Made by a program: the position numbers and the translations under genes. Positions 1 through 64,000 of a stretch of DNA of 64,000 nucleotides are shown in pieces (position 1 is the first letter of the stretch; every line of letters starts with the position of its first letter). The notes under the pieces were generated by a model. It was given only the letters and a program-made list of their open reading frames with translations. It did no database searches and was not told the origin of the DNA. The DNA is from Lacipirellula parvula (GTDB lineage: Bacteria > Planctomycetota > Planctomycetia > Pirellulales > Lacipirellulaceae): contig NZ_AP021861.1 of NCBI RefSeq assembly GCF_009177095.1, positions 2,276,501 to 2,340,500 on the forward strand, written 5' to 3'.

Positions 1-2
1 GG

Positions 3-44
3 GCGACGGACGATACGGTGGTGTTGCGGCGCAAGGCTGGCTAA
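3..44 (+). CDS. possible 3' end of an upstream gene
   Basis: An open frame enters from the left edge and ends at TAA (42-44), giving a tail ...DTVVLRRKAG. Only 13 codons are visible, so it cannot be identified and could be chance. Small hairpin-prone sequence follows (about 35-60 and 78-106), and the next gene converges from the other strand. Confidence 0.25.
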   Translation, partial: ATDDTVVLRRKAG

Positions 45-75
45 CGGGCCGTTGTTAGCGCCTTGCCAATGTTGC

Positions 76-108
76 ATACGCCGGGGGCGGGACGCCCCGG
101 CTCGCTGG
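76..108. repeat. GC-rich palindrome in convergent gap
   Basis: The sequence gccgggggcgggacgccccggc forms a near-perfect hairpin between the left-edge frame and the end of the ABC permease gene. It resembles the other GC-rich intergenic palindromes of this window and may serve as a two-way terminator. No T-run follows on either strand. Confidence 0.4.
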
Positions 109-133
109 GCTTAGCTTTCACTACCCACTTCTG

Positions 134-1597
134 CTACGCCAAGTCGCGATCTTCGAAGAAGATCAGTGCTAACAGGATCGCCGCGGCACTGTAGAGCGCG
201 CTATAGAGCAGCGCCCAGCCAAGGTACGACAACGGTACGCTTGTCGCGCCGGCGATCGCTCCCTCGATCTCGAAGTGGTCGAGCACCGGTAAGATCACCG
301 AGAGCAGCTTGCCGATGAATCGCACGAAGACGATCTCGCCGGCCGACGATTTGACGATCAACGCCGCCAAGTGGCCCAGCACGTAAATCGAACCGCAGAT
401 CACAAGGTTCGGCAGCATCGGCAGCCGCGTCGACACGGCGACGCTGATCGCCGCCATGATCACTGCCTCGAAGAATGCCAGGACGAGACCCGGCACGATC
501 CGCACCACTTCGAGGTAACACTCGGTCCATTCGGGCGTCGTCTTCGACGACTCGCGGGCGTCGTACACCACCTTGAACGACACGGTCAGCAAGAAGACGA
601 CGCCGAGGATGACGAACATCAGCACGATCGGCCAGATGATGCCGAGGAACTTGCCGATGATGAACTGACGGCGACCGACCGGCTTCGAGAGCACGGTTAG
701 CGCGGTGCGGCCTTCGATTTCGTCGGCGACCGAACCGCTCGCGGTCCACAGGGCCATGGCGATTGCCAGAACCTTGATGAGCGTCATGCCGGAGGTCTTG
801 AGCATCTTCACGTCTTCGCCGAACGTGTTGTACGGGACGAAGACGAACGCCAAGAGCATCACGACGCCCACCAGAATGAGCATGGTGAACAGCGGTTGGG
901 CGACCGTTTCCTTTGCTGTGGCGGCGGCGATAACCGCCGTTCGCGGGGCTAAGAACCGCACGACGAGGTAGACCAGGTAGAGCCCGACAGTGCTGGCCGC
1001 GGCGATCGGAATCGCCCGCACCTGCGGCGTCTCGACGTCGGTGTACATCTCGATCGAAACCTTGGCGGGCGAGTCGCTCTCATTGGTGAGATAGAGCGTC
1101 GTCACCTCGCCCTCGAACGCACGCGGCTTGGAGACGCCAGGCGCCCATACATAGGGCTCGCCGCCTTGAACGAGCAGGAGCGGCTCTTGGAATCCCTTCT
1201 TGGCCGCGACGTTGACGGCAATGTCTTGATCGCTGGTGATCGTGAAGCTCTGCAATTCGCTCGCGCGGAACGCCGCGGGAATTTCAACGTCGCTCTTGCG
1301 CGGTCCGACTTCGACAGTCTCGACGATCGGCTGCACGTCGGGCAACCGCTTGAGCGACTCGATGATTTGATCGTACGGCATCGACGGAATCGCCAGCAGC
1401 GCGAGCGCGGCCATCGACATGGCGACGTACGAAATCGGCCGCAGGATCCCTTCGCTCACGGCGTCGGCGATCGCGTGAGCCGCGCGGCGGTTCACCAGCC
1501 AGACGACGCCCCACATCAACAGCAGAATCAGCGCGCCAATCGTCACGCCGACCGCTAAGATCCAGATGGGGGTGAGCCAAATCGTCAACTTCGACAT
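134..1597 (-). CDS. ABC-2 type transporter permease with large extracytoplasmic insert
   Basis: 487 residues, polytopic inner-membrane protein. Two hydrophobic segments lie near residues 8-35 and 52-72. They are followed by a soluble, probably periplasmic, stretch of about 120 residues (75-195), then at least six further membrane segments to the C-terminus. The middle carries the ABC-2 permease pattern SVADEIEGRTALTVLSKP followed by GRRQFIIGKFLG, typical of permeases of the NatB/NosY/YhaP kind. The partner ATPase is not in the window and would be expected beyond the left edge. Substrate unknown. The soluble insert between the second and third helices is unusual for a plain ABC-2 permease and may bind a partner. 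Start chosen at the ATG at 1595-1597. Confidence 0.8.
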   Translation of the reverse strand: MSKLTIWLTPIWILAVGVTIGALILLLMWGVVWLVNRRAAHAIADAVSEGILRPISYVAMSMAALALLAIPSMPYDQIIESLKRLPDVQPIVETVEVGPRKSDVEIPAAFRASELQSFTITSDQDIAVNVAAKKGFQEPLLLVQGGEPYVWAPGVSKPRAFEGEVTTLYLTNESDSPAKVSIEMYTDVETPQVRAIPIAAASTVGLYLVYLVVRFLAPRTAVIAAATAKETVAQPLFTMLILVGVVMLLAFVFVPYNTFGEDVKMLKTSGMTLIKVLAIAMALWTASGSVADEIEGRTALTVLSKPVGRRQFIIGKFLGIIWPIVLMFVILGVVFLLTVSFKVVYDARESSKTTPEWTECYLEVVRIVPGLVLAFFEAVIMAAISVAVSTRLPMLPNLVICGSIYVLGHLAALIVKSSAGEIVFVRFIGKLLSVILPVLDHFEIEGAIAGATSVPLSYLGWALLYSALYSAAAILLALIFFEDRDLA

Positions 1598-1665
1598 GTC
1601 GTTACCGAATTGCGGTGGAGATCAGTTGTGTCGGATCGCGGGGCGTCAACGTTGGCGCTCAAGCA

Positions 1666-1959
1666 CTAGTGTCGAATACGAAAGTCGGCGAACTCGCCAA
1701 GTGCCGGCCGCACGTCGACGGCCACGTTGCGAATTCGACCTTCCATCCGTTCCGCCACTGCGGCGAGGAAGCGATCGAGTTCGCCGGCGAATCCCTCGGC
1801 GATCAACTCGACGCGTCCGTCGGGCAGATTCTTGATGAACCCCGTCACTTCAAACCCTTCGGCCAGTCGTCTCGTCGTCTCACGAAAACCGACGCCTTGG
1901 ACATGGCCCGTGTAAATCGCTTGCCGTCGTTGCAGCGACGTGGGGCGGTGGGCAGGCAT
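1666..1959 (-). CDS. acyP: acylphosphatase
   Basis: 97 residues, the usual size for this family, which hydrolyses the carboxyl-phosphate bond of acyl phosphates. The signature GHVQGVGFR is at residues 18-26, with the catalytic Arg at 26. The catalytic Asn is at 44 in FIKNLPDG, and the family block GRVELIAEG follows. A cytosolic ferredoxin-like fold is expected. It stands alone, transcribed divergently from the heme-motif protein at 2121. Nothing odd was seen. Confidence 0.93.
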   Translation of the reverse strand: MPAHRPTSLQRRQAIYTGHVQGVGFRETTRRLAEGFEVTGFIKNLPDGRVELIAEGFAGELDRFLAAVAERMEGRIRNVAVDVRPALGEFADFRIRH

Positions 1960-2120
1960 GAGCCATGACGCCGTGTGGATGAAGAGTCGGCGACCTTGCG
2001 AGTTGGAAGCGGCTGCAAGCGACGAATTGCCGCTTTCAACCGGAGTTTTGAGTATATCGGCGTGCTGGCAGGCGTTCCAGTCTTGACCCCCCGGCAGCGA
2101 CTCAATACGCTCCGCCCCCT

Positions 2121-3353
2121 ATGCCGCACGACCGGATCATCCGCTGTATTACGATCTTTCTGGGGGCGTTGTTCGCCTTAACCGGCGCCGGGCTGTTCGC
2201 GCAGCAGCCTGCCCAGCAGCCGACGCCGCTGGGCGTCCTGGTTCTCAAAAACGGGAACGTGCTCATCGGCTCCGTCCAGCGGCAGGGAGAACACTATCGG
2301 ATTGAGAGCGAAGGCTCGGTCCTCCAGGTTCCTGGGACGCAGGTCGAAATGGCGTGCGCATCGCTCGTCGATGCTTACGAACAGCGCCGCCAACGACGAG
2401 TCGGCAACGCGACCGACGCCCATCTCGAACTTGCCCGGTGGTGTCTGCGGCACGGATTGCTGGCAGAAGCCGCGCGCGAGATTCTCGACGCTCGCACCGA
2501 CGATCCTGGCCACCCGGCGCTGCGGGCGCTCGACTTGCAGTTGCAACAGGGCCTTGCCGACGAGGCGAGCCGAATCGAACGCGGCAAGAACGCAGTCGTT
2601 CAAGTAGCTCACGCGGAGCAGGCCGCAGAGGCAGTCGTCGAACCGGAGCCGCAAGTCGCCGCAACTCCTCAACTGCAAGAACAGTTCGTCCGCAGCATCC
2701 AACCGATGTTGATCCACAGCTGCACGACCACCGGCTGCCATCACCCTAATTCGCGGCAGCAAATGCAGCTTGACCGTTGGGCGCTTGAGGGGAGCGGCAT
2801 CCCAAAGCTGATTAGTAAGAATCTCGACGAGGTGCTCGCACAAGTCGACGTCGAAGATCCCGCCAGCAGCCCGCTCATGCGCCGCGCACGGCAAGCGCAT
2901 GGCATGCGAAACGAACGCCTTTCGCAACCACTCGCGCCGTACCAAACCGCGATTCTACTGGAATGGCTGAACGAGGCGGCCGGCGTCAAGCCGACGGCGG
3001 AGCCAAACGTCGCCGAGATCCAGGATTCCGCCGCAACGCCTGAAGGCGAAGGCGTGGCCGGCGACGAGGCGGACGTCAGCGATGCGATGCTCGACGAACG
3101 CGCTCAGGAACTGTTGAGCGGACGCAAAGTTCGCACCGCCTTCACCCCGCGCGACGCGTTCGATCCGGAGATATTCAATCGACGTGCGGCGCGAGCGAAA
3201 GCGAGCGCCCACGCCAAGGCCGGCGAGGAACCGGCGGAGCAATCACAGCCGCGTCAGGAGTATGTTCCCGACTCTGTGGAACTCGACGCTATGGGGCCGG
3301 TGTCGGAAGAGGAGTTGGAGAACCCTCCAGCGGAGGAGTCCAGTAGTTATTGA
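2121..3353 (+). CDS. exported protein with CX4CH heme-like motif
   Basis: 410 residues. An N-terminal signal peptide (hydrophobic residues about 9-27, cleavage near AQQ) is followed by a small beta-rich region (LVLKNGNVLIGSV), a helical region (about 80-160), and a motif C201-TTTG-C206-H207-H208. The context QPMLIHSC...GCHHP...LDRW resembles planctomycete cytochrome-c-like domains, which read FVRSIQPML..C..CH. Here the spacing is CX4CH, not CXXCH, so covalent heme attachment is uncertain. The C-terminal third is acidic, low-complexity and probably disordered. The family is not known to me beyond that. The 3' end overlaps the convergent lipoprotein gene by 65 bases. Confidence 0.75.
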   Translation: MPHDRIIRCITIFLGALFALTGAGLFAQQPAQQPTPLGVLVLKNGNVLIGSVQRQGEHYRIESEGSVLQVPGTQVEMACASLVDAYEQRRQRRVGNATDAHLELARWCLRHGLLAEAAREILDARTDDPGHPALRALDLQLQQGLADEASRIERGKNAVVQVAHAEQAAEAVVEPEPQVAATPQLQEQFVRSIQPMLIHSCTTTGCHHPNSRQQMQLDRWALEGSGIPKLISKNLDEVLAQVDVEDPASSPLMRRARQAHGMRNERLSQPLAPYQTAILLEWLNEAAGVKPTAEPNVAEIQDSAATPEGEGVAGDEADVSDAMLDERAQELLSGRKVRTAFTPRDAFDPEIFNRRAARAKASAHAKAGEEPAEQSQPRQEYVPDSVELDAMGPVSEEELENPPAEESSSY

Positions 3354-3555
3354 GTTCGGCGGCGACGGCCGGCGACTTTTGCTTCGGCGGGTCGACCGTG
3401 TTGTAGACTTGGCCGTTGAATGCCGAACCGGCGCGCTGCAGGCTTCCTGAGCGCGGACCGCCAGGCACCGGCGACGAAGTGTCGCCCACATCGCTGCACA
3501 TCCGGCAACCCCCGGCTGCAAGCAGCACGGCGGCAGCCATGAATCTTCTACCCAT
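3289..3555 (-). CDS. small putative lipoprotein
   Basis: 88 residues. A short basic start (MGRR) and hydrophobic stretch lead to a lipobox-like AGGC with Cys at residue 17. The remainder is Pro/Ser/Gly-rich with no recognised domain. Small lipoproteins of this shape are common in planctomycetes. Its last 21 codons lie antisense to the end of the preceding gene. The +1 Cys is clear but the -3 position is Ala and not Leu, so lipidation is probable but not certain. Confidence 0.6.
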   Translation of the reverse strand: MGRRFMAAAVLLAAGGCRMCSDVGDTSSPVPGGPRSGSLQRAGSAFNGQVYNTVDPPKQKSPAVAAELNNYWTPPLEGSPTPLPTPAP

Positions 3556-3685
3556 GGCGGCGTCTCGCTAGCTCCCCCTAAACGCCGCGCAGCGCGCGGC
3601 CCCCCGTTCGCATAGATCGGACGAAGGCGAACCGTCCGATTAGGGAAACGGCGCCGAATGCAGCGATCGCAGCGTGCCTCGCGTG

Positions 3686-4381
3686 CTAGCAACTGCCGCC
3701 GGGCGTTTGGAGTCGCAGCGCGTGATAGATCCGCGCATCCGCGAGCGAGTGGGCCTCGAACCGTGCTCCGGGGAAGTGATGCGTTCGGCTCTGCCCATGC
3801 GGCACAGCGACGGCGTAGGCGCCCGAGGCGACCGCGGCCTGCGTGCCGATCTGGCTATCTTCGAGGATTATCATCTCCGCCGGCGCGACGCCATGCCGCT
3901 CAGCAGCGAGCAGGTAAACGTCGGGCGCTGGCTTGCCGTGGACGATATCTTCGCTCGTGAGGATGAAGTCGAAACGCGGCGCCAGATTGAACAGCCCTAG
4001 CACCTTGTCGACGAACAGTTTGCCGCTGCTGGTAGCGATTCCCTTGGGAATGCCTGCCGCTTCGAGCGAAGCGAGCAGCTCCAGGAGTCCTGGCATCGGC
4101 GCCAATCGCTTCGGCAGCAAGCCGCCGAAGATTTCCGCCGACTCGGCCGCGAGTTGTTCCGGCGTCTCGTCGAGATCGTGCCAATCGATCATCACTGCGA
4201 GCGCGACGTTCGACTTGCGGCCCATCATCTCATTGAGCAATTCGCCAGTGATCTGCTTGCCGCGCCGCGAGAGGAGCGTGCCGCCGACCTCTTGGTAGAG
4301 TTCTTCGGTGTTGAACATCAACCCGTCGAGATCGAAGGTGACGGCTCGCAGCGGCGGATCGGGGAGTTTGAATTCGCTCAT
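3686..4381 (-). CDS. HAD-superfamily phosphatase (beta-phosphoglucomutase-like)
   Basis: 231 residues from the ATG at 4379-4381; an in-frame ATG five codons upstream (4396) is the alternative. Motif I is FDLDG (nucleophile Asp17, acid/base Asp19). Motif II is ATSSG (Ser118/119), motif III Lys150 in HGKPAPD, motif IV EDS (Glu174/Asp175). The helical cap between motifs I and II is of the size seen in phosphoglycolate phosphatases and beta-phosphoglucomutases. The substrate cannot be read from sequence. A palindromic repeat sits directly upstream (4398-4475), between this gene and the Nudix gene. Confidence 0.88.
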   Translation of the reverse strand: MSEFKLPDPPLRAVTFDLDGLMFNTEELYQEVGGTLLSRRGKQITGELLNEMMGRKSNVALAVMIDWHDLDETPEQLAAESAEIFGGLLPKRLAPMPGLLELLASLEAAGIPKGIATSSGKLFVDKVLGLFNLAPRFDFILTSEDIVHGKPAPDVYLLAAERHGVAPAEMIILEDSQIGTQAAVASGAYAVAVPHGQSRTHHFPGARFEAHSLADARIYHALRLQTPGGSC

Positions 4382-4397
4382 CGTTGTTCGTTTCAAG

Positions 4398-4475
4398 TCT
4401 CACGCAAAGGCGCGAAGACGCAAAGAAGAACGTAGTAAATTAATTTGCGCCTTCGCGCCTTTGCGTGAGATCTTC
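4398..4475. repeat. family A palindromic repeat (cgcaaaggcgcgaag)
   Basis: Left arm 4398-4428 (tctcacgcaaaggcgcgaag...) and right arm 4445-4475 form a near-perfect inverted repeat around a short AT-rich centre. Other copies are at 22928-23046, 50083-50275 (carrying an insertion) and 60953-61068, with a lone arm at 17869-17897. Each arm contains shorter direct repeats of gcaaaggc/gcgaaggc. The right arm encodes the last ten residues and the stop codon of the Nudix gene. Confidence 0.9.
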
Positions 4476-5117
4476 TTCTACCTTCTCAAGCCGTAACAAT
4501 CGCCCACGCAATTCTCCGAGCATAACGGCCGTGGCGCCCCATGCCGAGTGCCCCTCAACCCGCAGTTGCGGCGCGGTAAACCGCAGCGGGCCGCGCGTCA
4601 TCTGGAGCGGCGGCTCTGTGGACGCGCTGAGCAAACCTCGCAGCGAAAGCCGTAACACTCGCTCGACTTCGCGCGGATTGGGCTGCCAGGCGGGAGCCTC
4701 AAGCGTCGCCGCCACGCACGGCACGACCATAGCATTGCTGGCGTAGACAAACTGCGGCGTCAGGGTGCCGAGCCACTCCAGCGGCGGCCGTACGCCCAAT
4801 TCCTCCTCCAACTCTCGCTCCGCCGCGACGGGCGGCGATTCGCCCGCTTCGATAAGGCCGCCCGGAAAGCTGATCTGCCCGCCGTGCCGCGATAACTTCG
4901 CCGAACGCACGGTGAGCGGCAACGACCACTCCGTTCCGTCCCACGACAGCACCACGGCTACCGCGGCGCCGCGGGCGTCGCTGCGCGCGGGGCCGGCGTG
5001 GCGGCCATAGCTGAGTTCGGGAGCGAACTCTCGGCTCCACCGCGGTTCGGCCGGGAGCGTCAGTTCGCGCGCCAACAGCGCCGGCAGTTCGAGTTGTTCC
5101 CACAGCGGCCGACTCAT
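4440..5117 (-). CDS. Nudix hydrolase, CoA pyrophosphatase type
   Basis: 225 residues. The Nudix box runs from Gly87 to Val109 (GGLIEAGE...RELEEELGV) with all metal-binding Glu residues present. It is preceded by RHGGQISFPGG, the pattern of the CoA diphosphohydrolase subgroup (NudL-like), which splits CoA into phosphopantetheine and 3',5'-ADP. The start is fixed by a 4-base overlap (ATGA, 5114-5117) with the upstream membrane-protein gene, so the two are co-transcribed. The open frame continues far upstream but that part is antisense-like and not real. The last ten residues (from LTQRRE to the stop) are encoded by a dispersed palindromic repeat. Confidence 0.9.
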   Translation of the reverse strand: MSRPLWEQLELPALLARELTLPAEPRWSREFAPELSYGRHAGPARSDARGAAVAVVLSWDGTEWSLPLTVRSAKLSRHGGQISFPGGLIEAGESPPVAAERELEEELGVRPPLEWLGTLTPQFVYASNAMVVPCVAATLEAPAWQPNPREVERVLRLSLRGLLSASTEPPLQMTRGPLRFTAPQLRVEGHSAWGATAVMLGELRGRLLRLEKVEEDLTQRREGAN

Positions 5118-6775
5118 GGCGCCGTCGTCGTGGGTTCGACGCCCGTTTCGTACACCGTGTAACCGCTCACGTTCGCGCTCGGGTCGACGGGCGTGGCGAA
5201 CACGATTGGCAGATCGAGCGGTGGCGAACTTCGCGCGATCACATGCGTGGCGCCGTACTTTGCGGCTAACTCGCGGACGCGAGGCGTGCCGAGTAGTTCC
5301 GGCGAATCGAGGATGATCTTCCGGCCACGTTCGTCGACGGCGTCGAGGTTCGGGTAGAGCTCGCGCATCCGAGCCCGCCATTCGACGACGCCGGCCGCAT
5401 TTTGCGGTACGTCTTTGTTGCTGCCGACGTCCGCCCGCGACGCATACCACTTGAACGAATGCCCCCACCGGGGGATGAGGAACTTCGCATCGGCCGGGGC
5501 GTGTTCGTCGATCCACTGGCAAGCCGCTTGCCAGCCCGCGGCGTTCTCCACCTGCAGCACGGCAGGCGGCAGGTTCGACTGCCAACGCGCGTAGGTGATG
5601 CTTCCCAGAAACCAAGCGGCAAATAGCAGCGGGGCCGGCGCAACGAAGCTTGAGAACCGCTTGCCGTTGCGCAACATCGCCGCCACCCAGGCCGAGCCGA
5701 GGATCGCAATCGCCAGCGGCAACGCCACGTCGATCTGGCGAAACCAATAGTAGCGCAGCAGCCGAGCAGCGGCCGCGCGGTCGTGATCGAGGGCCAGTTC
5801 AATCGCGAGTCCGACGACCGCGCCGGCGAATGCGAACATCGTGAACCAAATCAATCGGCGTGCGGCGCCTGGTGCGTCGAGGCCGCTAATCGCCTGGAAC
5901 GCTGTATCGCTCGCGCGGCGGCGCCACCAGGCCCACAACGCAACGAAGGCGACGACCATGCCGCCGAGCCAAGTGAGCCGCCACTGCACTTCCGCAGCGG
6001 GAAGCGACAGGGGAGCAAGATGGTGCGGTAGCCGGTCGTAAACATAGATTTGCGCGGCCTGCGCGTTGAGCGCTGGATCAGTACCACGTTCAAGCGCGAG
6101 CGACGGGAGCAGGCCGACGAGCGACAGCAGTCCGCCGAAAATAAGTCCCGGCAGCAACTTTAGCGGCGGCGTCCGCTCCGCGCGCGGTTCCGTGAGCCAT
6201 GTTGCTAGCGCGGTGAGTACGGCCCACGCCCCGACGAGGACATGAAACGCCGCAGCCGCGCCGAACCATGCCCAAGGGCGTCGCCAATCGCCACGAACCA
6301 GCGCTGCCATGCCGAACAGGAACAACCCGTACGCAAAACATTTCGCCTCAACGCCGCCGACGACCCACTCCCCGGCAAAGTTGGCATTGCCGTCGCGGAG
6401 GAGCGCCACCCACAACGCAGCGCCAAGAACCGAGGCCCACGGTACGTCGACGATGCTGGTCGACAAACGCCGCCACCCGGCTGCAAGCAACGTCCATGCC
6501 GCGATGCGGCCAATCCACGCGACCGCCGTCAACGGTAACAGTTTCGTCAGCCACCCGAGCGTCCAGTAGAAGGCGAGGTGCGGATCGGCCGAATCGAGGA
6601 ACAGGTCGCCTGGGCAGTAGCTTGCGTCCCAGTAGTGCTTGGCCTTGGCGAGGTAGTGCGTCTCGTTGACGTGAGGCACGGCGGCGCCGCCGTCGATGAA
6701 GAAGATCAGGAGGATCATCAGGAACTCTAACCAGCCTTGATTCACGTTCGGCGGAACGTTTGTTGAATCGGACAT
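5114..6775 (-). CDS. polytopic membrane protein of unknown function
   Basis: 553 residues from the ATG at 6773-6775; an upstream ATG at 6808 would add 11 residues with no sign of being used. About ten hydrophobic segments alternate with short loops. The first extracytoplasmic loop contains HVNETHYLAKAKHYWD and ADPHLAFYW. The C-terminal soluble part (about residues 420-550) has the look of the lumenal domain of GT-C fold glycosyltransferase-like proteins (CQWIDEHAPADAKFLIP). It resembles uncharacterised planctomycete membrane proteins (possibly the DUF6798 group; I am not certain). Overlaps the Nudix gene by four bases. Confidence 0.75.
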   Translation of the reverse strand: MSDSTNVPPNVNQGWLEFLMILLIFFIDGGAAVPHVNETHYLAKAKHYWDASYCPGDLFLDSADPHLAFYWTLGWLTKLLPLTAVAWIGRIAAWTLLAAGWRRLSTSIVDVPWASVLGAALWVALLRDGNANFAGEWVVGGVEAKCFAYGLFLFGMAALVRGDWRRPWAWFGAAAAFHVLVGAWAVLTALATWLTEPRAERTPPLKLLPGLIFGGLLSLVGLLPSLALERGTDPALNAQAAQIYVYDRLPHHLAPLSLPAAEVQWRLTWLGGMVVAFVALWAWWRRRASDTAFQAISGLDAPGAARRLIWFTMFAFAGAVVGLAIELALDHDRAAAARLLRYYWFRQIDVALPLAIAILGSAWVAAMLRNGKRFSSFVAPAPLLFAAWFLGSITYARWQSNLPPAVLQVENAAGWQAACQWIDEHAPADAKFLIPRWGHSFKWYASRADVGSNKDVPQNAAGVVEWRARMRELYPNLDAVDERGRKIILDSPELLGTPRVRELAAKYGATHVIARSSPPLDLPIVFATPVDPSANVSGYTVYETGVEPTTTAP

Positions 6776-7195
6776 GGTCGAGCGAAGGGCGGGATGAGCG
6801 GCAGTCAATTGAGACTTAGCGTCAAGAGAATTTGGAACGAGTCTAGAAGGTTATCGCATTCGCGCAACAGGGCCTAGCGGCCTGCGAAAAAGTTGCGGGA
6901 ATACCGCAAGTTTTTCAATGATCTCTTCGGAAATCTCGCAACTTGTGACATAGTGATTCCTGGCGGCTCCACGTGGTCAAGGATTTCCTTGGCGAACGAT
7001 AGCGTTGTTTGTTGCACAGATGACGTGCGAACGTGCAGGCCGCTCCTTATCTCCGTTCACTTGAACGAGCGAGCGATGCAGCTTGCCTATTCGTGCGTTG
7101 TCGAGCGCAGGCAGACCTGCGGTTTAGAGCGTATGAGCGTCCTCATTAACAGGTAGGGCGCTGTGACTGATGGCTAGCCCCAGCGAGGGAAGATC
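6776..7195. other. intergenic region, divergent promoters expected
   Basis: 420 bases between the start of the membrane-protein gene (minus strand) and the DUF1559 gene (plus strand). It is clearly more AT-rich than its surroundings. It holds one hairpin (6887-6915) but no convincing gene. Promoters for both neighbours should lie here, but no clear -35/-10 pair could be picked out. Confidence 0.6.
6887..6915. terminator. hairpin with A-run and T-run, terminator- or attenuator-like
   Basis: The arms aaaaagttgcgg and ccgcaagttttt pair over 11 of 12 bases around a five-base loop. The A5 at the left and T5 at the right make it a possible terminator on both strands. No gene ends here, so it could be an attenuator in the leader of either divergent gene, or the end of a small RNA. 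Confidence 0.35.
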
Positions 7196-8284
7196 ATGTC
7201 CGTATCGCGGAGCGTGAAGCGCGCGTTCACTTTGGTTGAGCTGTTGGTCGTGATTGCGATCATCGGCGTGTTGGTGGCGCTCTTGCTGCCGGCCGTGCAG
7301 GCGGCTCGCGAGGCGGCTCGACGCCAGCAGTGCCAAAGCAACTTGCGACAGCAATGTTTAGGGCTGCTGAACTATGAATCGGCCAAGGGTAGTTTCCCAA
7401 TGGCGTTCGAGTTCGCGACTGGCGCCAATCCTGCGGTTCTGACCCCGGCGCAAATCGGTGCGAATTGGGCTGTGCGGGCATTGCCCTATTGCGAGCAGCA
7501 AACGGTTTACAACTCAATCGATCAGACCGTCACAGTGGCAGGCACATGGAAAGGCAAAGCGCCGCCGCAGATGGCGCACGCTAACAATGCCGCTGCGCGG
7601 ACGGCAAACATTGATTCAATGCGGTGCCCATCCGATAGCTACAATCAAATTCAGATGGAGATGAGCGGGGGAACCATCAAATGGGCGCGCGGCAACTACG
7701 CCGCCAATGCGGGCAATGGCCCTTTATTAAGCGGTCGCGCCGATGGAATTTTCGGCGCGGACTCTGGGGGATGGCTTGATCCGAAGCGTCGCGGGGTCAT
7801 CGGCCCTAACGTCGCCGTAAGGTTAAAGGAGATCGTCGACGGTACGTCGAATTCCATGCTCTTGGGTGAGGTTCGTGCTGGCGTTACTGCTGTAGATCAG
7901 CGTGGGACTTGGGCGCTGGGGCAAGCGGGGTCAAGCGTTCTTTTCTGGTTCGGAACCAGCGGGGACGCCAATGGGCCAAATATTTGTCTGGCGAGTTCCG
8001 ACGATGTCGCAGGCCCTCTAGCGACAGATTTGCCGTTGCTGACGCAGGAGTGCATGCCCGACTACACTGGAGACCATTGGGCCGATCAGGCGACCACGAG
8101 AAGTGCGCACACCGGCGGTGTGAATATTGGCATGGCGGATGGAAGCGCTCACTTTATCAGTGATTCCATCGATGTCGGCGCGGCAACACTCCTCAATCCC
8201 TGGCCAGATACAGTGCCAATGACCGTTTGGGACAAACTCATCGCCAGCGCTGACGAACAGGCTACTGGTCAAATGCCTTTCTGA
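7196..8284 (+). CDS. DUF1559 domain protein with type IV pilin-like N-terminus
   Basis: 362 residues. The N-terminus is a prepilin-type signal (RAFTLVELLVVIAIIG) cleaved before Phe, followed by the DUF1559 start LLPAVQAAREAARRQQC. The C-terminus has the family hallmark H305-x9-D315-G316 (TGGVNIGMADGS). These proteins are greatly expanded in planctomycetes, are presumed to be exported and assembled by a type II/IV pilus-like machine, and have no established function. The start is supported by a gaggga ribosome-binding site about six bases upstream. A small lipoprotein gene follows 53 bases downstream on the same strand, a common pairing. Confidence 0.93.
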   Translation: MSVSRSVKRAFTLVELLVVIAIIGVLVALLLPAVQAAREAARRQQCQSNLRQQCLGLLNYESAKGSFPMAFEFATGANPAVLTPAQIGANWAVRALPYCEQQTVYNSIDQTVTVAGTWKGKAPPQMAHANNAAARTANIDSMRCPSDSYNQIQMEMSGGTIKWARGNYAANAGNGPLLSGRADGIFGADSGGWLDPKRRGVIGPNVAVRLKEIVDGTSNSMLLGEVRAGVTAVDQRGTWALGQAGSSVLFWFGTSGDANGPNICLASSDDVAGPLATDLPLLTQECMPDYTGDHWADQATTRSAHTGGVNIGMADGSAHFISDSIDVGAATLLNPWPDTVPMTVWDKLIASADEQATGQMPF

Positions 8285-8337
8285 TTTATTCTGCGCCTGC
8301 ACGTCTTCCATCTCATGCTCTAAAAACGGCGTCACGT

Positions 8338-8721
8338 ATGTTTCGTGGTATCGCACTACTTATTTTGGTCGCATGTCTAGGTTGCAACTCAAATGACGGG
8401 CCAATTCCCGTCTCCGGGACCGTGAAGGGAGCCGGCGGTGCGGTTATCTCGTTCGAAAGCGGCACGGTGATATTTCAGCCAGTGAGTGCGGGCAAGCCAG
8501 CAAATGGCGCGGTTGATCCATCCGGCGAATTCAAAATGACGACCGTGTCGCCGAATGATGGCGTTCACCCAGGGATCTACAAAGTCGCTGTTCAACTTTG
8601 GAAGAACTATCGCAACCAGGAACTCGCCGTGCCGAAGGCCTACGGCGATCCGGCCACGACGCCTCTCGAAGTCACCGTCGATGCGGATCATGACCACTTC
8701 GACCTTGTTATTGAGAAATAG
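8338..8721 (+). CDS. small lipoprotein downstream of DUF1559 gene
   Basis: 127 residues. The signal sequence ends in a lipobox with Cys16 (ACLGC). The mature part begins PIPVSGTVKGAGGAVISF and is a beta-sandwich-like domain resembling the carboxypeptidase-regulatory/transthyretin-like lipoproteins that often follow DUF1559 genes in planctomycetes. A PxxYGDPATTPL stretch near residue 100 is characteristic of these partners (family knowledge). Probably co-transcribed with the DUF1559 gene. Role unknown; an envelope partner is inferred. Confidence 0.8.
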   Translation: MFRGIALLILVACLGCNSNDGPIPVSGTVKGAGGAVISFESGTVIFQPVSAGKPANGAVDPSGEFKMTTVSPNDGVHPGIYKVAVQLWKNYRNQELAVPKAYGDPATTPLEVTVDADHDHFDLVIEK

Positions 8722-8876
8722 CAACGGGCATGGCGGCTTCGCGACGCCGAAGCCGCCGGCAACGCGCTAATTGCGTTAAATCTCCGCCGAGGAGTTGCCC
8801 GCCGCAACGCATCGACGCCACAATCAGAAAGCTGGCCGATTCACGCCAGCTTCACTGCAACTGATAGGTGGCCACG

Positions 8877-10307
8877 ATGCTCGTTCGACTACGTCTGGGG
8901 ACGCTTAAGCGACTCTGTTTTGGATTGTTTGCCGCGGCGCTGGTCTGCGGCGGGCATGTCAATGCTTCCGCAGCGACCGCGGAGCAGCCCAATATCGTCA
9001 TCATCGTCGGCGACGACATGGGCTACTCCGACGTCGGTTTCAATGGTTCGAAAGAAATCCCGACGCCGCACCTCGACGCCCTCGCCGCCGCGGGGACGAA
9101 GTTCACGAACGGTTACGTTTCGGGGCCCTACTGTTCGCCGACGCGGGCTGGGCTGTTGACGGGACGCTACCAAACCCGGTTCGGACACGAGTTCAACCCC
9201 AGCGCCGCCAAGAACGCGGGCTTGCCGCTGACCGAGCGAACCATTGCCGATCGGCTTCGCGGCGCCGGCTATCGCACGGGGCTCGTCGGCAAGTGGCATC
9301 TCGGTTCGTCGCCCGATCGCCATCCGAACAGCCGCGGTTTCGACGAGTTCTTCGGCTTCATCGCCGGCGCCCATCCCTACATGCCAGGGCAGGGGCCGCC
9401 GATCTTCCGCAATCGCGAGAAGGTGAAGGAAACCGAATACCTCACCGACGCGTTGGGCCGCGAAGCGGTGGCGTTCATCGATCGGCATCAGAAGGAGCCG
9501 TTCTTCCTATACCTCGCCTTCAACGCCGTCCACACGCCGATGGAAGCGCAAGAGGAGCGGATGGCGAAGTTCGCGCACATCAAAGACACGAAGCGCCGCC
9601 AATACGCCGCGATGATGGCGGCGATGGACGACGCGATCGGTAGCGTGCTGGCTGAACTCGACAAGACGGGACTGAGCGACAATACGCTCGTCTTCTTCTT
9701 CAGCGATAACGGCGGTCCGACAATGGCGACGACCGCCACTAACGGATCGATCAACGCGCCGCTCCGCGGTTCGAAACGGACGACGCTAGAAGGGGGCGTG
9801 CGAGTGCCGTTCCTGGCGAAGTGGCCTGGCAAGATTCCCGCCGGCAAGTCGTACGATCTGCCGGTCATTCAACTCGACGCCACACGGACGGCCCTCGTCG
9901 CGGGGGGCGCCGACCAGGCGAATGACAAGATGCTGGAGGGCGTCGACTTGTTGCCGTATCTCGCCGGAAAGAATGCCGCGGCTCCGCACGAGGCCCTCTT
10001 CTGGCGGTTCGGCGAACAGATGGCCGTGCGGAAGGGGGACTGGAAACTGGTGAAGTACGACCCGGTGGTCGACGGCGGCAAGAAGGGCGCTACCGACGCG
10101 CGGCTCTACAACCTCGCCAGCGATCTGAGCGAAGAGAAGAATCTCATCGCCGAGGAGCCGGAGAAGGCGAAGGAACTGCAAGCGGCGTGGGAAGAATGGA
10201 ACAAGTCGAACGTCCCGCCGCTGTGGGGGCAGAACGAAGGGAAGGCGGAAGCGAAGAACAAGAAGGGAAAGGCGAAGCGCCGCGCAGCCGCCGCGGCAGC
10301 GGAGTAG
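8877..10307 (+). CDS. secreted sulfatase (arylsulfatase family)
   Basis: 476 residues from the ATG at 8877, which has an aggtgg site about seven bases upstream; an in-frame GTG at 8868 is the alternative. A signal peptide spans about residues 1-32. The sulfatase core follows: metal ligands in VGDDMGYSDVG (about 46-47) and the active-site motif C86-SPTR90, whose Cys is converted to formylglycine. Then GLVGKWHLG, and NDTLVFFFSDNGGP as the second metal site. The C-terminus ends in a Lys/Ala-rich tail (KNKKGKAKRR...) that looks disordered. Desulfation of algal or host polysaccharides is the usual role; the exact substrate cannot be inferred. Confidence 0.93.
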   Translation: MLVRLRLGTLKRLCFGLFAAALVCGGHVNASAATAEQPNIVIIVGDDMGYSDVGFNGSKEIPTPHLDALAAAGTKFTNGYVSGPYCSPTRAGLLTGRYQTRFGHEFNPSAAKNAGLPLTERTIADRLRGAGYRTGLVGKWHLGSSPDRHPNSRGFDEFFGFIAGAHPYMPGQGPPIFRNREKVKETEYLTDALGREAVAFIDRHQKEPFFLYLAFNAVHTPMEAQEERMAKFAHIKDTKRRQYAAMMAAMDDAIGSVLAELDKTGLSDNTLVFFFSDNGGPTMATTATNGSINAPLRGSKRTTLEGGVRVPFLAKWPGKIPAGKSYDLPVIQLDATRTALVAGGADQANDKMLEGVDLLPYLAGKNAAAPHEALFWRFGEQMAVRKGDWKLVKYDPVVDGGKKGATDARLYNLASDLSEEKNLIAEEPEKAKELQAAWEEWNKSNVPPLWGQNEGKAEAKNKKGKAKRRAAAAAAE

Positions 10308-10312
10308 CGCTC

Positions 10313-10400
10313 CTAGCCCCGGGCTCCGCCCGGGGGTGGGCGACCATTTCGGTAGGCGTTGTCGCGCGTAGTGCAACCCCCGGGCGGAGCCCGGGGCTAG
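10313..10400. repeat. family G palindromic repeat (ccccgggcggagcccgggg)
   Basis: Two inverted arms, each itself a hairpin, lie around a spacer of about 40 bases. The left arm is ctagccccgggctccgcccg and the right arm ends cggagcccggggctag. Both outer ends are CTAG. Other copies are at 38249-38338 and 49055-49143. This one lies in a convergent gap six bases after the sulfatase stop codon. Confidence 0.9.
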
Positions 10401-10440
10401 ACAGCGCTAGCTGGCGGTTGCAGCTTCGATCTCACTAAAC

Positions 10441-10481
10441 AAAAAACAGGCCCCGGCGAATTTCGCCGGGGCCTGTTCGTT
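10441..10481 (-). terminator. perfect-palindrome intrinsic terminator
   Basis: A 16-bp stem (10445-10460 with 10462-10477, aacaggccccggcgaa) has a single central base. On the minus strand it is followed by six T, so it ends the large exported-protein gene whose stop is at 10514. On the plus strand TTCGTTTT follows, so it can also stop transcription from the sulfatase gene. Confidence 0.9.
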
Positions 10482-10513
10482 TTAACGTTCGCTTGTTCGA
10501 GAACTCTTAAGGA

Positions 10514-12736
10514 CTAATCCTCCAGGTCTTCGAACTTCGAAATCGAGTGGGTCATCCAGGCGTCGTCTTCCTTGACCGTTTCGCTCCAGACGCCGCGGAA
10601 GCACTTCAGCACTTCCAGGCCGGTGTGAACCTGGCTGATGATCTCGCCCGCTTGCGAACCATCTTCCGGCTCTTTGCCGGCGGCTTCTTCGCCTTCGACG
10701 CTCGAGCGGATGCCGTAGTCGACCCACGGGGTCACCGCATCGATCAGCGCGGGGAAGTCGAAGCCAACCACCGCCGCCCGCGGCTCGTCCGCCGAACCGA
10801 CCGGGAAGCTCTCCCACGGCGTTTCGGTAAGGACTCGCTTGGCCAGCTCGGGCGAGCTGCTGATCGTCGCCACGTGTTCGCCGACGCCGATCGCCAAGGC
10901 GATCTGGTCGTCAAGCTTGGCTTCGCTCGGAGCAGCCCAGGTGTAGATTGAACCGTCCGAAGCTTCCGTTTCCTCAGGCTCGGGCAATTCGAAGTCTTCC
11001 GGCACTTCGCTTTCGTCGAATTCCTTGAAGGCTTCGACCGCTTCTTGAGCGATCGACCAATAAGCCTTGCCCGCTGCCTTCAACTCGTCAGCGTCGCTGA
11101 CGCCGAAGACCAGCGCGACCTCGGCCATCGGAAGTTCGGCGTATGACTCGGGCATTTCGCCTTGCCACTTCTTGCTGGTGATGTCGGCGTCGAGGACGAA
11201 GCCGCCTTGGCCATCTTCGAGCGCCGGAATCAGGTGCTCGCGGGTTGCCTCGTCGATCTTCGCCAACAGCGGCTTCACGACTTCGAGGACCTTCTCGGCT
11301 TCGGCGCGATCATCTTCGTCCATTTCGGCGAGGCCGTAACCTTCGAAATACTCGATGCCTTTGCCGACCCACTTGGCGAGCAGAGCGTACGCCTCGGGGT
11401 CGCTCACGCCGCGGCCGACGAACGCGAACACCGGATTGCCGCCCACGTGGTTGGTCAGTTCCAGCGGCAACGAGCCGTCGAGACGGGTGTTCTCAGCCCA
11501 GTTGTAGGTGAAGCTCTCGAAGCCTTCTTCCGTCTTCAGCGTGCAGCCGGCGATGTCGCCGGGCTTCGGCAGATAGGGCTTCAGGTCGCTGGCCAGCTCG
11601 ACGAGGTCTTCGCTGAGTTCGCCTTTGAGTTCGTCGTCGATGTCGTCCGACGCTTCGATCAGCGCGCCGAGTTCTTCCGCGGCGTCGTCGAGGTCGGCGG
11701 CCGACAGCATTTGGGCCTTCATCACGCCGGCGCTAATAAATTGGACGCCGACCAGGTCGCCTTCCTCTTCTTCAAGGTGAGGCAACAGCGGCTCGAACGA
11801 GTCGGTTTCGACGAGCAGATCGTTGTCTTCGTCGCCGAGCGTGGCGAGTTGTTCCGTCGATTCGCCGATCGAGAGGACGACGTAGGTGTCCCACACGCCG
11901 AGCGCGACGGCGATTTTCTTGTCGGAAATGATTTCCTTCAGGCTGTCGTAGGTCTTTTCGTCGATCTGCAGACCGGCCGGCTTTTCCTCGGGCCACGGGA
12001 TGGTCGATCCGTCGAGGTTGAGCACGAGGTATTCGACTTCGTTGATCGTTTCGCGCTCGAACTCGATTTCAGTCTTCGAGTTCTTCAGCGCCATCTTTAC
12101 GACGACTTCCAGACGCTTCAGCTGCGTTTCGCCCGCGGCATTGTCCTTCACCTTGAAGGCCATGAGCATGTCGGGGACCGTCAGCAGCTCAGGATCTTCG
12201 GCGATCGCGTCGGCGACGGCTCGCATGCGGGCTTCGTTCGGGTCGATGTGCCCGCCGGCGGCGTTCATCGCTTCGATCATCGGCGCCAGGCGGCTGCCTT
12301 GGACGATGCTCAGCAGTTCCATGAACTTCGGGAAGTCTTCGCCAGCGATGAAGACGACCTCTTCCGAGAACATCTCGCCGAGCAACTTCGCGAGTTGCTG
12401 GTTCTCCGGCAGCTCCATCAGCTGCCAGAACATGGCAGCCGGGCCTTCCGGATTGTTGATTTGCATTTGGGCCATCTGCCAGCCCATGGCGACGGACGGA
12501 ATCTCGACGAATTTCTTCCAGGCATTGCTCTCGGCAATGACGTCGATCTGCTCCTTGATCCGCAAGCTGCTGGTGTAGACGCTCGCGCTCGCTGGCGCCC
12601 AGTCGAGCGAGTTGCCGTAGTCTTCGTCATCGGCGGCGAAGGTCGGCGCCGCGAGCATGAGGCCCGCGGCCAGCGCCGCGCTGCGGCCGAGGGCCGGCAG
12701 CAATCGGCTGCAGAAGCGAACAGAGAAAGTTTTCAT
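10514..12736 (-). CDS. large acidic exported protein of unknown function
   Basis: 740 residues from the ATG at 12734-12736; the upstream in-frame ATG would put charged residues before the signal peptide. A clear signal peptide (MKTFSVRF... to PTFAADDED, cleavage about residue 38) is followed by a long acidic soluble chain with many Glu/Asp-rich helices and no membrane segment. No domain was recognised. The repeated style of sentences such as ALAIGVGEHVATISSSPELAKRV and the weakly repeated halves suggest a planctomycete-specific periplasmic family. It stands alone with its own terminator. Confidence 0.75.
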   Translation of the reverse strand: MKTFSVRFCSRLLPALGRSAALAAGLMLAAPTFAADDEDYGNSLDWAPASASVYTSSLRIKEQIDVIAESNAWKKFVEIPSVAMGWQMAQMQINNPEGPAAMFWQLMELPENQQLAKLLGEMFSEEVVFIAGEDFPKFMELLSIVQGSRLAPMIEAMNAAGGHIDPNEARMRAVADAIAEDPELLTVPDMLMAFKVKDNAAGETQLKRLEVVVKMALKNSKTEIEFERETINEVEYLVLNLDGSTIPWPEEKPAGLQIDEKTYDSLKEIISDKKIAVALGVWDTYVVLSIGESTEQLATLGDEDNDLLVETDSFEPLLPHLEEEEGDLVGVQFISAGVMKAQMLSAADLDDAAEELGALIEASDDIDDELKGELSEDLVELASDLKPYLPKPGDIAGCTLKTEEGFESFTYNWAENTRLDGSLPLELTNHVGGNPVFAFVGRGVSDPEAYALLAKWVGKGIEYFEGYGLAEMDEDDRAEAEKVLEVVKPLLAKIDEATREHLIPALEDGQGGFVLDADITSKKWQGEMPESYAELPMAEVALVFGVSDADELKAAGKAYWSIAQEAVEAFKEFDESEVPEDFELPEPEETEASDGSIYTWAAPSEAKLDDQIALAIGVGEHVATISSSPELAKRVLTETPWESFPVGSADEPRAAVVGFDFPALIDAVTPWVDYGIRSSVEGEEAAGKEPEDGSQAGEIISQVHTGLEVLKCFRGVWSETVKEDDAWMTHSISKFEDLED

Positions 12737-12930
12737 CGGTCCATCCTGAAGGTGAGGTACGACAATCAAGCGGTGCGTGTTGGCTTCGCCCTAAGCGCAA
12801 GCCGGCACTGTAGTGCTGCCTGTGCGCGATTGCAACCTGCATTTGCAGGCGCGCAGAAATCGCTCGGCAAGGGTAGCTTATTCGCCGTGCCACGGGGAAA
12901 ATTGCCGGAATCCCTGAAAAACGGGCCGTT

Positions 12931-14451
12931 TTAGCCCAGCTTGGGGAACTCGCTCCGCAGCGAGCGGTAGAGCCCCTGGAACACCGGGAAGGCTTGGTCG
13001 TACGCCTTTCGAGCACGGGCGTCGGGCTTGCTGCTTTCGGCTGTTTTGACCGCCGCGGCGCACGCTTGGCTGATGTCCTTGTAATGACCTGCCCCCACTG
13101 CGGCGAGTAGCGCGACGCCGTACGCGGGGCCTTCGTCGGCCGCCATCGCACTCACTGCCTTACCGAAGACGTCGGCCTGCATCTGCCGCCAGAAGGGGTT
13201 CTTCGCCCCGCCGCCGCCCGCGCGAACTTGCTTCACCGGGACGCCGAGGCCTTCGATGATCTCGAAGCTATCGCGCAGGGCGTAGGTGACGCCTTCGAGA
13301 ATCGACCGCACAATGTGGCCGCGTCCGTGGGCGAGCGTGAGACCGATCAGCGCGCCGCGAGCATGCGGATCGAGATGCGGCGTCCGCTCGCCGGCGAGGT
13401 AGGGGAGGAACTGCAAGCCCTCGGCGCCGGTGGGCGTGGCGGCCGCTTCCTTCACCAGCTCTTCGAAGCTAACGGTCGGCTTGCGGGCGCCTTTCTTATC
13501 AATCGTGGAGCAGAGGGCGTCCTGGAACCACTGCAGCGAACCGCCGGCGGAGAGAATGACCCCCATCATGTGCCACTTGCCGCGGACCGCGTGGCAGAAG
13601 GTGTGGAGTCGACCTTCGGGATCGAACTGCGGTTCATCGCTGTGGACGAACACGACGCCCGAGGTGCCGATCGACGTGGCGAGCAGGCCCGCCTTGACGA
13701 TGCCGTTGCCGACCGCGCCCGCTGCACAGTCGCCAGCGCCGCCGACGACCTTGCACGCCGTTGTCAGGCCGAGCAGCTTGGCCGCCTCGGCGGTGAGCGT
13801 GCCGGTGACTTCCTCTGATTCGTAGCACTTCGGCAGCAGGCTGTTGTCGAGTTCCAGCTTGTCGAGCAGCGGTTGCGACCAGCGGCGATGGACCACGTCG
13901 AGCAACAGCGTGCCGCTGGCGTCGCTCACTTCGGTGGCGAACTCGCCCGTGAGCCGCCGGCGAATCTCGTCCTTCGGCAGCAGCACCTTCACCGTCTTGG
14001 CAAAGTTCTTCGGCTCGTTGTTGCGGAGCCAGAGGATCTTCGGGGCCGTGAAGCCGGTGAGCGCCGGGTTCGCGACCATTTGGATCAGCTTCGCCCGGCC
14101 GCCGGCGCGGGACTCGATCTCTTCGCACTCCTTCGCCGTGCGCTGGTCGTTCCAGAGGAGGGCAGGGCGGATCACTTTGCCCGCTTTGTCGAGGAAGACC
14201 GAGCCATGCATCTGGCCGGAGAGGCCGATCGCGGCCACGTCGCTCGGCTTCAGCTTGGCTTGCTTGACGACGGCGCGGACGACCTTGATCGTCGCGGCCC
14301 ACCAGTCTTCGGGATCCTGCTCGCTCCAGAGGGGCTTCGGGTGGGCGCAGCCGTAGTTGGAACTTGCCGAGGCGAGGATCTCGCCTGCGGGGGAGATCGC
14401 GAGAGCCTTCGTCCCCGAGGTGCCGACGTCGATGCCGAGGCAGACTGCCAT
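12931..14451 (-). CDS. xylB: xylulokinase
   Basis: 506 residues, FGGY carbohydrate kinase; phosphorylates D-xylulose to xylulose 5-phosphate. Motifs: the phosphate-binding GIDVGTSGT (6-14); GLSGQMHG (75-82), typical of the xylulokinase subgroup; WNDQRT; the catalytic base Asp241 in GGAGDCAAGAVG; and a second ATP-binding block with SILEGVTYALRDS and GGGAKNPFWRQ. No xylose isomerase, transporter or regulator gene lies beside it, so it is an isolated gene here. Xylulose specificity is inferred from the LSGQMHG block. Confidence 0.93.
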   Translation of the reverse strand: MAVCLGIDVGTSGTKALAISPAGEILASASSNYGCAHPKPLWSEQDPEDWWAATIKVVRAVVKQAKLKPSDVAAIGLSGQMHGSVFLDKAGKVIRPALLWNDQRTAKECEEIESRAGGRAKLIQMVANPALTGFTAPKILWLRNNEPKNFAKTVKVLLPKDEIRRRLTGEFATEVSDASGTLLLDVVHRRWSQPLLDKLELDNSLLPKCYESEEVTGTLTAEAAKLLGLTTACKVVGGAGDCAAGAVGNGIVKAGLLATSIGTSGVVFVHSDEPQFDPEGRLHTFCHAVRGKWHMMGVILSAGGSLQWFQDALCSTIDKKGARKPTVSFEELVKEAAATPTGAEGLQFLPYLAGERTPHLDPHARGALIGLTLAHGRGHIVRSILEGVTYALRDSFEIIEGLGVPVKQVRAGGGGAKNPFWRQMQADVFGKAVSAMAADEGPAYGVALLAAVGAGHYKDISQACAAAVKTAESSKPDARARKAYDQAFPVFQGLYRSLRSEFPKLG

Positions 14452-14693
14452 AAAGATCTCCGAGCTCTATCCTAAGGTGCCGCCGCAGAGTCGCGGCTCG
14501 TGATTAGCGTTCAACCAACGAAGAGGGGCGTAGCGGCCCGTTGGTGGACGAGTATAACTGCCGCACGAGTCGAGCGGCAGGCGGAACGGGCGCCGACGCA
14601 AAGTGACGGGGCGATGTAATTATTCGAAGGTCGGCGGCGGGACCAGCAAGAATAAGCTCGCGTTCCGACGGTGAAATCAGATAGACTGCGTGG

Positions 14694-14888
14694 ATGAACC
14701 GCGATCATCGTCGACAATTCGGTCTCGGCGCCTTGCTGGCTTTGGCGACGATCGTTCCGCTGTGGCTCGGTTGGGCCGAAACGGTCGTCGAGCGGATTGA
14801 AGAGGACAAGCGGAATCAGGCTGCTGCTGCGGCTGCTTCGACGACGCGGCCAGCGGTAGTCTTCGGCCACTGGCAAGGAGCGAGATGA
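14694..14888 (+). CDS. small single-span membrane protein
   Basis: 64 residues. A basic start (MNRDHRRQ), one hydrophobic segment (about 10-28), then a charged and Ala-rich tail. Its stop overlaps the start of the next gene in ATGA (14885-14888), which argues that both are real and translated together. Not recognised. Confidence 0.5.
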   Translation: MNRDHRRQFGLGALLALATIVPLWLGWAETVVERIEEDKRNQAAAAAASTTRPAVVFGHWQGAR

Positions 14889-15151
14889 AGGCCGCCAAAC
14901 AAATCTTGAAGGTGTCGGCAACGCTCGCGAATCTCGGGCTCGTCGGAGCTGTGATGCTCCGCAATCCGGACCTGCGGCAGTACCTCGCCACGGTTGCCGG
15001 GGCAATGTTCTTCACCGCGATCACCTGCGGCGTTACCATCTTGTGTTCGGGTTACTACAAGACGGCGGTACAGGGTGCGAAGCGTCAGCACGACGCTCAT
15101 CGTGCTTTCGGTTCCAGCGGCGACAAGACTTCGCCGGTCTCGACGACCTGA
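14885..15151 (+). CDS. small membrane protein, translationally coupled
   Basis: 88 residues with two hydrophobic segments (about 12-26 and 35-55) joined by NPDLRQYL, and a basic C-terminus. It starts in the ATGA overlap with the preceding small gene. The last 55 bases run antisense to the end of the convergent gene 15097-15321. Function unknown. Confidence 0.5.
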   Translation: MKAAKQILKVSATLANLGLVGAVMLRNPDLRQYLATVAGAMFFTAITCGVTILCSGYYKTAVQGAKRQHDAHRAFGSSGDKTSPVSTT

Positions 15152-15321
15152 TACTTGCCGTCATCGAGGATCGCGACTTCCGAGCCATTGAGCATCGAGA
15201 CGGTCGGCGGATCGGCGGTGACTTGCTCTTGGCCGTCGGCGTCGACCTCGACGCGCAGCCGCTCGATGAACCGCAGTTTGATCTGTTCGCCACGCTCGGT
15301 AAGAGCGAGTCGAATACTCAT
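15097..15321 (-). CDS. small hypothetical protein
   Basis: 74 residues from MSIRLALTERGEQ; five extra codons are possible from the ATG at 15336. Soluble, beta-rich, charged. The pattern SMLNGSEVAILDDGKYQVVETGEVL looks like a real protein, not antisense noise. No family recognised. It converges on the small membrane-protein pair with a 55-base overlap. Confidence 0.55.
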   Translation of the reverse strand: MSIRLALTERGEQIKLRFIERLRVEVDADGQEQVTADPPTVSMLNGSEVAILDDGKYQVVETGEVLSPLEPKAR

Positions 15322-15336
15322 CCGCTCAGTGAACAT

Positions 15337-15823
15337 GCTAGACCCGTATCGCCGCCAAAGAAAACGGTAGTCTAAATCGGCGTCGGGCGGATGTTAAGGT
15401 CCGGGCGGGAAAAATGCCGGCCGGCGCCGCGGGGCTCAGGGGTCGATCGAGAGCAACGCGGCCGCCGGCAGGCGGGCGCCGGCGGCATTTTTCGCAGAGG
15501 AAGGTGCGAGAAACCATCCACGAGCCTGCCGCAGGCGCGATTGCCGGCGTCTGGCGACGCGGCGTTGATGTCAGAGTAATTGCTGCGAGGCACCCGTCAA
15601 ATTGGATGTGTTAAAAGTAATTAAAGCGTTGTCGTCACTCCATTTTGTGCGTGAAAACGTCCAGCGGCGGATTTTTTGGCGAGCGGATCGCCGCACATTC
15701 GGCACAGCCGGACCCGCCGCGGGCGAGCGGGTCGCGAGGTCGCGTTCCCTGGCGGGGCGAGGCGGCGGGGCGGTAGAATAGGCGAGGCCCGCTCATCCAC
15801 CCGCAATCCCCGATCGATCTCGC
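15337..15823. other. intergenic region with long inverted repeat
   Basis: 487 bases without a credible gene, upstream of the solute-binding lipoprotein. It contains the inverted repeat at 15405-15495 (separate entry) and a TAAAAGTAATTAAAG AT-rich island near 15611-15625 that may belong to a promoter. Confidence 0.5.
15405..15495. repeat. imperfect long-armed inverted repeat
   Basis: The left arm (15405-15427, gcgggaaaaatgccggccgg...) and right arm (15476-15495, ggcgccggcggcatttttcgc) pair over about 20 bases across a GC-rich spacer of roughly 50 bases. An RNA from here would fold into a long stem. It matches none of the other repeat families in the window. Confidence 0.55.
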
Positions 15824-17230
15824 ATGGCTGTTTTTGTCGCTATCTCGCCTGCCGGCCCTTTGCCTCACCGTTGGCTCTGTTCGCTGCTCGCGCTGGTTCT
15901 CGTGTCGCTCGTCGGGTGCGGCGGAGGTGGAAGCGACCCGGCGGCCGCGTCCGACCCGCAGGCCGAGCCGCTCACGCCGGCGCCGGTGGTGACGTTGACG
16001 GTACAGGTCGCGGGGGACGTCCAGTTGGCTGAAGGCTTGCGGCTGCTGCGCGGCGAGTGGAAGGCCCGCACCGGCGGGGAACTGAAAGTCGACAGCGTGT
16101 CGCTCGAGGAATTTCTCACCGCGGAGCGGTTGGTTGGCGATGTGGTCATCTTTCCCTCGCGACAGTTGGGCGCCTTGGTCGAGCGGGGCGACTTGCGGCC
16201 GCTGCGGGCGACGACGCTCGCTGATCCCGCATTTGGGTTGAACGATATTTTCCCGGCCATTCGCGAAGCGGAAATGAAGTTCGGCGGGCAAGTTTATGCG
16301 TTGCCGCTTGGTTCGCCGCCGCTGATGATTTTTTCGCAGTTTGGGGCCGCGATGCCGAAGCCGGCTGAGTATCCGGTCGCGACGGCGCCGACTGACGGGC
16401 TGTCGGCGGCGCACTCGCTCATCTTACGGGGGCTGGGTTACACCGAGTCGTACCGCCGCAGCGAAGCGCTCTTCGATCCGGCGAGCATGACGCCGCGGAT
16501 TGCGGAGCCGCAGTTTGTGAAGGCGCTCGTTGAGTTGACGGCCGCCAATGCGCCACGCGGCGATCAGCCGCCGATCGGGTTTGCCGAAGCAATGCGCTTG
16601 GTGGGAAATGATGAGGCGAAGTCGACGCTAGGCTGGCCGAGCGCGATCGACGAGGATTTCGCTGCCGAGGATGGTGCGGCGCCGCGCGACGTGGCGTTCG
16701 CGGCAATCCCGCCGACGGCGGAAACTTACTCGCAGACGCGCGGCGGTTGGGAACGCGAAACGAATCCGTCGGCCGTCGTGCTGCTCGGCGTTGAAGGGCG
16801 ACTCGTCGGGGTGACTGCCGGTACGCGAAACGCGGTAGCGGGGTTTCAACTGGCCCAGTGGCTGACGACCGGCGACGTGGCGACGGGATTAAGTTCCCGG
16901 AGCACCGGGACGCTGTGGTATCGGGCGTCGCAGGCGGGTGCCAGTAGCCGATGGATGAAAAAGTTGACGGTGGCGAAGGAGGCGGAGCCGGTGACGAAGC
17001 TCGTCGCCGCGGCCCTGGCCACCGAGGCGCCGACGCTTGTGCCACGGATCCCGGCGATCGACGAGTATCTCAACCACCTCGCGGAAGTGGTGCGGACGGC
17101 CCCGGCCGACGAGGCCGCAGCCACGGTCGCCCTGGAAGGGGTCGCGGCCAAGTGGGAGGAGATCACCGAACGCCTTGGCCGTGACAAGCAGGCGGCGGCT
17201 TATCGGCGGCACTTAGGTGAGACGGAATGA
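15824..17230 (+). CDS. extracellular solute-binding lipoprotein
   Basis: 468 residues. Signal peptide with lipobox LVGC (Cys32), then a Gly/Ala/Pro linker and a bilobed substrate-binding-protein-like region. TLTVQVAGDVQLAEGLRLLRGEW opens the first lobe, and VVIFPSRQLGALVERGDLRPL and FGGQVYALPLGSPPLMIF are patterns seen in family 1 sugar-binding proteins. No permease or ATPase gene is adjacent, so the transporter is elsewhere or the protein acts as a sensor. Substrate unknown. Confidence 0.75.
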   Translation: MAVFVAISPAGPLPHRWLCSLLALVLVSLVGCGGGGSDPAAASDPQAEPLTPAPVVTLTVQVAGDVQLAEGLRLLRGEWKARTGGELKVDSVSLEEFLTAERLVGDVVIFPSRQLGALVERGDLRPLRATTLADPAFGLNDIFPAIREAEMKFGGQVYALPLGSPPLMIFSQFGAAMPKPAEYPVATAPTDGLSAAHSLILRGLGYTESYRRSEALFDPASMTPRIAEPQFVKALVELTAANAPRGDQPPIGFAEAMRLVGNDEAKSTLGWPSAIDEDFAAEDGAAPRDVAFAAIPPTAETYSQTRGGWERETNPSAVVLLGVEGRLVGVTAGTRNAVAGFQLAQWLTTGDVATGLSSRSTGTLWYRASQAGASSRWMKKLTVAKEAEPVTKLVAAALATEAPTLVPRIPAIDEYLNHLAEVVRTAPADEAAATVALEGVAAKWEEITERLGRDKQAAAYRRHLGETE

Positions 17231-18146
17231 GCGGACTCCAGCTAGAAATCACCAGTCTCGATCGTGTCGCTTGATGTCGTGTCGCGTCTCGTCCAGCGCA
17301 AAGTGCGATTTTAGGCGACACTAAGGAATCGCTCTAAGTCGTTTCGCCTCTTGCTATTGCGCTGTTCGTATCGCGTGTCGTGTCGCTTTTAAGGCGACAT
17401 TTAGCGGCGCGGGCAGGATCCTCATTCGGCTCGTTGCGCCCTTCGCAATGGCCCCGGAGGGGCCCGAGTGATGTAGCCAGGGGCGTGAGCCCCTGGTCGC
17501 GGATCATGCAGTTTTGCTGAAGCCCCGGGAGGGGCGACACGATCGTTCGCGCGAATTAGAAGGACTCTGTCGCCCCTCTGGGGCTTGAGATTGTTGATGA
17601 GCGCGCACCAGGGGCTTACGCCCCTGGCTACAGTATGTCGCCCCTGCGGGGCTGGTTGCTCTCGGCGATGGCCCGGATCGTTGGTCAGGGTGAATGTGTT
17701 GACGGCGCGCATCGCTAGCTTCGCTGTGCGGCGCTCTCATTGCGGAGTGAAATTGCCAAAGAGCCTAGCTGTTATTTGATGTATTCATTTGTATACTACA
17801 AAGTCGGGTGGCCGTTTTCAATCGCTTATTGCGGCGAATTAGGGAGATGCATGCGGCGTCCGGCAATTTCTCTGCGACTTTGCGCCTCTGCGAGAGATTT
17901 CAGTCAGGGGGACGTGAATGGGAGTGCCGGGCGCGACCACCGGTCGCGGCTTTTTTTGAGGCCGCGTGGGGCGGTGTTTTCGGCGCGATCCTTCAGCTCT
18001 TCCATGCGGTAGTTTTTGAACTTCACCGCGCTCCTGGCCTTGGCCGTGCGCGGCTTGTACGATTCCACCCAAGGCAGTAGCCTGATGGGTTCTCTCTGTG
18101 CTGGCGCCCCGAGCTGGGCGCGGCCGAAAACGACTAGAAATACCGC
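17231..18146. other. repeat-rich intergenic region
   Basis: About 915 bases without a gene. From 17255 to 17400 a run of related words (gtgtcgct, ggcgaca, gtcgtttcgcc) forms several small inverted repeats. From 17450 to 17672 lies the family H repeat, from 17869 to 17897 a lone family A arm, and from 17932 to 17960 a lone family F arm. Upstream signals for the ketosynthase gene must lie near the right end. Confidence 0.6.
17450..17672. repeat. family H palindromic repeats (gtagccaggggcgtgagcccctgg)
   Basis: Copies of a hairpin word (ccaggggcgtgagcccctgg near 17478; ccaggggcttacgcccctgg near 17609) lie in inverted orientation. They are mixed with gcccc-ggaggggc and cgcccctctggggc hairpins. 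The whole reads as one composite inverted repeat whose arms are themselves hairpins. Confidence 0.7.
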
Positions 18147-19391
18147 ATGATTCGCAGCGCTTCCGACGACCAACGCATCGTGATCACGGGCATCGGCTTG
18201 ACCGCGCCCAACGGCGACAATCTCGCCGACTATCGCGCTGCGCTGTTGGCTGGAAAGAGCGGCGTCGAGCCGTACAACATCCGCTACGTCGGCGACACGC
18301 TGGCCGGGGTTTGCCACTTCAACGAGCTGAAGTACCAGGGGCGGAAAGACGTCCGCCGCGGCACGCGTGCTGGCAGCGTCAGTATTTACTGTGCCCGCGA
18401 GGCGGTGGCGGACTCGGGGATTGATTGGGAGGCGATCGACCGCGAGCGGGTCGGGGTTTACATCGGCCTCACCGAACATGGCAATGTCGAGACCGAGAAC
18501 GAAGTCTACGAGATCAGCCAGTTCAACTACGACACGAAGGTTTGGACCCACCACCACAACCCGCGGACCGTGGCGAACAACCCGGCGGGCGAGATCACGC
18601 TCAACATGGGGATCACCGGCCCCCACTACACGATCGGGGCCGCCTGTGCCGCCGGCAATGCGGGGCTGATTCAGGGCGCCCAGATGTTGATGCTCGGCGA
18701 GTGCGACTTTGCGATCGCCGGCGGCGTTTCGGAGAGCATTCGCACGTTTGGCATCTTCGCCGGGTTCGCCAGCCAAGGGGCCTTGGCCAGCAACGCCGAC
18801 CCGACGAAGGCATCGCGCCCGTTTGATCGCGGTCGCAACGGCATCGTCGTCTCCGAGGGGGGCTGCATTTACACCCTCGAGCGGTACAGCGACGCGACGC
18901 GACGCGGGGCGAAGATCTACGGCGAACTGGTCGGCTGGTCGATGACGAGCGACGCCACCGATTTCGTGTTGCCGAACCCGACGCAGCAGGCTCGCTGCAT
19001 GAATCAGGCGCTCAAGCGAGCGGGGCTGAACGCGGAAGACATCGACATCGTGAGCACCCACGCCACGGCGACGCCGAGCGGCGACGTGCAGGAGTGCATC
19101 GCGCTGCGGACGGTGTTCGGCGAGTCGAAGCGGACGCATATCAACAACACGAAAAGCTTCATCGGCCACGCGATGGGCGCGGCGGGCTCCCTGGAACTGG
19201 CGGGCAACTTGCCTTCGTTTCAGGATGGCGTCTGCCATGCGACGATCAACGTCGACGACCTCGACCCCGAGTGCGAGTTGCCGGGGCTCGTGCTGAACGA
19301 ACCACGCGAGACGCAGGGCGTCGAATACATTTTGAACAATTCGTTCGGCATGCTGGGGATCAACTCGGCTGTCATTATTAAACGCGTTTAG
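18147..19391 (+). CDS. beta-ketoacyl-ACP synthase, FabF-like
   Basis: 414 residues, thiolase-fold condensing enzyme. The Cys-His-His triad is intact: Cys167 in GAACAAGN, His305 in STHATATPSGD, His341 in KSFIGHAMGAAG. The N-terminal VVITGIGLTAPNGDN-type opening and C-terminal NNSFGMLGINSAVI match FabF/KAS II. It extends an acyl-ACP chain with malonyl-ACP. It is the first gene of a same-strand run with ACP, two FAD oxidoreductases, a FabZ-like dehydratase and a FabI-like reductase, which points to a dedicated acyl chain and not general fatty-acid synthesis (inference). Confidence 0.92.
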   Translation: MIRSASDDQRIVITGIGLTAPNGDNLADYRAALLAGKSGVEPYNIRYVGDTLAGVCHFNELKYQGRKDVRRGTRAGSVSIYCAREAVADSGIDWEAIDRERVGVYIGLTEHGNVETENEVYEISQFNYDTKVWTHHHNPRTVANNPAGEITLNMGITGPHYTIGAACAAGNAGLIQGAQMLMLGECDFAIAGGVSESIRTFGIFAGFASQGALASNADPTKASRPFDRGRNGIVVSEGGCIYTLERYSDATRRGAKIYGELVGWSMTSDATDFVLPNPTQQARCMNQALKRAGLNAEDIDIVSTHATATPSGDVQECIALRTVFGESKRTHINNTKSFIGHAMGAAGSLELAGNLPSFQDGVCHATINVDDLDPECELPGLVLNEPRETQGVEYILNNSFGMLGINSAVIIKRV

Positions 19392-19433
19392 GCAACGGAA
19401 GCATTTTCAACGCCGCTAGAGAAACATTGGTAT

Positions 19434-19524
19434 GAATGACGAATGACGAAGTCCGAATGACGAATGAAAAACGAAGGCGCCACACTTCCTCCATTCGTCA
19501 TTCTGGTTTCGTCATTCGTCATTC
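19434..19524. repeat. family E palindromic repeat (gaatgacgaatgacgaa)
   Basis: The left arm is made of gaatgacgaa units (19434-19466) and the right arm of its inverse, ttcgtcattcgtcattc (19492-19524), with a short spacer. It sits between the ketosynthase and ACP genes. A second copy is at 19818-19908. Confidence 0.88.
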
Positions 19525-19558
19525 ACCTTCATAGGCTGCTTAGCCAGGAAGTTACGAC

Positions 19559-19819
19559 ATGACCCGCGATGAGATCAAACTAGAGGTCCTCGACATCTTG
19601 TCCGACATCGCTCCCGATGAGGATTTGTCGACTCTGAACGACGACCAGAGCTTCCGCGAGCAGATGGAGCTCGACAGCATGGACTTTCTCGACATCGTCA
19701 TGGAGCTGCGCAAGCGGCACCGGATTCAGATTCCGGAAGACGACTACGTCAACCTAGCGAGCATGACGTCGACGGTGACGTATCTTGAGCCGTTGATGAA
19801 GGATATCCAAAAGGTTTAA
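19559..19819 (+). CDS. acyl carrier protein
   Basis: 86 residues, acidic, four-helix ACP. The phosphopantetheine attachment Ser40 is in LDSMDFLDIVMEL. The start is supported by an aggaag site upstream. It lies between the ketosynthase and the first FAD oxidoreductase, so it probably carries the chain made by this cluster and is not the general AcpP. The stop codon TAA abuts a family E repeat. Confidence 0.93.
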   Translation: MTRDEIKLEVLDILSDIAPDEDLSTLNDDQSFREQMELDSMDFLDIVMELRKRHRIQIPEDDYVNLASMTSTVTYLEPLMKDIQKV

Positions 19820-19908
19820 TGACGAATGACTTAATGACGAATGACGAATGCGGGTTGGCGTGATCAACGGTTCTCATTCGTCATTCGTCATTCGGGAATT
19901 CGTCATTG
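19818..19908. repeat. family E palindromic repeat, second copy
   Basis: An inverted repeat of gaatgacgaa units fills the whole gap between the ACP stop codon and the ATG of the next gene (19909). The right arm ends gaattcgtcattg, directly before the start codon. The usual ribosome-binding position is therefore occupied by repeat sequence. Confidence 0.88.
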
Positions 19909-21300
19909 ATGTACGACACCCTCATCATCGGCGCCGGGATGAGCGGCTTGGCCGCGGGGATTCGGCTCGCTTATTACGATCAGCGGGTCTGCATTGTCGA
20001 GCGACACACGACGATCGGCGGGCTCAACGGATTTTATCGGCTGCGCGGCCGTGATTACGACGTCGGGCTGCACGCGCTGACGAACATCACGCCGAAGGGC
20101 GCCAAACGCGGGCCGCTCGCGCGGTTGCTGCGGCAGTTGCGGCTATCTTGGGACGACTTTGCGATCTCGCCGCAGATTGGGTCGGAGATCGTGTTCCCCA
20201 GCGCGCGGCTGCGGTTCGACAACGACCTCGATCTGTTCCGCGCGGAGATCGCGCGGACGTTTCCAGCGCAGGTCGATAACTTCGAGCGGCTCGTCGCCGA
20301 AGTGGCTGAGTACGACGATCTCAACGAAACGCATGCGGCGATTTCCGCGCGCGAGCGGCTTAACGAGTTGCTCACCGAGCCGCTGCTGGTGGAGATGCTG
20401 TTCTGCCCGCTGATGTTCTACGGCTCGGCCCGCGAACATGACATGGACTGGGGGCAGTTCTCGATCATGTTCCGCAGCATTTTTATGGAAGGGCTGGGGC
20501 GGCCCCATGCGGGGGTGCGGCTGATTCTCAAGCAACTCGTGCGGAAGTTCCGCGGCGTGGGGGGCGAACTGAAGCTCCGCACCGGCGTCGAGCGGCTGCA
20601 TGTCGAGGATGGCCGCGTGGCCGGCGTCGTGCTGCAAAATGGGCAGACCATCGAGGCGAAACGCGTGCTGTCGTCGGCTGGTTGGCCGGAGACGATGCGG
20701 CTGTGCGACGACGGGCAAGCGGTGACGGCGCAGCGTCCGCCGGGGCGGCTGAGCTTTTGCGAAACGATTGCGACGCTCGACGTCGAACCGAAACGGCTTG
20801 GGCACGATCGGACGATTACGTTTTACAACGACAGCGATACGTTCGATTGGAGCGAGTCGCACGAGCCGTGCGACTTGCGGAGCGGCGTTATTTGCAGTCC
20901 GAACAATTTTGAGTACGACGAGCCGCTCGACAAGAAGGGCGAGGGCGTGATGCGGATCACGGCCTTGGCGAACTTCGACTATTGGCGCGGCCTCGACGAG
21001 CCAACGTACCGGCTAGAAAAGCTGCGGTGGTACGACTACATTACCGACTCGGCGGTCCGGTTCATTCCCGACTATCGCGGGCGGGTGGTCGACACCGACA
21101 TGTTCACGCCGACGACGATCGTGCGGTTTACCGGGCACGACAATGGCGCTATCTACGGGGCGCCGGAGAAGCAACTCGACGGGCGGACACACCTGGAGAA
21201 TCTGTTCATTTGCGGGACGGACCAGGGGTTTGTGGGGATCATCGGGGCGATCACCAGCGGCATCGGCATGGCGAACATGCATTGTTTGCGGGATTCGTGA
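19909..21300 (+). CDS. FAD-dependent oxidoreductase, CrtI/phytoene-desaturase-like (1)
   Basis: 463 residues from the ATG at 19909. The N-terminal dinucleotide-binding motif is IIGAGMSGLAAGIRLA, followed by the FAD-ribose Glu in VERHTTIGGLNGF. The C-terminal block LFICGTDQGFVGIIGAITSGIGMAN is the second FAD contact. The shape is that of phytoene desaturases, carotenoid isomerases and retinol saturases, which move or remove double bonds in long hydrophobic chains. In this cluster the substrate is probably an acyl chain and not a carotenoid (inference; no phytoene synthase is nearby). A second gene of the same type follows. Confidence 0.85.
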   Translation: MYDTLIIGAGMSGLAAGIRLAYYDQRVCIVERHTTIGGLNGFYRLRGRDYDVGLHALTNITPKGAKRGPLARLLRQLRLSWDDFAISPQIGSEIVFPSARLRFDNDLDLFRAEIARTFPAQVDNFERLVAEVAEYDDLNETHAAISARERLNELLTEPLLVEMLFCPLMFYGSAREHDMDWGQFSIMFRSIFMEGLGRPHAGVRLILKQLVRKFRGVGGELKLRTGVERLHVEDGRVAGVVLQNGQTIEAKRVLSSAGWPETMRLCDDGQAVTAQRPPGRLSFCETIATLDVEPKRLGHDRTITFYNDSDTFDWSESHEPCDLRSGVICSPNNFEYDEPLDKKGEGVMRITALANFDYWRGLDEPTYRLEKLRWYDYITDSAVRFIPDYRGRVVDTDMFTPTTIVRFTGHDNGAIYGAPEKQLDGRTHLENLFICGTDQGFVGIIGAITSGIGMANMHCLRDS

Positions 21301-21305
21301 TGCGC

Positions 21306-21472
21306 CAAAAAGCCGCGACCGGTGGTCGCGGTGGCGAACCGTTCGATGCCGCGATCAAATGGCCGCGATCAAATGCCCGCGACCGCCGGTCGCGGCTTTA
21401 TACCCATGCCGCAAACGGGTTGGTTGGGATATCATGAACCGCCGAAAAAGCCGCGACCGGTGGTCGCGGCGG
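21306..21472. repeat. family F repeats (agccgcgaccggtggtcgcgg)
   Basis: Three copies of a hairpin word (21306-21332, 21377-21400 inverted, 21444-21472) fill the gap between the two oxidoreductase genes. Another arm is at 17932-17960. Each copy is itself a palindrome (ccgcgaccggtggtcgcgg). Confidence 0.88.
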
Positions 21473-21488
21473 GTCCCAGGTTGTTGAT

Positions 21489-22922
21489 ATGGCCAAAGAT
21501 TTTCTTAAAGACGCCCGCGATCACTATGACGTGGTCGTCATTGGTTCCGGGTTGGCGGGGCTGACTGCCGCCAACGTGCTGGCTCGCGCCGGCCGTTCGG
21601 TGCTGTTGCTCGAGCAGCACTACAAGCTCGGCGGCATGGCGACGTGGTTCAAGCGTCCCGGCGGGCACATCTTCGATATCTCGCTGCACGGGTTCCCGGT
21701 CGGCATGATCAAAAGCTGCCGGCGGTACTGGACCAAGGAGATTGCCGACAGCATCGTGCAGCTGACGGGCATTCGGTTCGACAACCCGATGTTCTCGCTG
21801 ACGACGACGTTCAATCGCGACGATTTCACGAAGCTGCTGATCGAAGAGTTCAAGGTCGCGCCCGAAGCGGTGCAGGGCTTCTTCGATACCGCCCGTGGGA
21901 TGAACTTTTACGACGACCAGCAGACGACGACGCGGCAACTGTTCGATCGGTTCTTCCCCGGCCGCGAAGACGTCATCCGGTTGCTGATGGAGCCGATTAC
22001 CTACGCGAACGGCAGCACGCTCGAAGATCCGGCGATCAGCTACGGCATCGTGTTCTCGAATTTCATGTCAAAAGGCGTGTTCACGTTCGAGGGAGGCACC
22101 GACCGGCTGATCGGGCTCATGGAAGAGGAATTGAAGAAGAGCGGCGTCGATATTCGCATCAACTGCAACGTCGAGCACATCGACTGCACGGGCGGGCAGG
22201 TGCGCTCGGTGACGGTGAACGGGCGGACGATTAGCTGCGGCGCCGTGATGTCGAACGCGAACCTCAAGCAGACGATTTTTAATCTCGTCGGCGAGGAGTA
22301 TTTCGACAAAGGGTTTGTCGACGATGCGCGTGAGGTGCGGCTCAATAATTCGAGCACGCAGGTGTACATCGCGCTGAAGCCGGACGACGTCATCGATGAG
22401 TCGACCGGCGATTTGCTCTTCAGCAGCACGGCGCCGGTGTTTCAGACCGACTTGCTGCTGAGCCGCGACGTGACGAGCCGGACGTTCTCGTTCTACTATC
22501 CGCGGACGCGGCCTGAGGGGCGGCCGCGGTGCTTGGTCGTTTCGAGCACGAACGCCCGCTACGAAGATTGGGCCAACCTGCCCGAGGACGAATACGAAGC
22601 GAGCAAGCAAGACTTGTGCGAGACGACGCTCGATGCGCTCGACAAGTATGTGCCGAACATTCGCGAGCGGGTCGATCATGTCGAAGCGTCGACGCCGGTG
22701 ACGTTCAAGCATTACACGCAGCACATCGCGGGGGCGAGCTTCGGGACCAAGTTCGAAGGGCTCGCGGTGAGCCGGGCAATTCCGCAGCAGGTGAGCGGGC
22801 TGTTCCATGCCGGGAGCGTCGGCATCATCATGAGCGGCTGGCTCGGGGCGATGAACTACGGGGTGATCGTGGCGAATGAGGTTGATTCGAATTTGATGGC
22901 TGCCGCGAAGGCGGCGACTTAG
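21489..22922 (+). CDS. FAD-dependent oxidoreductase, CrtI/phytoene-desaturase-like (2)
   Basis: 477 residues. It has [20 protein letters not shown], then the FAD Glu in [15 protein letters not shown], and the C-terminal [24 protein letters not shown]. It shares the fold and family of the preceding gene but is only distantly similar, so this is not a recent duplication. Its companion genes suggest a pair of flavoenzymes acting in sequence, or as a complex, on an ACP- or CoA-bound chain (inference). A family A repeat begins five bases after the stop codon. Confidence 0.85.
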
Positions 22923-22927
22923 AGAAG

Positions 22928-23046
22928 ATCTCACGCAAAGGCGCGAAGGCGCAAAGAAGAAAGACTTTTAGTTTCATTTGATTGAGTTATCGCTTCGTCT
23001 AGTTCCTTCTTGTAATCCTTTGCGCCTTCGCGCCTTTGCGTGAGAT
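22928..23046. repeat. family A palindromic repeat
   Basis: The left arm tctcacgcaaaggcgcgaag (22928 on) and right arm ctttgcgccttcgcgccttt...gcgtgaga (ending 23046) enclose an AT-rich centre. It fills the gap between the second oxidoreductase and the FabZ-like gene. The right arm ends eight bases before the FabZ-like start codon. Confidence 0.9.
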
Positions 23047-23053
23047 ACCTCAG

Positions 23054-23482
23054 ATGTCCCTCGAACAAATCAAAGCCGCTATTCCGCATCGCGAGCCGTT
23101 CTTGCTTATCGACGAGATCGTCGAGCAGTCGGAGAATCGCATTGTTTGCCGGAAGACGTTCAGCGGCGACGAGTTTTGGTACGCGGGGCATTACCCCGAT
23201 TACCCGATTACGCCGGGCGTGATTTTGTGCGAAGCGTCGATGCAGGCGGGGGCCGTGCTGTTGTCGAAGCTAGTCTCGGGCGCCGACGATCGCGTGCCGG
23301 TGGCGACGCGGGCGAACAACGTGCAGTTCAAAAAGATGGTGCTGCCGGGCGACACGGTGGAGTTGGAAGTCGAGCTGACCGAGCGACTGTCGACGGCGTT
23401 TTTTATGACGGCGAAGGTGACGGTCGGCGGGAAGGTGGCTTGCCGGTTGGAGTTTGCTTGTACGTTGGCTCCGAAGAATTAA
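23054..23482 (+). CDS. FabZ-like 3-hydroxyacyl-ACP dehydratase (hot-dog fold)
   Basis: 142 residues from the ATG at 23054; upstream in-frame codons belong to the repeat. The family pattern IPHREPFLLIDEIVE opens the protein. Catalytic His46 is in YAGHYPDYPITPGV and Glu60 in ILCEASMQAGA. It removes water from a 3-hydroxyacyl-ACP. It lies downstream of the two FAD oxidoreductases and upstream of the FabI-like gene. The stop codon TAA overlaps the first bases of a family B repeat. Confidence 0.9.
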   Translation: MSLEQIKAAIPHREPFLLIDEIVEQSENRIVCRKTFSGDEFWYAGHYPDYPITPGVILCEASMQAGAVLLSKLVSGADDRVPVATRANNVQFKKMVLPGDTVELEVELTERLSTAFFMTAKVTVGGKVACRLEFACTLAPKN

Positions 23483-23647
23483 CCGCCAAGGACGCCAAGA
23501 TCGCCAAGGAAATACAAAGCAGAGGAATTGAACCACGACGACACGACGGCCACGACGAGAAGTCAAATGATTATCCTTCGTAGTGCTCGTCGTGTCGTCG
23601 TGGTAAGTCCTCTTCCCCTTGGCGTCCTTGGCGTCCTTGGCGGTTAA
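23479..23647. repeat. family B repeat with a family C repeat nested inside
   Basis: Outer arms: ttaaccgccaaggacgccaa (from 23479) and ttggcgtccttggcggttaa (to 23647). Inside lies a second, unrelated inverted repeat (23531-23605) with arms aaccacgacgacacgacgg and ccgtcgtgtcgtcgtggt-like. Both outer ends are TTAA. The outer left end supplies the FabZ-like stop codon. Confidence 0.9.
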
Positions 23648-23687
23648 ACTAGCAGCGTCGAACCGTTCCTCATTCAGGCCCACAGAA

Positions 23688-24506
23688 ATGTCCGATTTTC
23701 TCCAACTCGCCGGTCGCCGCATTGCGTTGTTTGGCGTCGCGAATCGCAAGAGCGTGGCGTTTCACGTCGGCCAAGTGTTGCGGGATGCGGGCGCCGAAGT
23801 GGTGTACGTCGTGCGGTCGTCGGCTCGGCAGGCGTCGGTGGCAAAACTGGTCGGCGAGGCGCCGGTTTACGTGTGCGACGTTGAGCATCAGGATCAGATC
23901 GACGCGCTCGCCGCGAAATTTGCCGCCGACTTTGACGGGTTTCACGGGCTGGTTCACTCGATCGCGTTCGCGGCTTACGACGAGCGGGGGATGCGGCCGT
24001 TTCATGAGACGTCGCGCGAGCAGTTGCTGCGGACGTTCGACGTCAGCTGTTTTTCGCTCGTCGCCTTGGCGAATGCGATGAAGGACCAGCTCGCCCGCGA
24101 TGCGTCGGTGGTGACGATTTCGATCAGCACGACGCGGATGGCGAGCGAGAACTACGGATTCATGGCGCCGGTGAAGGCGGCGCTTGACTCGAGCCTCGCG
24201 TTTCTGGCGAAGTCGTTTAGCCAGTTCTCCGAAGTGCGGTTCAACGCCGTGGCGCCGGGGCTGCTGAAGACGAGCGCGTCGGCGGGCATTCCGGGGTACG
24301 TCGATTCGTACCTCTACGCCGAGCGGGCGACGCTGCGGGGGAGGGCGGTGGCGACCGAGGAAGTCGCGAACGCCGTGGCGTTTTTGCTGAGCCCGCGGTC
24401 GAGCGGGATGAACGCCCAGCGGCTGGTGATCGACGCGGGGATGGAAGTGAACTACTTTGATCCGCGGCTCGTAAAACCGGCCGTTGATGCGCTGCCGCGA
24501 GACTGA
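23688..24506 (+). CDS. FabI-like enoyl-ACP reductase (SDR family)
   Basis: 272 residues from the ATG at 23688; the open frame upstream is repeat sequence. N-terminal [17 protein letters not shown] matches the FabI nucleotide-binding start. [12 protein letters not shown] matches the FabI HSIxFA block. Catalytic Tyr156 and Lys163 sit in [13 protein letters not shown]. The Tyr normally found ten residues before the catalytic one in FabI is absent (ISISTTR here), so it may reduce an unusual enoyl chain or act as another SDR. It is the last gene of the acyl cluster, and the next gene converges. Confidence 0.85.
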
Positions 24507-24551
24507 ACTGCGGGCGCAGTTCTGGTGAATCCTTTTCCTTACAGCGCAGCA

Positions 24552-25619
<1,068 letters not shown>

Positions 25620-25722
25620 CGTTTGTTCCTCAGCTGTGTTCCCTACAGCATGAGGCGCGGCGGCCCTCGAAGGCAACCGCTAACGTGACAACCATGTTTT
25701 TCTGGGGAGATTTCTTGCGAAA

Positions 25723-26094
25723 TTAGACGGCGGCAGCGTCGCGTAGATCGGCGAGGCGCCGGGCGGCGCGATGCCGGCCGTGACGCAGCATCAGCTCGAT
25801 CAGGCGATCCCAGGTCGCTTCGTCATTGGCACGCGCGGAACCTTCGAGCAGGCGGTCGACGAAGTCGATGTCGGCCGCGTCCGCGGCCGTCGTGCAAATG
25901 ATGCGTTCGCCGCCGAGCTTGGCAGAGAAGCTGCGCGGCGGCGTCACTGTACGCTGCTTGTCGGCTTGACGAGCGCGGTGGGCGGCGGCTGATGGGCTGC
26001 ACGCGGTGAAGTAAGCGGTGCGGGCTTTCGACAACATCGCGTCGATCGCGGCGGTGGCGGTCGAGGGGCGGGTGGTGATCGCGGAGATGCTCAT
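25723..26094 (-). CDS. small hypothetical protein
   Basis: 123 residues. An Ala/Thr-rich start is followed by a charged helical C-terminal half (DFVDRLLEGSARANDEATWDR). No signal peptide, no membrane segment, no family recognised. It may be a real small cytosolic protein; its base composition is like that of its neighbours. It lies upstream of ada on the same strand, with a gap of about 100 bases. Confidence 0.45.
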   Translation of the reverse strand: MSISAITTRPSTATAAIDAMLSKARTAYFTACSPSAAAHRARQADKQRTVTPPRSFSAKLGGERIICTTAADAADIDFVDRLLEGSARANDEATWDRLIELMLRHGRHRAARRLADLRDAAAV

Positions 26095-26111
26095 GGTTGG
26101 GGCTGCTCTCG

Positions 26112-26193
26112 TAGAAGCCGCCGGCTCTGCCGGTGGACGAAGTGCTAGGTCGCCGTACTTATGCTCCGTCCACCGGCGGAGCCGATGGCTTTT
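26112..26193. repeat. family I palindromic repeat (ccaccggcggagccggtgg)
   Basis: Left arm 26112-26137 (tagaagccgccggctctgcc...) and right arm 26168-26193 (tccaccggcggagccgatgg...) are inverted, and each is also a hairpin. A single arm of the family is at 57043-57071, between coaB and coaC. Confidence 0.82.
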
Positions 26194-26221
26194 ATTGAAA
26201 GCGGAGCCGCTAACGGCGAAT

Positions 26222-26262
26222 AAAAAACCCTCGGCCCGCCAGCGTGGCGGACCGAGGGTCGT
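26222..26262 (-). terminator. intrinsic terminator of the chemoreceptor gene
   Basis: The hairpin accctcgg-ccgcc / ggcgg-ccgagggt (about 14 pairs, one G-U on the minus strand) is followed on the minus strand by six T. It lies about 25 bases after the end of the chemoreceptor remnant at 26287. Confidence 0.85.
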
Positions 26263-26286
26263 TTCAATTTACTCAGTAGCCGGAGC

Positions 26287-27632
26287 TCAGAATTCTTCGA
26301 ACCCGTCGTGACCGGCGCCGGCGCCGACCAGTTCGAGTTCCTCGACGCGGCGGCTCGCAGGCTTCGCGGCGGTCCGCTTGGCCGGCTTGCTCGGCGTCGA
26401 GTAAGACGGAGCGGTCGCCTTCGGAGCTGTGTAGCCCGTCTTCTTTGGTGACTGCTTCGCTTCGCGGTTCAGATTGAACTGAGCCACGACCATTTGCAGC
26501 TGCTCGGCTTGGCCCGACAAGGCGACGGCCGTGCCGCTCATCTCTTCGGTTTGCGAAGCGTTGCTTTGCGTCACTTGGTCCATTTGAGCGACCGCCTTGT
26601 TGATCTGCTCGATGCCGACCGTTTGCTCACCGCGGCGTTGAGAGCGAGCAGGTTCGTTTGGAACGCGATCTCGTCGATCGTCGTGATGATGTCGGCAATC
26701 TTCCGCGACGAACGGTTGATCTCGCCCATCGCGTCGACCGCTTGAGCCACCACGGCGCCACCCTTTTCGGCCGTTTCACGCGAGCTGTTCGCGAGTTGGT
26801 TGGCCTGGTCGGCGTTGTCGGCGTTTTGACGAACCGTGGCGGTGATCTCTTCCAGCGACGAGGCGGTTTCCTCGAGGCTCGAAGCCGATTGCTGAGCGCC
26901 CGAGCTCAGCTGCTCCGAAGCTGCAGCCAACTGCTGCGAAGCGGAGCTGACCGAGTTCGAGATGTCGTCGACTTCCATGATCGCCTTGGCGAACCAGCGA
27001 GCGATCAGGTAGCCGAGCGTCAGGCCAGCCAACACTCCCACGGCAATGACGCCGATCATGAGCGTGCGGGCCTGCGAGAAGACTTCGTCGCCGGTGGCCG
27101 CCGCCGCTTTGCTAGCAATGTCCTTGGCTTCGCAGAGTTCGTTGACGTTGCGGCCGATTTCCTTCGCTTGGGGCAGGTTGCCGGCGATGATGGCGTACGC
27201 CTCTTCATCCTTGTTCTCCAGGCCGAGCTGAATCGCTTTCTGCAACTCGACCCAATAGGGCGGGAAGATGGCCATCACGCGGTCAAACTTCTCCCGATCA
27301 GCAGGGTCGGTGATTGTGGGGCGGGCGGCTTCGAGTTGTTCGACGACCTTGTTGCCGAACGCGAGGGCTTCTTCAGCATTTGCTTGGTTCGTTTCAGGAT
27401 TCTTTTCCAAAACGATTTCGCGGGCCGAGCGGCCGATGCGAACGATGCACATGTTGGCCTCTTTGAGGGCCGAAATGCCGACCGTCTGCTTGACGTACAT
27501 CTCGTCGAGCATGGCATTGATGGTCCCGAGTTTGACCAATCCGAATACGCCGACGATCGCGCTGATGGAACAGACCGCGGCAAAACTGAATAACAACTTC
27601 GCTTGCACGCTCAGGCTTTTAAACCAATTCAT
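26287..27632 (-). pseudogene. methyl-accepting chemotaxis protein with out-of-frame internal deletion
   Basis: The first 337 codons (from 27632) encode a normal chemoreceptor start. A membrane segment (about 10-30), a periplasmic four-helix ligand-binding region, a second membrane segment (about 185-207) and a long coiled coil run up to the conserved [17 protein letters not shown]. Directly after this Val, at 26626-26630, the sequence jumps to [20 protein letters not shown] in another frame and continues to a C-terminal tail ending GFEEF. About 80 residues expected here are missing. They include the EAARAGE...GFAVVA hairpin tip that contacts CheA and CheW. The frame is broken, so translation ends at 26571. 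The ribosome-binding site and terminator are intact, so the loss looks recent or is a sequence error. Confidence 0.85.
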
Positions 27633-27711
27633 CGTTTAACCTTCCGAGAGAAATGACGCTGGTGCGTCGTGGTGAGTAATTGCCTTTGAGAGTCGATCAA
27701 AGTGACATGAG

Positions 27712-28206
27712 CTAGGCAGCCGATACTTGGGGAGCGGAGAAGTTTTCCGCGCTGACCAGGCGGGCGGTATCCAGGAGCATCACAATCCGTTCGCCAAGCT
27801 TCCCCATCCCGGTGATGCAGGAAGCGCTCTCCAAACTGGCCAGTTCCGGCGGTTCGGCGATGGCGTCGGTGGGGATGCTCAGCACGTCGGAAACGGTGTC
27901 GACGACGAGCCCGACGACTCGATTGACGACATTGACCACGACGATGCACGTGAATTGATCGTACTGCTTCTCGGTCATCGAGAACCGAGCGCGGAGATCG
28001 ATGATCGGGACCACCGTGCCGCGCAGGTTCATCACCCCTCGAACGAACGGCGGTGCGTTCGGGATGGGCGTAATTTTTGAGAATCCTTTGATCTCCTGCA
28101 CCTGCAGGATCTCAATGCCGTATTCCTCGTTCTGAAGGGTAAAGGTCAAAAACTGCCCGTTTTCTCGGGCCAAATCCAACTCTCCCGCCGCGTAATCGTC
28201 TTGCAT
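27712..28206 (-). CDS. cheW: CheW-like chemotaxis coupling protein
   Basis: 164 residues, single CheW domain (about 15-155) with FLTFTLQNEEYGIEILQVQEI, PNAPPFVRGVMNLRGTVVPIIDLR and VVDTVSDVLSI. It couples receptors to the kinase CheA. A ggagga site stands before the ATG. The broken chemoreceptor gene follows 79 bases downstream on the same strand, so the two form an operon. No cheA, cheY or cheR lies within the window, so this pair served a chemosensory system encoded elsewhere. Confidence 0.93.
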   Translation of the reverse strand: MQDDYAAGELDLARENGQFLTFTLQNEEYGIEILQVQEIKGFSKITPIPNAPPFVRGVMNLRGTVVPIIDLRARFSMTEKQYDQFTCIVVVNVVNRVVGLVVDTVSDVLSIPTDAIAEPPELASLESASCITGMGKLGERIVMLLDTARLVSAENFSAPQVSAA

Positions 28207-28723
28207 CGCATCCTCCGTTCATTGTTCGCCGTCGCAGGCGCACACCGCTAGCGACCCGGGCAATCGATTGATTGTCGCGGCAAGAAGCGAGTTGAACTGC
28301 AACTCGGTAGCTTGGCGATGCAGCAACAGTACGCTCGTCGCTGACCGAAGCTAATTTGTCTGCAATGCGGGTATGTGCGTAATAAAAGATATCCGGCGCC
28401 AATTATATATTTAACCGCGGCGGCGCCGGTTATGACGCTGCGCGGGCGTTTGCGCGGGAAGTCGCGGCTTGTTCGACGTCAGTCTTGGCAGGGCGCGGGG
28501 CCGCGTCGGCGAGGAGGTAAGCGGCGAGTGTCGGGGCGGCGATTGCTAGTTCGAACGCGCAAGTCGACGATGCGCGAATGATCTGATAAAATGCGCAATG
28601 CGCATATACATATCCGGCAAGGCGTTGCTCGCTCGTGCGATGAGGTTTATGTGTGTCGGGTTTATCGACACTTGTGGTCTCGCATCCATATCGCTCTCTC
28701 ACCATCCCGTCTAAATTAGAGTG
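28207..28723. other. divergent intergenic region
   Basis: About 515 bases between cheW (minus) and the c-heme gene (plus). An AT-rich segment (about 28371-28415, including aattatatatttaa) lies between two ccggcgcc/ggcgccgg words. A second AT-rich segment with short repeats of tgcgcaatgcgcat is near 28588-28602. Promoters are likely in both. No gene was seen. Confidence 0.45.
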
Positions 28724-30031
28724 ATGGAATCTTATCGGGAATTTCTGCGTCTTATCGTCTGGCTTGCGGCTATCGCCGCTTGGCCACCGGCAAGTGCCTT
28801 GCCAGCTTTAGCAGCGGATGAGTTCGAGCAGCCTCCTATTGACTACAGCCGCTCCACTCCCAAAAACTCCGTGGTGCGGCTGCAAGGGGCGTTCGAGCAA
28901 GGAAAATCCCTCGGTTGGGACGCCGAGCAGGGGTACCTGCCGGCACTATTGCACGAGCTAAAGATTTCGCCGGCGACGCAGATGCTGGTTTTTTCAAAAA
29001 CGAGCCTGCAGCGCGATCGCATCTCGCCGCGCACGCCGCGAGCGATTTATTTCAACGACGACGTGTACGTTGGCTACTGCGTGGGGGGCGAAACGCTCGA
29101 AGTGGCGGCGGCCGATCCACAACTTGGGGCGGTCTTTTACACGCTCGATCAAACGGAGGGGAAGGCTCCGCGGCTGGAGCGGCAAACCCATCGTTGCTTG
29201 CAGTGCCACGTCGTTGCCGACTCGACCCCGATTCCGGGCTTCCTGGTTCGCTCGCTGTTCACAAGTCCCAGCGGCCAGCCGATTCTGTCGGAAGGAAGCC
29301 ACCGGGTGGACCATGCCACGCCGATTGCCGATCGCTGGGGCGGGTGGTACGTCACCGGGACGCATGGCGAGCAGACGCATCTGGGGAATCAGCTGATTCG
29401 CGACCGGAAGGCGTCGCGTCCCTGGCCGAACGACGACGGCCACAACGTGGTAGATCTGACTGGCCGACTGCGGACCGAGAATTATCTCACGCCCCACAGC
29501 GACATCGTTGCGCTGCTAGTCTTCGAGCATCAGACGCATGTGCACAACCTCATCGCGCAAGCTAACTTCGCTGCGCGGCAAGCCATGTATTACGAGGCGG
29601 CGCTGAATAAGGCCCTGGGCGAGCCGGAAGACCATCGCTTGGAGAGCACGACGCGCCGCATCGCCAGTGCGGGCGACAAGCTCGTGGCCGGGCTGTTGTT
29701 TGCCGGCGAAGCTCCGCTCACGCATCCGATCGTCGGCACGTCGGCGTTTACGCAGGAGTTTCAACAGGCAGGGCCGCGCGACAGTCAGGGGCGTTCGCTG
29801 CGCGATCTCGATCTGACGACGCGGCTGTTCAAGTATCCGTGCAGTTACCTCATCTACTCGCCGGCGTTCGATGCGCTCCATCCGGCGATGAAGTCTTACG
29901 TTGGTCAGCGGTTTCGCGATATCTTGGCGGGGCAGGGGGGAGCGGAGTTTGCGCACCTCTCGCCGGCCGATCGCCAAGCGATTGCCGAAATTCTCTACCA
30001 AACCAAGCACGATTTGTGGTCGAGCGAGTAG
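28724..30031 (+). CDS. exported single-heme c-type cytochrome-like protein
   Basis: 435 residues from the ATG at 28724, with an in-frame GTG one codon earlier. A signal peptide (about 1-32) ends at LAADEF. One canonical heme site, C158-LQ-C161-H162, lies in QTHRCLQCHVVADSTP. The rest contains many His residues that could serve as axial ligand or metal sites (HQTHVHNL). No enzymatic domain was recognised. It resembles planctomycete/verrucomicrobial periplasmic cytochrome-like proteins of unknown role. The next gene, also exported, follows after 133 bases. Confidence 0.8.
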   Translation: MESYREFLRLIVWLAAIAAWPPASALPALAADEFEQPPIDYSRSTPKNSVVRLQGAFEQGKSLGWDAEQGYLPALLHELKISPATQMLVFSKTSLQRDRISPRTPRAIYFNDDVYVGYCVGGETLEVAAADPQLGAVFYTLDQTEGKAPRLERQTHRCLQCHVVADSTPIPGFLVRSLFTSPSGQPILSEGSHRVDHATPIADRWGGWYVTGTHGEQTHLGNQLIRDRKASRPWPNDDGHNVVDLTGRLRTENYLTPHSDIVALLVFEHQTHVHNLIAQANFAARQAMYYEAALNKALGEPEDHRLESTTRRIASAGDKLVAGLLFAGEAPLTHPIVGTSAFTQEFQQAGPRDSQGRSLRDLDLTTRLFKYPCSYLIYSPAFDALHPAMKSYVGQRFRDILAGQGGAEFAHLSPADRQAIAEILYQTKHDLWSSE

Positions 30032-30164
30032 CATGAGCGAACGCGACGCGTGCAGGCTTGAGGCGCTGGCGGGCGATGGGAGCGGTCGGCTAGACTGAGC
30101 GGCGTTCTGCGTATGCTCTGCCGCTCAGTTGCCGCGGAGCCGTTCTATTGCCCAGTGGACCGCC

Positions 30165-30734
30165 ATGCTACGCCGCCGTCGAGTACTTGCCCTAGTTGGT
30201 TCCTGCACAACGATTTTGGCCATGTCGACCGCCGCCGCTGAAGAGACGCGCGTGCCCGTGAAGTTCGCGGGCGGCCACGACATCTCGAAGAAGGATTTCG
30301 GCCGGCCCATTCCGCTGATTGCGGCGGCGCTCGGCGTGAAGCCGGAGGTCTTTCGGAAGGCGTTCAGCGGCGTCACGCCGGCGCGCGGGCGGGGGCCGTC
30401 GGGCGCAGAAGCCCGTAAGAACAAAGAGGCGCTGCTCAGCGTGCTCGGCCCGCACGGCGTCACGAACGAGCGGCTCGATGAAGTCTCCGACTACTATCGA
30501 TTTCGCCCGCAGGAAGACGAGCTGTGGCCGGTGAAGGCAGCGAAGGCGGAAGCGATCGTTGAGGATGGCCAAATCAAGCGGATTGTCGTTACCGAACCGG
30601 GGCACGGCTATTCGACGCCGCCGCGCGCAAGCGTGAAAGGGTTCAGCGACGCGAAGCTGCACGTCGAGTTGGCGTTTAGCAAGACGCTCAAGAAGAATGG
30701 CGCCGTTAAGGCGATTGAGATCGACAGCAAGTAG
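30165..30734 (+). CDS. exported hypothetical protein
   Basis: 189 residues from the ATG at 30165. A signal peptide with an RRRR start ends near STAAAEE. The mature part is charged with repeated Lys and Gly (VKFAGGHDISKKDFGRP, then SGVTPARGRGPSGAEARKNKEALLSVLG) and a conserved-looking IKRIVVTEPGHGYSTPP. The last pattern is common in planctomycete exported proteins (GxGYxxPP). Function unknown. Probably in one transcript with the preceding c-heme protein. Confidence 0.7.
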   Translation: MLRRRRVLALVGSCTTILAMSTAAAEETRVPVKFAGGHDISKKDFGRPIPLIAAALGVKPEVFRKAFSGVTPARGRGPSGAEARKNKEALLSVLGPHGVTNERLDEVSDYYRFRPQEDELWPVKAAKAEAIVEDGQIKRIVVTEPGHGYSTPPRASVKGFSDAKLHVELAFSKTLKKNGAVKAIEIDSK

Positions 30735-30795
30735 CGTCAGGATCGCCGGTTCTCAGGCGACGAGGCTCAGTCGCGGTTCCGATCGCGTCAGTGCA

Positions 30796-30840
30796 CAAAA
30801 AAAGCGGGCGTTTGAGAAGTGACTTCTCAAACGCCCGCTT
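30796..30840 (-). terminator. perfect-palindrome intrinsic terminator
   Basis: A 19-bp perfect stem (30802-30820 with 30822-30840, aagcgggcgtttgagaagt) has a single central base. A run of eight T follows on the minus strand. It terminates the LamG/PEP-CTERM gene whose stop is at 30885. Confidence 0.9.
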
Positions 30841-30884
30841 CGTGTTACTTCTTGCAGTTCTCGCAGCTCAGTTGCTGCAATGGC

Positions 30885-31799
30885 CTAGCGACGGCGAGTC
30901 CAAGCCAAGCCAACCAGACCCAGGGCTGCTAAGGCACAGCTGGCCGGTTCCGGCACAACCGTGTTCGGGCCGAGCCCGTTGTTGTTCTGGGCGTCTTGCA
31001 AGGTCAACGCATGGCTGTAGATCCGTAGCTCGGCAATGCTGGCGTCGATCAACGAATCGGGCCACATCGACCGACCGAGCCAGACGTTGACGTCGGCCAG
31101 GGTCGTGACCGGGAAGGCGGTCGCGTTGGCGGCGATGTTGAGGTTGTTCGCAATCGGAGCCGGGGCGCCGTACAGCGCGCCGTTGCGATAGACGGTGATC
31201 GTGCCCGGCAGGCCGCCCGATTGATCGAAGACGGCGATCAGGTGTTCCTGCACGCCGACTTGCAGATCGGTCGAATCGCCGGGGGCGTCGACGAAGCTTT
31301 CGGGGCCGGCCACGCCGTTGCTGGTGACGCGGAGGTCGTTGCCTGCGCCGCCATCGCCGGTGCGCGGAATGATTTGGAGGTAGGGGAAGTTGTCGTTGCC
31401 GCCATCGGAGTTGCCTTCGATGCCGCTGCTGCTGATGCCGGCAGCGAAGAGAGCGGACCAATCACGATTGGTGTTCATCGTGACCCACATCTCGACGGAG
31501 ACGGCGCCAGCTTGGCCGGCCGCGGCGGCGTCGCGGATGAGGAAGTTCGGAAAGTCAACGTACGATCCACTTGCCGGAACGTTGTTGTTGTTGAAGGCGC
31601 CAGAGCCCGTGTTGGTCGGGTTGCTGAGAACGATCTGGCCGCCGGCGTAAGTGGCCGTGTTGCCCATGACGACGCCGTTGGCGGTGCCGACCGAGTCGTT
31701 TGCGTTGCCATCGAAGGTGTAACGATGCACCAGGGCACCCGATGCCGACGTCGCGCAGAGCGCGAGAAGGCAAGTGCCTGCCAGTAGTTGCCGCTTCAT
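30885..31799 (-). CDS. LamG-like PEP-CTERM protein
   Basis: 304 residues. A signal peptide (about 1-21) precedes a concanavalin A-like/LamG jelly-roll domain (about 24-270) with RYTFDGNANDSVG at its start and DASIAELRIYSHALTLQD at its end, both typical. The C-terminal sorting signal is VVPEPASCALAALGLVGLAW then TRRR: a PEP motif, a hydrophobic helix and a basic end, processed by an exosortase. Cell-surface or exopolysaccharide-associated placement is expected. A ggagg ribosome-binding site precedes the ATG. Confidence 0.92.
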   Translation of the reverse strand: MKRQLLAGTCLLALCATSASGALVHRYTFDGNANDSVGTANGVVMGNTATYAGGQIVLSNPTNTGSGAFNNNNVPASGSYVDFPNFLIRDAAAAGQAGAVSVEMWVTMNTNRDWSALFAAGISSSGIEGNSDGGNDNFPYLQIIPRTGDGGAGNDLRVTSNGVAGPESFVDAPGDSTDLQVGVQEHLIAVFDQSGGLPGTITVYRNGALYGAPAPIANNLNIAANATAFPVTTLADVNVWLGRSMWPDSLIDASIAELRIYSHALTLQDAQNNNGLGPNTVVPEPASCALAALGLVGLAWTRRR

Positions 31800-32591
31800 T
31801 AGAACGGTGCCTCCAAGGAGAAAACAGAACAGAGTGCTAACTGCCGCTTACCGAACGAAGTTCGGCGACGGCTTGTTCGAGAACACTAAGGGAAAATTGA
31901 TAAGCAGACTAGTCCGATAGCAGTGCCAGCAGGTTCAGCGAGCACTTGTGCGATCGAAGCCGAGCCCGAGGCGGCTCGACTCACTCACTGTAATCCGCCA
32001 ATGCGAAATAGAAAAATGGTTCGCTAGTGATTTGCCGGTCGTGCGGTCGTCGATTGACGCCGTCGAGGGCGTTTATGAGACGACTGGGTCCCATCGGCGA
32101 ATCGATCGCGAGGTTCCGTTCCGTTGGGTGTAACTCTTTTCAGCAATTGATGATACATCCATTCTCGGGAGTTGCTGGTCTAGCGGGGCGCTGCACGCTC
32201 CGGCGCGTTGCACTCAAGCAACTTGAGATCCTTTGCGAAGTGCCTCGTTCAGAAAAAAGACGGCAGAACTCAGTCGGATTTGAGTTCTTTCTGGCGGGCT
32301 GCGGGGCTAATTTCAAGGCCATGCCGCCGGTAGCGGGGGGCGGCCGCTGCCTGCGAACGCCTGGCGGGGGTTGAGATGCAGCGTCACGCGCGGCGGAGCG
32401 GCGTCGAATTGGCGTTTCTACCAGCGTGGAATGCCTCTTCTTTCGTGCACTCTGCGTCGAACGGTTTCCAGGTCGCGAGGCCTGCCTAGCGGTAGTCGCA
32501 GCAGCGAATTAACGGCGTAGGCAATTTGCATCGACGAGTCTAGATTAGACGCGATTCTAACGACTATCGCCGCCAAAACAGTGAGCCGCTG
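31800..32591. other. divergent intergenic region
   Basis: About 790 bases between two divergent exported-protein genes. No gene was seen. Small palindromes occur at 31852-31864 (cgaacgaagttcg) and 32537-32549 (gtctagattagac). The second lies about 45 bases before the giant repeat-protein gene, in an operator-like place. Confidence 0.4.
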
Positions 32592-35500
32592 ATGCGTTTC
32601 CGACGACTTTTGTTACTTGCGAGTTTGATCGCGTGGTCTGGATCTCGTCTATGCTTCGGCGACTTCGGGAGAGTTTTCAATGTGCCCGCTGAAAAAGCGC
32701 CGTCGCTTCTCAGTTCCAACATGCAGTTGAATCTATTCGAGGGAGGATCGCTTCCGAACTATTTCCAGCTGGGCTCTCCTTGGGTAGGTAGCTCGAACGT
32801 CGAACTCAACGTCTACGGAGGATACGTCGGGACAGGCCTGACAGCAGGCCGGGGAACGACGTTTAATATGTCGGGGGGCAAGATGGGCACTACGTTTGAA
32901 GCGAACAGCGGCAGCGTCGTGCGGCTGTCCGGCGGGCTATTTGACGCTTCCCCTTGGTTCAAATACGACAGCACTTTCATTCTCGTCGGCAACAATTTCC
33001 GCATCGACGGCGAACTGGCGCCTGGCTTCGGGACGTCTGACTTGACGCCCATCTCGCTCTCGATGACGTCGACGCTGAGCGGCACCTTAACCGACGGAAC
33101 GAACTTCATGTTCTCCGGAAGGTGGCTGCGCGGGAATACGCAACTGCAGTACGCGCCGATTCCGGCGACGGCTCCGGCCGTGATCAACGTTCCCGGTGAC
33201 GCGGCGCCGGCAAACTTGTATGCGAATCAACGGTTGATCGTGCACGACGGCGGATTGGTCGCCGCGCTCAACGCTGACTACGGGAGCGTCGTCGATATTC
33301 ACGCGGGCGGCGCCGTGAGCCAGGCGCAAATGGTCGGAACCACCGTGAATGTGATGGGAGGAAGCCTGGGGGGCGCGCGAATTGCCGCCGGCTCCGTCGT
33401 CAATCTGAGCGCGGGCAAGATTGGATCGTATCTCCAAGCGGATCAGGGGAGCGTCGTGAACATGACCGGGGGCACCTTGGACTGGTCCCCGACGTTCTCC
33501 GGCGGCACGCTGAATATGTCAGGAGGTTACTTGAGCGACCGCGCCACGATCAGTTCCGCCGGCGTCGCGAACATTTCCGGAGGCATCGTTGTCGGCGGCT
33601 TGAGGGCGGAGTCTGGTGCACAAGTTCACGTTTCGGGCGGATACTTCTACTATGGCATCAGAGCGAGCGACGCCACCGCGATCGTTTCCGGCGGATCGAT
33701 CGCCGGGGTCTCTGGCTCAACGGTTGAGATCTCGGGGGGAGTGATTCGGAAGGGGGTGTGGACTGCTGCCGGAGATCGCATGACCCTGGCGGGCGGGGAA
33801 CTTCGCATCGACGGCGAACTTGTCGAGGGATTGGAAGTCGCTGGCGCGGAGCGCGAAGTCAACGTTCCGCTGGGATCCGTCGTCAGCGGGGTGTTCGCCG
33901 ATGGCACGCCGTTCATGTTCTCTTCGAGCGATATCTCGCGAACCGACTACTTAGGGAGTCAATTCGCGGATGGAACGTTGCGCCTGCGGGCTGCGCCGCT
34001 TCCCAACGCGGGGCCGAGCGGCCTGACAGCTTCCGTCGACGGTCCGATCGCCGCTGTTCGCGACGGGCAGACGCTGGTCGTCGATGTCCCCGGCGTCATC
34101 GGCGACGAATTGCGCACTGCCCAGGGCAGTCGCGTCGACATTCAGCAGGGCGGAACGGTGGGGAACGGCTTTGAAGCCGTCGGCGCTATCGTCAACGTCA
34201 CTGGCGGGAGCGTTGGGCATGGATTCGACGTTGCCGCGGGCGCGATCGTGACGCTGGCTTCCGGTTCGATCGGCTCCGGAGCGGACATCATCCGCGGCGG
34301 AGCGGTTCATGTGCAGGGAGGGACGCTAGGGCCCAGCGCTTTCGTCCACCCGGGCGGCACGCTTAGCGTCGACGGAGGTTCCGTTGGCAACGAACTACGA
34401 GTGTTGAGCGATGGGCAGGCCGCGCTGACCGCTGGCCGCATCGGGCAATACGCTACCGTCGAGCCCGGAGGCGAACTTCGAATCGAAGGAGGCGAGATTG
34501 ATCGGTGGCTCACCGTGCAAGGCGAGTTGGCCATGCACGGCGGCGCGGCGGCCGATGTGAGAGTCGAGGGCGGCGACGTTCGTTTATTCGACGGGGCGGT
34601 CAATGCGCTGAATGTTGAGGAGAATGGCCAGGCCGTGGTGAGCGGCGGCAGGGTGAGGTACGCGTCTGTTTCCAGCGGCGGGAAGTTAGACCTGCTGGGC
34701 GGCGTGACTGGCGGAGAACTCACCGCGAATAGCGGCGGAACGTTGAAGGTCGTCGGCGGCGCCATCGAAGGGCAGTTCACAGCCAACAACAATTCCCAGG
34801 TCGTCGTGCGAGGGGGAGCCATCGGCGGTAAGTTTCAGACTATGGCGGGAAGCAACGTCAGGCTCGAAGGAGGGGAGTTCGCCGTCGACGGCGTTCCGAT
34901 CGCAGAATTGAGCGCTCCTGGCGCGACCGGAGCCTTTGTCTTTCCGAACTCGAATGCAGTGCTGACGGGCGTACTCGCCGATGGTTCGCCCTTCGCGCTC
35001 TCTCCCTCCGATCTCGACTCCGTCGCGGCCTCGACGCTGCGACTGCAAGTCGTCGAATTGCCGTCAATTGGCCCCGCAGTCATTCAGATTGACGCAGGCG
35101 TCGCTCCCCGCGGCATTCGCACCGGGCAGAAGCTCGTCGTCGGCGGAAGCGGATCGATTCCGAAGGGCTTTAACGCTCATCATGGCGCCATCGTCGAAAT
35201 CCTTGAGGGCGCCACGGTGGGCGAGAACTTCGAAGCAACTGGCGCCGTCGTCAACATACGGGGCGGAACATTGGGGAAGGCTGACGCCTTCGCCGGAGCA
35301 GTGATCAACGTCAGCGGCGGTAAGGTGGCTGGAAATATGAACGCCTACCGCGGCGGAATTATCAACGTGTCGGGAGGAACGATGCCTATCGTCGATGGCT
35401 ACGCCGGCTATCGGGCTCTCGTCTCGTGGGAGGGGAGCGTCATCAACGTCTCCGGCGGCACGATCGGAGGCATTGTAGCCTCTAGAGGCGGTCGCGCGTC

Positions 35501-36140
35501 GATTTCAGGCGGCGTGATTACTGGTACACTGGAAGGGGGATATGATTCGGATATCAGCATCTCGGGAGGAATGTTCGCTGGCGATTTCTTGATGTTCGGC
35601 TCCAAGACCAATGTTTCGGGCGGGCGGTTCAGGCAACCGCTGAAAGTTTTTGCCAAGGAATTCAACTTGTTCGTAATCGATGCGTCGCTCGGAGGAAGTG
35701 CTCTGAGTGATTTGGCGATCGGCGAGCGACGAACGATCGACGCACGCGACCTCGTCCTCGCCGGGACTTTGGCCGAGGGGATGCCGTTCGCATTTGATCT
35801 GAACACTGACGGCGACCTGATCGACGTCGACGGCTACTTCTCGCCGTCTGCTCATCTGACTGTCACCCGCGTCTTCAATCCGGGCGACTACAATGGCGAC
35901 CAAGTGGTTGACGATCGAGATCGCCGCGTGTGGGAAGCCGCGTCACTCAGCGGCAACCTCGCGGCGGACGGCAACTACGACGGAGTCGTCAACGACGACG
36001 ACTTACGAGTGTGGACCGAGCGGTTCGGGCGGGACTACGGCCTGGTTCCTGAGCCGGTGACCGCAACGCTCGGCTTGACCGGATTATTCGGCATGCTGAG
36101 CTGCATTCGGCGAGCGACGCGGCGGAGCCGTTGCGCTTGA
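32592..36140 (+). CDS. giant repetitive beta-helix-type surface protein with dockerin and PEP-CTERM
   Basis: 1182 residues. Signal peptide (about 1-23). Then four long modules of short repeats built on (V/I/M)-SGG, as in NVSGGTIGG, MTGGTLD and ISGGVI, the pattern of right-handed beta-helix or autotransporter passengers. Modules 1-3 end in a recurring cap, DGxxFxFSxSD, near residues about 170, 434 and 794. Each is followed by a restart that reads like VxxxGxApxxLxxGQxLVV (about 199, 481, 832). The fourth cap (AEGMPFAFDLNTDGD) is near 1058. A dockerin-like pair of calcium loops (DYNGDQVVDD about 1098; DGNYDGVVND about 1125) and PEP-CTERM (VPEPVTATLGLTGLFG, ending RRATRRSR) follow. No beta-barrel translocator is present. 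Confidence 0.85.
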   Translation: MRFRRLLLLASLIAWSGSRLCFGDFGRVFNVPAEKAPSLLSSNMQLNLFEGGSLPNYFQLGSPWVGSSNVELNVYGGYVGTGLTAGRGTTFNMSGGKMGTTFEANSGSVVRLSGGLFDASPWFKYDSTFILVGNNFRIDGELAPGFGTSDLTPISLSMTSTLSGTLTDGTNFMFSGRWLRGNTQLQYAPIPATAPAVINVPGDAAPANLYANQRLIVHDGGLVAALNADYGSVVDIHAGGAVSQAQMVGTTVNVMGGSLGGARIAAGSVVNLSAGKIGSYLQADQGSVVNMTGGTLDWSPTFSGGTLNMSGGYLSDRATISSAGVANISGGIVVGGLRAESGAQVHVSGGYFYYGIRASDATAIVSGGSIAGVSGSTVEISGGVIRKGVWTAAGDRMTLAGGELRIDGELVEGLEVAGAEREVNVPLGSVVSGVFADGTPFMFSSSDISRTDYLGSQFADGTLRLRAAPLPNAGPSGLTASVDGPIAAVRDGQTLVVDVPGVIGDELRTAQGSRVDIQQGGTVGNGFEAVGAIVNVTGGSVGHGFDVAAGAIVTLASGSIGSGADIIRGGAVHVQGGTLGPSAFVHPGGTLSVDGGSVGNELRVLSDGQAALTAGRIGQYATVEPGGELRIEGGEIDRWLTVQGELAMHGGAAADVRVEGGDVRLFDGAVNALNVEENGQAVVSGGRVRYASVSSGGKLDLLGGVTGGELTANSGGTLKVVGGAIEGQFTANNNSQVVVRGGAIGGKFQTMAGSNVRLEGGEFAVDGVPIAELSAPGATGAFVFPNSNAVLTGVLADGSPFALSPSDLDSVAASTLRLQVVELPSIGPAVIQIDAGVAPRGIRTGQKLVVGGSGSIPKGFNAHHGAIVEILEGATVGENFEATGAVVNIRGGTLGKADAFAGAVINVSGGKVAGNMNAYRGGIINVSGGTMPIVDGYAGYRALVSWEGSVINVSGGTIGGIVASRGGRASISGGVITGTLEGGYDSDISISGGMFAGDFLMFGSKTNVSGGRFRQPLKVFAKEFNLFVIDASLGGSALSDLAIGERRTIDARDLVLAGTLAEGMPFAFDLNTDGDLIDVDGYFSPSAHLTVTRVFNPGDYNGDQVVDDRDRRVWEAASLSGNLAADGNYDGVVNDDDLRVWTERFGRDYGLVPEPVTATLGLTGLFGMLSCIRRATRRSRCA

Positions 36141-36662
36141 GCCGGCGACGAGCTCGTCGCTTCATAGCGACGACGGCGGGGAGCGATGCCCGAGAAGGCC
36201 GGTTGTAGGGCTCGAATGCAGCCGTCTGGCGATTCCCGCTGGAGCGGCGAAGGCTTGGTTTGGCAGGCGACCTTCGGGTTTACCAACCATTCTCCGCGGC
36301 GGACTCAGCCCCGATCGGTCGACTTCGGCGGGGCTCTGCCTTGGCCGTCGATAAATTCGACGCGGATGCGGGCCCCCGAGACCGTCCGCTGGCATTGCTG
36401 GTCGGAGCAATAACCTCATGCTATGATGGGAGTTGAGGCGACCACCGAGGCGGAGCCAGCTCCCGCGAACCGTTGCAAGTGAGGCGGCAACGACCGTGCG
36501 GACCCGTATTCAGGGCGTCGCTATGGACAGAGACAACTTATCTCGCTCGAGAGGCTCGACCAGCGGTTCTACGCCGCGGCCGGCGCGTCGGCACGCTGCG
36601 TGCGGACGCGCTGATTCCCTGGCGTGCCGACGCCCCTCGCGCTCCCACGGCTGTTCCAAGTC
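36141..36662. other. intergenic region upstream of kinase gene
   Basis: About 520 bases. A hairpin just after the preceding stop (36141-36178, with the perfect palindrome gacgagctcgtc) may help termination but lacks a T-run. A second stem with arms cagccccg and cggggctctg spans about 36306-36341. No gene was recognised. Confidence 0.4.
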
Positions 36663-38252
36663 ATGACGGCGAACGAATTTATCGATCTGGTGCGACGCAG
36701 CCAGCTGGTCGAGGAAGACCAGCTGACGAAGGCGCTTGGCGCCGTCGCCGCCAAGAACGGCCATCGCCTGCCGGAAGATGCCGACCCGATTGCCGCCGCG
36801 ATGGTGGAGGCCGGGGTCCTCACCGAATGGCAATCGGAGAAACTGCTCGCCGGCAAGCACAAGGGCTTCATGCTCGGCAAGTACAAGCTCTTGCGGCATC
36901 TCGGCAAAGGGGGGATGAGCCAGGTCTACCTCGCTGAGCATATGCTCATGAAGCGGAAGGTGGCGATCAAGGTTCTGCCCTCGAACCGAGTGGAAGATTC
37001 GACCTACCTCGAACGCTTCCGCACCGAAGCCCGTGCCGCGGCGAAGCTAGACGACCCGAACATCGTGCGGGTCTACGACATCGACAACGATGGTAAGACC
37101 CATTACATCGTGATGGAGTTCGTCGATGGTCGCGATTTGCACGTGCTGGTGAAAGAGGATGGCCCGCTCGGCTATGAGCGGGCGGCTGATTACATTGCTC
37201 AGGTGGCGCGAGGCATCGCCCATGCCCACGAGATGGGGCTGGTGCATCGCGACATCAAGCCGGCCAACTGCATGGTCACGAAGCACGACGTCGTGAAGCT
37301 GCTCGACATGGGCCTGGCGCGGCTGATCGACGACGAAGCGTCGCTCACGCTCGAAAACAACGAGAACGTGCTCGGCACGGCCGACTATCTGGCGCCTGAG
37401 CAGGCGCTCAATAGCCACAAGGCCGACGCGCGGGCCGACATTTATAGTTTGGGCTGCACGCTCTACTTCCTGCTTACGGGGCATCCGCCCTTTCCGGAAG
37501 GGACGATTTCGGAGCGGTTGCTGAAGCATCAGGTCGAGCAAGCGCCGAGCATTCTGAAGGATCGCCCCGACGCGCCGTCGATTTTGGTGAGCATTTGCAA
37601 CCGGATGATGGCCAAGCGGGCTGACGAACGCTATCAAACGGCCAACGAAGTCGTCGAGCAATTGACCGAATGGCTCGCGGACCGCGGCATTGCCGTCGGC
37701 GACAGCGGCAAGCGGAAAGACCCGAGCGGGTCGGGTGCTGGCGGCGGACTTGGCAGCGACGTCTTCCGCCGGTTCGCGGCGTCGATGAGCAAGGTCGGGA
37801 ACGACTCGGGGAATCGCGCGCCGGCGCCGCCTTCGGGCAGCGGCGGACGCAAGCCGGCGGTCGTCGCCGTGCCGGTGCGGCCCGAGCCGGAAGAAGAGAT
37901 GGAACTCGCGTTGCTCGAGGACGAACCGCCGCAGAAGGTGGTGATTCCGCAGCCGCCGCCAACGACAACCCCGTCGCCATCGTCGACGGTGAACGGCTCC
38001 GCTCCGTCGGCGCCGAAGCCGCCGGAGAAGCCGAAGAAGGTGAAGTCGCTCTTCGAGGAAGAGTTCGACGCCGCCCGTGCCTCGCAACCGAAAGTGCGTC
38101 CGCAGCGACGCGAAGGGGAATTCGATCCGTTGCGGCCGCCCGGATTCTCAGGCCCGAGTTATGGCCCGCCGGCGTGGGTGTTCGCCGCGATTGGCGTGGG
38201 CGTGTTCGCCGTAATCGGCATCGTCGCGGCGGTGCTGCTCGGCGTGTTCTAG
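36663..38252 (+). CDS. membrane-anchored Ser/Thr protein kinase (PknB-like)
   Basis: 529 residues from the ATG at 36663; an in-frame GTG at 36624 is the alternative, and neither has a strong ribosome-binding site. A helical N-terminal region (1-72) with ANEFIDLVRRSQLVEEDQL is the kind that precedes many planctomycete kinases. The kinase domain (about 74-350) has the glycine loop LGKGGMSQVYLA, Lys103, Glu122, HRDIKPAN (Asp197), DMG at 215-217 in place of DFG, and GTADYLAPEQ. A Pro-rich linker follows, and one membrane helix forms the C-terminus (about 505-529). The extracytoplasmic part is nearly absent, so it is probably not a receptor of the usual kind. Confidence 0.9.
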   Translation: MTANEFIDLVRRSQLVEEDQLTKALGAVAAKNGHRLPEDADPIAAAMVEAGVLTEWQSEKLLAGKHKGFMLGKYKLLRHLGKGGMSQVYLAEHMLMKRKVAIKVLPSNRVEDSTYLERFRTEARAAAKLDDPNIVRVYDIDNDGKTHYIVMEFVDGRDLHVLVKEDGPLGYERAADYIAQVARGIAHAHEMGLVHRDIKPANCMVTKHDVVKLLDMGLARLIDDEASLTLENNENVLGTADYLAPEQALNSHKADARADIYSLGCTLYFLLTGHPPFPEGTISERLLKHQVEQAPSILKDRPDAPSILVSICNRMMAKRADERYQTANEVVEQLTEWLADRGIAVGDSGKRKDPSGSGAGGGLGSDVFRRFAASMSKVGNDSGNRAPAPPSGSGGRKPAVVAVPVRPEPEEEMELALLEDEPPQKVVIPQPPPTTTPSPSSTVNGSAPSAPKPPEKPKKVKSLFEEEFDAARASQPKVRPQRREGEFDPLRPPGFSGPSYGPPAWVFAAIGVGVFAVIGIVAAVLLGVF

Positions 38253-38338
38253 CCTCGGGCTTTGCCCGGGGGGTGGCGTGAAGTAGGGGCGACGTTCCAC
38301 GGCGTGGTGCGCGACCCCCGGGCGGAGCCCGGGGCTAG
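38249..38338. repeat. family G palindromic repeat, second copy
   Basis: Inverted hairpin arms with CTAG at both ends lie in the convergent gap between the kinase gene and preA. The left CTAG contains the kinase stop codon (TAG, 38250-38252). The right end is seven bases from the preA stop. Confidence 0.9.
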
Positions 38339-38344
38339 GAAATG

Positions 38345-39475
38345 CTAGCCGCGGGCGAGGGCGTCGCTCTGTTTGACGAAGTCATCGCCGCGCCATTGAT
38401 CGTCGGCGCGAATCATCTTCTCCGCATCGTGCTTCGCCTTCGCGGCGGCGCGGGCTTCGGCTTGTCGCTTCACGAGATCGGCGTGCGTCGTAAAGTACGG
38501 TAGGCTGTGGCCGCGGAAGTCTTCGATCCGCTCGAACTTGTGCTTTTCCATGAACGCGAGGAGGCTCTCGCACAGCGGCTTGATCATGCCGTAGCCATGC
38601 TTCATCACGCCGGTGCAGACTTGCACGGTGTCGGCGCCGAGCAGGATGAACTGGGCCGCGTCTTCGCCGGTCTCGACGCCGCCGATGCCGCTGATCGAGC
38701 GGCCGGGGAATTCCTTGCGAATGACTTGCGAGATCTCCATCACCATTCGCAGCGCGATCGGCAGCACCGCGCGGCAAGAGTAACCGCCGGGGGTAGTGTA
38801 ACCTTCAACGCTCGGCTCAGGCCGCAGCGTGTCGAGGTTCACGCCTAGCACGCTGCGGATCGTGTTGATCGCGCTCACCCCTTCGCACTCGGCGCGGAAC
38901 GCGGCGCGGGCGGGGTCTTCGATGTGAGTGACGTTCGGCGTCATCTTCGCCCACACCGGCTTCGTCGCGACGGCGTTCACCCAGCAGGAGACTTCTTCGA
39001 GAATCTCGGGATTCTCGCCCATCGCCGAGCCCATCTTGCGCTCCGGCAACCCGTGCGGGCAGGAGAAATTGAGCTCAAAGGCATCGACGCCGACCGCTTC
39101 GCAGCGTTCGACGATTTCGACCCAGGCATCTTTGCGGAACTCTTCCATGATTGACGCGATCAGGATGCGGTCAGGGTACTTGTCCTTCACCGCCTTCAGT
39201 TCATCCATCCAAACGCTGAAGGGGCGATCGCTGATGAGCTCGATGTTCTCCCAGCCGATGATTTCGTCAGAACCTTGCGCGCGGAGGCGCGCGTAGCGGG
39301 GTTGGACGTTGGTGACCTTGTCGGCGTCGAGGCTGATCGTCTTGCAAATGACGGCGCCCCAGCCTTCTTCGAAGGCCTTGCCAATAACGTTGCCGTTGGT
39401 CCCTGGCGGGCCCGAGCCGATGACGAAGGGGTTAGGCAGCTTCAGGCCGTCGACGGTGGTTTCTAGAGTAGGCAT
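38345..39475 (-). CDS. preA: dihydropyrimidine dehydrogenase subunit PreA-like
   Basis: 376 residues, FMN-binding TIM barrel of the dihydroorotate/dihydropyrimidine dehydrogenase family. Motifs: LPNPFVIGSGPPG at the start, NFSCPHGLPERKMG with the catalytic Cys region, and SGIGGVETGEDAAQF for FMN phosphate. It reduces uracil or thymine in the first step of reductive pyrimidine degradation. E. coli PreA is longer, with a C-terminal two-cluster ferredoxin part; here the C-terminus is a Lys/Ala-rich helix with no CxxC motif. The electron-transfer partner PreT is not in the window. It is the first member of the nucleobase-degradation island. Confidence 0.88.
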   Translation of the reverse strand: MPTLETTVDGLKLPNPFVIGSGPPGTNGNVIGKAFEEGWGAVICKTISLDADKVTNVQPRYARLRAQGSDEIIGWENIELISDRPFSVWMDELKAVKDKYPDRILIASIMEEFRKDAWVEIVERCEAVGVDAFELNFSCPHGLPERKMGSAMGENPEILEEVSCWVNAVATKPVWAKMTPNVTHIEDPARAAFRAECEGVSAINTIRSVLGVNLDTLRPEPSVEGYTTPGGYSCRAVLPIALRMVMEISQVIRKEFPGRSISGIGGVETGEDAAQFILLGADTVQVCTGVMKHGYGMIKPLCESLLAFMEKHKFERIEDFRGHSLPYFTTHADLVKRQAEARAAAKAKHDAEKMIRADDQWRGDDFVKQSDALARG

Positions 39476-39501
39476 TGTCGTTTGGTAATCGTTGCTTAAT
39501 C

Positions 39502-39957
39502 GACAGGATGACTGGATTGGCTGGATTAACAGGATGTCGCAGGAAGGTCACGAACTTTGCGGCGAACCTCGACGGACTCGGCGCCAAAGTTCATCAGCAG
39601 GCCGACAGGCAAGCCAGTCGCTACCAAGTAATTCACTAACTGAACTTCATGTGCTTTGGCAAGACGTTCGCACGCCTTCAACTCGACGACTATTTTGTCT
39701 TCAACAATGATATCGGCGAAGAACTGCCCGACGACTTCGTCACGATAGAAAACGTCCAGAGGGGCTTGTTGCTGTGCACGAAGTCCTGCATGTCTCAGCT
39801 CAATCAGCAAACTTCGTTCGTAAACCGACTCCAGAAATCCCGTCCCAAGCGTATTGTGGACTTCGTATGCACATCGAATGATTCGCTCAGTTAGTTCCGA
39901 ATGAACCATTCGTCGGCCTTTTCATCCCGTTAATCCAGCCTATCCTGTAATCCGGTC
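39502..39957. mobile_element. GxxExxY gene flanked by 35-bp inverted repeats (family D)
   Basis: Left arm 39502-39536 and right arm 39923-39957 match as inverted repeats at 30 of 35 positions (core ctggattaac-ggatg). Between them lies only the GxxExxY gene. A gene-free copy of the family, with just the two arms and a short centre, is at 46484-46597. The arrangement resembles a small transposable unit, but no transposase is encoded and target-site duplications were not established. Confidence 0.6.
39526..39909 (-). CDS. GxxExxY family protein
   Basis: 127 residues. The family signature GTGFLESVYERSLLIEL is present, followed by VVGQFFADIIVEDKIVVELKA, whose D...ExK arrangement is nuclease-like (PD-(D/E)XK-type core; inferred). 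Function of the family is not established. The last three residues (TSC) and stop codon are encoded inside the left arm of the flanking inverted repeat, so gene and repeat are physically one unit. Confidence 0.88.
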   Translation of the reverse strand: MVHSELTERIIRCAYEVHNTLGTGFLESVYERSLLIELRHAGLRAQQQAPLDVFYRDEVVGQFFADIIVEDKIVVELKACERLAKAHEVQLVNYLVATGLPVGLLMNFGAESVEVRRKVRDLPATSC

Positions 39958-41323
39958 AATTAGGTTTTGCGGTCAGAGCAAGGCATTCATCAAGACAATC
40001 GACCAGAAAGTCGGCGTCGTCTTTGTTGAGGCACATCGGCGGTTTGATGCGGAGCGTATTGCCGAAGAGGCCGCCTTTGCCGATGATCAGGCCGCGTTCT
40101 TTGGTCCGTTCCATGACGTCGGCCGCTTCGGTGTTGGCGGGCTCTTTTGTCTTGCGATCGCGAACGAGTTCGACGCCGAGCATCAGGCCCTTGCCGCGGA
40201 CGTCGCCGATCAGCGGGTGACGTTCTTGCAGTTCCAGCAGGCGATTCTTCAAGTGCTCGCCGATGTTCTTGGCATTTTGCTGAATCTGATCGCGATCGAT
40301 CACTTCGAGCGTGGCGAGGCCTTGCGTCATCGAGATCGGGTTGCCGCCGTACGTATTGAAGTGGATGCGGTTCTTCATCATCGCGGCGATTTCAGGCCGC
40401 GTGGTGCAGGCGCCGAGCGGGGCGCCGTTGCCGATGCCCTTGGCCATCGTCACCATGTCGGGCGTGACGCCGTAGTTTTCGAAGCCCCAGAAGTGGTCGC
40501 CGGTGCGGCCGAAGCCGCTTTGCACCTCGTCGGCAATGCAGAGGCCGCCCGCTTTGCGGACGATGTCGTAGACGATCTCGAAGTAGCCGGGGGGCGGCGT
40601 CACGGCGCCGCCGACGCCTTGGATCGACTCGGCGATGAACGCGGCGACTTGGCCGCTTGTTTCGTACTTGATGACGTTCTCGACGTCCTTCGCGCACTTC
40701 AGCCCGCAACTCGGATATTCGAGCCCGTAGGGGCAGCGATAGCAGTAGGGGGCGAGCGCGTTCTTGACGTTGATCGTCGGGTTCTGCTTGAACTTCCAGG
40801 TGCTGTGGGCCGTGAGGGCCATCGTCGCCTGCGTGCCGCCGTGGTAGCAGTTGCGGAGGCTGATCACCTCTTGGTTGCCGGTGAACTCGCGGGCCGAGAG
40901 AATGGCGATCTCGTTCGCCTCACTGCCGGAGTTGGTGAAGTAGGTTTGCGTCAGGCCGCTGCCGTCGGGGAAATGCTCGGCGAGTTTCTGGCCGAACTCG
41001 CCGATCGTCGGGTGGAGGTAGATCGTCGTGACATGCTGCAGCTTGCCGACTTGCTCTTGCACCTTCTTGACGATGTCGGGATGGCAGTGGCCGACCGAGA
41101 CGGTGACGATCCCCGCGAAGGCGTCGAGGTACCGCTTGCCTGTCTCGTCCCACAGGTACTGCATGTGGCCTTCAACCAACAGCAGCGGATCGCGGTAGTA
41201 AGTGATGAGCCCCGGCGTGAGGTACTGCTGCCGGAGGGCGAGGACTTCGGACTTCGAGGGCCCGTCGTAGGGGGCGGGCGTGTGGTCGATGATCGGCAAC
41301 GAAGCGCGAGATTCGGTGGGCAC
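39956..41323 (-). CDS. class III aminotransferase (AGXT2/beta-alanine type)
   Basis: 455 residues, PLP fold type I. LDAFAGIVTVSVGHCHP near the start, TYFTNSGSEANEIAILSAR for the phosphate site, ADEVQSGFGRTG with the PLP Asp, and the Schiff-base Lys295 in MAKGIGNGAPLG. Best fit is alanine-glyoxylate aminotransferase 2/beta-alanine-pyruvate transaminase. Beside PreA, beta-ureidopropionase and MmsA it most likely turns beta-alanine (and 3-aminoisobutyrate) into the semialdehyde. A four-Cys insert (CYRCPYG...PSCGLKC) is visible and is seen in relatives. Confidence 0.9.
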   Translation of the reverse strand: MPTESRASLPIIDHTPAPYDGPSKSEVLALRQQYLTPGLITYYRDPLLLVEGHMQYLWDETGKRYLDAFAGIVTVSVGHCHPDIVKKVQEQVGKLQHVTTIYLHPTIGEFGQKLAEHFPDGSGLTQTYFTNSGSEANEIAILSAREFTGNQEVISLRNCYHGGTQATMALTAHSTWKFKQNPTINVKNALAPYCYRCPYGLEYPSCGLKCAKDVENVIKYETSGQVAAFIAESIQGVGGAVTPPPGYFEIVYDIVRKAGGLCIADEVQSGFGRTGDHFWGFENYGVTPDMVTMAKGIGNGAPLGACTTRPEIAAMMKNRIHFNTYGGNPISMTQGLATLEVIDRDQIQQNAKNIGEHLKNRLLELQERHPLIGDVRGKGLMLGVELVRDRKTKEPANTEAADVMERTKERGLIIGKGGLFGNTLRIKPPMCLNKDDADFLVDCLDECLALTAKPN

Positions 41324-41665
41324 GGCGGGGCTCTCGGTGGGCGTTGGCGGGTTGCTGCGCTGATTCTAGCGGCTTAAACGGCTCGATACTACAGAATTTC
41401 GCTGGTCGAACCGTGTTGTTCGGCGTTGACCTGAGGAGCCAGCCGATATTTACTGAGAGCCGCAACAACTGGCGGCAACCTGCTGCAGTGGCTTTGCACA
41501 AGAAGTTTGTGGGAGGGGTCTCTGACCCCGAAGCGACGCTGCACCACCACAGTGGCTTGTGGTGGTGAGCGGAATCGGCGTCGGAGACGCCTCCCACAAA
41601 TAATTTCGTGCACGTCCTACTGCGATGTCATTTCTGGTTTCACTTCGTCCGCAAGGATTCTGTGC
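41324..41665. other. divergent intergenic region with palindrome
   Basis: 342 bases between the aminotransferase and transporter genes. The right half holds the family K repeat (41507-41600). Promoters for both genes should lie in the left part and between 41600 and 41665; no clear boxes were seen. Confidence 0.45.
41507..41600. repeat. family K palindromic repeat (gtgggaggcgtctccgacgcc)
   Basis: The outer arms (ttgtgggaggggtctctgac and gtcggagacgcctcccacaa) are inverted and each is partly self-complementary. The centre is another hairpin, caccaccac / gtggtggtg. Only one copy was found in the window. Confidence 0.8.
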
Positions 41666-43258
41666 ATGTCCGCCCCCGCGTCGCAGTCGGTCGTCGACGG
41701 CTTGGTCGAGACCAGCGTCGATCTTTCGCAGTCGCCCTACTACAGCCACGACATGGCGCCGACGACGCGGACCGAGCGACGATGGGGGATGCGCGACATC
41801 GCCGTGCTGTGGATCAGCATGTCGGCGTGCATTCCGACCTACATGTTGGCGTCCTCGCTAATCGACGGCGGCATGGACTGGCGGCAGGCGGTGCTGACGG
41901 TGTTTCTCGGCAACGTCATCGTGCTGATTCCGATGGTGCTGAACGCTCACGCGGGGACGAAGTACGGCATTCCGTTTCCTGTGTACTGCCGCTCAAGCTT
42001 CGGGATCCTCGGCGCCAACGTGCCGGCGCTGCTGCGAGCGCTCGTGGCATGCGGGTGGTTTGGCATTCAGACGTGGATTGGCGGCGAGGCGATCTACACG
42101 CTGCTCAAAGAGTTCTTCCCTGCGTGGGGAGAGTTGCCGCTGCTGTTCGCAGACGTCAGCGATCCGCAGAGTAAAGGCTTGGGAATCAACGGCGCCCAGC
42201 TGACGTGCTTCTTGGCATTCTGGCTGGTGAATATGTTCGTCATCTATAAGGGAATCGAGTCGATTCGCTTGCTGCTGAACGTGAAAGCGCCGCTGCTGAT
42301 CGTCCTGGGGCTGGCGCTGCTCGCGTGGGCGTACGACGCGGCCGGCGGATTCGGCGAGATGCTGACGCGGCCCTCGCAGTTCGCCGAAGGGGGAGTGAAG
42401 GCAGGGAAGTTTTGGGGCTTCTTCGTTCTCGCGCTGACCGGCAACGTGAGCTTCTGGGCGACGCTCGCGCTCAACATTCCCGACTTCAGCCGCTATGCGC
42501 GTTCGCAGCGCGATCAAGTGCTGGGGCAGGCCATCGGGTTGCCGACGACGATGGGACTCTACTCCTTCATTGGCGTGGCAGTCACCTCGGCGGCGACGGT
42601 GATCTACAAAAACCTGCCGGCGGACCAAGCGAAAAAACTGTGGGACCCGGTCTTCTTGCTGTCATTGTTTGAGAATCGCGCGGTGCTGATCGTGGCGATG
42701 GTTTCGCTGGCGATCGCCACGCTGGCGACGAACATCGCGGCCAACGTGGTGAGCCCCGCGAACGACTTCGCCCACCTGTGGCCGCGGAAGATTTCGTTCC
42801 GCATCGGCGGGTTCATCACCGGCGTGATCGGGATTTTCATTCAGCCGTGGCACTTGGTCGCCAACGGCGACGTGTACATTGGCAAGTGGCTCGTCGGCTA
42901 TTCGCTGCTGTTGGGCGCCGTGGGCGGGGTGCTGATTGCCGACTACGTAGCGCTGCGGCGGATGCAGCTCGACCTGGCGGGGCTCTATCGCAAAAACGGA
43001 CCGTATTGGTACGTGAACGGCATCAATCCGCTGGCGCTCGCGTCGCTGCTGCTCGGCATGTCGCTGTGCGTGCCGGGGTTTATGGCGCAGCTTGGCTACA
43101 TCTGGCTGGCCGGCGATTTGAACGCTCCGCAAGGCGCCGAGACTTGGCCGTCGATCTGGGGCGATCTCTACAGCTACGCATGGTTCACGAGCTTTGGGGC
43201 GGCGTTTGTTTCGTACCTGGCGTTGATGCTGACGTTTGGGCGAAAGTTTCGGCGCTAA
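41666..43258 (+). CDS. NCS1 family nucleobase:cation symporter
   Basis: 530 residues from the ATG at 41666; the frame upstream is repeat-derived. About twelve membrane segments. DMAPTTRTERRWGMRDIAVLWISMSACI is the N-terminal block of the cytosine/uracil/allantoin/hydantoin transporter family, and the SSFGILGANVPALLRALVACGWFGIQTWIGG stretch (helices 2-3) forms the substrate site with its conserved Trp and Gln. Surrounded by pyrimidine- and purine-degradation genes, it probably brings in uracil, allantoin or a related ring. Confidence 0.92.
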   Translation: MSAPASQSVVDGLVETSVDLSQSPYYSHDMAPTTRTERRWGMRDIAVLWISMSACIPTYMLASSLIDGGMDWRQAVLTVFLGNVIVLIPMVLNAHAGTKYGIPFPVYCRSSFGILGANVPALLRALVACGWFGIQTWIGGEAIYTLLKEFFPAWGELPLLFADVSDPQSKGLGINGAQLTCFLAFWLVNMFVIYKGIESIRLLLNVKAPLLIVLGLALLAWAYDAAGGFGEMLTRPSQFAEGGVKAGKFWGFFVLALTGNVSFWATLALNIPDFSRYARSQRDQVLGQAIGLPTTMGLYSFIGVAVTSAATVIYKNLPADQAKKLWDPVFLLSLFENRAVLIVAMVSLAIATLATNIAANVVSPANDFAHLWPRKISFRIGGFITGVIGIFIQPWHLVANGDVYIGKWLVGYSLLLGAVGGVLIADYVALRRMQLDLAGLYRKNGPYWYVNGINPLALASLLLGMSLCVPGFMAQLGYIWLAGDLNAPQGAETWPSIWGDLYSYAWFTSFGAAFVSYLALMLTFGRKFRR

Positions 43259-43312
43259 GTTGGGGGCTTTCGCGTCTGCTATAATTGAGGCAGCTTCGAC
43301 TCCCAGCGATTT

Positions 43313-43924
43313 ATGAGCACAGCCCAACCAACGCCGACCGTCGTCTCGTTTGGCAGCGACGTCCTGGAAAGGATGGTGTTAGCCGTGGAGCAAGTGCGCG
43401 AACGTTTGCATCGATCGACGCAGGCGCTGGAAGCGGCCGGCATTCCCTACGCCGTTGTCGGCGGTAATGCCGTGGCGGCTTGGGTGTCGACGGTTGATCC
43501 AGGTGCGGCGAGAAATACAGTCGACGTCGACTTGATGGTCAATCGAGCCGATTTCGACGCCGTGAAGCTTGCTATGGCAGGCGCCGGCTTTATCTACCAG
43601 GAAGTCCACGGCGTCCACATGTTTCTCGACGGTCCTGAGGGACAGCCCCGGAGTGCCATTCATATTCTCTTCGCGGGTGAGAAAGTTGACCCGCGATATG
43701 CGACCGCAGCGCCGGACTTGTCGAGCAGCGAGCAGAACGAGGCGTACCGCTTGGTCGGCCTTGAGCCGCTCGTGCGGATGAAGCTCACCTCGTTCCGCCG
43801 TAAGGACCAAGTCCACCTTCAAGATCTGATCGACGTCGGTCTCATTGACGCTGCTTGGCCCTCTCGCTTCACTCCCGACCTGGCGGCGCGATTGCAAGAA
43901 TTGCTGGACGATCCCCAGGGGTGA
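43313..43924 (+). CDS. nucleotidyltransferase-fold protein
   Basis: 203 residues. A helical start is followed by the minimal nucleotidyltransferase pattern: PYAVVGGNAVAAW (Gly-Gly), then NTVDVDLMV (two Asp, the metal ligands). It resembles AbiEii/MNT-like stand-alone nucleotidyltransferases, often found as toxins or with unknown roles. No antitoxin-like partner is adjacent. A tataat word at 43280-43285 upstream could be a -10 element. It seems unrelated in function to the nucleobase genes on both sides. Confidence 0.75.
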   Translation: MSTAQPTPTVVSFGSDVLERMVLAVEQVRERLHRSTQALEAAGIPYAVVGGNAVAAWVSTVDPGAARNTVDVDLMVNRADFDAVKLAMAGAGFIYQEVHGVHMFLDGPEGQPRSAIHILFAGEKVDPRYATAAPDLSSSEQNEAYRLVGLEPLVRMKLTSFRRKDQVHLQDLIDVGLIDAAWPSRFTPDLAARLQELLDDPQG

Positions 43925-43933
43925 ACGAGTTGA

Positions 43934-44803
43934 CTACGGCGCCGTGATCGCGCCGTAAGTTTCCGGCCGGCGGTCGCGGTAGAACTGCCACGTGTTCCGC
44001 ACCTCGCGGATGAGGTCCATGTCGATGTCGGCAATGACGATGTCGTCCTTGTCGCGGCAGCCCTCGGCAATAATTTGGCCGCGCGGGTTGCAGAAGTAGC
44101 TTTGGCCGTAGAACTCGCCGATCCGCCACGGGTCTTCCCAACCGGGGCGGTTAATCGCGCCGACCCAGTAGCCGTTGGCAGCGGCGTGGGCCGGTTGTTC
44201 GAGCTTCCACAGGTATTCGCTCAAGCCGGCGACAGTGGCCGAGGGATTGAAGACAATTTCAGCCCCATTGAGGCCGAGGCAGCGGGCGCCTTCGGGGAAG
44301 TGGCGGTCGTAGCAAATGTAAACGCCGACCTTGCCGACGGCGGTGTCGAACACCGGATATCCGAGGTTGCCCGGGCGGAAGTAAAACTTCTCCCAGAAGC
44401 CGGGGTTCACCTGCGGGATGTGGATCTTGCGAAACTTGCCGAGGTACGTGCCGTCGGCGTCGATGACGCTCGCCGTGTTGTAGTAGAGGCCCGAGATTTC
44501 CTCTTCGTAAATCGGCACGACGAGGACGATGCCATGCTTCTTGGCGACTTCGCACATGAGCTTCGTCGTCGGACCATCGGGGATCCGTTCGACGAGGTCG
44601 TACCACTTCGTTTGCTGTTCAGCACAGAAGTAGGGGCCGTAGAAGAGTTCCTGGAGGCAGACGACCTGCGCGCCTTTGTCGGCGGCTTGGGCGATCATCG
44701 CGAGGTGCTTGTCGATCATCGACTGCTTGATCTTGGCGACTGGCGCCGTGGCTGATTCGCAGAGAGTGGCTTGGATCAAACCGCCGCGGACAGTGCGAGG
44801 CAT
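43934..44803 (-). CDS. beta-ureidopropionase (N-carbamoyl-beta-alanine amidohydrolase), nitrilase family
   Basis: 289 residues from the ATG at 44801-44803. The nitrilase-superfamily triad is present: Glu52 in CLQELFYGPYF, Lys126 in FRKIHIP, Cys164 in YICYDRHFPEGAR. The closely matching blocks QVNPGFWEKFYFRPGN and the NRPGWEDPWRIGEFYG region are typical of beta-ureidopropionase/D-carbamoylase-like members. It hydrolyses N-carbamoyl-beta-alanine to beta-alanine, carbon dioxide and ammonia. Divergent from mmsA with 152 bases between. Confidence 0.9.
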   Translation of the reverse strand: MPRTVRGGLIQATLCESATAPVAKIKQSMIDKHLAMIAQAADKGAQVVCLQELFYGPYFCAEQQTKWYDLVERIPDGPTTKLMCEVAKKHGIVLVVPIYEEEISGLYYNTASVIDADGTYLGKFRKIHIPQVNPGFWEKFYFRPGNLGYPVFDTAVGKVGVYICYDRHFPEGARCLGLNGAEIVFNPSATVAGLSEYLWKLEQPAHAAANGYWVGAINRPGWEDPWRIGEFYGQSYFCNPRGQIIAEGCRDKDDIVIADIDMDLIREVRNTWQFYRDRRPETYGAITAP

Positions 44804-44955
44804 CGCGTAGCTCCTACTGAATTCATACAAAGGGAACGCCGGGGTCGTCCACGCCGCGACTGGGCAACCTTGGCTCGGGTGGTATCATATCGTGTTACCC
44901 ACGAAACTCCTACCAGTTTTCGACGCTCGGCGGGGCGTTGCAAGGATGACCCATC

Positions 44956-46470
44956 ATGGCGACTGCGACCACCGTTGACGTTGTTCCCTCCTTCTCCGCC
45001 GGCCAGTGGCGGCGTGATGCATCAGCCCGTAGCGGCGAGGTGTTTAATCCTTCGACGGGGAAGTTGATCGCGCGGGTGCCGCTCGCGACGGCGGCGGAGA
45101 CTGGCGCCGTGGTGCGGGCTGCTAAAGCGGCCCTCGCCGATTGGGCGGAGACGCCGGCGGTGGAGCGGGCGCGGGTGATGTTTCAATTTCGCCACTTGAT
45201 GGCGGCGAAGTTCGAGGAACTTGCCGCCCTTGTCACGCGCGAGCATGGCAAGACGCTCGCCGAGTCGCGGGCCGAGGTGCAGCGCGGGCTCGAAATGGTC
45301 GAGTTCGCTTGCTCCGTGCCGACGATGCTGATGGGCGACACGCTGCCGAACATTGCCGGCGGCGTCGACGCCGAAACAAACCGCCACCCGGTCGGCGTGT
45401 GCGTCGGCATCACCCCGTACAACTTTCCGTGCATGGTGCCGCTGTGGATGATTCCGGTGGCGATCGCCTGCGGCAACACGTTCGTGCTGAAGCCGTCGGA
45501 AAAAGTGCCGCTGTCGGCGGTGCGGCTGGGCGAGTTGTTGGAAGAAGCAGGCCTGCCGGCGGGCGTGTTCAATATCGTTCACGGCGATAAGGAGTGCGTC
45601 GATACGCTGCTGACGCACCCCGACGTCGCGGCGATTTCGTTCGTCGGATCGACGGCGATCGCGAAGTACATTTACGAAGTCGGCACGAAGCATGGCAAGC
45701 GGGTGCAAGCGGCCGGCGGCGCGAAGAACCACCTCATCATCATGCCCGACGCTGATCTCGATCAGTCGGTGAAGGCGCTGGCCGCGAGTGCTTACGGTTG
45801 CGCGGGGCAACGTTGCATGGCGGGGAGCGTCGCGGTGGCGGTCGGTAAGATCGCCGATCCGCTGGTCGATGAGCTGTGCTCGTACGCTGGCAATTTTAAA
45901 GTGGGGCCGACCGACGGCAACGAAGCGGTCGATATGGGGCCCGTCATTCGTGCGGAGCATCGCGATCGCGTCGCGAGCTACCTCGACGTCGCCAAGCAGG
46001 AAGGGGCGACCGTGCCGCTCGACGGCCGCCGCGACTTTGCGGGCGACGGGTTTTTGCTCGGCCCGAGCGTCGTCGATCGCGTCGAGCCGAAGATGCGGTT
46101 GGCTCAGGAAGAAATCTTCGGACCGGTGCTGTCGGTGGTTCGCGCCGACTCGCTCGATGCGGCGCTCGAAGTCGGCCGCAACTGCCCGTACGGCAACGGC
46201 GCCTCGATCTTCACTCGCGACGGCTACGCGGCGCGGGAATTCAAGCACCGCTTCAACGCCGGCATGATCGGCATCAACGTCGGCGTCCCGGCGCCGATGG
46301 CTTGGTTCCCGTTCACCGGCTGGAACCAGTCGTTCTTCGGCGACCTGCACATTCAGGGGACCGAGAGCGTTCACTTCTACACGCGGCAGAAGATGACGCT
46401 CACCCGCTGGTTCAAGAGCTCGGCGGATTCTTTCCAGGATCCGGTTTGGAAGACTGTTCGCAAGGGCTGA
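44956..46470 (+). CDS. mmsA: methylmalonate/malonate semialdehyde dehydrogenase (CoA-acylating)
   Basis: 504 residues, aldehyde dehydrogenase fold. The catalytic Cys287 is in GCAGQRCMA, the form typical of MmsA in place of the usual GQxC. Also ITPYNFPCMVPLWMIPVAIACGN and FTGWNQSFFGDLHIQG, both MMSDH hallmarks. It converts malonate semialdehyde (from beta-alanine) to acetyl-CoA and methylmalonate semialdehyde to propionyl-CoA with NAD. This is the last step of the pyrimidine branch in this island. Confidence 0.95.
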   Translation: MATATTVDVVPSFSAGQWRRDASARSGEVFNPSTGKLIARVPLATAAETGAVVRAAKAALADWAETPAVERARVMFQFRHLMAAKFEELAALVTREHGKTLAESRAEVQRGLEMVEFACSVPTMLMGDTLPNIAGGVDAETNRHPVGVCVGITPYNFPCMVPLWMIPVAIACGNTFVLKPSEKVPLSAVRLGELLEEAGLPAGVFNIVHGDKECVDTLLTHPDVAAISFVGSTAIAKYIYEVGTKHGKRVQAAGGAKNHLIIMPDADLDQSVKALAASAYGCAGQRCMAGSVAVAVGKIADPLVDELCSYAGNFKVGPTDGNEAVDMGPVIRAEHRDRVASYLDVAKQEGATVPLDGRRDFAGDGFLLGPSVVDRVEPKMRLAQEEIFGPVLSVVRADSLDAALEVGRNCPYGNGASIFTRDGYAAREFKHRFNAGMIGINVGVPAPMAWFPFTGWNQSFFGDLHIQGTESVHFYTRQKMTLTRWFKSSADSFQDPVWKTVRKG

Positions 46471-46483
46471 GTTGGTTGAAGAC

Positions 46484-46597
46484 TGGACAGGATGACAGGA
46501 TTTCGCGGATCGCAGGATTAAGGAAAAAGCGGGTGTATGGGCAAGAGACTCTGCGTTGCCCTCATCCTGTTAATCCGTGCGATCCTGTGATCCTGTC
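46484..46597. repeat. family D palindromic repeat, gene-free copy
   Basis: The left arm ggacaggatgacaggatttc (from 46484) and right arm atcctgttaatccgtgcgat plus cctgtgatcctgtc (to 46597) are inverted around about 45 bases. Same words as the arms flanking the GxxExxY gene, but nothing is encoded inside. Confidence 0.85.
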
Positions 46598-46612
46598 AAA
46601 AATCCAACCGAC

Positions 46613-46954
46613 TTAGCTACCTCGATAGGTGCTATAGCCAAACGGGCTCAACAACAACGGCACGTGGTAGTGCTCGTCGGCGCGGATGATTTCGAATTCG
46701 ATCGTCACGCATGGGTAAAAATGTTCGACCTGCTGCTCTTCGAAGTAGCTGCCGGTGTTGAACGTCATGCGATGGCGGCCCGGGGTAAGGCCTCCTTCGG
46801 AAAGTAGCCCCGGCACGCGGCCGTCGTCGTTGGTGGCGCCGCGGCTGAGGAACTGCCACGAACCGTGCGCGTCGCGGCGTTCGAGCGTGACGCAGACGCC
46901 GACGGCGGGGCGGCCCAGGCGGGTATCCAGAACGTGGGAAGTGATCGGCGACAT
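46613..46954 (-). CDS. uraH: 5-hydroxyisourate hydrolase
   Basis: 113 residues from the ATG at 46952-46954. Transthyretin-like fold with His7 in SPITSHVLDT, a conserved RxxG block, and the family-defining C-terminal tetrapeptide YRGS (110-113). It opens 5-hydroxyisourate to OHCU, the step after uricase. On the same strand as uraD, allB and the uricase gene, with a repeat-filled gap (46955-47167) between it and uraD. Confidence 0.95.
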   Translation of the reverse strand: MSPITSHVLDTRLGRPAVGVCVTLERRDAHGSWQFLSRGATNDDGRVPGLLSEGGLTPGRHRMTFNTGSYFEEQQVEHFYPCVTIEFEIIRADEHYHVPLLLSPFGYSTYRGS

Positions 46955-47037
46955 CCTACCGTCGATCCTAGGACTGGTTTTATCCATTCGCAAGCTTTTC
47001 GATTCTTGGGCTGAGTTTGTGGCGGCGTTTTTTAAGT

Positions 47038-47170
47038 TTAACCGCCAAGGACGCCAAGGACGCCAAGGGGAAGACTGAATTTAGAAGGAACCACGACGGC
47101 ACGACGGACACAACGATAGAAGCGTTAGTCGTTCGGCATTTCGTCGTGCTCGTTGTGTCGTTGTGGTTTA
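47038..47170. repeat. family B half-repeat followed by family C palindrome
   Basis: A single family B arm (ttaaccgccaaggacgccaa, 47038-47070) has no partner arm. It is followed by a full family C inverted repeat (47089-47170: aaccacgacggcacgacgga ... tcgttgtgtcgttgtggttt). The right end, gtggtttaa, contains the uraD stop codon on the minus strand. A truncated relative of the nested copy at 23479-23647. Confidence 0.88.
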
Positions 47171-47683
47171 ATGCTTCGGATCCGCGAGCTTAGTTAGTCG
47201 CAGGCGGGTGATTTTGAGTTGTTCGGCGGCGGCGTTGGCCACTTCTTGATCGCGGCTGTTGTGGATGCGGGACTTAAGGATGGCGAGCATCTCGTCGGCC
47301 GTTTTGCCGGTGGCGAAGACGATGAAGATGAAGCCGAATCGTTCGGCGTAATCCCGGTTGAGTTCCGCTAGTTCGCGGAGCGTCGTTTCGCTCGCGGCGT
47401 CGACGCCCGATTGCTCGCCGGCGGCGAGCTGTTTGGTGGACGCGTACTTCTTGCGGAGGCTGTCGACGTCGCCGATGAGGGGGTGGGCGGCGAAGGCTTC
47501 GAGCCAATCAGGTTCGGTAAGCGTGGCGGCGACTGCATCGCAGGCGGCGAAGAGGGCGTCGTCGCTCGTGAACGGACGCGCGGCGAGCATGCCGCTGACC
47601 CAATTCACGGCGGCGCAGCAGTTGGCGAGCGCCGCGCGGGCATCTTCGTCAGGCAGATCCTTAAGTTTGGCGGCGATTGACAT
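47168..47683 (-). CDS. uraD: OHCU decarboxylase
   Basis: 171 residues, all-helical. The catalytic His67 is in AFAAHPLIGD, Glu90-Gln91 in AAGEQSGVD, and the family block YAERFGFIFIVFATGKTADEML is complete. It decarboxylates OHCU to S-allantoin. The ATG (47681-47683) directly abuts the allB stop codon (47684), so the two are co-translated. The stop codon lies in the edge of a family C repeat. Confidence 0.96.
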   Translation of the reverse strand: MSIAAKLKDLPDEDARAALANCCAAVNWVSGMLAARPFTSDDALFAACDAVAATLTEPDWLEAFAAHPLIGDVDSLRKKYASTKQLAAGEQSGVDAASETTLRELAELNRDYAERFGFIFIVFATGKTADEMLAILKSRIHNSRDQEVANAAAEQLKITRLRLTKLADPKH

Positions 47684-49039
47684 TCAGTTTGTGAGCGGGC
47701 GGCGAAGCAGTTCGCCGATCGGGCCGGCGGGGAACACGCCGTCGTCGTACGCGAGCTGGCCGCGGACGTAGGTGCGTTTCACGCGGCCGCGGAGCCGTTC
47801 GCCTTCGTACGGGGTGAGCTTATGGCGATGTTGCAACTGCTCGCCGACGACGGTCCATTCTTCTTCGTGATTCCAAACGCAGAGGTCGGCGTCGCAGCCG
47901 ACGGCGATGCGTCCCTTGCGATCGGCGAGGCCGACCAAGCGAGCCGGATTCGCGGAGAGCCACTGGGCGACGCGCGCAAAGGGAATGATTTGCGTGCGGA
48001 GGCCGCGCCACACGATCGGCAGCGTCAGCTCGACGGAGCTGATGCCGCCCCACGACGATTGCCAATCGCCGCTGGCGAGATGCTTCATGTCGGGAGGGCA
48101 GGGGGAGTGGTCGGAGCCGATCGTGTCGATCACGCCGGCGATGAGCGCTTCCCACAGCCGTTGGCGGTCTTCCTTACGACGAATCGGCGGGGCGCACTTG
48201 AACCGCGGATCGGCGTCCTCAAGTCGTTCGGCGTAGAAATGAAGATAGTGGGGGCACGTTTCAACCGTGAGCGGCAGGCCATCCTGCTTCGCCCAAAAAA
48301 AGTGGCTGGTCAGTGGGCCGCTGGCGAGGTGGACGACGTGGATCGGCGCCAGATACTCGGCGCAGAGGGCTCGCAGGAGATTGATCGCGTTGCGTTCGAA
48401 CGACTCCGGACGCGAGGCGAGCCAGTCGGCGTACGAACGGATCTCGGTCTCCGCAGCATTCTCTTCGGCGAGTTCGGCGTGCACTAGCAGCGGCACGCGG
48501 CGTTTTGCTAGCAACGGTAAGACTTGGCGGAACTCGCGCTCGCCCGTGGCAGGAAACTCATCGAGCCCCGAGTCGCACATGAACGCCTTCACGCCGCAAA
48601 CGCCGGCGTCGAGGAGCAATTCAACGTCCTCGATGTTGCCGGGCACCAAGCCCGCATGAAAGCCTACATCGACCCAACATTTGCCTTCCGCAGCGGCACG
48701 CTTCTCTTCTAGCGCCGCCAGCGTCGTCGTCACCGGCGAACTGTTTAGCGGCATGTCGATAAGCGTCGTCACGCCGCCGGCGGCAGCGGCGCGGGTGGCG
48801 GTTTCAAACCCTTCCCAGTCGGTGCGGCCCGGCTCGTTGATGTGAACATGGGCGTCGACGATGCCGGGGGAGATCACGAGGCCGTCGAAGTCTTCGAGCG
48901 GAATGCCGGCGGGGACGGCTTCGCGCTCGACGATTGCTTCGATCTTGCCGTTGTTGATCACGATCGCCGCGGCGCGAGTTCCTTCTGGCGTCACGACGCG
49001 GCGGCTGGCGACGGCGAAACGCTGTGGTGAGGAACTCAT
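47684..49039 (-). CDS. allB: allantoinase
   Basis: 451 residues, cyclic amidohydrolase. Metal ligands: His64 and His66 in GIVDAHVHINEPG, the carbamylated Lys151 in CGVKAFM, His187, a further His in PIHVVHLASG, and Asp in IGSDHSPCP. WGGISSVELTLP and ETCPHYLHF are allantoinase patterns that set it apart from dihydropyrimidinase. It hydrolyses allantoin to allantoate. As no dihydropyrimidinase is found in the window, a side role on dihydrouracil cannot be excluded, but that is speculation. Confidence 0.94.
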   Translation of the reverse strand: MSSSPQRFAVASRRVVTPEGTRAAAIVINNGKIEAIVEREAVPAGIPLEDFDGLVISPGIVDAHVHINEPGRTDWEGFETATRAAAAGGVTTLIDMPLNSSPVTTTLAALEEKRAAAEGKCWVDVGFHAGLVPGNIEDVELLLDAGVCGVKAFMCDSGLDEFPATGEREFRQVLPLLAKRRVPLLVHAELAEENAAETEIRSYADWLASRPESFERNAINLLRALCAEYLAPIHVVHLASGPLTSHFFWAKQDGLPLTVETCPHYLHFYAERLEDADPRFKCAPPIRRKEDRQRLWEALIAGVIDTIGSDHSPCPPDMKHLASGDWQSSWGGISSVELTLPIVWRGLRTQIIPFARVAQWLSANPARLVGLADRKGRIAVGCDADLCVWNHEEEWTVVGEQLQHRHKLTPYEGERLRGRVKRTYVRGQLAYDDGVFPAGPIGELLRRPLTN

Positions 49040-49054
49040 GCGGCGGCTTTCCGT

Positions 49055-49143
49055 TTAGCCCCGGGCTCCGCCCGGGGATGGCACAACGCGGGGCGATGTC
49101 GATCCATGTGGTGAGCGACCCCCTGGCGGAGCCAGGGGCTAGG
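49055..49143. repeat. family G palindromic repeat, third copy
   Basis: The left arm tagccccgggctccgcccgg and right arm tggcggagccaggggctagg are inverted around about 45 bases. It fills the gap between the uricase stop (49150) and the allB start. It is the most diverged of the three copies. Confidence 0.88.
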
Positions 49144-49149
49144 GGTTGG

Positions 49150-50055
49150 CTAGCCGTGATCGTGGTCGTGAGCGTGCGCGTCTTCCGCTCGCTCGCGGCA
49201 GATGCTCGCGGTGATGTTGCCGTGCGGTTCATCGGTCGGCAGGAACAGGATGTTCGGATTGTCGAGGTCGAACGACGCCAGGTTGATCAGATGGCGATGG
49301 AGGTTTGGCATCGTCAGGTTGATCTCTTCGACGGCGGGTTCGGCGTCGAGCACGGCCGAGGCCATTTCGAAGAGCGTCGCCTGCACTGAGGGGCTGAAGC
49401 GTGCCGAGAATTCGCGGATAAGAATCGTGCGGATCCGTTCGCGAATTGCTCGCCAATTGTCGGGCGTGTCGTTGTAGACCCACTTCGCCGAGAGGGTCGT
49501 CGCGAAAATGCGATCGTTCACTTCGGGCAGCGTCGTGTACTGGTCCTTCAGGAACTTCGAGAAGCCCGAGTCGGTCGTCTTGAGCAGCGTGAGCCCTTCG
49601 AGCCCGCACTCGATGGCGCCTTCCGGTTCTTCGCCTTCCTTCGGCGGGGCCGTGATGACGGCATGGCAGGTGTTCCGCTCGGTGGAACTGCCGCTGAAGG
49701 CGTGCGGGTGGGCCTCGCCGTCGATCACCAGTCGCTCCCAGGGCGTTTCGGTGATTTTGATCGCCGCGTGCGAGATGTGGTCGAAGTTTTCGACGAAGTG
49801 ACTGCCGAGCGTCCACGCGAAGGTTTCGAGTTCGCACGGATCGAGCTCGCGAGCGAACGCATAGACTGTGTTCTTCATCGTGTCGGTCGGCAGGGCGAGC
49901 GAGTTGTCGCCCTGCGTGTACACGGCGTCGAAATCGCCGTCGAGTTCGACGTCGACCGAGAGCTCCGTGTACTGGTGAACGTCGGTGTCGCGATCGACCT
50001 TGGCGAGACGAACGCGGGATTTTCCGTAGCTTTGGGTCCAGACTTGGTGTGGCAT
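49150..50055 (-). CDS. urate oxidase (uricase)
   Basis: 301 residues from the ATG at 50053-50055; the frame upstream is repeat-derived. Cofactor-free uricase of the tunnel fold: YGKSRVRLAKV near the start, NSLALPTDTMKNTVYAFA with the catalytic Thr, a conserved HAFSGSSTERNT block, and LPNDEPHG-like FLPTDEPHGNI at the C-terminus. It oxidises urate to 5-hydroxyisourate and peroxide. The C-terminus is a His-rich tail (HAHDHDHG), which is unusual and might bind metal. Together with uraH and uraD it makes allantoin. Confidence 0.95.
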   Translation of the reverse strand: MPHQVWTQSYGKSRVRLAKVDRDTDVHQYTELSVDVELDGDFDAVYTQGDNSLALPTDTMKNTVYAFARELDPCELETFAWTLGSHFVENFDHISHAAIKITETPWERLVIDGEAHPHAFSGSSTERNTCHAVITAPPKEGEEPEGAIECGLEGLTLLKTTDSGFSKFLKDQYTTLPEVNDRIFATTLSAKWVYNDTPDNWRAIRERIRTILIREFSARFSPSVQATLFEMASAVLDAEPAVEEINLTMPNLHRHLINLASFDLDNPNILFLPTDEPHGNITASICRERAEDAHAHDHDHG

Positions 50056-50082
50056 TTTATTTCTTAATTTCTGGGGGGATTT

Positions 50083-50275
50083 CACGCAAAGGCGCGAAGG
50101 GAAATACAGAAATGCTTTTTTTACCACGAAACACACGAAAAGTACGAAAGGAAGAGGAGGGCAGGATATGAAAATTGGAAGTTCGAGGTCCAATTAATCA
50201 GCCGTCTTTCTTTCGTCGTTTTCGTGTGTTTCGTGGTTAATGAATTTGTATTTCCTTTGCGCCTTTGCGTGAGAT
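50083..50275. repeat. family A repeat interrupted by a family C-like palindrome
   Basis: Outer family A arms are at 50083-50105 (cacgcaaaggcgcgaaggga...) and 50249-50275 (tatttcctttgcgcctttgc...). The inner inverted repeat runs from about 50123 (accacgaaacacacgaaaag) to 50238 (ttttcgtgtgtttcgtggtt). The outer right arm ends about five bases from the allC stop codon. Confidence 0.9.
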
Positions 50276-50280
50276 GTATT

Positions 50281-51540
50281 TTATTGAGCTAGTTGATAAA
50301 GCGTCCGAGCCAGAACCTCGATACCTGCGCGGATGGCTGCGGGGGACGAATATTCTTCCGGGCGGTGGCTCATCCCGTCTCGGCAGGGGATGAAAATCAT
50401 CGCGATCGGGCAGACAAGCGACATGAACAGCGAGTCGTGGTACGCGCGGCTGACCATTCGTTGGTGCGTGAGCTTGGCGTCGACGCACGACTGTTCAATC
50501 GCGGCGACGATGGCCGGATCGCTCGTCGCCGGCGGGTCGGCGTTGATCATTTCGATCGTCGTCGGCACGCCGAGTTCGTCGCCGAACTGTTTCGCTTTTT
50601 GTTTGATACGCTCAAGCACACGGTCGCGGCGCGGGCCGTCGATGTCACGGACGTCGATTTCGAGCAGCACGTCGCGGGGGATGCTGTTGACCGCGCGGGG
50701 GTGAACGTCGAGAACGCCGACAGTGCCGACCGTGTCGGGGCTGCCTGACTCGCGGGCGGCGGCATCGACTTCGAGCGCGAGTCGCGAGGCGGCGAGGAGC
50801 GGATCGCGGCGGTCGGCCATCATCACGCCGCCGGCATGGCCGCCGGGGCCGGTGTAACGGACGCGCAGTGCGGCGGGGGCGGCGATCGCGGTGACGGCGC
50901 CGATGTCGAGATTCGCACGTTCGAGCAGCGGGCCTTGCTCGATGTGGAGTTCGGCGAAGGCTGAATAGTGGCCGGGCTGGAGCTTTACGTCTGCGAGCGG
51001 GCCGGTGAAGCCGGCGCTCTGGCGGACGTTGTCGAGGTTTTGGCCGTCGGCGTCGGTGAGCTTCGCGGCGGCGTCGGGGGGGAGTTGGCCGCTGAGTAGG
51101 CGACTGCCGAGGCAGCCATAAGCGAAGCGGGTCGGTTCCTCGGAGGTGAACATCACCAACTCGATGGAGCGGCGGGGGACCGCGGGGGTGAACCCCGCGG
51201 CTCGCATGGCACGCTGAAGCGTGCGGATGGCTTCTAGGCCGCCGAGGACGCCGACGGTGCCGTCGTACTTGCCGGAGTAGGGGATCGCGTCCGTGTGCGA
51301 GCCGGTGGCGACCGGCGGCAGCGTGGGGTCGGTTCCTTCCCAACGAGCAAAGATGTTGCCGACGGTGTCGTGCCGCACTTTCAGGCCAGCTTCTTCGAAT
51401 AGGCCGACGAGGTAGGCGCGGGCCGCGAGATCGGTTTCAGTGAAGACGATCCGCTGGACGGCGGGGGCGGGAACGTCGGAAAATTGGGCGAGGCGGTCGA
51501 GCTCCGCGGAGCAGCGTGCGATGTCAACTTTCAGGTCCAC
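50281..51540 (-). CDS. allC: allantoate amidohydrolase (M20 family, Zn-dependent)
   Basis: 419 residues from the GTG at 51538-51540, chosen because the protein is then family-length and no in-frame ATG is close; the frame further upstream is antisense to the GNAT gene. Metal ligands: GSHTDAIPYSGKYDG (His, Asp), TSEEPTRF (Glu-Glu), AELHIEQGP and a late SRAYHDSLFMS (His). Dimerisation-domain block GPGGHAGGVMM. Members hydrolyse allantoate, ureidoglycolate or N-carbamoyl-amino acids. Next to uricase and allB, allantoate is most likely. A second beta-ureidopropionase is the alternative. Confidence 0.88.
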   Translation of the reverse strand: MDLKVDIARCSAELDRLAQFSDVPAPAVQRIVFTETDLAARAYLVGLFEEAGLKVRHDTVGNIFARWEGTDPTLPPVATGSHTDAIPYSGKYDGTVGVLGGLEAIRTLQRAMRAAGFTPAVPRRSIELVMFTSEEPTRFAYGCLGSRLLSGQLPPDAAAKLTDADGQNLDNVRQSAGFTGPLADVKLQPGHYSAFAELHIEQGPLLERANLDIGAVTAIAAPAALRVRYTGPGGHAGGVMMADRRDPLLAASRLALEVDAAARESGSPDTVGTVGVLDVHPRAVNSIPRDVLLEIDVRDIDGPRRDRVLERIKQKAKQFGDELGVPTTIEMINADPPATSDPAIVAAIEQSCVDAKLTHQRMVSRAYHDSLFMSLVCPIAMIFIPCRDGMSHRPEEYSSPAAIRAGIEVLARTLYQLAQ

Positions 51541-51641
51541 GTTCGGCTCGCCAATCGCTAAAATGCCAGATTCGCCGCGGCCGATTCTACTGCGGCGAGC
51601 GGCAAATTGCGAGCAGGCCCACGATTCTGGAGCGTCTGGTG

Positions 51642-52130
51642 ATGAGCGTAGAAATTCGACCTGCGGCGGTCGCCGACTTGCCGGCGATGCTGGTGCTCGT
51701 CCGTGAACTCGCGGAGTACGAGCGACTGGCCCACGCGATGGTAGCGACGGTGGAGAGTTTTGAGGCGGCGCTGTTCGGCGAACGGCCGACGGCCGAGGCC
51801 TTGGTCGCGCACGTCGACGGCGAGATGGTTGGGTACGCGATCTACTTTCAGAACTTCTCGACGTTCGTCGGTCGCGCCGGTATTTACCTGGAAGACCTTT
51901 ACGTTCGACCTGAGCGGCGCGGCGGGGGCATCGGTAAGAAGTTGTTAGCGCGCGTCGCACAGGTGGCCGCCGAGCGCCAGTGCCAACGGCTGGAGTGGGT
52001 TGTGCTTGATTGGAACAAGCCGTCGATCGAGTTCTACAAGAGCTTAGGCGCCGAGCCGCTCGATGAGTGGACCATCTTCCGGATGACTCCGGAGGCGATC
52101 AAAAAACTAGCGGGCTCATCAACCGCTTGA
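51642..52130 (+). CDS. GNAT family N-acetyltransferase
   Basis: 162 residues from the ATG at 51642. GNAT fold: the central strand IYLEDLYVRPE, then the acetyl-CoA pyrophosphate loop RRGGGIGKKLL, and WVVLDWNKPSIEFYKSLGAEPL. It resembles the diamine N-acetyltransferase (spermidine/thialysine) group, so an amine substrate is plausible. The C-terminal codons (KKLAGSS) overlap the T-run and stem of a terminator that serves the convergent PEP-CTERM gene. Confidence 0.92.
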   Translation: MSVEIRPAAVADLPAMLVLVRELAEYERLAHAMVATVESFEAALFGERPTAEALVAHVDGEMVGYAIYFQNFSTFVGRAGIYLEDLYVRPERRGGGIGKKLLARVAQVAAERQCQRLEWVVLDWNKPSIEFYKSLGAEPLDEWTIFRMTPEAIKKLAGSSTA

Positions 52131-52149
52131 GGCGATTGACGAGCCCGCT
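52101..52149 (-). terminator. intrinsic terminator overlapping the GNAT coding end
   Basis: Stem agcgggctc (52109-52117) with gagcccgct (52141-52149), extended inward by further pairing. On the minus strand six T follow (complement of aaaaaa 52101-52106). It ends the PEP-CTERM gene (stop 52185) and lies partly inside the last codons of the GNAT gene. Confidence 0.8.
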
Positions 52150-52184
52150 GTGATGCGCACTTATTGCTGAGAATTGAGACCGCT

Positions 52185-53357
52185 CTACCGCCGCTTGCGA
52201 CTCGCGAAGGCTGCCAAGCCAGCGATGACTACGAGGGCGGCCGTCGCCGGTTCCGGAACGGCGCTCACCGGCGGGGCAGGGATGCCGGCGCCGAAGTTGT
52301 CCTTCCAGGCGGTCAGATCGAGGTCGTTGACGGCGCCGTCGCCGTTCGCATCGCCTTGATTCTGCAGGGCTGCGCTGGCGAGGCCGAAATTCTGCTGCCA
52401 GATCAGGAAGTCGGCGCCATCGACGATGCCGTCGCCGCTGAAGTCGGCGTTGATCGTCGGGGCGTTGGCGACGATGTCGTACGAGACGGGAATGCTCAGC
52501 CGAAACCCCTTGAGGCCGAAGCTGGTGGCGGCGCCCATCGTCATCGTCAGCGGCACATCGCCGCCGGCTGGCGTAAACGTGGCGCTGAAGTCGTTCTCCA
52601 TTTTGATGCCGCTTTGAATCGTGCCAGTGGCGGCCCCAAAACCCCAGGTGTTCGTGCCGTCGGAGAGCGTGACGGCTTCGTTGATCGACTCGTCGAAGTT
52701 GAACGAGCGGAAGGAGTTGAACTTAGGCGTGCCATGCGAAATGGGCGTGAACGCAAAGGATTCAGTCGGCGTTCCACCCCAGGCGTAATTCGAGGTGGTG
52801 ATGGCGCTGAAGTTGAGGACTTCACCAGTGTCGAGTAGACCAGTGTTGCTCGACCCGTTGGAGATGCCGAGGCCGTTCGACGTATTGCCGGCCGTACCAA
52901 CCAAGTTGTTGCCGTTGGCCGACGAGATTGTGAACGAGACGTCGTAGCTCAGAGTGACGCCGGCAGGCAGACTGTTGCCGTCCAGCCAGTCGTCGGCGGT
53001 GCCTGGCGTCAGATCGACGCCAGCGGACGTCGCATTGCCGGTCACGGTGACGCGGCCACTCACCGTCGTGCTCGGTCCGGCCGAGAGCGTTGTACTAGGA
53101 TGGTTGGGAGTCTTGATGCTGCCGATTAATCCGCCGGCTGGCACTGTTGTGTAATCGGTGTTGCCGCCCGTCGTATCCCTGACGGCGGCAAAGAAGGGCG
53201 ATTCGACGATGACGGGAGAGACGTTGAACCCGCCATGCGTGTGATCGGTGAAGCCGAGGCCGTTGATCTGCACGGCCTGAGCAGGCGACGGCGCGAGCGT
53301 AACGAATGCAATGGCGAACGATGCCGCGGCAAGCGGCCAAGCAAAAATGCGGCGCAT
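52185..53357 (-). CDS. PEP-CTERM protein with dockerin-like repeats
   Basis: 390 residues from the ATG at 53355-53357; an upstream ATG three codons earlier is possible. The signal peptide ends at PAQAVQ (about residue 28). A beta-rich domain (about 30-300), Thr/Gly/Asn-rich, is not assigned to a family. Two calcium-loop repeats follow (FSGDGIVDGADFLIWQQNFG and GDANGDGAVNDLDLTAWKDN), dockerin type I-like. Then PEP-CTERM: VPEPATAALVVIAGLAAFAS and a basic RKRR end. Exosortase-processed surface protein. It has a terminator at 52101-52149. Confidence 0.9.
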   Translation of the reverse strand: MRRIFAWPLAAASFAIAFVTLAPSPAQAVQINGLGFTDHTHGGFNVSPVIVESPFFAAVRDTTGGNTDYTTVPAGGLIGSIKTPNHPSTTLSAGPSTTVSGRVTVTGNATSAGVDLTPGTADDWLDGNSLPAGVTLSYDVSFTISSANGNNLVGTAGNTSNGLGISNGSSNTGLLDTGEVLNFSAITTSNYAWGGTPTESFAFTPISHGTPKFNSFRSFNFDESINEAVTLSDGTNTWGFGAATGTIQSGIKMENDFSATFTPAGGDVPLTMTMGAATSFGLKGFRLSIPVSYDIVANAPTINADFSGDGIVDGADFLIWQQNFGLASAALQNQGDANGDGAVNDLDLTAWKDNFGAGIPAPPVSAVPEPATAALVVIAGLAAFASRKRR

Positions 53358-53826
53358 GGAGAGCAACCTTTGATGCTGATCAATCGGGAGCAGAAGACCG
53401 AGCAGGCGAGAACCAGGTCACGGTGAAAAGACAGATTCCACACTAACATGCGCTTTCAGGATCACATACAGATCAATGGCGCATGGCAGATGTGGCTGAT
53501 TTCACTAGCCGAGAAACACCTGAAAATGGAGCGCAGCGTTCGAAAACGGCGCCGGCAGGATGGTATTTCGGTAATGCGAAATCGGCCGCCAGGTTTTTCG
53601 TGGATTTGGCGGGTCGTCGAGACCGTTCGCTATGATGCGCAGATGGATCGTAAATGCGACCTCGCGTCGCAGTTCCCGAATGCCAGCGGATGCCGCCGAT
53701 CGGCCTTTCCGAAATTTAATCCCTGGCACGCGCCGTCGCGGGGCGTAGGTCAGGCTTTTAGCCTGACAGAACCTGCCAACCGGAATTGACTACCCAACGT
53801 CGCGCTCGTCGGGCTGAAAGCCCGAC
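53358..53826. other. intergenic region with family J repeat at its right end
   Basis: About 470 bases, divergent on the left from the PEP-CTERM gene and ending at the argJ stop. No gene was accepted. The right end is the family J palindrome (53744-53831). The middle holds no clear signal. Confidence 0.45.
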
Positions 53827-53831
53827 CTACG
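53744..53831. repeat. family J palindromic repeat (gtcaggcttttagcctgac / gtcgggctgaaagcccgac)
   Basis: Two hairpin arms (53744-53769, 53808-53831) in inverted orientation, with shared outer words cgtaggtc / gacctacg. The right arm contains the argJ stop codon (53827-53829, cta on the plus strand). Confidence 0.85.
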
Positions 53832-55020
53832 TGCGGTAGTCGGCGTTTAGGCGGACGTACTCGGCGGTGAGATCCGAGGTCCAGAAGCGGGCCGAGGCTT
53901 CGCCTTCGTCGAATAGCAGCACGACGCCCGTGTTGCGGTCGGCTTCCATTTCGCGCGAGACGGCGTCGCCGTCGAAAGGGACAGGTTGGCCGCGCTCGTA
54001 GAGGAGCGAGCCATTGAGGTGGAGGCAGACTTTTGAGGCGTCGAACTGCACGCCGGCGTAACCGGCGGCCGAGACGATGCGGCCCCAATTTGGATCGTTG
54101 CCGGCGATGGCGGTTTTCACTAGCGGGCTGTCGGCGACCGTCTTCGCAATTTGGATTGCTTCGTCGCGAGTGCGGCAGCCGTGGACTTCGACGGTGATGA
54201 GGTGCGAAGCGCCCTCGCCGTCGGCGGGGATCGATTGCGCGAGATCTTCACAGACTTCCACGAGCGTCGCCTGGAACTTCGCGAGCGCATCGCCCTTCAA
54301 CTCTGGACCGCCGGCGGCGCCGTTGGCGAGGAAGAGGACGCTGTCGTTCGTGCTCGTATGGCCTTCGACGCTGATGCAGTTGAACGACTCGTCGGCGGCG
54401 TCTTTCAACCCTTCCTGCGCATCCTGTAGGCTGATTCGCGCGTCGGTCATCACCACCGCGAGCATTGTCGCCAGATTCGGGCCGATCATCGCGGCGCCCT
54501 TCGCGACGCCGCAGATCGAGATCGTCTGGCCGTCGATGGTAACGATGCGGCTTGAAATCTTCGGCCGCGTGTCGGTCGTCATCATTCCCCGGGCGGCGTT
54601 GACGAGCGAATCTTCGTCCCTGCCGAGGAACGTGGCGACCTTCTCGATGCCGGGGATGATCTTTTCCATCGGCATTAATTCGCCGATGACGCCGGTCGAG
54701 AGGACCAGCACGTCGGTGTCGGCGAAGCCGCAGACTTCGGCGACGCGGGCGGCCATCGCCTTCGCATCACGATCGCCGAGATCGCCGGTGCAGGCGTTGG
54801 CGTTCCCGGAGTTGATGACGACCGCCCGCACTGTTTCGCTGGGGGTCCGCTCGCGGCAGAGCTTCACCGGCGCGGCGAACACGAGGTTCTGCGTGTAGAC
54901 GCCGGCGGCGACGCAGGGGGCGTCGGAGACCAGCAGCGACAGGTCGAGTCGCGACGTATTCTCCTTCACGCCGCTGTAGATGCCGGCGGCGCGAAAGCCT
55001 TTGGGAAGTTGCTCGGGCAT
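53827..55020 (-). CDS. argJ: ArgJ, bifunctional ornithine/glutamate N-acetyltransferase
   Basis: 397 residues. The precursor is cleaved autocatalytically before the nucleophile Thr185 in GPNLATMLAVV. The conserved INSGNANACTG block (70-79) and C-terminal NDPNWGRIVSAAGYAG are present. It transfers acetyl between N-acetylornithine and glutamate in the cyclic arginine pathway, and may also use acetyl-CoA. argC lies directly upstream with a 40-base gap on the same strand, so they form an operon. Confidence 0.96.
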   Translation of the reverse strand: MPEQLPKGFRAAGIYSGVKENTSRLDLSLLVSDAPCVAAGVYTQNLVFAAPVKLCRERTPSETVRAVVINSGNANACTGDLGDRDAKAMAARVAEVCGFADTDVLVLSTGVIGELMPMEKIIPGIEKVATFLGRDEDSLVNAARGMMTTDTRPKISSRIVTIDGQTISICGVAKGAAMIGPNLATMLAVVMTDARISLQDAQEGLKDAADESFNCISVEGHTSTNDSVLFLANGAAGGPELKGDALAKFQATLVEVCEDLAQSIPADGEGASHLITVEVHGCRTRDEAIQIAKTVADSPLVKTAIAGNDPNWGRIVSAAGYAGVQFDASKVCLHLNGSLLYERGQPVPFDGDAVSREMEADRNTGVVLLFDEGEASARFWTSDLTAEYVRLNADYRT

Positions 55021-55060
55021 AGGGGGGACCTGTTTGGCAGCGGCTATCGTTCACTCGGCG

Positions 55061-56068
55061 TTAGAGCGCCGTCGTTTCCTCGAAGCCGTACATCAAATTG
55101 AAGTTTTGCACCGCTGCCCCGGCGGCGCCCTTGATTAAATTGTCGATCACGCTGATCGTCACCACGCGGCCGCGAACGACGCGAGCGGTGAGGTCGCAGT
55201 AGTTCGTATTGGTCACGTCCTTGGTCGTCGGCAAGCCGTCGACGACGCGGACGAACGGCTCGTTCGCGTAGAACTTGCGGAGCTCGGCAAGGATCGTGGC
55301 GGCGTCGACCGGTTTGGTCGGCGTCGAGTAAGTCGTGGTCAGGATGCCGCGATCCATCGGCACGAGGTGCGGCGTGAAGATCACCTCGGTCGTCTTGCCG
55401 CCGAAGTCGGACAGCACCTGGTCGATCTCCGGCATGTGGCGGTGGGTGCCGACGCCGTAGGCCGAGAAGCTTTCGTTCGCTTCCGGGTAATGGAAGTTCA
55501 ACTTCGGCGTGCGACCAGCGCCGCTGACGCCGCTCTTGCTGTCGACGATGATGCCGTCTGGCGAAATCAGGCCAGCCTTCAGCAACGGCGCGAGGGGGAG
55601 GATCGTCGACGTCGGGTAGCAGCCAGGGTTGGCGACCAATTGCGACTTTGGAATCCGCTCGCGGTACAGTTCCGGCAGGCCGTAGACCGTCTTGGCCATC
55701 CGCGCCGCGTCGGGGTGATCGTGGTCGTACCACTTTTTGTAGACGGCCGGATCGTTGAGGCGGTAGTCGGCGCTGAGGTCGACCGCACGCATGCCGAGCG
55801 GGAGAATCTCTTTGATCACTTCGGCGCTGGCGGCGTGCGGCAGGCAGCAGAACGCACAGTCGGCGCGCTCGGCGAGTTGAGCGGCATTCAGATTCTCAAG
55901 CCGCAGGTCGAGCCGACCGCGCAGCGACGGGTGGACGTCGCCGAGATGGGGCAAATCGTCCTGGCGAGTGGTGAGCGCCGTGATCTGGGCGTGGGGATGC
56001 GCCAGTAGCAGCCGGATCGCTTCTTTGGCGGAATATCCGGTAGCGCCGAGGATGGCAACTCGAACCAT
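55061..56068 (-). CDS. argC: N-acetyl-gamma-glutamyl-phosphate reductase
   Basis: 335 residues from the ATG at 56066-56068; the frame upstream is not coding. The N-terminal nucleotide-binding VAILGATGYSAKEAIRLL and the active-site Cys150 in VANPGCYPTST are clear. The VSGAGRTP block and a conserved His in THRHMPEID complete the family pattern. It reduces N-acetylglutamyl phosphate to the semialdehyde. Upstream of argJ in a two-gene operon; other arg genes are elsewhere. Confidence 0.96.
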   Translation of the reverse strand: MVRVAILGATGYSAKEAIRLLLAHPHAQITALTTRQDDLPHLGDVHPSLRGRLDLRLENLNAAQLAERADCAFCCLPHAASAEVIKEILPLGMRAVDLSADYRLNDPAVYKKWYDHDHPDAARMAKTVYGLPELYRERIPKSQLVANPGCYPTSTILPLAPLLKAGLISPDGIIVDSKSGVSGAGRTPKLNFHYPEANESFSAYGVGTHRHMPEIDQVLSDFGGKTTEVIFTPHLVPMDRGILTTTYSTPTKPVDAATILAELRKFYANEPFVRVVDGLPTTKDVTNTNYCDLTARVVRGRVVTISVIDNLIKGAAGAAVQNFNLMYGFEETTAL

Positions 56069-56258
56069 AACGATGCCGCAGGCGGTTGGGGGGCAACCTG
56101 ACGAACCGCTGACGGAGGGACCATGCCTGGTGGCGGCCGCTCGCCAGTCGGGAACTTCCAAATATACTTTGCCGCCCGGTAGGTCGCTACGGGCGCGGGT
56201 GCCTAAACGACACGGGGCGGGGGAGTTCGGTTCAAACCTCGCAAGAGATAACTTGTGG

Positions 56259-56352
56259 TTCCCTCCCCTTGGAGGGGAGGGTTAGGGAGGGGGGACGGAA
56301 GCGGGTACCAGCGGTCTACCCCCTCCCCAGCCCTCCCCTCAAGGGGGAGGGA
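56259..56352. repeat. family L palindromic repeat (ccctccccttggaggggaggg)
   Basis: The left arm (56259-56291, ccctccccttggaggggagg then gttagggagg) and right arm (56319-56352, cccccagccctcccctcaag type) are inverted, and each folds on itself. It lies in the argC-coaB gap (56069-56362), ten bases from the coaB stop. Confidence 0.85.
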
Positions 56353-56362
56353 GCCTCACGAG

Positions 56363-57016
56363 TTAGTCGTTGGCGGGCGAGGGCATCTCGGGATTAATCA
56401 ACCGTTCCTGGATGACCGCCAGGATCTCGCGGGCGACGGATTCCTTCGAGCCAGCGGCCGCGCGGAGAACGGCGCCGTGCGGGTCGAGGATCTCGACTTC
56501 GTTCTCCAGCGAGTTCATCGCCGCGACGCCGTTGGAAACCATCAGGTCGCAGCGTTTGCGTTCGAGCTTCGCCAGGGCCCGCAGGCGATGGTCGTCGGTT
56601 TCGAGCGCGAAGCCAACGACCCAGCGGGCGCCTTTTTCGGCGGCGAGCGTGGCGACGACGTCGTCGGTTTCGAGCAAGTGGAGCAGCAGCGGGGCGCCGG
56701 TCTTGGCGATCTTCTGATCTTCGACCCGCTCGGGGCGGTAGTCGCAAGGAGCGGCGGCGCCGATCAAGCCGTCACAGCGTGCGAACGCGGTGCGGGCGGC
56801 GGCGAGCATCTCCTCAGTGGAGACGACCGGAATGACTTCCGCAGTGGCGGGGTAGGGGACTTCGACGGGGCCGGAGACGATCGTCACGTCGTGGCCCAGT
56901 TCCAGGGCCGCGGCGGCGAGGGCGGCGCCCATGCGGCCGCTGGAGGCGTTCGTGAGATAACGAACCGGGTCGAGGTACTGCCGCGTCGGTCCGGAGGTGA
57001 TGAGGATGCGGGCCAT
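56363..57016 (-). CDS. coaB: CoaB-like phosphopantothenate-cysteine ligase, stand-alone
   Basis: 217 residues. LITSGPTRQYLDPVRYLTNASSG at the start, the GAAPCDYRP block (the usual AAVADYRP), and NGVAAMNSLENEV, all of the CoaB half of CoaBC. In most bacteria CoaB and CoaC are one fused protein; here coaC is the separate gene immediately upstream. It joins cysteine to 4'-phosphopantothenate in CoA synthesis. Last gene of the tpiA-secG-yicC-gmk-rpoZ-coaC-coaB run. Confidence 0.9.
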   Translation of the reverse strand: MARILITSGPTRQYLDPVRYLTNASSGRMGAALAAAALELGHDVTIVSGPVEVPYPATAEVIPVVSTEEMLAAARTAFARCDGLIGAAAPCDYRPERVEDQKIAKTGAPLLLHLLETDDVVATLAAEKGARWVVGFALETDDHRLRALAKLERKRCDLMVSNGVAAMNSLENEVEILDPHGAVLRAAAGSKESVAREILAVIQERLINPEMPSPAND

Positions 57017-57042
57017 GCGGGGCGGCGAGTTGGGAATAAGAG

Positions 57043-57071
57043 CCCACCGGCGGAGCCGGTGGCTTCTATTA
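57043..57071. repeat. family I arm between coaB and coaC
   Basis: A single hairpin arm, ccaccggcggagccggtggc followed by ttctatta, whose right edge holds the coaC stop codon (tta, 57069-57071). It lies in the gap where a fused CoaBC would have its linker. Confidence 0.8.
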
Positions 57072-57626
57072 AACGGGCTTCGATTGTTCGAGCAAACGGC
57101 GGACTTCGGCGGCGATTTCCGCCGGCTCGGCCATGCGGCCGACGCCGCGTTCGCGGCAGCTCTGCCAACCCTCTGATGGGCCGACGAAGTGGTAGCCGTC
57201 TTCGCGAAGCTGGGCGACGTTCCGCTGCACCGCGGGCTTCGTCCACATTTCTTTATTCATCGCGGGGGCCAGGATGACCGGACCGGTGAACGACAGCAAC
57301 AGCGTGCTAAGCAAGTCGTCAGCGATGCCGTGGGCGGCCTTCGCCAGGAAGTTGGCCGTGGTCGGCGCGATGCAAAGGAGCTCAGCCTGGCGGGCAAGCT
57401 GAATATGCGGCCCGAGCGGATGATCATCTCGCGGGAACGAACGCGTGGCGACAGGGCGACCGGTGAGCGCGCGAAAGGTTGCTTCGCCGATGAATTTCCG
57501 GGCTCCGCCGGTCATCACGACGGTGACGCCAACGCCAGACTGCACCAAGTCGCTGACGAGCGCCGCCGTTTTGAATGCGGCAATGCCGCCGGTGACGCCG
57601 ACCAGAATTTCACGTGGCGCGGACAT
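57069..57626 (-). CDS. coaC: CoaC-like phosphopantothenoylcysteine decarboxylase, stand-alone
   Basis: 185 residues from the ATG at 57624-57626. Flavoprotein fold with [13 protein letters not shown] at the start, catalytic His74 in GPHIQLA, the FMN-contact block [20 protein letters not shown] (PASANT-like), and PAMNKEMW (121-128). It decarboxylates phosphopantothenoylcysteine. Directly upstream of coaB and downstream of rpoZ (36-base gap), the usual order around CoaBC, but as a separate gene. Confidence 0.92.
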
Positions 57627-57662
57627 GCGGACGAACGTCCCCGTCAACAGTAGCAGTAGAGC

Positions 57663-57926
57663 CTACAGCGACGACAGATCGAATTCCGGCGGACCGCCCA
57701 GCGGGCGATGATCGGCGGCGGTGACGACCCGGTTCGTCGCGTCGAGGAAGATCTTGTCTTGCAGGATTTCCTGGACGACGATCTCCATTTTGTCGTCGCT
57801 GCGGAAATCGACGAGCGGGCGGGCGCCGGAGTTGATGGCGGCCAACCGCTTTTGAATCAACGTCGACAGCTTAAAACGGCCGCCGACCTTGTTGACGATC
57901 TCTTCTTCCTTCAGTGCGTCAATCAT
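57663..57926 (-). CDS. rpoZ: RNA polymerase omega subunit
   Basis: 87 residues. The omega pattern is clear: [33 protein letters not shown]. Omega helps assemble and stabilise core RNA polymerase and binds ppGpp in some bacteria. It follows gmk with four bases between and precedes coaC, a widely conserved order. Confidence 0.9.
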
Positions 57927-57930
57927 CTTC

Positions 57931-58521
57931 CTACGCCTCGGGTTCTAAGCCCCGACTCCGCAAAATATCGCTAATTTGGTCGACCGCCTGGTCGACCGTG
58001 TCATTCACAACTTGGTGAGAGTACTGGCTCGAGAGCTGCAACTCGTGTCGCGCGACGGCCAGTCGACGTTGCACCGCATCCTCGTTCTCGGTGCCGCGCG
58101 AGCGAAGACGGCGCTCCAGTTCTTCGACCGAATCGGGACGGATAAAGACCGTCACCGCTTCGGGAAACTGGCGCAGAACCTCCCCGGCGCCATCCACGTC
58201 GATCTCTAAGATTACCCACTTTCCCTGGGAGAGACTAGACCTCACCTCGCTCCAGAGGGTGCCGTACCAGTGGCCGCGGCCGAAAACCTCGATGCATTCG
58301 AGAAATTCGCCCTCGCCGCGGCGGCGCTGGAACTCGGCGTCCGTCAGGAAGTAATAGTCGATTCCGTCCCGCTCGCCCGGGCGGGGGGGGCGGGTGGTGG
58401 CCGAAACGCTCAGCCGGATTGCGTGGCCGAGCTTCTTCAAGACTTCCCGTACCACCGTGCTTTTGCCGACGCCCGACGGGCCGGAAATAACGACGAGCTT
58501 TCCGGGCTTGGCGGCAATCAT
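57931..58521 (-). CDS. gmk: guanylate kinase
   Basis: 196 residues from the ATG at 58519-58521; the frame upstream is the antisense extension. P-loop GPSGVGKST (14-22), [20 protein letters not shown] for GMP binding, and [16 protein letters not shown]. It phosphorylates GMP to GDP. Fits between yicC and rpoZ, as in many bacteria. Confidence 0.96.
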
Positions 58522-58591
58522 GGGTTCTTGCACTGCGGAGTTGCACAGGCGCTCAAGGAGGTCGACGCCGAGTTCGGCGTCGTTCGAGTCG

Positions 58592-59479
58592 CTACTCCAC
58601 GTTCTGGATTTGCTCCCGGATTCGCTCCAAGGCTGTTTTGATTTCAACGACTTCATGGGAGATCTCGGCGTCGTTTGCTTTGGAGCCGATCGTGTTTGTT
58701 TCGCGACCCATCTCCTGACAAATAAACTCTAGCTTGCGACCGGCGCTTTCGGCGGCCTGGAGGGCCTGGGAGAATTGCGCCAGGTGGCTGCGTAACCGGA
58801 CTATCTCCTCAGAGATGTCGCTCCGATCGGCAAATACGCAGATTTCGCGGACGACGTCGATCGGCTCGATCGAGGCGTTGAACTTGGCCAGTACCTCGCC
58901 GACGCGGTCCTGCAGGCGTTGCCGGTACCCCTCGACGACCTGCGGCGAGCGGGCGGCGATCGCGGCGAGGCTTGTTTCGACCGTGTGGCATTGGGCCGTC
59001 AGGTCGGCGGCTAGCGCGGCGCCTTCGGCGGTGCGCATCGTGGTGAGGGCTTCCAGTGACGCGCGGAGCGTCGGTTCCAAAAGCGGCCAAACTTCTTCGG
59101 CGTCGCTCGCTTCGCTGGAAAGCTGCTCGATGACGCCAGGCAGGTCGGCGAGCGACTCCAGCCGGATGTCTTCGGCGAGGTGACGCTTCGCGGCGACCTT
59201 CTGGAGTTGGTCGACGTAGTTCTCCAGAACCGCCACGTTGACGCGGTAGTCTTCCGCATCGCTCATGTGGCGAATGCGGAGGTTGACGTTCACCGTACCG
59301 CGGCGGACGTACTCGCGAACGACAGCTTCGATCCGCGAATCGAGGGCGGCGTAGCCATCCGTCGTGCGCAGATTCAGCTTGAAGTGGCGATTGTTGATCG
59401 TGCGCACTTCGGCCGTGATGGCGTGGTCGTCGCGCTCGTCGCGAGCGTCGCCGAATCCGGTCATGCTCAACAGCGGCAC
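58592..59479 (-). CDS. yicC: YicC-family endoribonuclease
   Basis: 295 residues. N-terminal SMTGFGDARDE and EVRTINNRHFKLNLRT, and C-terminal LEFICQEMGRETNTIGSKANDAEISH, are the two signature blocks of YicC. E. coli YicC is an endoribonuclease that affects small-RNA stability. The central part is a long coiled coil. In the same strand run upstream of gmk. Confidence 0.93.
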   Translation of the reverse strand: MPLLSMTGFGDARDERDDHAITAEVRTINNRHFKLNLRTTDGYAALDSRIEAVVREYVRRGTVNVNLRIRHMSDAEDYRVNVAVLENYVDQLQKVAAKRHLAEDIRLESLADLPGVIEQLSSEASDAEEVWPLLEPTLRASLEALTTMRTAEGAALAADLTAQCHTVETSLAAIAARSPQVVEGYRQRLQDRVGEVLAKFNASIEPIDVVREICVFADRSDISEEIVRLRSHLAQFSQALQAAESAGRKLEFICQEMGRETNTIGSKANDAEISHEVVEIKTALERIREQIQNVE

Positions 59480-59527
59480 GGGGCAAACTTCCTGGGTGCG
59501 AGGATCAAGCGGTGAGGAGGATGAGCG

Positions 59528-60082
59528 TTAGTTCTCGGCCGCGGGTTCGGCCGGGGCGGCGGTTTCAGCGGCGGGCGCCTCGGTCGACGCTGCCGGAGTT
59601 GCGGCGGCGGGCTCGGTGGCAGCGGGCGCTGCGGCCGGAGCCGATTCAGTTGTAGCGGCCGGGGTCGATTCAGCCGGTGCGGCGGTCGTGGCGGCGGGCG
59701 TTTCCGTCGTCGACGCGGCTGGCGTCGTTGTCGCTCCGCTCGCATCTGCCGGCGTCGTGGTTGCTGCCGGTGCGTCGGTCGCCGCGTCGCCGGTCGAGGC
59801 AGGCGTGCCGAGGTCTAACCGAGCGCGTTCGCTCGATCCGGTGGCGGCGAAGATGATGCAGAGCAAAATCCAAATCACCGCGGCGACCGAAGTGATCCGC
59901 GTGAAGATGTCGCCAGCCTTGGCGCCGAACGCGCTCGATCCGCCCATGCCGCCGAGGGCGCCGGCCAAGCCGCCGCCGCGACCTCGCTGCACTAGGATCA
60001 GCAGGATCAAAAACACGGCAATGACGCACAGCAGGAAGCCGAGCAGCGATTGACCGAGTGCGGCGAGAATGGGAAGGGGCAC
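59528..60082 (-). CDS. secG: SecG subunit with long low-complexity tail
   Basis: 184 residues. Two membrane helices (about 12-32 and 62-82) linked by [23 protein letters not shown], the SecG hallmark loop. Residues about 91-184 are a tail of Ala, Thr, Pro, Glu and Ser repeats with no fold, so the protein is more than twice the usual SecG size. It assists SecYE in protein export. Between tpiA and yicC, as in many bacteria. Confidence 0.92.
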
Positions 60083-60169
60083 GTGTCGCTCCGTCTAAAA
60101 ACTCAACAAGTAACTTGGTAATAGTTGCGGCGACCTGGGGCCAAGTCAGCCGGCAATATGATCGTCAGT

Positions 60170-60922
60170 TCAGCCTGCCGCGGCGATGGCCAAAAAGTCG
60201 TCGGCCTTCAGGCTGGCGCCGCCGATGAGAGTTCCGTCTACATTCGGCTGTCCGAGCAGTTCGGCCGCATTGTCTGGCTTGACGCTGCCGCCGTAGAGGA
60301 TCCGAACCTGATCCGCCGTTGCGGCATTGTAACGCTCCGCTATCAGCTTGCGAAGATCGGCATGGACCTCCTCAGCTTGCGCGGGCGTGGCGACTTTGCC
60401 GGTGCCAATGGCCCAAACGGGCTCATAAGCGATCACCGTGGCGACCAGTTGCTCGGCCGAAACGCCGGCCAGGGAGCCGTCGAACTGCGTGCGGATCACT
60501 TCGGCGGTCTTGCCCCCTTCGCGTTCTTCGAGCAGTTCGCCAACGCAAACGATTGGCACGATCCCGGCGGCGAGGGCGGCCAGGGTCTTCTTATTCACGT
60601 CGGCGTCGGTCTCTTTGTAGATGTGACGACGTTCGCTGTGGCCGAGGATGACATGGGTGCAGCCGCAATCCTTGAGCATCGAGGCCGAGATTTCGCCGGT
60701 GAAGGCGCCGCTCTTTTCGTGGCTCATGTTTTGGGCGGCCAACAGCACCGTGCCGCCGTTGAGCACCGACCCAACCGTCTTCAAGTAGACGTACGGCGGG
60801 GAGACCAACAGATCGACCTTGCCGTAGGCCGGCGAGGCGTCGGAAATGGCGCGAGCGAGCGCAGTCGCGCCGGCGCCATCGAGGTTCATCTTCCAATTGC
60901 CGGCGATCAACGGTTTACGCAT
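60170..60922 (-). CDS. tpiA: triosephosphate isomerase
   Basis: 250 residues. Catalytic residues Lys11 (GNWKMN), His95 (ILGHSERR) and Glu167 (AYEPVWAIGTGK) are all present, with the phosphate loop YGGSVKPDN. It interconverts dihydroxyacetone phosphate and glyceraldehyde 3-phosphate. It heads the run through secG to coaB. A family A repeat lies directly upstream. Confidence 0.97.
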   Translation of the reverse strand: MRKPLIAGNWKMNLDGAGATALARAISDASPAYGKVDLLVSPPYVYLKTVGSVLNGGTVLLAAQNMSHEKSGAFTGEISASMLKDCGCTHVILGHSERRHIYKETDADVNKKTLAALAAGIVPIVCVGELLEEREGGKTAEVIRTQFDGSLAGVSAEQLVATVIAYEPVWAIGTGKVATPAQAEEVHADLRKLIAERYNAATADQVRILYGGSVKPDNAAELLGQPNVDGTLIGGASLKADDFLAIAAAG

Positions 60923-60952
60923 CTTCTCTTTCCGGGATTGATAATTCGGTTT

Positions 60953-61068
60953 TCTCTCGCAAAGGCGCTAAGACGCAAAGACGAACGCAAAGAATACAAA
61001 ATGCTGAACTGTCTCTGCCTTCTCTTCTTTGCTTTTTCCTTTGCGCCTCTGCGGCTTTGCGAGAGATC
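60953..61068. repeat. family A palindromic repeat (divergent copy)
   Basis: Left arm tctctcgcaaaggcgctaag (60953 on) and right arm ctttgcgcctctgcggcttt (to 61068), with gcgagaga at the end. It differs from the other copies in the outer words. It lies between the aroF stop and the tpiA start. Confidence 0.85.
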
Positions 61069-61079
61069 AGTTTTTTGCT

Positions 61080-62096
61080 TTAGCCGATTTGCTTGCCAAC
61101 GGCGGCGCCGACTTTGCGGATTTGGTCCATCAGCTCTGCGTACTGCTTCGGAAGCAGCGCTTGCGGGCCGTCGCTCATGGCTTCTTCGGGCTTGTCGTGA
61201 ACTTCGATGTGGACGCCGTCGGCCCCGGCCGCAACGCCCGCGAGGGCACAGGCCGGAATCAAGTCGGGGCGGCCCGTGGCGTGGCTCGGGTCGACGATAA
61301 TCGGCAAGTGCGAGAGCTTGTGGATCTGCGGGACCAGGGCAACGTCGAACGTATTGCGGGTCGCCGGATCAAAACCCTTCACGCCGCGTTCGCAGAGGAC
61401 GACGTTCGAGTTCCCTTGAGCCATGATGTACTCAGCGCTCATCAGGAAGTCGGCCACGGTGGCGCTCATGCCGCGCTTGAGCAGCACGGGCTTGTTCGTG
61501 CGGCCGACCTCGGTCAGCAGGACAAAGTTCTGCATGTTGCGGGCGCCGAGCTGGAGCATGTCGGCGTACTCGCAGACCAACTCAACGTTGCGGGGGTCGA
61601 CGACTTCCGTCACGACGGGCATGCCATGGCGGGCGCCGACGTCGCGAAGGATCTTCAAGCCGTCTTCGCCCAAGCCTTGGAACGAGTAGGGGCTGGTGCG
61701 GGGCTTGAAGGCGCCGCCGCGGAAGATGTTGGCGCCGGCCGCGCGGACCGACTTGGCGATTGATTCCATCCGTTCTTCCGATTCGACCGCACAGGGGCCG
61801 GCGATCATCGCCATGTGGCCGCCGCCGATCTTCACCGGACCGACTTCGATGATCGTTGGCTTCGGGTGAGCCTGCTTGCTCGCCAGCTTGTAGGCGGGCA
61901 TCACCGGCAGGACTTCGGCGACGCCGGGGATCGCGGCCAGCGGCGCCGACTGCAGCTTCGTTTCGTCGCCGATGACGCCGATCACCGTGCGGTAGGTGCC
62001 GCGGCTGATCGAGGTCTGCAGGCCGAGCTGTTCGACCTTGCTAGCGACGTGCTTGATTTGTTCTTCGGTGACGGTTTCGTCGAGAATGATGATCAT
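61080..62096 (-). CDS. aroF: DAHP synthase, type I-beta, with regulatory N-terminus
   Basis: 338 residues from the ATG at 62094-62096; the frame upstream overlaps the J-domain gene antisense. Residues 1-70 form a ferredoxin-like regulatory domain (MIIILDETVTEEQIKHV), as in the Thermotoga-type enzyme, which allows feedback inhibition. The catalytic barrel has MIAGPCAVES (98-106; metal ligand Cys102) and GGAFKPRTSPYSFQG. It condenses phosphoenolpyruvate and erythrose 4-phosphate at the start of the shikimate pathway. Stands alone on the minus strand. Confidence 0.95.
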   Translation of the reverse strand: MIIILDETVTEEQIKHVASKVEQLGLQTSISRGTYRTVIGVIGDETKLQSAPLAAIPGVAEVLPVMPAYKLASKQAHPKPTIIEVGPVKIGGGHMAMIAGPCAVESEERMESIAKSVRAAGANIFRGGAFKPRTSPYSFQGLGEDGLKILRDVGARHGMPVVTEVVDPRNVELVCEYADMLQLGARNMQNFVLLTEVGRTNKPVLLKRGMSATVADFLMSAEYIMAQGNSNVVLCERGVKGFDPATRNTFDVALVPQIHKLSHLPIIVDPSHATGRPDLIPACALAGVAAGADGVHIEVHDKPEEAMSDGPQALLPKQYAELMDQIRKVGAAVGKQIG

Positions 62097-62218
62097 AGAA
62101 CGCGCGGGTTCAAAATCTGGGAATGGGGCTGCCATAGCCCTCTCCGGCGGACCGGAGAGAAGCCCTCCAGAGTAACCTGAAGCGGGCGGCTCCACTAGCC
62201 GTCCTGGCGGTGCCGAAA

Positions 62219-62833
62219 TCAGGCCTCGCCAGCGGAGGGCGGGGCAGGGGAGGCCGCCGCGGGACCCGCCTGTCGGCGGAGTTGGCGACGGGCCTGCTCG
62301 TAAATGATTTGGAGCCGTTTGAACTGCTCGACCGTTCCGCCCCGATCGGGATGGGCCTGCTTGGCCTGCTCGCGGTAGGCCCGTTCGACTTCTTCGAGCG
62401 TTGCGTCTGAGGTAAGGCCCAGAGCGATGAGGGCCGGCGCCGGGCCTTCGCCGGTTCGCAGGCTGCCCAGCCACCCGGGGGCGGCGAACTCGCGGTAGGC
62501 CCGCAATTCATCACGAATGCGATAGCCATGGAGCGCCATGCCGGCGAGTGCGGCCGCCAAGCCGGCGATGGCGGCGATTTCTAGAAACTGCTGAAGCTGG
62601 ATTCCGTAGAGCTTTGAGCTGGCAGGATCTCGCGGGTCGGTGATGAACAACAGCCCCACGATCACGGCCACGCTCAGCACAGGGCCGAACAGCACGAACA
62701 AGAGCGCAGCGATGGGCCCCGAACGACCTCGATTGCGGAAATGGAGCCAAACGACCGCCGCCAGCAGCAGGACAAGCGTCGCGTGAATGACGATCGACCA
62801 GTGCTCAAAGAGTATGCCGGCGGGCGAGTTCAT
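62219..62833 (-). CDS. membrane-anchored J-domain protein
   Basis: 204 residues. Three hydrophobic segments (about 15-33, 41-65, 83-103) followed by a cytosolic J domain (about 135-190) with LGLTSDATLEEVERAYREQA and the HPD tripeptide at 161-163. J domains stimulate DnaK-type chaperones, so this protein probably recruits DnaK to the membrane. No DnaK-binding Gly/Phe or zinc domain is present, so it is a class C J-protein. Client unknown. Confidence 0.88.
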   Translation of the reverse strand: MNSPAGILFEHWSIVIHATLVLLLAAVVWLHFRNRGRSGPIAALLFVLFGPVLSVAVIVGLLFITDPRDPASSKLYGIQLQQFLEIAAIAGLAAALAGMALHGYRIRDELRAYREFAAPGWLGSLRTGEGPAPALIALGLTSDATLEEVERAYREQAKQAHPDRGGTVEQFKRLQIIYEQARRQLRRQAGPAAASPAPPSAGEA

Positions 62834-62899
62834 CTTAGTGGCAGATGATAGGCGCCCGCCGCAGGAGCGGCAATCCGACTCGGTCGCCGAGCCGACTGG

Positions 62900-64000
62900 C
62901 TAGCGGGCCTCGGGGGGCGAATCGATCGGCAATTCAAAGCTGAACGTCGCTCCCTGCTCGGGGTTGAGTTCCGCCCAGAGCCGCCCGCCATGGTTTTCGA
63001 TAATCGAGCGGCTGACCGACAGGCCCAGGCCGAGCCCCTCCTGCTTCGTCGTGAAGAACGGTTGAAACAGCGACGAGAGGTCGTGGGCCGCAATGCCGGC
63101 CCCGCAGTCGATGACGTCGACTCGGACGCACCCCTTTTGCAGGGAAGTGCGGACGGTCACCGGTTGCGTGGCGCCAGAGTCGACGGCGGATTCGAGGGCG
63201 TTGCGAATCAGGTTCACCAGCACTTGCTCGATTTGGATCGAGTCGGCAGCGATCATCGGCAGCGAGCAGTCAAGCTCGGCGACGAGGGGGATCGCTTCAG
63301 CACGACCCATGGCGGGGCCGAAGCACGATTTCGTCAGCGTGATGACGCTAGAGACTAGGTCGTTGACGTCGACTCCTGCCGAGAGAGACGCGTTTTTCTT
63401 GACGAACGTGGTGAGTCGTTTGACGATCTCGCTGGCGCGATCCGTCTGTTTGGCGACGTTCTGCAGCAGGCCGAGGACGTCAGCCGGGAGTTCTTGCCCG
63501 GAGGTTAGCGGCCAGCGTTGGCACGCGCGGGCGAAGTTGTTGGCGGCCGCCAGCGGTTGGTTCAGTTCGTGGGCGAGGCCCGAGATCATTTCGCCCAACG
63601 TGCAGAGGCGGTTCGCATGGGCGATTTCCGCGAGTCGCTGCCGTTCGTTCTCCTCTGCCTTGCGCCGCTCGGTGATATCGATGAACGCCCCGACCGATCC
63701 GCGCGGATTACCGGCCGAATCGCGGAGCGGCGCCGAGTACCCCAACATCCGCATGATGCGACCATCTTCGTGGATAATCTTGAACTCAAGATCGCGAATC
63801 TCGGCGCCATTTCGCGCGGAGATTTGCATCGGCAGTTGATCGTCGGGGATCAGCCGTCCGTCGAGGTCGACGCAAACGAAGTTAGTCGGACGCTCGGAGG
63901 CATCGGCGGTTTTCGACGAGTTCTCGGCCGCGTCGAGATCGAGGAAATCAGCCAGGGTGCTGTTTGTGCGAATCCGTTTGCAGAGCGGATCGAACGCCAC
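62900..64000 (-). CDS. PAS-domain sensor histidine kinase, 5' end beyond the window
   Basis: 366 codons are visible and the reading frame runs to the right edge; a GTG at the edge could be the start but this cannot be told. A PAS/PAC region (about 40-125; FKIIHEDGRIMRMLGYSAPL, RGSVGAFIDITERRKAEE) is followed by a dimerisation helix with the phospho-His in ISGLAHELNQPLAAANNF. Then the ATPase domain: N-box VLVNLIRNALES, VIDCGAGI (G1), GLGLGLSVSRSIIENHGG (G2). No membrane segment in the visible part; probably a cytosolic sensor. The response regulator is not in the window. Confidence 0.92.
   Translation of the reverse strand: MAFDPLCKRIRTNSTLADFLDLDAAENSSKTADASERPTNFVCVDLDGRLIPDDQLPMQISARNGAEIRDLEFKIIHEDGRIMRMLGYSAPLRDSAGNPRGSVGAFIDITERRKAEENERQRLAEIAHANRLCTLGEMISGLAHELNQPLAAANNFARACQRWPLTSGQELPADVLGLLQNVAKQTDRASEIVKRLTTFVKKNASLSAGVDVNDLVSSVITLTKSCFGPAMGRAEAIPLVAELDCSLPMIAADSIQIEQVLVNLIRNALESAVDSGATQPVTVRTSLQKGCVRVDVIDCGAGIAAHDLSSLFQPFFTTKQEGLGLGLSVSRSIIENHGGRLWAELNPEQGATFSFELPIDSPPEAR

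Follow-up and report, generated by a model that had tools for sequence, protein, structure and literature searches.

The spacer between allC and uricase in Lacipirellula parvula holds one palindromic repeat inside the loop of another, unrelated one, and the inner unit (family B) is younger than the outer one (family A). Probably, both units are non-autonomous copies from a class of palindromic elements that bear nuclease genes and insert preferentially in hairpin tips. Our observations thus suggest a mobile element of a little-described type, one that takes up residence in the tips of hairpins.

Results

The window analysed here is the whole stretch of 64,000 nucleotides, which sits within a 6.92-Mb contig. 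Family labels are our own: A (CACGCAAAGGCGC), B (CCACGAAACACACGAAA), C (CCGCCAAGGACGCCAAG), D (CCACGACGGCACGACG), E (CCGCTGATGAACGC), F (CCGCGAATCACGCGAAT), G (GAATGACGAATG / GAATGCTGAATG) and H (GGATTGGCTGGATTAACAGGAT). A' denotes A with everted arms, X>Y denotes X outside Y, and seven-digit numbers are positions in the contig (G000:C1).

An inverted-repeat search placed the A arms at 50079-50103 (plus strand) and 50251-50275 (minus strand); they are 25 nt each and 88% complementary, with 147 nt between them. The B arms, found in the same way at 50120-50155 (plus) and 50205-50240 (minus), are 36 nt each and 89% complementary, with 49 nt between them. Two remnants of the A loop were read from the sequence and compared with other junctions: aatacagaaatgcttt, from outer to inner arm on the left (50104-50119), and the stretch from inner to outer arm on the right (50241-50250). 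The B loop holds a 7-bp hairpin, AATTGGA/TCCAATT, at 50173-50195, according to the predicted fold and the sequence. Both allC and uricase are on the minus strand, only 5 nt separate the end of the right A arm from the allC stop codon (50281-50283), and the nest takes up most of the spacer from this codon to the start of uricase. The predicted fold of 50060-50300 has an energy of -107.6 kcal/mol compared with -56.6 (sd 4.1) in 200 dinucleotide shuffles (z -12.3), none of which reached the native stability. An earlier note on this DNA had described, at 50083-50275, a palindrome within an unrelated palindrome whose outer arms still match; the arm search and the fold bear this out, and its coordinates were correct to within a few bases (50079-50275). 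An Rfam scan of the window gave no rRNA match, and the nest lies between allC and uricase, not in an rRNA gene.

The outer (A) motif has 11 matches in the window at up to 3 mismatches, against 0.10 expected. The inner motif, CGAAACACACGAAA, occurs in the window only twice, in its own two B arms, and with 2 mismatches allowed this count is no more than chance would give (0.65 expected, and 2 or more in 14 of 100 shuffles). Over the whole genome, its exact form is found 54 times, compared with 0 for the reversed control. Fuzzy arm patterns were rejected as a means of counting families; the reversed control was nearly as frequent in at least one sample for A, B and D.

The order of arrival can be read from the same gap in relatives. 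Six same-genus genomes, counting the source genome, were searched with uricase, and four of the six matched. In G003, whose uricase is 92% identical, the orthologous gap holds an A-type palindrome, CTCGCAAAGACGC, that lacks B and has a different centre, and in G001 (90% identical) it holds a short A relic, TCTCACG-CCTT-CGCGTGAGA, also with no B. G005 (75% identical) carries an A-type palindrome, CTCGCAGAGGCGCAGAGACGC, upstream of uricase, again with no B; the contig ends there, and allC was not seen. Compared with these three, B stands beside uricase in the source genome only. As an A-type palindrome or relic without B is present in three same-genus genomes, B must have joined an older A-type site later, which upholds the earlier claim that the inner unit was probably the later arrival. 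That claim would have been refuted if the A copy of every relative had the same centre, and this is not the case, G003 having another centre and G001 only a relic, both without B. The 54 exact B motifs of the source genome compare with 17 in G003, 9 in G001, none in the other three same-genus genomes, and 4 outside the genus, spread over three genomes that belong to one other genus. Of the 43 genomes of the bacterial family, 6 contain the exact B motif and 25 the exact A motif, of which the source genome has 178 copies. The uricase-allB gap contains a GC-rich palindrome (49056-49141) that, in contrast to the allC-uricase nest, is conserved in both G001 and G003.

Target duplication at B could not be resolved, as the spacers are too diverged between genomes, and two pattern searches for an empty site yielded 0 and 1 candidate, respectively. 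The one candidate (L252) is a solo C hairpin with a loop that resembles the flanks of C>B nests, and it is either empty or excised. Neither a target duplication nor a same-strain empty site was seen.

Nesting is not confined to this gap. There are 33 B elements in the source genome, two of which (1239240 and 4887880) were anchored on an F arm. Eight are bracketed by A or C arms (three by A, five by C), one further element has a C arm on one side only, and 24 have no A or C bracket; A>B nests are found, besides that in the allC-uricase gap, at 578146 and 5691535. At least 12 of the 33 enclose another palindrome in their own loop: both E arms in seven, both A' arms in five, and GC-rich or other palindromes in two. 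Two of the B elements belong to triple nests, C>B>A', and B>A' also occurs at 2462271. The A' inner units of five B elements (5705731, 5706814, 5708747, 6129267 and 6136134) have the right arm before the left arm and a short loop; this form is also found alone, and it might mark the join between two A elements or reflect a different insertion polarity. Another triple nest, at about 6014-6330 of locus L110, has a REP-like palindrome starting with GTAG outside C, which in turn is outside B.

Linkers between B and an inner E are mostly unrelated among copies (1 of 21 pairs above z 3), pointing to separate events, and those of B>A' are alike in 5 of 10 pairs, two of the copies being near-identical. 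The earlier note had also taken nesting as evidence that the units move independently. This holds in so far as many ordered pairs nest, A>B and B>A' alike, but some nests have been inherited or duplicated whole. Movement of the units is inferred by comparison and was not observed; the comparisons fit separate movement.

Where the inner unit sits was evaluated with 17 nests entered by hand, 12 from the 19 rows of the nest list and five from the list of B elements. An off-centre nest (L104), two rows from G001 and four from the source genome (175953, 328004, 337121 and 390036, judged to be same-family, GC-rich or chance) were left out. With the inner unit counted as lying in the outer loop, P is 3.6e-5 under uniform insertion over detectable positions. 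Both gaps from outer to inner arm are 32 nt or less in 13 of the 17, leaving little space for a cut arm, and the two gaps differ by 12 nt or less in 14. The L104 nest, with gaps of 23 and 157 nt, lies far off-centre. Left-over pieces of cut arms were sought around B only, not for nests without B. Together with L104, this means that support for the loop rule is good where B is concerned, whereas other pairs have put it less to the test. With the 80-nt flanks on either side of B compared, inverted repeats were found in 7 of 33 elements at a score of 14 (32 of 638 mispaired flanks) and in 10 of 33 at a score of 12 (58 of 638). The mispaired controls are inflated by arm families common to different loci, and the outer repeats at B exceed them only in part. 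The borders of B, taken from the flanks of all 33, are usually GAAATGC / GAATRCGGGG, often with one form per side. A GGAAATAC-like sequence lies at the inner edge of the A, C and D arms and at the outer edge of B, and could be part of B or of the target.

Nuclease genes are present between arms of the same families. A profile search of the source genome found four PF13366 genes, all TIGR04256 GxxExxY, and all four lie between inverted arms, of families H, D, A and B (A-type arms around L033, B-type arms around L034). The one in the window (39526-39909, minus strand) encodes a GxxExxY / PDDEXK_3 nuclease of 127 aa, scoring 147.9 bits with TIGR04256 (cut-off 35) and 145.3 with PF13366 (cut-off 22). 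An H arm, GGATTGGCTGGATTAACAGGAT, at 39497-39536 (plus strand) overlaps the 3' end of this gene, and the arm search found the matching inverted arm on its other side at 39923-39962 (minus strand). Same-genus nuclease genes have arms that are C-like (L261), D-like (L258), E-like (L260), F-like (L262 and L266) and H-like (L263, in G003, about 9 kb from uricase). GxxExxY genes are present in 39 of the 43 family genomes, in up to 14 copies, and have relatives in many phyla.

Arm pairs with a score of 14 or more flank 82 of 111 loci of nuclease homologues, drawn from many phyla, compared with 84 of 1102 mispaired flanks; the other 29 have none at this threshold. Two of 113 loci (L127 and L142) were omitted for short flanks, and L166 and L171 were omitted from the tree for stops. 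The search for relatives in many phyla kept the best 80 of 512, and the sets of 29 and 30 loci from the family consist of the highest-scoring ones retrieved and are no random sample. When 58 loci with full flanks were used, arms were found in 39, compared with 1 of 232 displaced frames, and further nuclease loci of the family, for which there was no control, had arms at 19 of 20. The arms are internally repetitive, with lags of 8 and 9 (matching fractions of 0.418 and 0.356 against about 0.28 when shuffled; 70 arms).

Arm type also tracks nuclease relatedness. Over the 82 loci, arm similarity and nuclease distance gave a Spearman coefficient of -0.394 (-0.388 between phyla), and none of 999 permutations was as strong. 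The test limited to nearest neighbours from another phylum is weak (0.402 compared with 0.322, sd 0.031; permutation maximum 0.420). The nearest relatives of the A and B nucleases have like arms, but this is not so for the D and H nucleases. The pair L033/L206 was considered as proof of interspecies transfer and rejected, the two genes being orthologous and in the same gltB-gltD gap. A literature search, for which most subscription journals were outside coverage, found no paper on arms around GxxExxY genes; two papers mention GxxExxY, once each, and another mentions PF13366 once.

As for the protein, the residues E27, D66, E76, K78 and Q90 do not vary among 28 sequences, and Y94 hardly does; this is the RecB/Cas4 pattern. 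The predicted model (pLDDT 92.4) has a PD-(D/E)XK-like core. Its best VIA-align row was Cas4 SSO0001 (Z 10.0, rmsd 4.1, 100 aligned), and LHK-Exo, SSO0001, AdnAB and lambda exonuclease were among the first Foldseek rows, of which none reached E 0.001. A fold that a model appears to have in common with these enzymes is no evidence of function. The nuclease profile had no match up to E 1 among the sequences of solved structures, and PADLOC, run on three nucleases, gave one weak Cas4 match (E 0.0003). The dN/dS was about 0.1 for an A-type nuclease pair (0.010/0.093) and 0.08 for a D-type pair (0.14/1.8); four other pairs were saturated, so these values come from two pairs only.

Collinear 400-kb blocks of the source genome and G001, with aligned stretches roughly 70-90% identical, were compared for nests at the same site. 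The window has a second nest, C>D, at 23479-23647, with C arms at 23479-23509 and 23617-23647 and D arms at 23532-23558 and 23578-23604. At this site (2299979) both species have the outer C, with D inside it in the source genome and E in G001; at 2488567, C is again outside in both, with B inside in the source genome and E in G001. The D>E nests at 2185771 and 2501291 are common to the two species, so nests can be old. Two G-type palindromes, GACGAATGACGAATG, lie close together in the window (19433-19525 and 19818-19907), and a unit resembling them follows a stop codon in G001 and is absent from the source genome. A seemingly clean difference in the G family between species shows a one-arm motif in the species that lacks the unit, and insertion therefore cannot be distinguished from deletion.

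Discussion

These results are consistent with a mechanism in which a full element would have a small ORF, for a RecB/Cas4-like GxxExxY nuclease, enclosed by inverted arms that each comprise about three units of 8-9 nt, and copies without the ORF would be short palindromes such as A and B. Between allC and uricase, B would have entered the loop of an older A element and left the A arms standing. We propose that: the nuclease may act on its cognate arms and open the tips of hairpins or cruciforms; repair or capture at an opened tip may bring in another element, so that palindromes grow within palindromes; and deletion across a hairpin may take elements out again. That the nuclease acts on cognate arms and cuts tips is inferred from co-variation only, without biochemistry, and nothing in the data shows the nuclease moving DNA.

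The strongest rival explanation, which we regard as unlikely without discounting it, is that the arms are dispersed repeats between which recombination or gene conversion swaps centres, with no insertion at tips. An outer C that two species share at two loci, with a centre that differs between them, is what such an exchange would give, and the GGAAATAC-like sequence at the arm edges of A, C, D and B would suit it as well. So would the C>E nests that recur in G001, whose linkers are similar to each other. However, the 24 B elements without an A or C bracket mean that B reaches places lacking those arms, the B>E linkers are mostly unrelated, and an exchange of centres leaves unexplained why arms track nuclease type across phyla.

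It is improbable that the palindromes are instead selected hairpins of transcripts (terminators, processing or stability signals), with nesting a chance insertion that survived with both hairpins intact. The fold is indeed very stable, the nest would be in the transcript of the two co-oriented genes between which it lies, and selection might remove insertions that cut an arm; however, both centres and families vary at the same spacer among relatives, and the same arms enclose nuclease genes in different phyla.

A role for Y1 tyrosine transposases (RAYT or TIRYT), which would mobilise A and B as REP- or TIR-type repeats, is weakened to the point of being very hard to maintain. RAYT-like genes can have long flanking inverted repeats unrelated to REPs, according to PMC3733652, and the genome has four Y1_Tnp matches. 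However, three of these four loci are flanked by GC-rich REP-like palindromes and one has no flanking repeat above a score of 9, and the exact A, B, C and D core motifs are absent from all four 3-kb loci. Like A and B, the REP/REPIN-RAYT and TIRtron/TIRYT systems combine small palindromes in spacers with a cognate gene that has these repeats on both sides, but their cognate gene is a Y1 tyrosine transposase whereas that of A and B is a PD-(D/E)XK nuclease. Moreover, the GTAG or CGTC tag, the criterion for REPs in PMC3733652, is absent from the A arms, which start with TCTCACGC or TTTCACGC, and the B arms, which start with TTTAACCACG. A single long composite element with two layers of arms is refuted, in spite of the two other A>B nests, by A without B in relatives, B within C, B without A or C, and B outside A'.

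Other repeats of this genome have partners of their own. The GC-rich palindrome pair TGTAGCCAGGGGCG of the window (17472-17632 and 17608-17653), in which Rfam recognises one arm as an Acido-Lenti-1 RNA (55.4 bits), also flanks a Y1 transposase gene (L253), so that Acido-Lenti-1 looks like the REP of a RAYT-type gene here. A four-helix-bundle gene of TIGR02436 (PF05635, 23S rRNA-intervening sequence protein), a profile with eight matches in the source genome, lies between G-type arms at 2244794-2245226 (L059), and the same arms are found in G001. Within the bacterial family, 20 of 27 TIGR02436 loci lie between inverted arms, compared with 35 of 511 mispaired flanks; three of 30 loci were left out. 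In the source genome, unit-repeat arms thus go with GxxExxY genes, a G-type pair with a helix-bundle protein (one case, 2244794), and GC-rich REPs with RAYT-like genes.

Known systems resemble the nuclease-bearing palindromes in part. As described in PMC4990558, the intervening sequence (IVS) of 23S rRNA is a stem-loop that ends in inverted repeats, contains a small ORF and replaces the tetraloop of an rRNA hairpin. B likewise lies at a hairpin tip, in the A loop, a likeness of geometry only, and TIGR02436 genes, as noted above, are often between arms. However, IVSs reside in rRNA genes whereas A and B are in spacers, and the cognate ORF of A and B encodes a nuclease of another fold than the S23 / four-helix-bundle protein. 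MITEs also have terminal inverted repeats, no coding capacity and many copies, as do the B elements and the exact A and B motifs. For the hupL MITE, an origin from a PD-(D/E)XK_2 (YhgA) element and 10-bp direct repeats at the ends have been proposed and described, respectively, in PMC4853749. It too is a short inverted-repeat element thought to depend on a nuclease-type partner, but that partner is PD-(D/E)XK_2 whereas that of A and B is PDDEXK_3, and no target duplication was resolved at B. There are also precedents for palindromes as targets: some REP dimers lie within longer palindromes, as stated in PMC3733652, and IS1397, ISKpn1 and IS621 aim their insertion at REP palindromes, according to PMC1525189. 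The latter are complete IS with their own transposases, whereas in the present case the units that enter each other are short palindromes, of many families.

A and B are best described as MITE/REP-like elements that are associated with a nuclease and nest at hairpin tips, neither movement nor nuclease action having been shown. A broader and more tentative idea, which we would not yet favour over its negation, is that mobile palindromes with either a GxxExxY nuclease or a four-helix-bundle IVS protein form one class that inserts at the tips of its own or other hairpins, rRNA IVSs being members that landed in rRNA hairpins. The function and origin of these IVSs have been termed unclear in PMC4990558. 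Our findings give the abundant but so far unassigned GxxExxY nuclease family a candidate role, tied to the arm sequences, and suggest that a single insertion rule, the hairpin tip, may apply to spacer palindromes and rRNA IVSs alike.
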